DNA of 21,364 nucleotides, taken from IMG/VR virus record IMGVR_UViG_3300042402_006703, positions 1-21,364 of that record; one strand, 5' to 3'. This stretch comes from a virus. Both the position numbers and the translations under genes were made by a program. The notes below the pieces were generated by a model. It was given only the letters and a program-made list of their open reading frames with translations. It had not been told where the DNA came from and made no database searches. Shown here in pieces: positions 1-21,364 of this stretch; positions within the stretch are counted from its first letter, which is position 1, and every line of letters begins with the position of its first letter.

Positions 1-191
1 TGATATAGGTAGTATTGGATAAGATCCATCTGCTCTTTGTTGTAATTCATTCTGAAAAGATTTTCTATTACTTGTAGAAACTTCTCCTCATATACGGTCA
101 TATCAACTCCTAGTTCAGACTCCATAAAGTCCTTTCTATCTTCTATTTCTCTCAGTAAGAGAATAGATTCTATAAAGAGTTTCTTTTCCAT
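1..191 (-). CDS. Hypothetical phage protein, 3' end cut by window edge
   Basis: An open frame starts at an ATG read from base 191 on the minus strand and runs off the window after 63 codons without a stop. The visible part starts MEKKLFIESILLL and is rich in Leu, Glu and Tyr, with predicted helices and a short acidic link (ELGVD, residues 26-30) followed by an aromatic helix. It has no signal peptide or membrane segment. It is the only gene here with a Shine-Dalgarno-like sequence: AGGAAG lies 4 bases before the ATG (plus-strand 196-201). It follows the small gene upstream after a 37-base gap. The size and style match small uncharacterised proteins of T4-like marine phages, but I do not recognise a family and propose no function. 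Confidence 0.7.
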   Translation of the reverse strand, partial: MEKKLFIESILLLREIEDRKDFMESELGVDMTVYEEKFLQVIENLFRMNYNKEQMDLIQYYLY

Positions 192-205
192 TACACTTCC
201 TGTTA

Positions 206-219
206 ATCCCTTCTGGGAT
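206..219 (-). other. Small hairpin in the gap between two small genes
   Basis: ATCCC and GGGAT form a perfect 5-bp stem with a 4-base loop in the 37-base gap before the leftmost gene. No T-run follows, so it is not a standard terminator. It sits just upstream of the AGGAAG ribosome-binding sequence and could affect translation of the downstream gene or mRNA decay, but it may be chance. Confidence 0.25.
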
Positions 220-228
220 ATTGTTATA

Positions 229-432
229 TTAGTCTGTAAGTAATTGCTTACTATTTCCTTGAGTACCTTCTTCATACGTAAATTGTTTTACTCCGAATAG
301 AATTTGGAATTGATCAATAGGTAGCATTTTTGTTAATGAAAAAAACTTAACTGCTTCTTGTAATGATAATGCCTCACAGGCACCAATTGCTTCCTGTTTA
401 GGATCATTTTTTGAATAAAAACAAAACTTCAT
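229..432 (-). CDS. Small hypothetical phage protein (67 aa)
   Basis: A 67-residue protein with no signal peptide or membrane segment. The N-terminus is MKFCFYSKND; the middle has an amphipathic alanine/leucine-rich helix (roughly residues 15-35), followed by a segment that reads like a short helix-turn-helix (LPIDQFQILFGV, 37-48) and a polar tail. Small proteins of this style, in which a predicted helix is followed by an L-x-x-x-x-F-x-x-x-F segment, are frequent in T4-like phages, but I cannot name a family. The start codon is 6 bases after the stop of the preceding gene, with an A-rich leader and no Shine-Dalgarno sequence, so it is very likely co-transcribed with its neighbours. Confidence 0.65.
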   Translation of the reverse strand: MKFCFYSKNDPKQEAIGACEALSLQEAVKFFSLTKMLPIDQFQILFGVKQFTYEEGTQGNSKQLLTD

Positions 433-438
433 ATATAA

Positions 439-786
439 TTATTTTTGAGGTTGACTTGATTGTGCTAATGCTTGTCTTATTATTTTATCAACATATTCGA
501 TATAGATAAAAAATCCTATGATAGTTTTATCTTTTAATTGTCTATCTCTTTCTACTTTCATTCCGATAGAAGCTAATCCCTGGTCTAGTTTACTCTCCAA
601 CTCCATTGCAAGTTCATCTTGCTTTTGTTTATTCATTCCGTTGAACTGAGTTGGCAGGAATTGAACTTTGATTCCTTTTTTATTTGGATCTTCATTTACA
701 TCTACCTTAAGTACAAATTTCTGTCCTTGAAAGTTTACTGTAGTTACTTCTGAGAGTATTTGTTTGATTTCGTTTATTAGTGACAT
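439..786 (-). CDS. Hypothetical phage protein (115 aa)
   Basis: A soluble 115-residue protein I do not recognise. Residues 1-15 look helical, residues 16-45 alternate in a pattern expected for two or three beta strands (VNFQGQKFVLKVDV, then KGIKVQFLP), residues 50-75 form a charged helix, and 75-115 contain two more strand-like runs (IIGFFIYIEYV) and a Gln/Ser-rich tail. The alpha-beta-beta-alpha-beta look suggests a small compact fold. It lies 28 bases downstream of the last glycosyltransferase and 6 bases upstream of the next small gene, with the A-rich leader AACAAAAACAAT before ATG. It appears to be the first gene of the non-glycan section at the left of the window. Confidence 0.7.
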   Translation of the reverse strand: MSLINEIKQILSEVTTVNFQGQKFVLKVDVNEDPNKKGIKVQFLPTQFNGMNKQKQDELAMELESKLDQGLASIGMKVERDRQLKDKTIIGFFIYIEYVDKIIRQALAQSSQPQK

Positions 787-814
787 ATTGTTTTTGTTAT
801 AAATAGTTTAGTTT

Positions 815-2083
815 TTAATACACTTCAAATCGATGTTGTGGGTTAACCTCTGGATTAGCTACTTTAATCTTTTCTTCTATATTGTTTATTTTATTTTTTA
901 TAGACAGTATGAGCCCTCCTACTTCCCAATCACCTTCCTCAGCACTATGTATAATGTGTTGTAAATTTGTAAAGACATTGTCGTAAGTGTCTTGAGTAAC
1001 TTCACTTAACTTAAATGAAAGTACTATATCTCCTTTTACTTCTCCTAGAATAAACCTATCCTGCAAGTTCTCTGTGTTGTATAAATAAGAATACTTCCCC
1101 CAGTCTTCTTCACTAAAATTTAATAATTCATTTGCATACCTATGTTCATCTGTATTTACAAGAAAATTATATGCATCTATATGGCTTACTGATACTTTAT
1201 CAAAGAACATTTCTATTGCAGAGAGTGCTGTAAAATGTGGAGAGTCTATTTCTATATTAGCTACGATATTGTAATGATAGTTAAAAGGCTTACCGTGACT
1301 AAATGCTCCCCACTTCCTAAACATTCTAGTCATTTCAACTCCATCTGCTTGTTCTTGCATTCTTGCTCTTGCCTGAGCTTTCTCATTTACCTTATCAAAC
1401 CATCCTTTACCTCTGCTTGATGTACAAGTAAAATGGTATACTAAAGCTTCCCATGTTTGTATAATTTCTGCTCCTGATAGTATAAGTCTGTTTAATATAT
1501 CTGAATCCTCTCTTGATCTTCTGAATAAGGTATCATGTCCTCCAATACTATTCCAAGTATCTTTATATAAAGTAAATGGGGCAAAGAAATACTCTGTTGA
1601 ATTGTCTTGACGACTATTCTCACAGTACTTTAAAAACTCTTCATACTTAAATTCGGAAGGAGTTAATCCAAAATTCATTGTATGCTTTTCAGGACCTGGC
1701 CCATGTAATGGCGGTTCAATCCTAGTACTTGAAAGAATCATATTAGGCTTAACATGCTTTAGTACGTATTCATCATAGTTTTTACTAATGATCATATCTG
1801 ATTGTAGGTATGAGACTATATCATGAGAGGCAAATTTAAACATCTCATTTATATTTCTAGCATAACCGTAACATACCGGTAAAATATTCTTAAGTATTTT
1901 AAGATCTTTAAATTCCGATTTTTGCTTAAGTAACCATTCAAATGTATTCTCATTATCAGAATCAATAAAAACTATAATCTCATGCTCATCTGATTTTAGA
2001 TTATCTTTAAGTGATTTGAATAGTAATTTAATATAGTCTAATTCGTTCTTAGCTGTATTAATACAAAAACTAATTGGCTGCAT
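815..2083 (-). CDS. GT2-family glycosyltransferase (422 aa)
   Basis: A predicted cytoplasmic GT-A glycosyltransferase that would transfer a sugar from a nucleotide donor. The N-terminal Rossmann-like strand holds SFCINTAKNE (residues 5-14), then VFIDSDNEN (38-46), and the nucleotide/metal site is at YLQSDMII (92-99), where SD stands in for the usual DxD. A GGHD motif about residue 177 followed by REDSD (about 191-195) matches the acceptor/catalytic ED region of GT2 enzymes. The last 150 residues form an extra alpha/beta region, rich in charged residues, with no recognised domain; it could bind the acceptor. Its start overlaps the end of the SDR gene by 14 bases, indicating translational coupling. 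It is the last gene of the glycan operon. Donor and acceptor cannot be told from sequence. Confidence 0.85.
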   Translation of the reverse strand: MQPISFCINTAKNELDYIKLLFKSLKDNLKSDEHEIIVFIDSDNENTFEWLLKQKSEFKDLKILKNILPVCYGYARNINEMFKFASHDIVSYLQSDMIISKNYDEYVLKHVKPNMILSSTRIEPPLHGPGPEKHTMNFGLTPSEFKYEEFLKYCENSRQDNSTEYFFAPFTLYKDTWNSIGGHDTLFRRSREDSDILNRLILSGAEIIQTWEALVYHFTCTSSRGKGWFDKVNEKAQARARMQEQADGVEMTRMFRKWGAFSHGKPFNYHYNIVANIEIDSPHFTALSAIEMFFDKVSVSHIDAYNFLVNTDEHRYANELLNFSEEDWGKYSYLYNTENLQDRFILGEVKGDIVLSFKLSEVTQDTYDNVFTNLQHIIHSAEEGDWEVGGLILSIKNKINNIEEKIKVANPEVNPQHRFEVY

Positions 2084-2849
2084 CTGCTAATTTTTTATAA
2101 ACATTTCTAATTCCTTGCTCTAATCCTACAAAGGCTATCGGAAGCTCACTATAAGTTCCTATATAGTTTTGTCCTGGAAGAGGATCTACTATGTTAATTG
2201 GAACTTTATTTACTGATATGGTATTTATTTGCTTAGCTATGTTACTTAGCGAAACAGTATCGTCATATATACAATCTACTTCTTTTAATAGGTCTTTACC
2301 TGTTACATAATGTTCTACTATGGAGATTAGATCTGGCATATAAATAAAATCCATCAGCTTGTCTTGATGTATCTTTATTGGATCTCCTTGCAATACATTT
2401 TTAATACTGGTTTTTATAAATCTTGTGTCTAATTCATCTTCATCAAATACTCCGTATATTCTTAAAGTATAGAAGTTATCGTATTTATAGACTAATTTAT
2501 TAATAATACTCTTACTATGTCCATATGGAGTTTCTGTTAAGTATCTTTCAGCTCCTGAGCCTATATTAATTAGTTTACTAAAATGATCTTTTTTTGATAA
2601 TAAATTATAGAACATAACTAAATTCCAAAAAGAAATAGTTTCATCTGGATCTCTAGGAGTAGCTGCTCCTTTTATAGCTGTATGGATAACTACATCAAAA
2701 TATTTATCTTTAAAAAACTTATCCACAGATTTACTATCTGTTAAGTCTAGTTCATCTCTACCAGGAGCTAGTATATGATATTTCTCCCATAAACTTTTTG
2801 TAATCCTTTTTGCTAGATAGCCATTTCCGCCTGTAATTAGTATTTTCAT
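2070..2849 (-). CDS. NAD(P)-dependent nucleotide-sugar epimerase/reductase (extended SDR, 259 aa)
   Basis: An extended short-chain dehydrogenase/reductase expected to act on a nucleotide-linked sugar in the cytoplasm. The N-terminus has the cofactor-binding sequence TGGNGYLAK (residues 6-14), an acidic strand (DELDLTD, 32-38) and VVIHTA (53-58). The catalytic set is Ser98 in NIGSG and Tyr109-Lys113 in PYGHSK. With 259 residues it is shorter than typical 300-320-residue sugar epimerases, mainly in the C-terminal substrate domain. Its first codon overlaps the stop of the transketolase C-part gene (ATGA, 4 bases), and it directly follows the RmlB-like and transketolase genes, so it plausibly reduces or epimerises the keto sugar that those genes make. 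RmlD-like 4-reduction is one option; the sequence alone does not settle the stereochemistry. Confidence 0.8.
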   Translation of the reverse strand: MKILITGGNGYLAKRITKSLWEKYHILAPGRDELDLTDSKSVDKFFKDKYFDVVIHTAIKGAATPRDPDETISFWNLVMFYNLLSKKDHFSKLINIGSGAERYLTETPYGHSKSIINKLVYKYDNFYTLRIYGVFDEDELDTRFIKTSIKNVLQGDPIKIHQDKLMDFIYMPDLISIVEHYVTGKDLLKEVDCIYDDTVSLSNIAKQINTISVNKVPINIVDPLPGQNYIGTYSELPIAFVGLEQGIRNVYKKLADAAN

Positions 2850-3322
2850 CGCTTTAAGTTCATATAAATTGGAGTTCTCTTTTGTAATGTATACTTAAAG
2901 TAGTCTGCTAATTCTTCATCTGTCTCCGGATGATATGTTTTAATGTTATCAAATACTCCCATGATTCGTTTATCATCATGTGACCAATGTGAGAATCCTA
3001 AGTAACCATATTCTTTATCTCTTCCTCCACCAATAATATTTACAGGAATCTTTTCATGATCTAAATAATTTCTAATCATTTCAAAAGGTCTGTAGATTGC
3101 AAAAGGAGTTATAGAGTACACAAACGGAATCTTTCCTTCCATAGCTAATCCAATAGCCATTCCCATCATAACCATTTCAGAAGAACCTACATTATGAAAA
3201 CGATCAGGATACGTATCTCTAATATTATCCCATAATCCATATCCTAGGTCACCTGTTATTAAATGTATGTCCTGGTTGTGCTCCATTGCTTGGTGCAGTA
3301 AACTTGCAAACGTTCTTCTCAT
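2846..3322 (-). CDS. Transketolase-like protein, pyrimidine-binding (C) part (158 aa)
   Basis: The second half of a split thiamine-diphosphate enzyme. The expected catalytic glutamate, which activates the cofactor's aminopyrimidine, is Glu49 in NVGSSEMVMMGMAIG (44-58), matching the transketolase/DXS signature NVGIAEQNMVGIAAG. ITGDLG (22-27), PFVYSITPF (66-74) and GFSHWSHDD (109-117) fall where the domain's other cofactor and substrate loops do. The protein ends after this domain: the third, C-terminal transketolase domain (about 120 residues) is absent. It starts one base after the stop of the partner gene and ends overlapping the SDR gene, so the pair is probably made together and forms a heteromeric enzyme with both domains contributing to each active site. 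The substrate is unknown; two-carbon ketol transfer to or from a sugar is expected of the family. Confidence 0.83.
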   Translation of the reverse strand: MRRTFASLLHQAMEHNQDIHLITGDLGYGLWDNIRDTYPDRFHNVGSSEMVMMGMAIGLAMEGKIPFVYSITPFAIYRPFEMIRNYLDHEKIPVNIIGGGRDKEYGYLGFSHWSHDDKRIMGVFDNIKTYHPETDEELADYFKYTLQKRTPIYMNLKR

Positions 3323-3323
3323 A

Positions 3324-3941
3324 TTACGATTCTAAAACTTGATTATAATTATCTTCATTCATTACATGGTAGTGTGCATTTAATCCTTTTAGGAAAGGAT
3401 ACTGCTCTACTGTAGTGTATCTTAAATTAATTGTAGGTAGGAATGCTTTTAATCTAGCTGAGATATAATCTTGATCAACTTCTTTATATGCACATAATCC
3501 ATTTATGTTAACAAATACTTCTATGTTTTCAATCTTTTCTTCTACAATGGTCTTTAAAGATTCCCAAATACTTCCTTCTGCTGCTTCACCATCACTTATC
3601 AATACCCAAACCTTTCTTTTTGGATTAGCTACTGCCCTACCTAGAGCAATTGTTAATCCTAATCCTAGACTTCCTGTTGAGCAGTATATTTTATTCTCTT
3701 CATCTCTGTGAGGATGTCCTCCATGTTTGATAAATAACCCCTCAGCATTTATTCCGTGATACTTTTCTAAACACACATACATTGCTAAAGATGCATGCCC
3801 TGAGGATAGAATAAAAATATCGTCTTTATCCATTTTAGAGAAAATTTCATCAACTATACTTACACTCGATAAATAACTTCCTAAATGTCCTAGCTTATGT
3901 TTGTAAGCTATTTCAACTATTCTCTTTTTTAATGCTACCAT
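3324..3941 (-). CDS. Transketolase-like protein, diphosphate-binding (N) part (205 aa)
   Basis: The first half of a split transketolase-like enzyme. The thiamine-diphosphate/metal motif is at SDGEAAEGSIWE (116-127) ending with Asn145/Asn147 (VNINGL), equivalent to the canonical GDG-x(25-30)-N; here the first Gly is Ser. Other family landmarks are GHLGSYLSS (18-26), SSGHAS (46-51) and TGSLGLGL (89-96). Stand-alone N-parts are usually 270-280 residues, so at 205 this is a compact version. The start overlaps the stop of the RmlB-like gene by 7 bases and the stop is one base before the C-part gene. The placement between an RmlB-like dehydratase and an SDR, in a glycan operon, suggests nucleotide-sugar chemistry rather than the pentose phosphate pathway (inference). 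Confidence 0.85.
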   Translation of the reverse strand: MVALKKRIVEIAYKHKLGHLGSYLSSVSIVDEIFSKMDKDDIFILSSGHASLAMYVCLEKYHGINAEGLFIKHGGHPHRDEENKIYCSTGSLGLGLTIALGRAVANPKRKVWVLISDGEAAEGSIWESLKTIVEEKIENIEVFVNINGLCAYKEVDQDYISARLKAFLPTINLRYTTVEQYPFLKGLNAHYHVMNEDNYNQVLES

Positions 3942-4891
3942 ATAAATTTTTCTTTATAATACTCTACAATATACTCCAACTCAGTATTAAACTCAATTTG
4001 AGGCTTCCATCCTAATGCTCTTATCTTATCGTCATTCAAAGCATATCGAACATCTTGTCCTTGTCTATCATATGAGAAGTCTACAAAGTCTTCTAATATG
4101 TAAACTTGATCCTTATTATACAATGTAAGAACTTTTTTGATGGTTTCCAAATTACTTTGCTCAAATCCTCCACAGATATTGAATATTTCATTCTGTACTC
4201 CTGATTCAATTATCTTTATAACTGCATTGGCTGTATCTTGAGCATGAAGCCAAGTTCTGATTGGAGTACCTCCATTGTGTAGAGGAATCTTCTTACCAAG
4301 TTTTAAATACTTTAAAGCTTTTGGAATTAGCTTTTCAACGTATTGACCTATTCCATAATTATTTGTTGGACGAACTATTACATAAGGAAGGTTATAAGTT
4401 CTACCCCATGCTGTTACAAGCATATCTGCTGCAGCTTTTGTAGCTGAATATGGATTGGAAGGTTTAAGTAAATCTGTTTCGATATGTTCTCCCTCTTCTA
4501 TATCTCCGTATACTTCATCTGTACTGAAGTGGAGTAATATAGGTTTTGCTGAATGCTCTCCTCTATGATTCTTAATTAGCTCTAGTAAATTGTGAACTCC
4601 ATTTATATTTGAAGATACAAATTCATCTGAGTTGGCAATTGAATTACCTACATGAGTTTCAGCTGCTGTATTGATTATGTAATCACAGTCATATAAGAAT
4701 TTTAAATCATTTATATCACAGTTAACAAATGAGAAGTTACTATATTCTTTAAACTCTTTTAGTAGAGCTTTATTGGCTGCATATGTTACTTTATCAACTC
4801 CCTTAACATACCATCCCTTACTAAGGCATACTCTTGTTACGTAGGATCCTATAAACCCTAAACAACCTGTTACGTAAACTACTTTTGTCAT
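3935..4891 (-). CDS. RmlB-like nucleotide-sugar 4,6-dehydratase (318 aa)
   Basis: An NAD-dependent extended SDR of the dTDP-glucose 4,6-dehydratase type, which makes a 4-keto-6-deoxy nucleotide sugar. The NAD motif is GCLGFIG (9-15). The RmlB active-site triplet Thr-Asp-Glu is at 124-126 in STDEVYG, and the catalytic Tyr148 and Lys152 are in PYSATK. RPTNNYG (174-180) and the GGTPIRTW loop also fit. Length agrees with the family but is slightly short. The TDE triplet separates it from UDP-galactose epimerases and from RfbG (CDP-glucose dehydratase), so dTDP-glucose is the first guess for substrate, though no RmlA, RmlC or RmlD with clear identity is nearby. It begins one base after the upstream glycosyltransferase stop and overlaps the transketolase N-part by 7 bases, linking its product to that enzyme. 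Confidence 0.87.
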   Translation of the reverse strand: MTKVVYVTGCLGFIGSYVTRVCLSKGWYVKGVDKVTYAANKALLKEFKEYSNFSFVNCDINDLKFLYDCDYIINTAAETHVGNSIANSDEFVSSNINGVHNLLELIKNHRGEHSAKPILLHFSTDEVYGDIEEGEHIETDLLKPSNPYSATKAAADMLVTAWGRTYNLPYVIVRPTNNYGIGQYVEKLIPKALKYLKLGKKIPLHNGGTPIRTWLHAQDTANAVIKIIESGVQNEIFNICGGFEQSNLETIKKVLTLYNKDQVYILEDFVDFSYDRQGQDVRYALNDDKIRALGWKPQIEFNTELEYIVEYYKEKFIW

Positions 4892-4892
4892 T

Positions 4893-5858
4893 CTATAAAA
4901 AATTATTTATTTTTAGGTACTCATCTACTATATCCAAGTACTCTTTAGGCTTACCCTTACCTTGTGTATGTCCTATAAAGTGAGTTATTTTTGACTCTAA
5001 AGATGGACCCCATCCTCCAAGTTCTTTTATTTCACTCAACTCCCCATACTTAGGATGCATTCCAAAGTTCGGTAATACAAAATACTCCTCAGGATTTAAT
5101 ATATGAGGTTCGTTTTTAGGTAGGACTGTATTCATTAGTCCAAAAAAGGATTGCTGCTGCGTATCAATCACAAACCTCTCTGGTCCGAAGAATTCCTTCC
5201 CTTCAGAATCTAAAACTGATTTGTATTCAAATAAATCTAAGATCATTTTAAATCTATCTACCGATAAAAACTCATCATAAATACTTAAATCAATACCTTG
5301 AAATCCTGCATTAAATCCAAATCCTTTAGGGTTTCTTGCTACATATGCATGGTAGAAGTTTTCTCCAAAAAGTGCTACTAGTTTCTGAAATAGTACTTTG
5401 TCACAGTTACTATTCATTGGTTCGGTTAACATTACAGGTGTTCCTTCTAGTAAAAGGTCTGTTATGTGTTGAAAATTATCATTAATAACAATATCGTCAT
5501 CGTATATTAAGTAGTAGTGTTTTAGGTGAACCCTCCTGAGGTATTGTGCCATTAATACGTAGTAGATAGCTTTCCATGTAGCGGCTTTCTCTACAAGGTC
5601 TACTCCATAATATTCCTCTACATAATTATTAAAGAAAATTTTATCGTACGAGTATAGATTCTTAATTTCAGTATCAATTAAAGAGCTCCACTTCTCATTA
5701 TCACCTAAGTTACCTTCTTCTATATTGTCCCAAAGTATATGAAACTCAACTCGTACGTCTGGATATAGGTTTTGGATTTTTGATTGTATTTGATGTAGGG
5801 CAAAGAAAGATTGCTTGTTCTTAGCTCTCATTAAATTGGATATAACTATTTCTTTCAT
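4893..5858 (-). CDS. GT8-like glycosyltransferase (321 aa)
   Basis: A predicted soluble GT-A glycosyltransferase. The metal/nucleotide-sugar site is the strong acidic cluster YDDDIVI (119-125) after the strand HYYLIYD. A second motif, GFGFNAGFQGID (179-190), resembles the product-side loop of GT8/galactosyl-type transferases, and DTQQQSF later in the chain is in the position of the D-Q motif common in this group. The same combination occurs in the middle domain of the 792-residue enzyme elsewhere in this operon (FGIDAGFQG, then RHDQTLYS), so the two are probably paralogous. It has no membrane segments. It lies 16 bases after the fusion gene and one base before the RmlB-like gene. Donor and linkage are unknown. 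Confidence 0.8.
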   Translation of the reverse strand: MKEIVISNLMRAKNKQSFFALHQIQSKIQNLYPDVRVEFHILWDNIEEGNLGDNEKWSSLIDTEIKNLYSYDKIFFNNYVEEYYGVDLVEKAATWKAIYYVLMAQYLRRVHLKHYYLIYDDDIVINDNFQHITDLLLEGTPVMLTEPMNSNCDKVLFQKLVALFGENFYHAYVARNPKGFGFNAGFQGIDLSIYDEFLSVDRFKMILDLFEYKSVLDSEGKEFFGPERFVIDTQQQSFFGLMNTVLPKNEPHILNPEEYFVLPNFGMHPKYGELSEIKELGGWGPSLESKITHFIGHTQGKGKPKEYLDIVDEYLKINNFL

Positions 5859-5874
5859 ATTATAATATAGTAAT

Positions 5875-7680
5875 TTAAAATGTATTTAACAACTCTAAAA
5901 ACCTTTTACATCTCTGTAAATCGTCTCTATGAAAAGGTATCAGGGAAATATAAAGTAGCTTAACTTTATTTTGTAACTCATCTATTGAAAGTGTTGGATG
6001 TGTTCGTAATAGCTTGTTTAAAAAGTGATCCCTTAAGCTTTTCAAGTACTCCTTCTGTATAGGCTCATTATGTAATACATAGTCGTATCCTGTTAAGCTT
6101 TGCAAAACTTTAGCAAAGTCATAGTATATATCTCCCCCAACTGTTAACTTGTTGTCCCACTCTCCTCTCATATCTATGAAACTACACTTAGCTTCACCTG
6201 TAAAGATGTTAGTAAATACAGGATCTCCATGTATACGTCCATACTTATTGTGAAAATGTATATTACATAACTGCTCATACTTAGTAATATCTACTCCTAA
6301 TTTTTTGTACAAAGAGCTAAATTTTGTAAACCTGTCCTTAACCTTTAAGTTATAAGCCCAGTTAATGTCTACCTTAATATCGTCAGAGATAGAGTTGTGG
6401 ATTGTATTTAAGGACTCTACTAGGATATCTATATCCATCTTAGAAAGTCTCTGAGAAAGTAGTAGAGAGGAGTATGTTGGTTTTGTTATCCTGAATAGTT
6501 GTAGGCTTTGTGGCGTAGTACTAATTATTGCTGGAAAGTATGAATGTAGATGTACCGGAAGTGTATTGTAGTAGTACCTCTCTCCTTCAATGCTTCCTTG
6601 CTTCTCAACAGTGTCTCCATTTACAATAATTTTATTATGGGCTCTAGCTGTATGCTCTTCAGACAAATAGAGTCCTGTTGCCTTCTCTAGATTCTTATAA
6701 GCTGGTATAGCTTTGTCATCGATGTAGATGTCTGCATAAGGTTTCATTAGTACTAACTCATCATAACACACATTTAATTCTTTTAAAACTTTTTCTATGT
6801 GAGGACGTTTTGCCTCTATTTCTTGAATGTTTGAATTTGTTGATAGCATTCCTCTAGCTGTATGTAATATAATTTTACATCCACTCTTATATGCTTGATT
6901 ACAAAATAGTACATTCTTCTCTATTGCTTTAGGGTTAGTGTATAAATCGTATACAAGTGTCCCATCAATATCAAAGCATAAGGTTAATTGTTTATCCTTA
7001 TTTTCATTCCTAGCTTGGCTCTGTAATTGATAAGGTGTTCCGTAGCATGTGAACTCTCCTGAAATATCTACAGATGTAACTTGGTGGTTTTGGTCAATCA
7101 GTACTTGTATTGCTTTACTAAGGTATAGTTCGTTTGTTTGCTCTAATACGCTTTCACAAGCAAGTTTCATTATTTCCTTATTGCTAAAAATGTATACTCC
7201 TGCATTTGCAATATCACTTATAGCAACCTTTTCCTGTATTTCTAATATACTATTACTTTTATCTACTGATAGGTAGCTATACAGTCCTGTGCGATCTTTA
7301 TCTATGAAACTTAAAATACCATTACGTTCTACTTGTGCTAATTTACGTAAAGCTTGTTGTGATAATACTGTGTCGCAATCCATACAAACTATCTGCTCTT
7401 GTTCTCCTAACTGTGAATACGAAAGCAGAACTGTCTCTGCTGCTCCTCTAGTAGGTGTTGCGCTTTCTACAATTGTAACCCTTTCATCGAATAGAGCTCT
7501 AACCAGTTCAGTATTTTCCCTACTGCATATGATTATTATTTGAGTGAAATGCTCGTACAGGTTATTAACTACCTTCGTAATAAGGATCTCTGTATTTACT
7601 CTTATAAAAGGCTTACCCTCAGAGTATCCATTTTTTGCAAAACGCTCTCCTACACCGAGCATTGGAATAACTGCTATCAT
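5875..7680 (-). CDS. Trifunctional fusion: nucleotidyltransferase - HAD phosphatase - APH/choline-kinase-like kinase (601 aa)
   Basis: Three enzyme modules are joined. Residues 1-225 form a sugar-nucleotidyltransferase-like domain: LGVGERFAKNG (8-18), EGKPFI (21-26) and the metal site MDCD (100-103). Residues 232-345 form a HAD domain: DIDGT (237-241, catalytic Asp237), HTAR (273-276), Lys313 and DIYIDD (317-322). Residues 360-601 form a kinase-like domain of the aminoglycoside phosphotransferase/choline kinase fold: HGDPVFTN (484-491, with Asp486 and Asn491) and metal-binding Asp503 in FIDMRGE. Such a set would phosphorylate a small alcohol or sugar, remove or edit a phosphate, and couple the product to CTP or another NTP; the LicC/LicA (CDP-choline) pair is one analogy, capsule alditol or heptose activation another. 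It is the only nucleotidyltransferase in the window. It sits 16 bases downstream of a GT-like gene. Substrates are not determinable from sequence. Confidence 0.83.
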   Translation of the reverse strand: MIAVIPMLGVGERFAKNGYSEGKPFIRVNTEILITKVVNNLYEHFTQIIIICSRENTELVRALFDERVTIVESATPTRGAAETVLLSYSQLGEQEQIVCMDCDTVLSQQALRKLAQVERNGILSFIDKDRTGLYSYLSVDKSNSILEIQEKVAISDIANAGVYIFSNKEIMKLACESVLEQTNELYLSKAIQVLIDQNHQVTSVDISGEFTCYGTPYQLQSQARNENKDKQLTLCFDIDGTLVYDLYTNPKAIEKNVLFCNQAYKSGCKIILHTARGMLSTNSNIQEIEAKRPHIEKVLKELNVCYDELVLMKPYADIYIDDKAIPAYKNLEKATGLYLSEEHTARAHNKIIVNGDTVEKQGSIEGERYYYNTLPVHLHSYFPAIISTTPQSLQLFRITKPTYSSLLLSQRLSKMDIDILVESLNTIHNSISDDIKVDINWAYNLKVKDRFTKFSSLYKKLGVDITKYEQLCNIHFHNKYGRIHGDPVFTNIFTGEAKCSFIDMRGEWDNKLTVGGDIYYDFAKVLQSLTGYDYVLHNEPIQKEYLKSLRDHFLNKLLRTHPTLSIDELQNKVKLLYISLIPFHRDDLQRCKRFLELLNTF

Positions 7681-7696
7681 CTTTTATGTGTTTATG

Positions 7697-8491
7697 TTAA
7701 TCTAATCCACCCCAACTCTGCAGTAGGTTGTAATACTCCTCAAAGGACTGTCCTCTGTAGATATCGCAGGACCTCTCTTTAGTTGATTCAACACTTAGTC
7801 CCGAGTTGATTGCTTGTAGGTATAGTAGCCTGCAGGTATCTCTAGGGCAGAGTCCATTACTAAAGGGTGAATCCAGTAGTTCTTTATATTTCAAATATGA
7901 GTTGCATACTGTATCCATTTCACTACTTCTTCCGTAAAAGAATATATCATAGATACGATTAGGATAATAAGCTCCACCTTCTAAATTTATATTATATACA
8001 GTCTTTTGCTGTACTTCTTCCAAAGCAAGTGGTCTTACGAATAAGCTATCAGGTCTAGCTCGAAGTACAACATCATATTTAATCCCGTGTTCTTTTTCGT
8101 AACAAATTTTTAAATTATTAGCTTTATATATTTTATACAGTTGTGTGTAACTATTAACTGTTCTTGGTGAATATTTATCTGAGAATCCTAAATTATATTC
8201 GTTCTTTGACATCTCATCTATCCATCTGTTGTAGTTTTCTATTTCAACTGATTTGATTCCAGGGTATGTATGTTTTATATAAAGTTCTAGGTCTTCTTGC
8301 TGTTCTTTTACTTCTCTTGGTGAGATATATTCGTGATTCATTGACCTACCTAAGTGGTTCCAAGTTGAGATGAATATATCAGGCTTCCAAGTTTCTAAGT
8401 ACTTTTGAAAGCCATCTACAACAAGCTCGTCAGTAAAGTACCTCATTTCCCCACTCAGACAGATTGCTACTTTTAATTTACTCTTTTGCAT
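7697..8491 (-). CDS. Glycosyltransferase-like protein of unknown family (264 aa)
   Basis: A soluble protein that starts with a beta strand and glycine turn (KVAICLSGEMRYF, 7-19), continues with PDIFISTWN (37-45), and has KYDVVLRARPDSLF (138-151) where a GT-A enzyme would place its nucleotide-sugar acidic motif. The pattern of an N-terminal SGxxR turn, an ISTW strand and an RxRPD motif is found in uncharacterised capsule/viral glycosyltransferase-like proteins; I infer the role from that and from the surrounding operon. FFYGRSSEMD (184-193) is the other notable run. The gene follows the three-domain enzyme after 13 bases that form a perfect palindrome with the stop codon's last base. An alternative is a non-catalytic acceptor-binding partner of the neighbouring transferases. 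Confidence 0.65.
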   Translation of the reverse strand: MQKSKLKVAICLSGEMRYFTDELVVDGFQKYLETWKPDIFISTWNHLGRSMNHEYISPREVKEQQEDLELYIKHTYPGIKSVEIENYNRWIDEMSKNEYNLGFSDKYSPRTVNSYTQLYKIYKANNLKICYEKEHGIKYDVVLRARPDSLFVRPLALEEVQQKTVYNINLEGGAYYPNRIYDIFFYGRSSEMDTVCNSYLKYKELLDSPFSNGLCPRDTCRLLYLQAINSGLSVESTKERSCDIYRGQSFEEYYNLLQSWGGLD

Positions 8492-8505
8492 AGTTTATAT
8501 AAACT
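8492..8505. repeat. Perfect 14-bp palindrome filling an intergenic gap
   Basis: AGTTTATATAAACT is its own reverse complement. It includes the last base of the upstream stop codon and ends directly before the ATG of the downstream gene. It could be a protein-binding site or a weak RNA hairpin (5-bp stem, 4-base loop) touching the start codon. In DNA this AT-rich, palindromes of this length are expected by chance somewhere in 21 kb, so only its position is suggestive. Confidence 0.35.
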
Positions 8506-10883
8506 TAGTAAGTGTACTGTCTTGTCAGTTTTATTTTCTGTTCATCTACTTTTGTACTACTACTTTTACTTACCGTATCGTCATGGTCAACATATATACA
8601 AAGTACGTGTGGTATTAGTTTCATTTTCAATCCCTGATTTGACATCCGTCTCCACATCTCCCAATCAGCAATAATAGAATAATTCTGATGGTCAAATAAT
8701 CCGTAGAATGTATGAAAAGCTTTTCTCCATAAAGGATCCGGTCCTGCCATACATGCTACCTGTGTGTGAAGATGGTAATTGTCCGGGTATTGTTGTATAG
8801 GTATACTTTCCAGGTCTACTCCTTGCTCTAACTGTTCCGCTGTTACTGCCACATAGTAATTATAGACTAAATCTAAATCTATATTATTTGAAAGTAGATC
8901 GTGTTTAATTTTGTTGTTGATAGGATATCTTAGATCATCTATATTCCAATTAGTAATATACTCTGCTGTAGCATTATTAATTCCAATATTCCAAGCATTG
9001 TATACTCCTAATTGGTTATCCTCTTGTATAAATCTTATATTATCAAAACTTTTAAATTTTTCAAATTTAGAAGACCATTCACTGTATATTATTAAAAACT
9101 CTATTTTATCAAAACTATCCTGCTCCTGTATGTTATCAAAGTACCTATCAATAAATTTTTCATAAGTAGATAACTTACCTATAGCTGTTATACACGATAT
9201 GTTGTACTTTCTCCTAATATGGCTTGTATATTCTTTATAACTACTGTAGTTTATGTTCCATCTAGATCTAAATATGTTTGTGTCTGGTGTTACAAATTGG
9301 GATGTATGTGTGATATGGAATTGTTGATTTTCTCCGTCGATACGTAAATTACATTCTATATCTTTATTATCATGATACTCTATATTAAGGTCTAGTTTTC
9401 TAGCTAAAATACTATAAAGAGTCTGATCATGTCTACCTTCCCCCCAACCGCCAATTACAGTCCCATCGTCAAAAAAATTCTTAATATCTTTAGATAGTTC
9501 GTACATCGGTAATACATAAGAATCATATACCTGTCTAGAAACTCCTTGAAAACCTGCATCTATCCCAAAAGTATTTTCATCCATTATAGACGTATCTTGT
9601 AAATCGAACTTATCAATAAGACTATCTGTTACCATATGTTTTATCGACCTTCCACAGTCAAATAGTAAATAACCATTTTGAACAATATGCTTGAATAACT
9701 TACCTAAAGGCTTCAGTATAGTTGTACCTGAATCTAGATATAGTACATATGGATGTCTATCTAGGCAGTCTTTTATTGCTACTGGTTTCCAAGAGAATAA
9801 CCCTTTCACCGATCTGTTAACTCCTGTTTTAATATCTGTTAAGATATCTGGGTTTGTTTTCTCTACTTCATAGACCTTAACTCTTTTTATGTTACTGAGT
9901 TCTGTTATCTGTTGAGAGGTAAGTCCTAGGTCGTATACACTAATCTCAACTGTATCGTTAAAGTTATGTTTATGTATACTTCCTATCATATTGATAAGGA
10001 GTGGGAAGTGTTTAGCATCCGCTGCTGTACAGAAGTACATTGGGATACTTTCATGAATATTCAAACCCCAATCTCCAAGATTAGGTATGTTATGTAAACC
10101 TATCTGTTCTTTAATCCAACTAACTCTATAGTTATCCTTGTTGTTAATATCGCTAAAAATATCGCTTCGTACCTGTAGTGGATATTCAAAGTACTCTTCT
10201 TCCCAATTAAAATCATTTACAGATGCATCGTATGCTGCATTACCTGCTACTTGTACTCCAAACTCCTTATTATTTACAAAGTCCATAACCTTCCAAAAAT
10301 ATTGCTTAATAGCAACATGATTTCTATCTATCCACTGTAGGTGTGCAATAAATAAGGTAGAAGGATCTATTACTTGTTGATTTTCCGGTATAGGTAGGTG
10401 AGTGGAATGCATTTGAGTCTTTACAAAGGTACAGGGATGGGTATAGCTTCCAACTCTGTCTTTATAATTATTTTTCCAAGGACCGTCTACTCGTATACTA
10501 TTTACTGAGGTATACTGTATCCATTTTAGGTGAAAAACTGTATTTGGATTTTCTTCTAATAGTTTTTCTAACTCTTCTTTACTCATTGTCCCGTCAAAAT
10601 ACTCGTCTGCATCTAAACATATAATATTATTTGAGTATTTTTTTGCAGTATCAAATAGCAGTTGCCTATTATCTGTTTCCATTTTAACAGCATCTGTAGA
10701 CTCTGTATAGGTAAGTACTTCTAATATGTTAAACTGTTCTTTAACTTCTTCAAGATACTTCAAGGTATCGTCTGTATTTGTATCTAATAGAAAAATAAAT
10801 CCATCAGCATACTTTGTCCAAATTGGCAATAACTCTTTTATAAGAGGTAATTCGTTTCTGAGTTGAGCTATCTGTATTATCAT
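8505..10883 (-). CDS. Three-domain glycosyltransferase (792 aa)
   Basis: A large soluble protein with three apparent GT-A modules. Domain 1 (about 1-270) is GT2-like: it opens MIIQIAQLRNE and has LDADEYFDG (90-98) as its DxD site, with a THPCTF segment (148-153) and H181 near the acceptor side. Domain 2 (about 280-545) is GT8-like: YFCTAAD (283-289), VLYLDSGT (380-387; DSG in place of DxD), FGIDAGFQG (439-447) and RHDQTLYS (484-491). Domain 3 (about 560-792) is again GT2-like: ISCITAIGK (562-570), LGVYNAWNIGI (625-635) and NWNIDD (645-650). Three modules could add three successive sugars. Domain 2 resembles the separate 321-residue GT8-like gene of this operon. The gene starts one base after the methyltransferase stop. 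Domain borders are estimates; loss of the DxD in domain 2 may mean a metal-independent or inactive module. Confidence 0.82.
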   Translation of the reverse strand: MIIQIAQLRNELPLIKELLPIWTKYADGFIFLLDTNTDDTLKYLEEVKEQFNILEVLTYTESTDAVKMETDNRQLLFDTAKKYSNNIICLDADEYFDGTMSKEELEKLLEENPNTVFHLKWIQYTSVNSIRVDGPWKNNYKDRVGSYTHPCTFVKTQMHSTHLPIPENQQVIDPSTLFIAHLQWIDRNHVAIKQYFWKVMDFVNNKEFGVQVAGNAAYDASVNDFNWEEEYFEYPLQVRSDIFSDINNKDNYRVSWIKEQIGLHNIPNLGDWGLNIHESIPMYFCTAADAKHFPLLINMIGSIHKHNFNDTVEISVYDLGLTSQQITELSNIKRVKVYEVEKTNPDILTDIKTGVNRSVKGLFSWKPVAIKDCLDRHPYVLYLDSGTTILKPLGKLFKHIVQNGYLLFDCGRSIKHMVTDSLIDKFDLQDTSIMDENTFGIDAGFQGVSRQVYDSYVLPMYELSKDIKNFFDDGTVIGGWGEGRHDQTLYSILARKLDLNIEYHDNKDIECNLRIDGENQQFHITHTSQFVTPDTNIFRSRWNINYSSYKEYTSHIRRKYNISCITAIGKLSTYEKFIDRYFDNIQEQDSFDKIEFLIIYSEWSSKFEKFKSFDNIRFIQEDNQLGVYNAWNIGINNATAEYITNWNIDDLRYPINNKIKHDLLSNNIDLDLVYNYYVAVTAEQLEQGVDLESIPIQQYPDNYHLHTQVACMAGPDPLWRKAFHTFYGLFDHQNYSIIADWEMWRRMSNQGLKMKLIPHVLCIYVDHDDTVSKSSSTKVDEQKIKLTRQYTY

Positions 10884-10884
10884 A

Positions 10885-11517
10885 CTACCTATTTAATGTG
10901 AATAAATAATCGTGACCTAATCTTCCGTTAACACCATCTTTTTTATATACTTTATAGTTATATGCATTCATCCATTCTAACATTAAATTTTCATGTTCAC
11001 TATTTATATGCATTTCTATACTCCAACTTAATACAGTTCTTTTATTATTAGGTAAAAATTCTTGCAAAACATAAATCTCAGATCCTTCTATATCTAAAGA
11101 AATATAGTCAATAGTTTCTGGTGCGTTATGATTATCTAGTACGGTGTTTAGTGATTTAGTAATTTTTTTTGTTTTTCTTTTTATAGGACAGTTAAATTGA
11201 GAAGCTCCTTCAACAGTGGATAGTAAATGCTCGTAATCAGTAATTGTTTTATATTCTATAAAATCTATTTCTGTTCCGTCATTCAATATAACATTGTCAT
11301 CACAGATACAGCTTCTATTTAGTTTTAACTTTTCGTAGCTTGTAATATTTGGCTCTATACATATACCATTCCAGTTATAGTATTTTTCAAGTACATAGGT
11401 ATTTGACAAAAACACTCCATCACCAGCAGCTAGTTCAACAAAATATCCATTTTGTAAATTTGGAAAAACTTCTTCTATAACCCACTTATCTTGTCCGTAT
11501 TGACTTTTATATTCCAT
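10885..11517 (-). CDS. FkbM-family SAM-dependent methyltransferase (210 aa)
   Basis: A class I methyltransferase likely to O-methylate a sugar. The S-adenosylmethionine site is YFVELAAGDGVFLSNTY (25-41), closely matching the FkbM pattern FVD-x-GAndG-x-x-S-N-T, with the acidic residue after strand 2 at CIEP (53-56) and the family motif YISLDIEGSE (138-147). The short N-terminal lead-in SQYGQDKWV (5-13) is also standard for the family. Length is normal for a single domain. It begins 4 bases after a glycosyltransferase stop and ends one base before the three-domain transferase. In glycan clusters, these enzymes typically cap or decorate sugars by methyl groups; that role fits here, but the acceptor is unknown. 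A 10-bp palindrome AAATTAATTT lies at the start codon. Confidence 0.87.
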   Translation of the reverse strand: MEYKSQYGQDKWVIEEVFPNLQNGYFVELAAGDGVFLSNTYVLEKYYNWNGICIEPNITSYEKLKLNRSCICDDNVILNDGTEIDFIEYKTITDYEHLLSTVEGASQFNCPIKRKTKKITKSLNTVLDNHNAPETIDYISLDIEGSEIYVLQEFLPNNKRTVLSWSIEMHINSEHENLMLEWMNAYNYKVYKKDGVNGRLGHDYLFTLNR

Positions 11518-11521
11518 AAAA

Positions 11522-12499
11522 TTAATTTAATATAGTACTTATTTTTTGATTAAACAACTGTTGGTTGTAGTATTTTTTGTAATTCTCTTTAGCTGTTCTG
11601 CTACACTCTTCGTAAAAGTCTTTATCATCTCTTAATCTTTCAGCAAGCATGGCTGCTTTCTCTACATCTTCCACATCAACTGCTAGGTCTGGATGGCATA
11701 GTCTTTGTGTATCTACTTTCTCATTTCCTATACAAGGTATGCCAAAGTAAGCACAATTTAAACTAAATGTTCCAGCTGCTATGGTTGGCATAAGGTGTAC
11801 AGCATATTTAAAAGAGCTTAATTGCTTCATCCAATCTGTCCACATCACTCTTGGTAGATGATTTATTAACTGATCCTCTCCCTCTCTCATTGCATGAGAA
11901 GTTTGTCCCCATATTGGAACTTCAAATCTCTGTGCTACTGTAAAGCTTTCCATTCCTCCGTACCATCTAGCAAAATTCCCTCCTACAATAACTTTTTCTT
12001 CTCTAATAGGGTGAATATTTTCTACTATAGAATCTATCATTAGAGTAGGTATAACGTGCACAGGTACGTTAGGAAACATTCCTTTGTAGTATTTTACATC
12101 ATGTTCGTTGTGTGCAAAGATACCATCTGAGGATATTAACATATTATAGAATTGGATCTGATCAACCATTTCATAGTCGTTCCACCACCAATGAGGACCT
12201 TCCTGCACTATGTATACTTTTTTATTGTATTGTTTTAACTCTTCTATTACATTTGCAGATAGTAGTATTGATACAGGATTTACTTGATCTACTAACTTAC
12301 TTCCACATGCATCTAAATATACTCTCCCCTTAGGGAAAATAATAAAAACATGGTCATAATCTCTTATCGCTCCGTAGTTGTATATACGCTTATGGTCAGC
12401 ATTCAATGCATGCATCCAAGCAAACTCAGTTCGCATATTAGAGTGGTTAGAGGGAATCTTTCCCTCAAAACCCATCTCTGTTAAAAATACTATACCCAT
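11522..12499 (-). CDS. GT-B-like glycosyltransferase (325 aa)
   Basis: A soluble protein with the two-Rossmann look of GT-B transferases. The N-terminal half has MGIVFLTEMG (1-10), HVFIIFPKG (50-58) and KKVYIVQEGPHW (93-104). The second half opens with VIVGGNFARWYGG (170-182), the usual start of the donor-binding domain, and has a Gly-rich segment MPTIAAGTFSLNCAYFGIPCIG (237-258) where GT4-type enzymes have the E-x7-E region; a classical E-x7-E is not evident, so it may be a divergent family. The start overlaps the end of the aminotransferase-like gene by 10 bases, and the next gene (methyltransferase) begins 4 bases after its stop. Donor and acceptor are unknown. An ARW-type motif and a WWW run (104-106) are distinctive and useful for finding relatives. 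Confidence 0.75.
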   Translation of the reverse strand: MGIVFLTEMGFEGKIPSNHSNMRTEFAWMHALNADHKRIYNYGAIRDYDHVFIIFPKGRVYLDACGSKLVDQVNPVSILLSANVIEELKQYNKKVYIVQEGPHWWWNDYEMVDQIQFYNMLISSDGIFAHNEHDVKYYKGMFPNVPVHVIPTLMIDSIVENIHPIREEKVIVGGNFARWYGGMESFTVAQRFEVPIWGQTSHAMREGEDQLINHLPRVMWTDWMKQLSSFKYAVHLMPTIAAGTFSLNCAYFGIPCIGNEKVDTQRLCHPDLAVDVEDVEKAAMLAERLRDDKDFYEECSRTAKENYKKYYNQQLFNQKISTILN

Positions 12500-13815
12500 A
12501 TTGTATCTGGACTGAAGAATTTATCTACAATTGTTCCGATGTATTCAATTTGCTCTAATGTAATAATTGGAGAACATCCTAGGAAGAAAGTATCTGTTGT
12601 TACTTTTCTTGATACTGGGTATTTCTCTATTACTTCTTTTGAATCAATTAAATGAGAGTATCCTGGCTGTAGCATGATGTTACCAGCAAAATAAGGTCTT
12701 GTTTGAATCTTATGCTTTTCTAAGAATTGACAGAATTCAGCTCTTGTAAAGTTCATTCCATCTCTAACTGTTAATGCAACAGCAAACCAATCTGGATCTG
12801 ATTTATCTGTAGCTTTTGGTAAGATAAATTTATCTTCATACTTCTTAAAGATATCAACAATTGCTTTATGATTTCTTCTTCTTAGTACTCCAATCTCTTC
12901 TAGCTTACCTAACTGAACATTACCCATTGCTGCTTGTAACTCAGTTGGCTTTAAGTTGTATCCAATCTCTTCGTAAGTATATTTGTGATCAAAGATCTCA
13001 TTAGGAAGACTTGGTAACCAATTACTAAATCTAATACCACATGAACCACATTCCAAAGCATTTGCTTTACCTTGACAGAAACATCCTCTTCCCCAATCTC
13101 TAAAGCTTCTTAGTATCTTTTCTGTATGAGCATCTTGACATGCTACAAATCCTCCTTCACCCATTGTAATATGATGTGCCGGATAGAATGAGCATGAAGC
13201 CATTTTACCGAATGATCCTAGAGGTTTTCCATCATAAGTTGTTCCTAATGCATCACAACAGTCCTCTAATAGGATTAAATTATATTTATTTACAATTTCC
13301 ATCAATCGATCCATGTTAGGTGGATTACCTAATACGTGAGCAAATGTAATTATCTTTGCATCTGGATGATCAATACATGCCTGCTCTACTTGATCTAAAT
13401 CTAGATTAAGAGATTCTAATTCAATGTCAACAAAGATTGGTGCAAAGCCTACTTGAATGGCAGGACTAAGTGTTGCAGGAAATCCTGCTATTGGAGTAAT
13501 AACTTTAGTACCTTTTGGTAAGTTCATTCCTCTTTTAGATGTTAAAGCTAACATCATTAATAAATTAGCACTTGAACCGCTATTAACAATAACTCCCGTC
13601 TTCTGTCCTAATTTTTTAGGAAAACGTCTTTCAAACATTGCTCCTTCTTTTCCTAGAACTAACCAACCTTCAAGCATAGTTCTAACAACTGCTTGTGCTT
13701 CTTGACCATCAAAGTATGGTCCAGCATATTGGACTAAGTCCTCTCCTGCTACCCATTTCTTCTCACTGTCTTTTTTTGTAATGTACTCCTGTACTAAGTT
13801 TAAAATACTATCCAT
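12490..13815 (-). CDS. rfbH: RfbH/E1-type PLP-dependent nucleotide-sugar 3-dehydratase (441 aa)
   Basis: A DegT/DnrJ/EryC1-fold enzyme of the sugar 3-dehydratase branch, which uses pyridoxamine phosphate to remove the C3 hydroxyl from a 4-keto-6-deoxy nucleotide sugar. In SFYPAHHITMGEGG (209-222) His214 replaces the Schiff-base lysine found in aminotransferases, the hallmark of RfbH/E1 and ColD. Four cysteines, C245, C247, C256 and C259, follow RDWGRG and match the [2Fe-2S]-binding set of E1, which ColD lacks. Other matches are NSGSSANLL (78-86), LLEDCCDALG (182-191) and KYTYEEIGYNLKPTELQAA (278-296). Length is normal for RfbH. It begins after a 53-base gap with a possible promoter; upstream neighbours are GDP-mannose 4,6-dehydratase and GDP-fucose synthase-like genes. 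No E3 reductase or CDP-glucose genes are visible. The gene symbol reflects the family, not a proven CDP substrate. Confidence 0.85.
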   Translation of the reverse strand: MDSILNLVQEYITKKDSEKKWVAGEDLVQYAGPYFDGQEAQAVVRTMLEGWLVLGKEGAMFERRFPKKLGQKTGVIVNSGSSANLLMMLALTSKRGMNLPKGTKVITPIAGFPATLSPAIQVGFAPIFVDIELESLNLDLDQVEQACIDHPDAKIITFAHVLGNPPNMDRLMEIVNKYNLILLEDCCDALGTTYDGKPLGSFGKMASCSFYPAHHITMGEGGFVACQDAHTEKILRSFRDWGRGCFCQGKANALECGSCGIRFSNWLPSLPNEIFDHKYTYEEIGYNLKPTELQAAMGNVQLGKLEEIGVLRRRNHKAIVDIFKKYEDKFILPKATDKSDPDWFAVALTVRDGMNFTRAEFCQFLEKHKIQTRPYFAGNIMLQPGYSHLIDSKEVIEKYPVSRKVTTDTFFLGCSPIITLEQIEYIGTIVDKFFSPDTIWV

Positions 13816-13839
13816 GTAACTGTTTTTATTTATTCTTTT

Positions 13840-13868
13840 AATATATGAAATTTCTAAATACTTTACAA
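13840..13868 (-). promoter_or_regulatory. Candidate internal sigma-70-like promoter
   Basis: In the 53-base gap upstream of the 3-dehydratase gene, the minus strand reads TTGTAA, then 17 bases, then TATATT, ending about 24 bases before the ATG. It is the longest gap inside the glycan operon. Such matches are easy to find by chance in AT-rich DNA, and Bacteroidota sigma factors prefer a different -7 element, so this is tentative. Confidence 0.3.
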
Positions 13869-14849
13869 CTATTTTTTATAGTAATTTTCCCAGTACTCAA
13901 TCATTTCATCTAACATGCTCTCAAAAGTATATTCATGCTTCCAGCCTGTTGCTTTAACTAACTTAGAACAATCTCCTTTTAGGTCATGTAACTCTTCCGG
14001 GCGTAGGAATTTCTTATCCTGCTTAACATATTGCTTCCAATCTAATCCTAACTTACCAAATACATATTCACATAACTCCTGTACTGAATGCGATACTCCT
14101 GTTGAGCAGACAAAATCATCTGGTTTGTCTTGCTGAAGTATTAACCACATTGCATAAACATAATCCTTAGCATGTCCCCAATCTCTTGTAGCGTCTAAGT
14201 TCCCTAGCTTTAATTCATTTGATAAACCTAACTTAATCTTAACTGCTTCCTTACATACTTTATTTGTAACAAAGTTTGTACCTCTGCGAGGTGATTCATG
14301 ATTGAATAGAATACCGTTTGATACAAACATACCGTAAGAGTTACGGTAATTTCTACTGATACTATATGCAAATACCTTAGCACATCCATAAGGTGATACT
14401 GGATTGAGTGGTGTAGTTTCTCTTTGAAATCTATCCTCATCAATACTATTTCCAAACATTTCTGAAGATGATGCTTGATATATTTTTGTTTTAGGTGATA
14501 CAAGTCTTACTGCTTCAAGTACATTTAATGTACCTATTCCTGTTGCATTAGCTGTGTATAGAGGTTGATCAAAAGATATCCTAACATGTGATTGAGCAGC
14601 TAAGTTATACAACTCATCAGGTTGTACTTTTGAAATAACTCTAACTAGTGATGCTAGGTCTGTTAGATCGGCATACTCTAGTTTAATCTTATCATAAACT
14701 GCATCTAACCTTGCTGTTTGATTCTCAGCTACAGAATTTCTCTTTACTGTTCCCCAAACCTCATAACCTTTTTCTAGTAGTAGTTCAGCTAAATATGATC
14801 CATCCTGTCCATTTATTCCAGTTATAAGTGCTACTTTATTTTCTTGCAT
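13869..14849 (-). CDS. gmd: GDP-mannose 4,6-dehydratase (326 aa)
   Basis: Converts GDP-D-mannose to GDP-4-keto-6-deoxy-D-mannose, the branch point to fucose, rhamnose, colitose and perosamine. The NADP site is GINGQDGSYL (11-20), with Arg37-Asn38 (KRNS) selecting the 2'-phosphate. The active site is visible as ASSSEMFG (126-133, Ser128/Glu130) and Tyr154-Lys158 in SPYGCAK. The family signature NHESPRRG (183-190) is intact, as is LGNLDATRDWGHA later in the chain. Length is a little below the 345-375 of bacterial Gmd, with the loss at the C-terminus. Its start overlaps the end of the GDP-fucose synthase-like gene by 14 bases. Substrate GDP-mannose must come from the host or from genes outside this window, as no ManB or ManC is present. 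Confidence 0.93.
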   Translation of the reverse strand: MQENKVALITGINGQDGSYLAELLLEKGYEVWGTVKRNSVAENQTARLDAVYDKIKLEYADLTDLASLVRVISKVQPDELYNLAAQSHVRISFDQPLYTANATGIGTLNVLEAVRLVSPKTKIYQASSSEMFGNSIDEDRFQRETTPLNPVSPYGCAKVFAYSISRNYRNSYGMFVSNGILFNHESPRRGTNFVTNKVCKEAVKIKLGLSNELKLGNLDATRDWGHAKDYVYAMWLILQQDKPDDFVCSTGVSHSVQELCEYVFGKLGLDWKQYVKQDKKFLRPEELHDLKGDCSKLVKATGWKHEYTFESMLDEMIEYWENYYKK

Positions 14850-15744
14850 TATCGTAATTTTCTATAAACCATTTAACTGTCTCCTTTATTCCTTGCTCAA
14901 TTGGAGTATATTTAAAGTCTGGAAGGTATCTTTTTAATTTATCATTTGAGGAAGGCTTTCTAAATTGACCATCCGGTTTATCTGTTTCAAAGATAATATT
15001 GCCTTTATAGTTAAACTCTTCAGCTATTAATCCTACTAAATCTTTTATGCTTATTTCTTCTGAAGTTGTAAAGATAATTGGCTCTTCTTCGTCGTAATTC
15101 TCAACAGCCCATTTAGCTAACTCTGCTACATCTTTAGAGTAGATAAATTCTCTTAAAGGCTTACCTGTACCCCATACTCTGAAGTCTGTTTTATTTTGAA
15201 TTGCTAAATACATTTTATGTAAAAGCATCGGCACTACATGTCCATGTTCTAATGAGAAGTTATCATTTGGACCGTAGATGTTAGTTGGAATTACGGAAGT
15301 ATATTTCAATCCATACTGCTCTCTATAAGCTCTAATTTGAATATCTGCTAGACGTTTAGCATAAGCATATGGATAGTTTGAATTGTGAGGGAATCCATTA
15401 TGTACTTGATCTTCCGTTAAGGGATAGTTTACTTTGTCTGGAAATACACAAGTAGATAAAAAAGATACTAGATTTGTAACTCCAGTCAATCTAGCTGATT
15501 CAATTACATTTGTATTGATCATCACATTATCGTACAAATATTCTCCTTTGTACTTCATATTACCTCCAAGACCTCCTACCTTTCCTGCACAATGTATAAC
15601 GTGAGTTGGCTTATAACATTCAAAAGCTTTTAAAGTATCGTCTGGATTAGTTAGGTTATATTCTCTCCCTAATTTGATATCAGCATCAATAGCTGAGCCT
15701 ACTAGTCCTTTTCCTCCTGTTACTAGTACTTTAGAGTGTGTCAT
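14836..15744 (-). CDS. fcl: GDP-L-fucose synthase-like epimerase/reductase (302 aa)
   Basis: An NADPH-dependent SDR that, in the Fcl family, epimerises C3/C5 and reduces C4 of GDP-4-keto-6-deoxy-mannose to GDP-L-fucose. Seen: cofactor motif GGKGLVG (10-16), Ser97-Thr-Cys99 with catalytic-type Cys99 in LSTCVFP, Tyr126-Lys130 in PYAYAK, and the second acid/base histidine His169 in GHVVP, equivalent to Cys109 and His179 of E. coli Fcl. IPTNIYGPNDNF (152-163) and VWGTGKPLREFIY are also diagnostic. It overlaps the upstream GT2 gene and the downstream gmd gene by 14 bases each. ColC (GDP-colitose synthase) is homologous; because a 3-dehydratase gene follows gmd, a ColC-like role is the main alternative to fucose synthesis. 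Length is about 20 residues below E. coli Fcl. Confidence 0.88.
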   Translation of the reverse strand: MTHSKVLVTGGKGLVGSAIDADIKLGREYNLTNPDDTLKAFECYKPTHVIHCAGKVGGLGGNMKYKGEYLYDNVMINTNVIESARLTGVTNLVSFLSTCVFPDKVNYPLTEDQVHNGFPHNSNYPYAYAKRLADIQIRAYREQYGLKYTSVIPTNIYGPNDNFSLEHGHVVPMLLHKMYLAIQNKTDFRVWGTGKPLREFIYSKDVAELAKWAVENYDEEEPIIFTTSEEISIKDLVGLIAEEFNYKGNIIFETDKPDGQFRKPSSNDKLKRYLPDFKYTPIEQGIKETVKWFIENYDNARK

Positions 15745-16351
15745 AATAGTTATTTTGTCTTTCTTGTCTTTCGATTGTCTTTGGATGATACAAAGAGTAA
15801 TCCTCTTCCATAGGGAGAGTTGTATAAGTTTTAAACCCTTCCAACCTTTCGTGAACCTTATTTACCCATTTTATCTCAGGAGAGTTTCTATAAATTCTCC
15901 ATTGAAAGTCTGGCCAATTAACCCATCCTTCTGAATTTACATTCCAGTTCCATTTTTGTATATGCTCCTGCGTTAATCCTTGCACAGTATTCACCCTAGG
16001 TACTAGCATTACATCTAGCTCAGGATTTGATTCTAGAATAGAAGGTAAAGATTCTATAAGAGGTGTACAGGGAACTTCATCAGCATCTATCTGAAAGATA
16101 TAATCTCCTTTACAGTATGATGTTAGTAAGTTCTTCCAATCAGCAAAGTGTCCTTGAAATTTATCTTTTATTACAGATATATTTTCTACCTCATCTACAT
16201 TATCTACATAATCGTAGACTTCGATACTACCGCCTGTGTCATATAAGATGATTATCTCGTCTTCTTCTCGTTTGTTAGAAAGGAGGAAGTTGACTAGTCT
16301 TTTCACTTCCTCCAATTCATTACAAACTGTTATTGCATAACTTATTCTCAT
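15731..16351 (-). CDS. Compact GT2-family glycosyltransferase (206 aa)
   Basis: A small GT-A transferase of the beta-1,4-glucosyltransferase/GT2 type. The first strand is MRISYAITVCNE (1-12), the donor loop has IIILYDTGG (33-41), and the DxD site is FQIDADEVP (86-94). The lysine/histidine acceptor-side motif WVNKVHERLEG (162-172) and the C-terminal YHPKTIERQERQN (188-200) are typical of GT2 enzymes that are common in T4-like phage and LPS core clusters. There is no membrane anchor or extra domain; 206 residues is about the size of the catalytic domain alone. It starts 18 bases after the zinc-ribbon gene, just past a perfect 12-bp palindrome, and overlaps the GDP-fucose synthase-like gene by 14 bases. 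The donor could be a product of that gene, but this is guesswork. Confidence 0.85.
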   Translation of the reverse strand: MRISYAITVCNELEEVKRLVNFLLSNKREEDEIIILYDTGGSIEVYDYVDNVDEVENISVIKDKFQGHFADWKNLLTSYCKGDYIFQIDADEVPCTPLIESLPSILESNPELDVMLVPRVNTVQGLTQEHIQKWNWNVNSEGWVNWPDFQWRIYRNSPEIKWVNKVHERLEGFKTYTTLPMEEDYSLYHPKTIERQERQNNYYDTL

Positions 16352-16363
16352 TATATTAATATA
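16352..16363. repeat. Perfect 12-bp palindrome before a start codon
   Basis: TATATTAATATA is its own reverse complement and lies directly upstream of the GT2 start codon, with no bases between. A similar sequence, TAAATTAATATAC, precedes the second GT-B gene (about 18120-18132). It may be a binding site, a translation-friendly unstructured leader, or a chance product of base composition. Confidence 0.3.
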
Positions 16364-16369
16364 CGAAAA

Positions 16370-16828
16370 CTATTCCTGTTCTGCAACTAATACATCAAAG
16401 AATTTAATAGCGTCCAATGCATCCATGAAGTCCTTTTTATCGAACCTTTTAGCATTTTTCATATCCATTTTGTGAGTTTGACCCTCTGGATATTTAGATT
16501 TTTCTTCTTCAGCAATTTCAATAGCATTTACTGCTGCCCATTGCCAATTCTCTTTAGAAGTTCCATCTAAGAATACCATTCCTTTTTCAGGAAGTGTTAC
16601 TGTAGCAGGAAACCATACTTGTTTATTTTCATCAATAAACATAAGATCCTTATACAATTCCGGAGAAGTTTCTAGAGTATCTGCTACTGGCTTTGATCCT
16701 TCAACCATTACTGTTGAACTTGTAAATCCACATCCAAAACAAAAATTAGTTTTTACTTCTTCACTTACTTGCTGTTCATAGCAAGCATTACCTCCACAGT
16801 GTGGGCAATCAATTAATTTTTCTTCCAT
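16370..16828 (-). CDS. Zinc-ribbon phage protein of unknown function (152 aa)
   Basis: The N-terminus carries a four-cysteine zinc ribbon, C8-x2-C11 and C30-x2-C33 (CPHCGG and CFGCGF), of the kind found in nucleic-acid-binding or transcription-linked proteins. The following 110 residues are soluble and acidic, with strand-like VWFPATVTLPEKGMVFLDG (50s-90) and a C-terminal helical part ending in FDVLVAEQE; no catalytic motif is seen. It has a 1-base stop/start overlap (TAATG) with the second GT-B gene and is followed 18 bases later by the GT2 gene. Similar zinc-ribbon proteins are widespread in T4-like phages. Its place within a sugar operon is odd: it may be a regulator or a structural chaperone, or just a passenger. 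I cannot assign a function. Confidence 0.75.
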   Translation of the reverse strand: MEEKLIDCPHCGGNACYEQQVSEEVKTNFCFGCGFTSSTVMVEGSKPVADTLETSPELYKDLMFIDENKQVWFPATVTLPEKGMVFLDGTSKENWQWAAVNAIEIAEEEKSKYPEGQTHKMDMKNAKRFDKKDFMDALDAIKFFDVLVAEQE

Positions 16829-18114
16829 TATACTTTTTGTAATTTAGGTAATTCAATTTTTTTCAATTGAGGTAGTTTAAGTTGAACCTGCTTTGGAAAC
16901 TCAGGTACATACTGTGTTAGAAGGTTATCTACCGTCTCTCTCATATTATCATATGAGAACTGTGTTCTTGATTTATGCCCTTGTCTCTTTGCTGCAGTTT
17001 TCCATTTATCATAATCATCATAAACTTCTTTTAATGCTCTTCCTACCTCAACTGGATCTGGGGTAAACCATTGACTTTCTCTTAGAATCATCTTATCGAT
17101 TGCTGCTGAAGGATGTACTTGTGTTAGTGTTCCTCCGATCAATTTAGTAAATTCTTTATCTAAGAAATCAACTTGACCTGACCAGGCTGATGCTATAATT
17201 GGCTTATTTACTAAACTAAATTCAAGTAATGGTCTACCAAATCCTTCTCCTTTTGTTAGAGTAACCATTGCCTTTACTTTACTATGATTGTATAGTTCAT
17301 TTACTTCTGCATCAGTCATCTCACCATGAAGTAAGTAGATGTTTGGTAAATTTCCTTTTACAGTCTGTCTTATTGCATCAATCTTATCCAATACAGCTTC
17401 TCTATCCATAATAGAGGTTCCTGATCCTGCTTGTACTTTAAGGATAAGTCCAGGTCGTTTTCCTTTTTGTTTATTCTTAAATGTCTCTAAGAATGCTTTA
17501 ATGGTATATCCAATATTCTTTCTATCCTCTCCTACCTCTCCTGGAAGCCAGTGACCTACTACGAGGTAGTTCCAGCTTTCTTCAATTGAATCAAGATCTA
17601 GATTTGATGTTGTGGTGAAGTATTTCTCAATATCAACCCCTTCAAATAGAACTTCCATTTTTGTTTGTAGTTCAACTGTACCTGTTATTTGTCCTGTTCT
17701 ATTATCTTGTACATTGAATTTACTTTCTTGAAATACTTTCTTAGCATGTTCAGATGAAACTAAAACTAAATCCATATTATTACATCCCTGTACCCAAGAA
17801 GCATCACAAAGTGTAGTCTCAATACCGGCTGTTACTCCGATATTATACTTACCTATCTTTTGAAATTCATTTGGTACTGTAATTTGAATCCAAATATCTG
17901 GCTGTTGTGTTAGCTGTGGAATGATTCTAGATGCTAGAGATTCATTACTATGATCTTGTAAGTATCCAAATCTCGTATTACCCCATCTCTGAGATAGTAT
18001 CTTTACATCGTATTTATCTAGATCGATAATTGATTGTACAAAGTCTCTTGCTCTTGCCCCATACCCTGAATATGTATCGATAGGGCAGCTTACTACTAAT
18101 GTAGGTTTACTCAT
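16828..18114 (-). CDS. GT4-type (GT-B) glycosyltransferase (428 aa)
   Basis: A soluble retaining-type GT-B glycosyltransferase. The N-terminal acceptor domain has TLVVSCPIDTYSGYGARARD (5-24), with the glycine-rich loop that grips the donor phosphate. The donor domain carries NYLVVGHWLPGEVGEDRKN (182-200) and the GT4 signature E290-x7-E298 in KGEGFGRPLLEFS, followed by IIASAWSGQVDF. The last 30 residues are rich in Lys, Gln, Leu and Pro in a short repeated pattern (QLKLPQLKKIELPKLQ), which may be a flexible or docking tail. It starts two bases after the stop of the first GT-B gene and is probably the product of an old duplication with it. Substrates are unknown. Confidence 0.88.
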   Translation of the reverse strand: MSKPTLVVSCPIDTYSGYGARARDFVQSIIDLDKYDVKILSQRWGNTRFGYLQDHSNESLASRIIPQLTQQPDIWIQITVPNEFQKIGKYNIGVTAGIETTLCDASWVQGCNNMDLVLVSSEHAKKVFQESKFNVQDNRTGQITGTVELQTKMEVLFEGVDIEKYFTTTSNLDLDSIEESWNYLVVGHWLPGEVGEDRKNIGYTIKAFLETFKNKQKGKRPGLILKVQAGSGTSIMDREAVLDKIDAIRQTVKGNLPNIYLLHGEMTDAEVNELYNHSKVKAMVTLTKGEGFGRPLLEFSLVNKPIIASAWSGQVDFLDKEFTKLIGGTLTQVHPSAAIDKMILRESQWFTPDPVEVGRALKEVYDDYDKWKTAAKRQGHKSRTQFSYDNMRETVDNLLTQYVPEFPKQVQLKLPQLKKIELPKLQKV

Positions 18115-18116
18115 AA

Positions 18117-19556
18117 CTAGTATATTAATTTATGTGTTATACGTTTTTTTGGTCTATCTGTAACTTTATGTAATTCGAATCTAGGTCTTGGTGTGAACTT
18201 CTCAAATGATTCATTCATTGCATCAATTACATTCTCACACATTTGTCTTGCTGACATTCCTGATTCGTCCGATGTTACCCATTCTCTGGCTAATAATCCT
18301 TTTGCATCTCTTTCTTCTTTTGGCATATCATATACATCACATAATGCTTTTGCTACATCTTCAGGAGCACATCTATCATCAAAGATATAAGGAGTAGGAA
18401 CTGAACCGACTAATGATATGTTTGAAGGAAATACGGGCACTGCCCAGTCCCCACAATCCTTAACTGTCTTTCTATGATTGGAAGGGAAGTTAGGAGTAAA
18501 ATCAATCCACTTACCATCATGCTCAAATCTCATTTGATCTTGCATTCCTCCAGTTACATTTGCAATAATCATTCTACCGGCCATCATAGTTTCAGTTAAT
18601 GATAATCCCCATCCTTCATTTGAAGTAATAAGCATTCCTACATCAGCTACATTGTACAGTAGATTCATTTGAGGTGTATCTAATTTATCTTGAGAGAAGA
18701 ATACATTTACATTCTCATCACAAAGAGCTTCTCTTACAGCATAAAGATCTGTTCCATTTTCATCTACAGCTTGTGTATGCATTACTAAAGCACATTTTTT
18801 TGATCTCTCTTCTCCAATCATATCACAAAACATCTTGTAAGATAAGATTACATCTCCTGGAGATTTTCTTCTGATGTTTCTTGAATTGAAAAGAACTACA
18901 AAGTCAATTTCTCTTTCTCCAAACATTTTCTTTCTAAACTCCTGTAACAATCCAAAATTCTCATGACCTTCTCTAATTGGAAAGAAATGCTTATCGTTTA
19001 TTCCGTGAGGAACATATTTAATAATTTTATCTTTAGCTACTTCTCCTAGAACAATCTCATTGATGTTCTTAGTTTGTTTTGAAATTGCCATTAACAAATC
19101 ACATGACTCGTAATACGATTTATTATATAAAGGAGCAGGAAGATCATCCCAAATATTCAAATAGTGAATTGGAATTTGATTTCTAATTTCTCTTTCAATT
19201 TCAAATAACCAAGTCCAATATCTTGGATCTGTAAAGATAAAGATTGCATCTGGCTTTTCTTGTTGGATCAAACTTCTAACAAGCATAGCATCTCCATATC
19301 CATTATTTGGTAATACCCTTACCCAGGCATCATCCAGTCCAGTAAAGTTATTTACCTCGGCTGAAATATCAATTCCTTTTCCTGCTTCAGGGTGATTGAT
19401 TGCAGCTCCAACATTAATCCAGTTGAAGTGGTGAGCTGTTCCTACGACTATCTCTCTGGCCATAGTTGCGATACCGGAATGCATCCTAATATCATCGCAT
19501 AACAAAAGAATCTTCTTACGATCCTCTTTCTTTACATAACGAAAATTGTCTTTCAT
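18117..19556 (-). CDS. GT4-type (GT-B) glycosyltransferase (479 aa)
   Basis: The first glycosyltransferase of the operon. It has a GT-B layout with KILLLCDDIRMHSGIATMAR (15-34) as the N-terminal nucleotide-domain strand and glycine loop, IFIFTDPRYW (105-114), YVPHGINDKHF (181-191) at the domain linker, VLFNSRNIRRKSPGD (221-235) opening the donor-binding domain, and E314-x7-E322 in NEGWGLSLTE, then NVTGGMQDQM. A basic tail (KKRITHKLIY) ends the protein. It is longer than the usual 370-420 residues because of an insert around 345-395 rich in Pro and Asn. It begins four bases after the ribbon-helix-helix gene. Large soluble GT-B enzymes of this type recur in marine T4-like phages. Donor and acceptor are unknown. 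Confidence 0.88.
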   Translation of the reverse strand: MKDNFRYVKKEDRKKILLLCDDIRMHSGIATMAREIVVGTAHHFNWINVGAAINHPEAGKGIDISAEVNNFTGLDDAWVRVLPNNGYGDAMLVRSLIQQEKPDAIFIFTDPRYWTWLFEIEREIRNQIPIHYLNIWDDLPAPLYNKSYYESCDLLMAISKQTKNINEIVLGEVAKDKIIKYVPHGINDKHFFPIREGHENFGLLQEFRKKMFGEREIDFVVLFNSRNIRRKSPGDVILSYKMFCDMIGEERSKKCALVMHTQAVDENGTDLYAVREALCDENVNVFFSQDKLDTPQMNLLYNVADVGMLITSNEGWGLSLTETMMAGRMIIANVTGGMQDQMRFEHDGKWIDFTPNFPSNHRKTVKDCGDWAVPVFPSNISLVGSVPTPYIFDDRCAPEDVAKALCDVYDMPKEERDAKGLLAREWVTSDESGMSARQMCENVIDAMNESFEKFTPRPRFELHKVTDRPKKRITHKLIY

Positions 19557-19560
19557 GTAA

Positions 19561-19743
19561 CTATTTTAATTTAATATTTATTTGTGAATGTAATTTCTTC
19601 TTAAACTCTTCTTCTGTAAGATATAAAAAAATTGCTCTGTCTACAAGCTTTTGTAGAGAAAATTTATGTCTTATACATTCTTCTTTGAATTCTTGGAACA
19701 ATTCCTGTTCCACTTTAACCGATGTTAGTTTTTTTGTGTCCAT
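19561..19743 (-). CDS. Small ribbon-helix-helix-like protein, candidate regulator (60 aa)
   Basis: The arrangement fits a CopG/Arc-type ribbon-helix-helix DNA-binding fold: a short polar strand KLTSVKVEQ (5-13), helix A LFQEFKEECIRH (15-26), a turn at KFS (27-29), and helix B LQKLVDRAIFLYL (30-42), then a basic tail. These proteins bind inverted repeats as dimers of dimers, and often repress their own promoter. A perfect 10-bp inverted repeat with a possible promoter overlaps its start. It is followed four bases later by the first glycosyltransferase gene, so it is well placed to control the glycan operon. The family call rests on pattern, not on a profile search; a simple small phage protein with no regulatory role is the alternative. 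Confidence 0.65.
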   Translation of the reverse strand: MDTKKLTSVKVEQELFQEFKEECIRHKFSLQKLVDRAIFLYLTEEEFKKKLHSQINIKLK

Positions 19744-19773
19744 ATTTATATTTGTTTAACTATATATAAATAT
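19742..19773. promoter_or_regulatory. 10-bp inverted repeat, candidate operator for the ribbon-helix-helix protein
   Basis: ATATTTATAT (19742-19751) and ATATAAATAT (19764-19773) are perfect inverted repeats separated by 12 bases. The left arm covers part of the start codon of the 60-residue ribbon-helix-helix gene, and the right arm lies in the spacer of a candidate promoter. In RNA the arms could pair and hide the start codon. The arms are pure A/T, so chance is a real alternative. Confidence 0.35.
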
Positions 19774-19786
19774 ATACTAAAATCAA
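19759..19786 (-). promoter_or_regulatory. Candidate promoter before the ribbon-helix-helix/glycan operon
   Basis: The minus strand reads TTGATT, 16 bases, then TATAGT, about 15 bases before the ATG. The gap (39 bases) is among the three largest in the window, and the inverted repeat overlaps this site. Evidence is only a match to sigma-70 elements in AT-rich DNA. Confidence 0.28.
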
Positions 19787-20718
19787 AAACTAGCACCACA
19801 ATGCTCTGTATTTCTGTAAGAGCAAAACATACAATTCGATTTGGAAGGAGCTTTATCATATTCTTTATCTATATATTGACCTTTATCATCAAAAGCATCT
19901 TGAATGAATTTTGTTAAAGCATTACTTGCTTGACCTCTTTTTATCTTACCTGATGGTGGAATAAATTCCTGTACTCTCTTTCCCATTGCTGGATATTCAG
20001 GATCGGCAGGTACTTTTCTTTTTACAATAAAATACTTTACATCCACTTTTTCTACATCAATTTGAAATTGTTTTGCTAGGAATTCTTTGTAGAGAAGAAG
20101 CTGAGCTAATTTTTTATCATCCTTTTTAGCATATTGATTCCATCCTGATGTTGATGTTTTAATATCGATGATAGTGTATCGATCATCCTGCTCATCATAT
20201 AGAAGTAAATCGATATATCCTTTAAAGAAAATATTCTCAGATATTTTATGCAGTAAAGGAATTTCTACTCCGACCAGCTTAATATACTTGGTTCCAAAGA
20301 AGGCAGAGCGTTTCTTCTTAATGTACTTTAGGATTTCAATACCATCATTATGAAACTCAGATAACTCGTTAGAACTAGAAAAATGCTCTCCATATCTTTC
20401 TTTTTCTTCTGCATATACCGTTTGCATTTTAGTAAGAAGTAATGCATCTAAATCCATCTCCATTGCTTTCTTTACTGTTCCTTCATATAATTCAGTAAGC
20501 CATTCTTGAAGTGTTTCATGAAATGCTGTACCAAATACAGTATGAATGGAAGGTTTATATTCCTGAAGCTTTTTGATATAACTCAATGCCCATTGATGAG
20601 GACAGGTATTATATGCTAGAGTCTGTGAATATGAAATAGATTTTTCAATTTCGTAATTAATAACCTTAGGCTGATAGTCTCTAAAGATCTGTAATTGTTT
20701 AAGATTCTTTTTTGCCAT
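19783..20718 (-). CDS. Cas4/RecB-like PD-(D/E)XK nuclease with a four-cysteine iron-sulphur site (311 aa)
   Basis: A predicted metal-dependent DNA nuclease. The nuclease core shows His67 (FGTAFHETL, 62-70), Asp170 (KGYIDLLLYD), the D-x-K pair Asp185-Lys187 in IIDIKTS, and the Q-x3-Y motif Gln206-Tyr210 (QLLLY). Cysteines lie at the positions of an AddB/Cas4-type iron-sulphur cluster: Cys39 near the N-terminus (YNTCPHQW) and C296, C299, C307 at the C-terminus (CMFCSYRNTEHC). Phages use such enzymes for 5'-end resection in recombination or for DNA processing. It is a stand-alone domain with no helicase part and no cas genes nearby. Its start overlaps the DUF3310 gene by 20 bases. It precedes the ribbon-helix-helix gene by 39 bases. 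Confidence 0.88.
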   Translation of the reverse strand: MAKKNLKQLQIFRDYQPKVINYEIEKSISYSQTLAYNTCPHQWALSYIKKLQEYKPSIHTVFGTAFHETLQEWLTELYEGTVKKAMEMDLDALLLTKMQTVYAEEKERYGEHFSSSNELSEFHNDGIEILKYIKKKRSAFFGTKYIKLVGVEIPLLHKISENIFFKGYIDLLLYDEQDDRYTIIDIKTSTSGWNQYAKKDDKKLAQLLLYKEFLAKQFQIDVEKVDVKYFIVKRKVPADPEYPAMGKRVQEFIPPSGKIKRGQASNALTKFIQDAFDDKGQYIDKEYDKAPSKSNCMFCSYRNTEHCGASF

Positions 20719-20968
20719 CTTTTAGGTTTTTAATTTCTCTTTTCAAATACCATAGAGCTTTTTCAAGTTCTTGGATTGTTTCATCTTTCTTTCCAGCTCT
20801 TGAAATATACTTAACAGTATTTCCTAAACAGAATCCTAAGTCCCAAGCCTCTATAACTTTAATTGCTTCGTAGGGATTATCTTTTCCTCCGTAATGTTTT
20901 GGATGATTTACTAATTCTTTCTTTGGTTTGTCTTCATCAATAGTAAAGGTTCCTTCTCTATCATTCAT
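20699..20968 (-). CDS. DUF3310 protein (T7 gp1.7-like, putative nucleotide kinase) (89 aa)
   Basis: The core follows the DUF3310 pattern: VNHPKHYGG (20-28), YEAIKVIEAW (33-42), LGNTVKYISRAGKKD (48-62) and ELEKALWYLKREI (67-79). T7 gp1.7, the studied member, is a dGMP/dTMP nucleotide kinase that also determines sensitivity to dideoxythymidine; most phage members are not characterised. The 15-residue charged N-terminus is outside the domain. It is the first gene after the intrinsic terminator and probably the first of a long transcription unit. Its leader, TATAAATTAGTTATT, has no Shine-Dalgarno sequence. The family is almost restricted to phages and prophages, which supports the phage reading of the window. 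Confidence 0.9.
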   Translation of the reverse strand: MNDREGTFTIDEDKPKKELVNHPKHYGGKDNPYEAIKVIEAWDLGFCLGNTVKYISRAGKKDETIQELEKALWYLKREIKNLKDGKKES

Positions 20969-20990
20969 AATAACTAATTTATATAACTAT

Positions 20991-21019
20991 AATATAATAA
21001 AAAAGGCCTGCGAAAGCAA
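20991..21019 (-). promoter_or_regulatory. Candidate promoter overlapping the terminator
   Basis: The minus strand reads TTGCTT (inside the terminator hairpin), 17 bases, then TATATT, leaving about 22 bases to the DUF3310 ATG. The spacing and -10 element are the same as those before the 3-dehydratase gene. A new transcript has to begin around here if the terminator works, but the exact site is uncertain. Confidence 0.3.
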
Positions 21020-21023
21020 GCCT
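20999..21023 (-). terminator. Rho-independent terminator
   Basis: On the minus strand AGGCTTGC pairs with GCAGGCCT through an 8-bp stem (one G-T wobble) around a TTTC loop, and the stem's last T begins a run of six Ts. It lies 26 bases after the stop of the coiled-coil/membrane-anchor gene and before the DUF3310 gene. This is the only strong intrinsic terminator I see; it splits the window into two transcription units. Confidence 0.88.
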
Positions 21024-21049
21024 GGATTATAAAAATTTAAAAGTAATTT

Positions 21050-21364
21050 CTACTTCAATAGAAGGTACACCGAGGAGAAGATCCCCAAACCCGTAGTTAC
21101 TTTCCAAAATAGAGAACTTCTTCTTTTACTCTTTACTTCTTTAGTTAGATCGTCTGTAAGCTTTTCGTATTGACCGATTTGTAAATCTTTTTGCTGGATC
21201 ATAAATTGTGTGTTTGTATCTTTTTCTTCATACAATTCAAGCATAGCTGTTTTAACTTTACTTACATCTTCAAGTTTATCTATTTTTGAGTATAGTAATT
21301 TTATCTCTTCAACACATCCATCATAACGTAATAAGTCTTTTGCAACTTGTCTTGCTACTGGTGT
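21050..21364 (-). CDS. Coiled-coil protein with C-terminal membrane anchor, spanin-like; 5' end beyond window
   Basis: The frame is open from the window edge for 104 codons, so the apparent ATG at 21244 is probably internal. The visible part starts TPVARQVAKDLLRYDGC, continues as a long heptad-like helix with many Lys, Glu and Leu (LYSKIDKLED, QKDLQIGQYEKLTDDLTKEV), then a basic stretch KSKRRSS and a single membrane segment LFWKVTTGLGIFSSVYLLL ending in one lysine. Membrane anchors at the C-terminus after a coiled coil are common in small phage proteins of marine and Bacteroidota phages, sometimes annotated as Rz/spanin-like; classical i-spanins have the anchor at the N-terminus, so a lysis role is an inference. 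It is the last gene of the upstream transcript, ended by the terminator 26 bases away. Confidence 0.75.
   Translation of the reverse strand, partial: TPVARQVAKDLLRYDGCVEEIKLLYSKIDKLEDVSKVKTAMLELYEEKDTNTQFMIQQKDLQIGQYEKLTDDLTKEVKSKRRSSLFWKVTTGLGIFSSVYLLLK

Follow-up and report, generated by a model that had tools for sequence, protein, structure and literature searches.

A viral fusion of nucleotidyltransferase, HAD phosphatase and APH-fold kinase domains, a candidate one-polypeptide, mutase-free nucleotide-sugar synthetase

The MupP-AmgK-MurU system is the demonstrated precedent for making an NDP-sugar from MurNAc 6-phosphate by means of a phosphatase, a C1 kinase and a nucleotidyltransferase (NTase), MupP being a HAD_2-type phosphatase (PMC5371407). 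A second described system is that of phage RB69, whose DNA carries arabinosyl-hydroxymethylcytosine. A sequencing error separates RB69 ORF053c from ORF052c, which together encode a single 561-aa protein; the 2018 authors left the source of UDP-arabinose open and raised, in a general way, "a kinase and esterase", and the word ORF051c is absent from the main text of their paper (PMC6024577). In phage Thanatos, TH1_060 is 53% identical to RB69 ORF53_52c and essential for propagation. According to the available part of that report, TH1_060 was offered xylose-1-phosphate together with five NTPs and no activity could be assigned to it; UDP-xylose was produced by another protein, TH1_063 (PMC12838424). 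The assay result is negative as it stands, although TH1_060 may need a sugar other than xylose-1-phosphate. Among the titles and abstract starts of the best literature matches, which covered few subscription journals, no fusion of an NTase, a HAD domain and a kinase was described.

Such a fusion was present in the stretch of viral DNA analysed here (the window), a 21,364-base virus record whose larger open reading frames lie on the minus strand, many of them being glycan genes (Table 1). An initial annotation had proposed a single polypeptide with an NTase, a HAD and a kinase module. Its reading frame proved real, running on the minus strand from an ATG at 7680 down to 5875 and encoding 601 aa with no internal stop, and the residues it had named (DCD 101-103, DIDGT 237-241, HGD 484-486, N491 and D503) were all found at the positions given. 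In Pfam, the N-terminus of the fusion matched NTP_transf_3 (38.5 bits, cut-off 27) and NTP_transferase (35.7 bits, cut-off 21.2), part of the middle matched Hydrolase_3 just above the cut-off (21.6 against 20.9 bits), and the C-terminal kinase of the window protein had no Pfam match. A structure model of the whole fusion reached a pLDDT of 86 and a pTM of 0.56, so that domain packing was left undefined by the model.

Table 1. Coordinates and evidence for the fusion gene, its domains and neighbouring genes in the window.
Feature	Coordinates	Strand	Residues and marks	Evidence
NTase-HAD-kinase fusion gene	5875..7680	-	601 aa	ORF calls, Pfam, alignment
Sugar-phosphate nucleotidyltransferase domain	7015..7680	-	residues 1-222; GxGxR, K23, D101/D103, E150-K151	Pfam, alignment, fold
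EcbF/BcbF-like HAD phosphatase domain	6661..6990	-	residues 231-340; D237, D239, T241, T274, K313, D321	Pfam, NCBIfam, alignment, profile matches
APH-fold small-molecule kinase domain	5881..6657	-	residues 342-600; K360, E367, H484-G-D486, N491, D503	alignment, Pfam on homologues, fold
f2 gene, DUF7796/WavE-like putative transferase	7697..8491	-	264 aa	directly upstream of fusion; adjacency, Pfam
dTDP-glucose 4,6-dehydratase-like enzyme	3935..4891	-		303.5 bits, cut-off 365.1
RfbH-type sugar 3-dehydrase	12490..13815	-		451.7 bits, cut-off 423
Two-gene minimal transketolase-like ThDP enzyme	2846..3941	-	158 aa + 205 aa	Pfam, NCBIfam

The nearest relative, found by direct scan, was 84% identical to the window protein and lay in a 162-kb record (L001). 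When a three-sequence alignment was used for scanning, 80 viral loci were kept, 20 of which (L010 to L029) carried the full fusion, L010 repeating L001 and four others being near-duplicates. Seventeen non-redundant viral fusions, the window included, were aligned end to end, and the other 16 were 31-84% identical to the window. All 17 shared R13, K23, D101, D103, E150 and K151 in the NTase, D237, D239, T241, T274, K313, D317, D321 and D322 in the HAD domain, and E367, H484-G485-D486, N491 and D503 in the kinase, where K360 was nearly invariant; within the DIDGT motif the D, D and T were fixed and the residues between them varied. Cellular records carried the fusion as well. Two of 13 loci returned from a genome collection had it, in a Neomarinimicrobiota MAG (L090) and in Pelagibacteraceae (L091), on short contigs of 22 kb and 9.6 kb that could themselves be viral, and a third (L122) was found on a 1.32-Mb contig among 147 searched genomes of the L091 family. 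These three were 30-31% identical to the window and kept the listed residues save D317 (H, H and N) and K360, which lay opposite a gap. Among predicted viral structures, a 635-aa protein of Indivirus matched best, with 30% identity over 653 alignment columns, so that a giant virus appears to carry the fusion too. Midpoint-rooted trees were built from 20 fused and 16 split sets; in each single-domain tree the fusions grouped together (support 0.999 for the kinase, 0.842 for the NTase and 0.643 for the HAD domain), and the concatenated tree recovered the fused clade with a printed support of 0.228. On these trees the fusion likely, if not firmly, arose in a single event.

The fold of the NTase domain was nearest 4evw (Z 27.4), followed by UGPase, GlmU and RmlA, and LicC was not among the 50 fold matches listed; its profile matched 4evw, GlmU and relatives, it scored above the PF00483 gathering cut-off, and its EK motif aligned with that of RmlA. 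The second metal-binding Asp of E. coli RmlA (WLDTGT) was absent in all 17 viral fusions, which have x-GTP there. E. coli GlmU likewise differs from RmlA at this position, and because the stand-alone Legionella and S-SKS1 enzymes also do without the Asp, its absence is a subfamily trait and not decay of the window gene. The earlier statement that all modules keep their catalytic residues was thus borne out for the named residues across the aligned fusions, and has to be qualified for the NTase, which is without the RmlA-type second metal Asp. The NTase had also been called the only one here. The fusion was indeed the sole PF00483 match above cut-off in the window, and among 15 records the search gave any match in 12, the fusion being the sole one in 10 of those; G009 had a second NTase besides the fusion. 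The same search, however, missed the fusion's own NTase in four of the 15 (G014, G561, G562 and G563), in G014 finding only another NTase, so that the claim is a weak statement.

For the kinase, APH was matched in Pfam at E 0.1 or better by 7 of the 17 homologous domains, and an AlphaFold model (mean pLDDT 87.9) had the APH/maltokinase fold. The best fold matches were maltokinase (Z 18.7), glucosamine kinase (18.2) and aminoglycoside kinases (APH, about 17), with methylthioribose kinase (16.7) and LicA (16.4) further down. As judged from this model, the ranking was nearly flat, and sugar kinases appeared nearest by a small margin.

We propose that the fusion is a one-polypeptide, mutase-free nucleotide-sugar synthetase, a reading that we regard, together with its mechanism, as moderately probable. 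The HAD domain would strip the terminal phosphate off a sugar phosphate (a 5- or 6-phosphate), the APH-fold kinase would then phosphorylate the freed sugar at C1, and the N-terminal NTase would couple the sugar-1-phosphate with an NTP to give an NDP-sugar without a phosphomutase. The NDP-sugar would then be taken by the adjacent DUF7796/WavE-like transferase and/or by the 4,6-dehydratase-like enzyme and RfbH, the end use in this phage being glycan decoration. We infer each reaction, the reaction order, the C1 site and the glycan use from what was observed, namely the three domains, the conserved HAD and kinase motifs, the conservation of the unit and its gene neighbourhood. Several observations weigh against this reading: the negative assay of TH1_060, the almost level fold ranking of the kinase, the absence of the RmlA-type second metal Asp and, as set out below, the scarcity of isomerases, the different NTase subfamily in RB69 and the occurrence of the HAD family outside the trio. 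If the proposal is true, viruses hold a self-contained sugar-phosphate activation independent of the host phosphomutase, in one gene able to move between glycan clusters.

The same net route might instead run in the order of HddA, GmhB and HddC, with the kinase forming a bisphosphate, the HAD domain removing its terminal phosphate and the NTase acting last. The domain order in the fusion polypeptide does not fix the reaction order, and in the GDP-heptose route the kinase does act before the phosphatase. HddA is a GHMP kinase, however, whereas the fusion kinase has the APH fold. The genes of the GDP-heptose route comprise a 7-phosphate kinase, an isomerase and a guanosyltransferase (PMC10918830). 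Among the 20 fusion-bearing virus records, which include short fragments and near-duplicates, PF01380 (SIS, the family looked for as arabinose-5-phosphate isomerase) was matched above cut-off in none and PF13580 (SIS_2, the GmhA-type isomerase family) in one; the window, which may be a fragment too, had neither. We therefore consider the HddA-type order unlikely. An isomerase near the fusion as the reason for a mutase bypass was likewise set aside, the SIS families being nearly absent. For the phosphatase-first synthetase that we prefer, this near absence is a point against it, and the sugar phosphate would have to be supplied by the host or by different enzymes.

The three domains also recurred in other arrangements. 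On a Legionella plasmid the kinase, HAD and NTase are consecutive separate genes; in cyanophage S-SKS1 and in L032 an NTase fused to DHBP synthase is followed by kinase and HAD; the order in L036 is kinase, f2-family gene, NTase and HAD; L037 and L094 have a HAD and then an NTase-kinase fusion, and the thaumarchaeote L092 a HAD-NTase and then an NTase-kinase. BLAST alignment showed the HAD of L006 and L049 to be joined to a kinase-like segment, although the kinase profile listed neither of the two; after the L006 protein comes a CTP_transf_like enzyme from a different superfamily. With at most three candidates scored per genome, the fusion profile at E 1e-8 matched 35 of 398 Pseudomonadota genomes, including G002 with the fusion itself. 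Besides G002, 15 genomes matched in the kinase range, 12 of which had a HAD within 5 kb and 11 an NTase within 5 kb, a separate region check adding one more NTase. Since the domains are split or re-fused differently and still remain neighbours, NTase, HAD and kinase appear to be one pathway unit. The trio recurs as a module in phages and bacteria beyond the present phage, and if our proposal holds, the bacterial HAD / NTase-kinase / NTase gene sets get the same prediction.

The recurrence also bears on whether the three enzymes could have been fused without being related in function, each working on a different substrate, in moonlighting or salvage. The 60 viral loci without the fusion (from the 80) had a HAD in 57, a kinase in four and an NTase in five (E 1e-5), so the HAD relatives mostly occur without the other two; the HAD family also serves in other settings and is not specific to the trio. 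The return of the same three domains in different arrangements nevertheless makes an unrelated fusion very improbable.

A further alternative was closer to the initial annotation, which had leaned towards a phosphocholine-like decoration. As with LicA and LicC, choline, ethanolamine or a polyol would be converted to a CDP form and transferred as a phospho-decoration. This route was first considered for the fold of the kinase, which belongs to the APH/choline-kinase class and scores nearly as well against LicA as against its best match, and the NTase superfamily is common to LicC. The CTP_transf_like superfamily, a member of which lies beside the L006 HAD-kinase protein, makes CDP-glycerol, and the NTase-DHBP synthase fusions of S-SKS1 and L032 could feed in a four-carbon substrate. 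On the other hand, the Choline_kinase family (PF01633) was matched by only one of the 17 kinase domains, weakly (0.0047), and not by the window protein; the NTase is nearest to sugar-1-phosphate enzymes; and the route needs no phosphatase. The gene also sits in a glycan cluster, and the context in RB69 is a sugar (PMC6024577). We consider a LicA/LicC-like route improbable. Of the earlier claim that the modules activate a small molecule to its NDP form, what we retain is that the three probably act together on a sugar-like molecule; the phosphocholine leaning was dropped.

RB69 offers a comparison in which the sugar is known. Its genes lie in the row arabinose-5-phosphate isomerase (ORF055c), the short ORF054c, ORF053c, ORF052c and ORF051c. 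The HAD profile matched ORF051c (E 2.7e-17), which is annotated as a phosphoheptose isomerase, and the kinase profile matched ORF052c (E 3.6e-28). ORF053c is a PF00483 NTase; the fusion NTase profile matched a protein of Enterococcus phage 9183 and gave no match to ORF053c or in phages VR5 and PspYZU05 even at E 10, so the NTase of these three is of a different subfamily. PspYZU05 has the same order as RB69 (isomerase, NTase-kinase, HAD), VR5 has an NTase-kinase and then a HAD, and Enterococcus phage 9183 a HAD and then an NTase-kinase. With an isomerase, a phosphatase, a kinase and an NTase, and arabinose in its DNA, RB69 would hold all the parts that a mutase-free route needs, leading from the 5-phosphate to the free sugar, the 1-phosphate and the NDP-sugar. 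The phosphatase-kinase-NTase trio thus suggests how RB69 could make its arabinose donor. If so, testable roles in UDP-arabinose supply follow, ORF051c as the phosphatase and the ORF052c half as the sugar kinase.

By analogy with the RB69 arabinose, the NDP-sugar of the window phage might modify DNA and not a surface glycan, and in RB69, VR5, PspYZU05 and Enterococcus phage 9183 the homologous kinase and HAD genes do have genes of nucleotide metabolism as neighbours. The window gene, in contrast, sits among glycosyltransferases, dehydratases and RfbH. The L001 record, in which 75 proteins were scanned, has tail sheath, major head protein, portal, head protease and UvsX-like families, and is by these families a contractile-tailed phage. 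A search for the thymidylate synthase family (PF00303) gave no match in this 162-kb record, four of the 20 fusion records having one. Its absence from L001 makes a surface or virion glycan the more likely destination of the product, and we hold DNA modification to be quite unlikely. It has been proposed that marine myophages change the surface of their hosts through variable regions rich in glycosyltransferases (PMC7029224).

With glycan decoration as the preferred use, the genes around the fusion were considered as consumers of its product. The f2 gene is separated from the fusion by 16 bases. Among 17 aligned members of its family, 11 matched DUF7796 and two matched WavE, the latter presumably being two Legionella proteins annotated as WavE; the DUF7796 match of the window gene was under the cut-off. 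An f2 gene directly adjoined the fusion on the same strand in 10 of the 17 viral loci, with a 4-base overlap in six, and lay one gene away in an eleventh, a count that is not independent, as the f2 profile was built from 11 loci already found by BLAST clustering. Of 13 bacterial regions fetched (L118-L130), five gave f2-like matches, one of them being L122 with the full fusion, and in L128 an f2-like domain is, by profile match only, fused to the NTase in an 803-aa protein. The f2 gene is likely the best candidate for a putative transferase using the product of the fusion. The 4,6-dehydratase-like enzyme is a possible consumer of the NDP-sugar, and the ThDP pair may be linked to the fusion. 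RfbH and close relatives of the 4,6-dehydratase-like gene occurred together in 5 of the 17 fusion loci (the window, L001, L015, L017 and L027), four of the five also having a transketolase- or ALS-like ThDP enzyme; where the window has its two-gene transketolase-like enzyme, L001 carries genes for an ALS-like ThDP enzyme, an aldolase and an acylating aldehyde dehydrogenase of the acetaldehyde dehydrogenase kind. The RfbH, dehydratase and ThDP genes resemble components of yersiniose/erwiniose-type pathways for branched-chain sugars (PMC12247030). Replacement of RfbF, in a pathway from CDP-glucose to a branched 3,6-dideoxy sugar, was rejected as a general role of the fusion, as RfbH and the dehydratase were found in only those five loci.

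Together, these comparisons allow a broader and more tentative reading, which we consider possible but somewhat short of probable. The fusion may be a trifunctional mutase-free NDP-sugar synthetase of single origin, found alike in phages, Pelagibacter-family bacteria and a giant virus. In this reading RB69-type phages would follow the same logic of phosphatase, kinase and NTase to make the UDP-arabinose for their DNA, ORF051c being the phosphatase that had been missing.

The initial annotation had named a well-characterised fusion as the match that would speak against it. None was found, and the nearest studied relatives, RB69 ORF53_52c and Thanatos TH1_060, are without established activity in the available parts of the reports. 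The RB69 proteins (ORF53_52c, ORF051c and ORF055c) resemble the fusion in having a homologous kinase and HAD beside an NTP_transferase domain in a phage. They differ in that an NTase of another subfamily is fused directly to the kinase, the HAD is separate, an arabinose-5-phosphate isomerase is present and the product goes on DNA, whereas the window has one three-domain protein in a glycan cluster without a SIS isomerase. The Pseudomonadota sets (L118-L128), for which no characterised member was found, share three homologous and neighbouring domains, but these are spread over three genes, and the kinase has an additional, divergent NTase as its fusion partner. LicA/LicC share the fold class of the kinase, whereas the window has a sugar-type NTase, an extra phosphatase and no Choline_kinase match. 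The EcbF/BcbF capsule phosphatase model (TIGR01689) was matched by the HAD domain at 32 bits, far under the cut-off of 162, and here the match is a domain and not a whole protein. In Pfam (E 0.1) the HAD domain gave Hydrolase_3 only, the fusion having no match to HAD_2, the type of MupP. Like MupP-AmgK-MurU, the fusion brings together a HAD phosphatase, an APH-fold kinase and a GlmU-like NTase, AmgK itself being an APH-type kinase; the known system consists of separate genes acting on MurNAc, whereas here there is one chain. A mutase-free sugar-activation trio is therefore known, and what would be new here is such a trio in one chain.

Elsewhere, nucleotidyltransferases (NTases), some of the type seen in the three-domain fusion, were found joined to other domains. 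Two viruses, one of them cyanophage S-SKS1, carry an NTase of this type in one protein with a DHBP synthase (RibB) domain, an arrangement that suggests a four-carbon or pentulose-derived substrate in both. The isomerase-linked gene of cyanophage Bellamy is annotated 'phosphatase'. Three further loci showed another phosphatase-NTase pairing, the phosphatase being other than the HAD domain of the fusion; it was assigned by Pfam in L115 and L049, which the scan covered, and by the same layout in L116. The domain of the 803-aa bacterial protein (L128) that resembles f2, the family of DUF7796/WavE-like putative transferases, had no Pfam match. The complete NTase-HAD-kinase fusion appears to be encoded by the eukaryote-infecting giant virus Indivirus ILV1.

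Loci compared with the window (L-numbers, homologue loci)
Locus	Coordinates	Feature
S-SKS1 (L003)	8001-9428	NTase-RibB
Other virus (L032)	5989-7428	NTase-RibB
Bellamy (L004)	7986-9143	NTase-RpiB/LacAB-type sugar-phosphate isomerase
Bacterial L128	8522-10933	NTase-f2-like domain (profile match 505-727)
L115	1489-2877	NTase-HAD_2 phosphatase
L049	4272-5639	NTase-HAD_2 phosphatase
L116	1495-2868	NTase-putative phosphatase
L114, L091-family genome (Pelagibacteraceae)	107-2011	NTase of fusion's type, RuBisCO-like protein directly after
Indivirus ILV1 (BFVD A0A1V0SE67)		Candidate three-domain fusion, whole
Window	12490-15744	Adjoining RfbH-type dehydrase, Gmd-like, GDP-fucose-synthase-like genes
Window	2846-3941	Split minimal transketolase-like ThDP enzyme
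Near relative (L001)	12820-16423	ALS-like ThDP enzyme, acylating aldehyde dehydrogenase, DmpG-like aldolase
RB69 ORF051c (L138)	3209-3595	HAD phosphatase profile; annotated 'phosphoheptose isomerase'
Phage L139	4608-5006	As ORF051c
Phage L140	3257-3601	As ORF051c
Phage L141	4621-5229	As ORF051c

In the window, the RfbH-type dehydrase has a conserved cysteine cluster, and its neighbours scored below their cut-offs (Gmd-like, 400.6 bits versus 415; GDP-fucose-synthase-like, 230.9 versus 500). Gmd and RfbH typically belong to the pathways of different nucleotide sugars. The glycan clusters of the window and L001 are closely related, with the transketolase-like enzyme in one and the ALS-like set in the other at the equivalent position, an exchange that perhaps represents a change of carbon-branch donor.

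The name 'phosphoheptose isomerase', carried by RB69 ORF051c and three other phage genes, is that of PHROG 1238, which the HAD domain of the window also matched.
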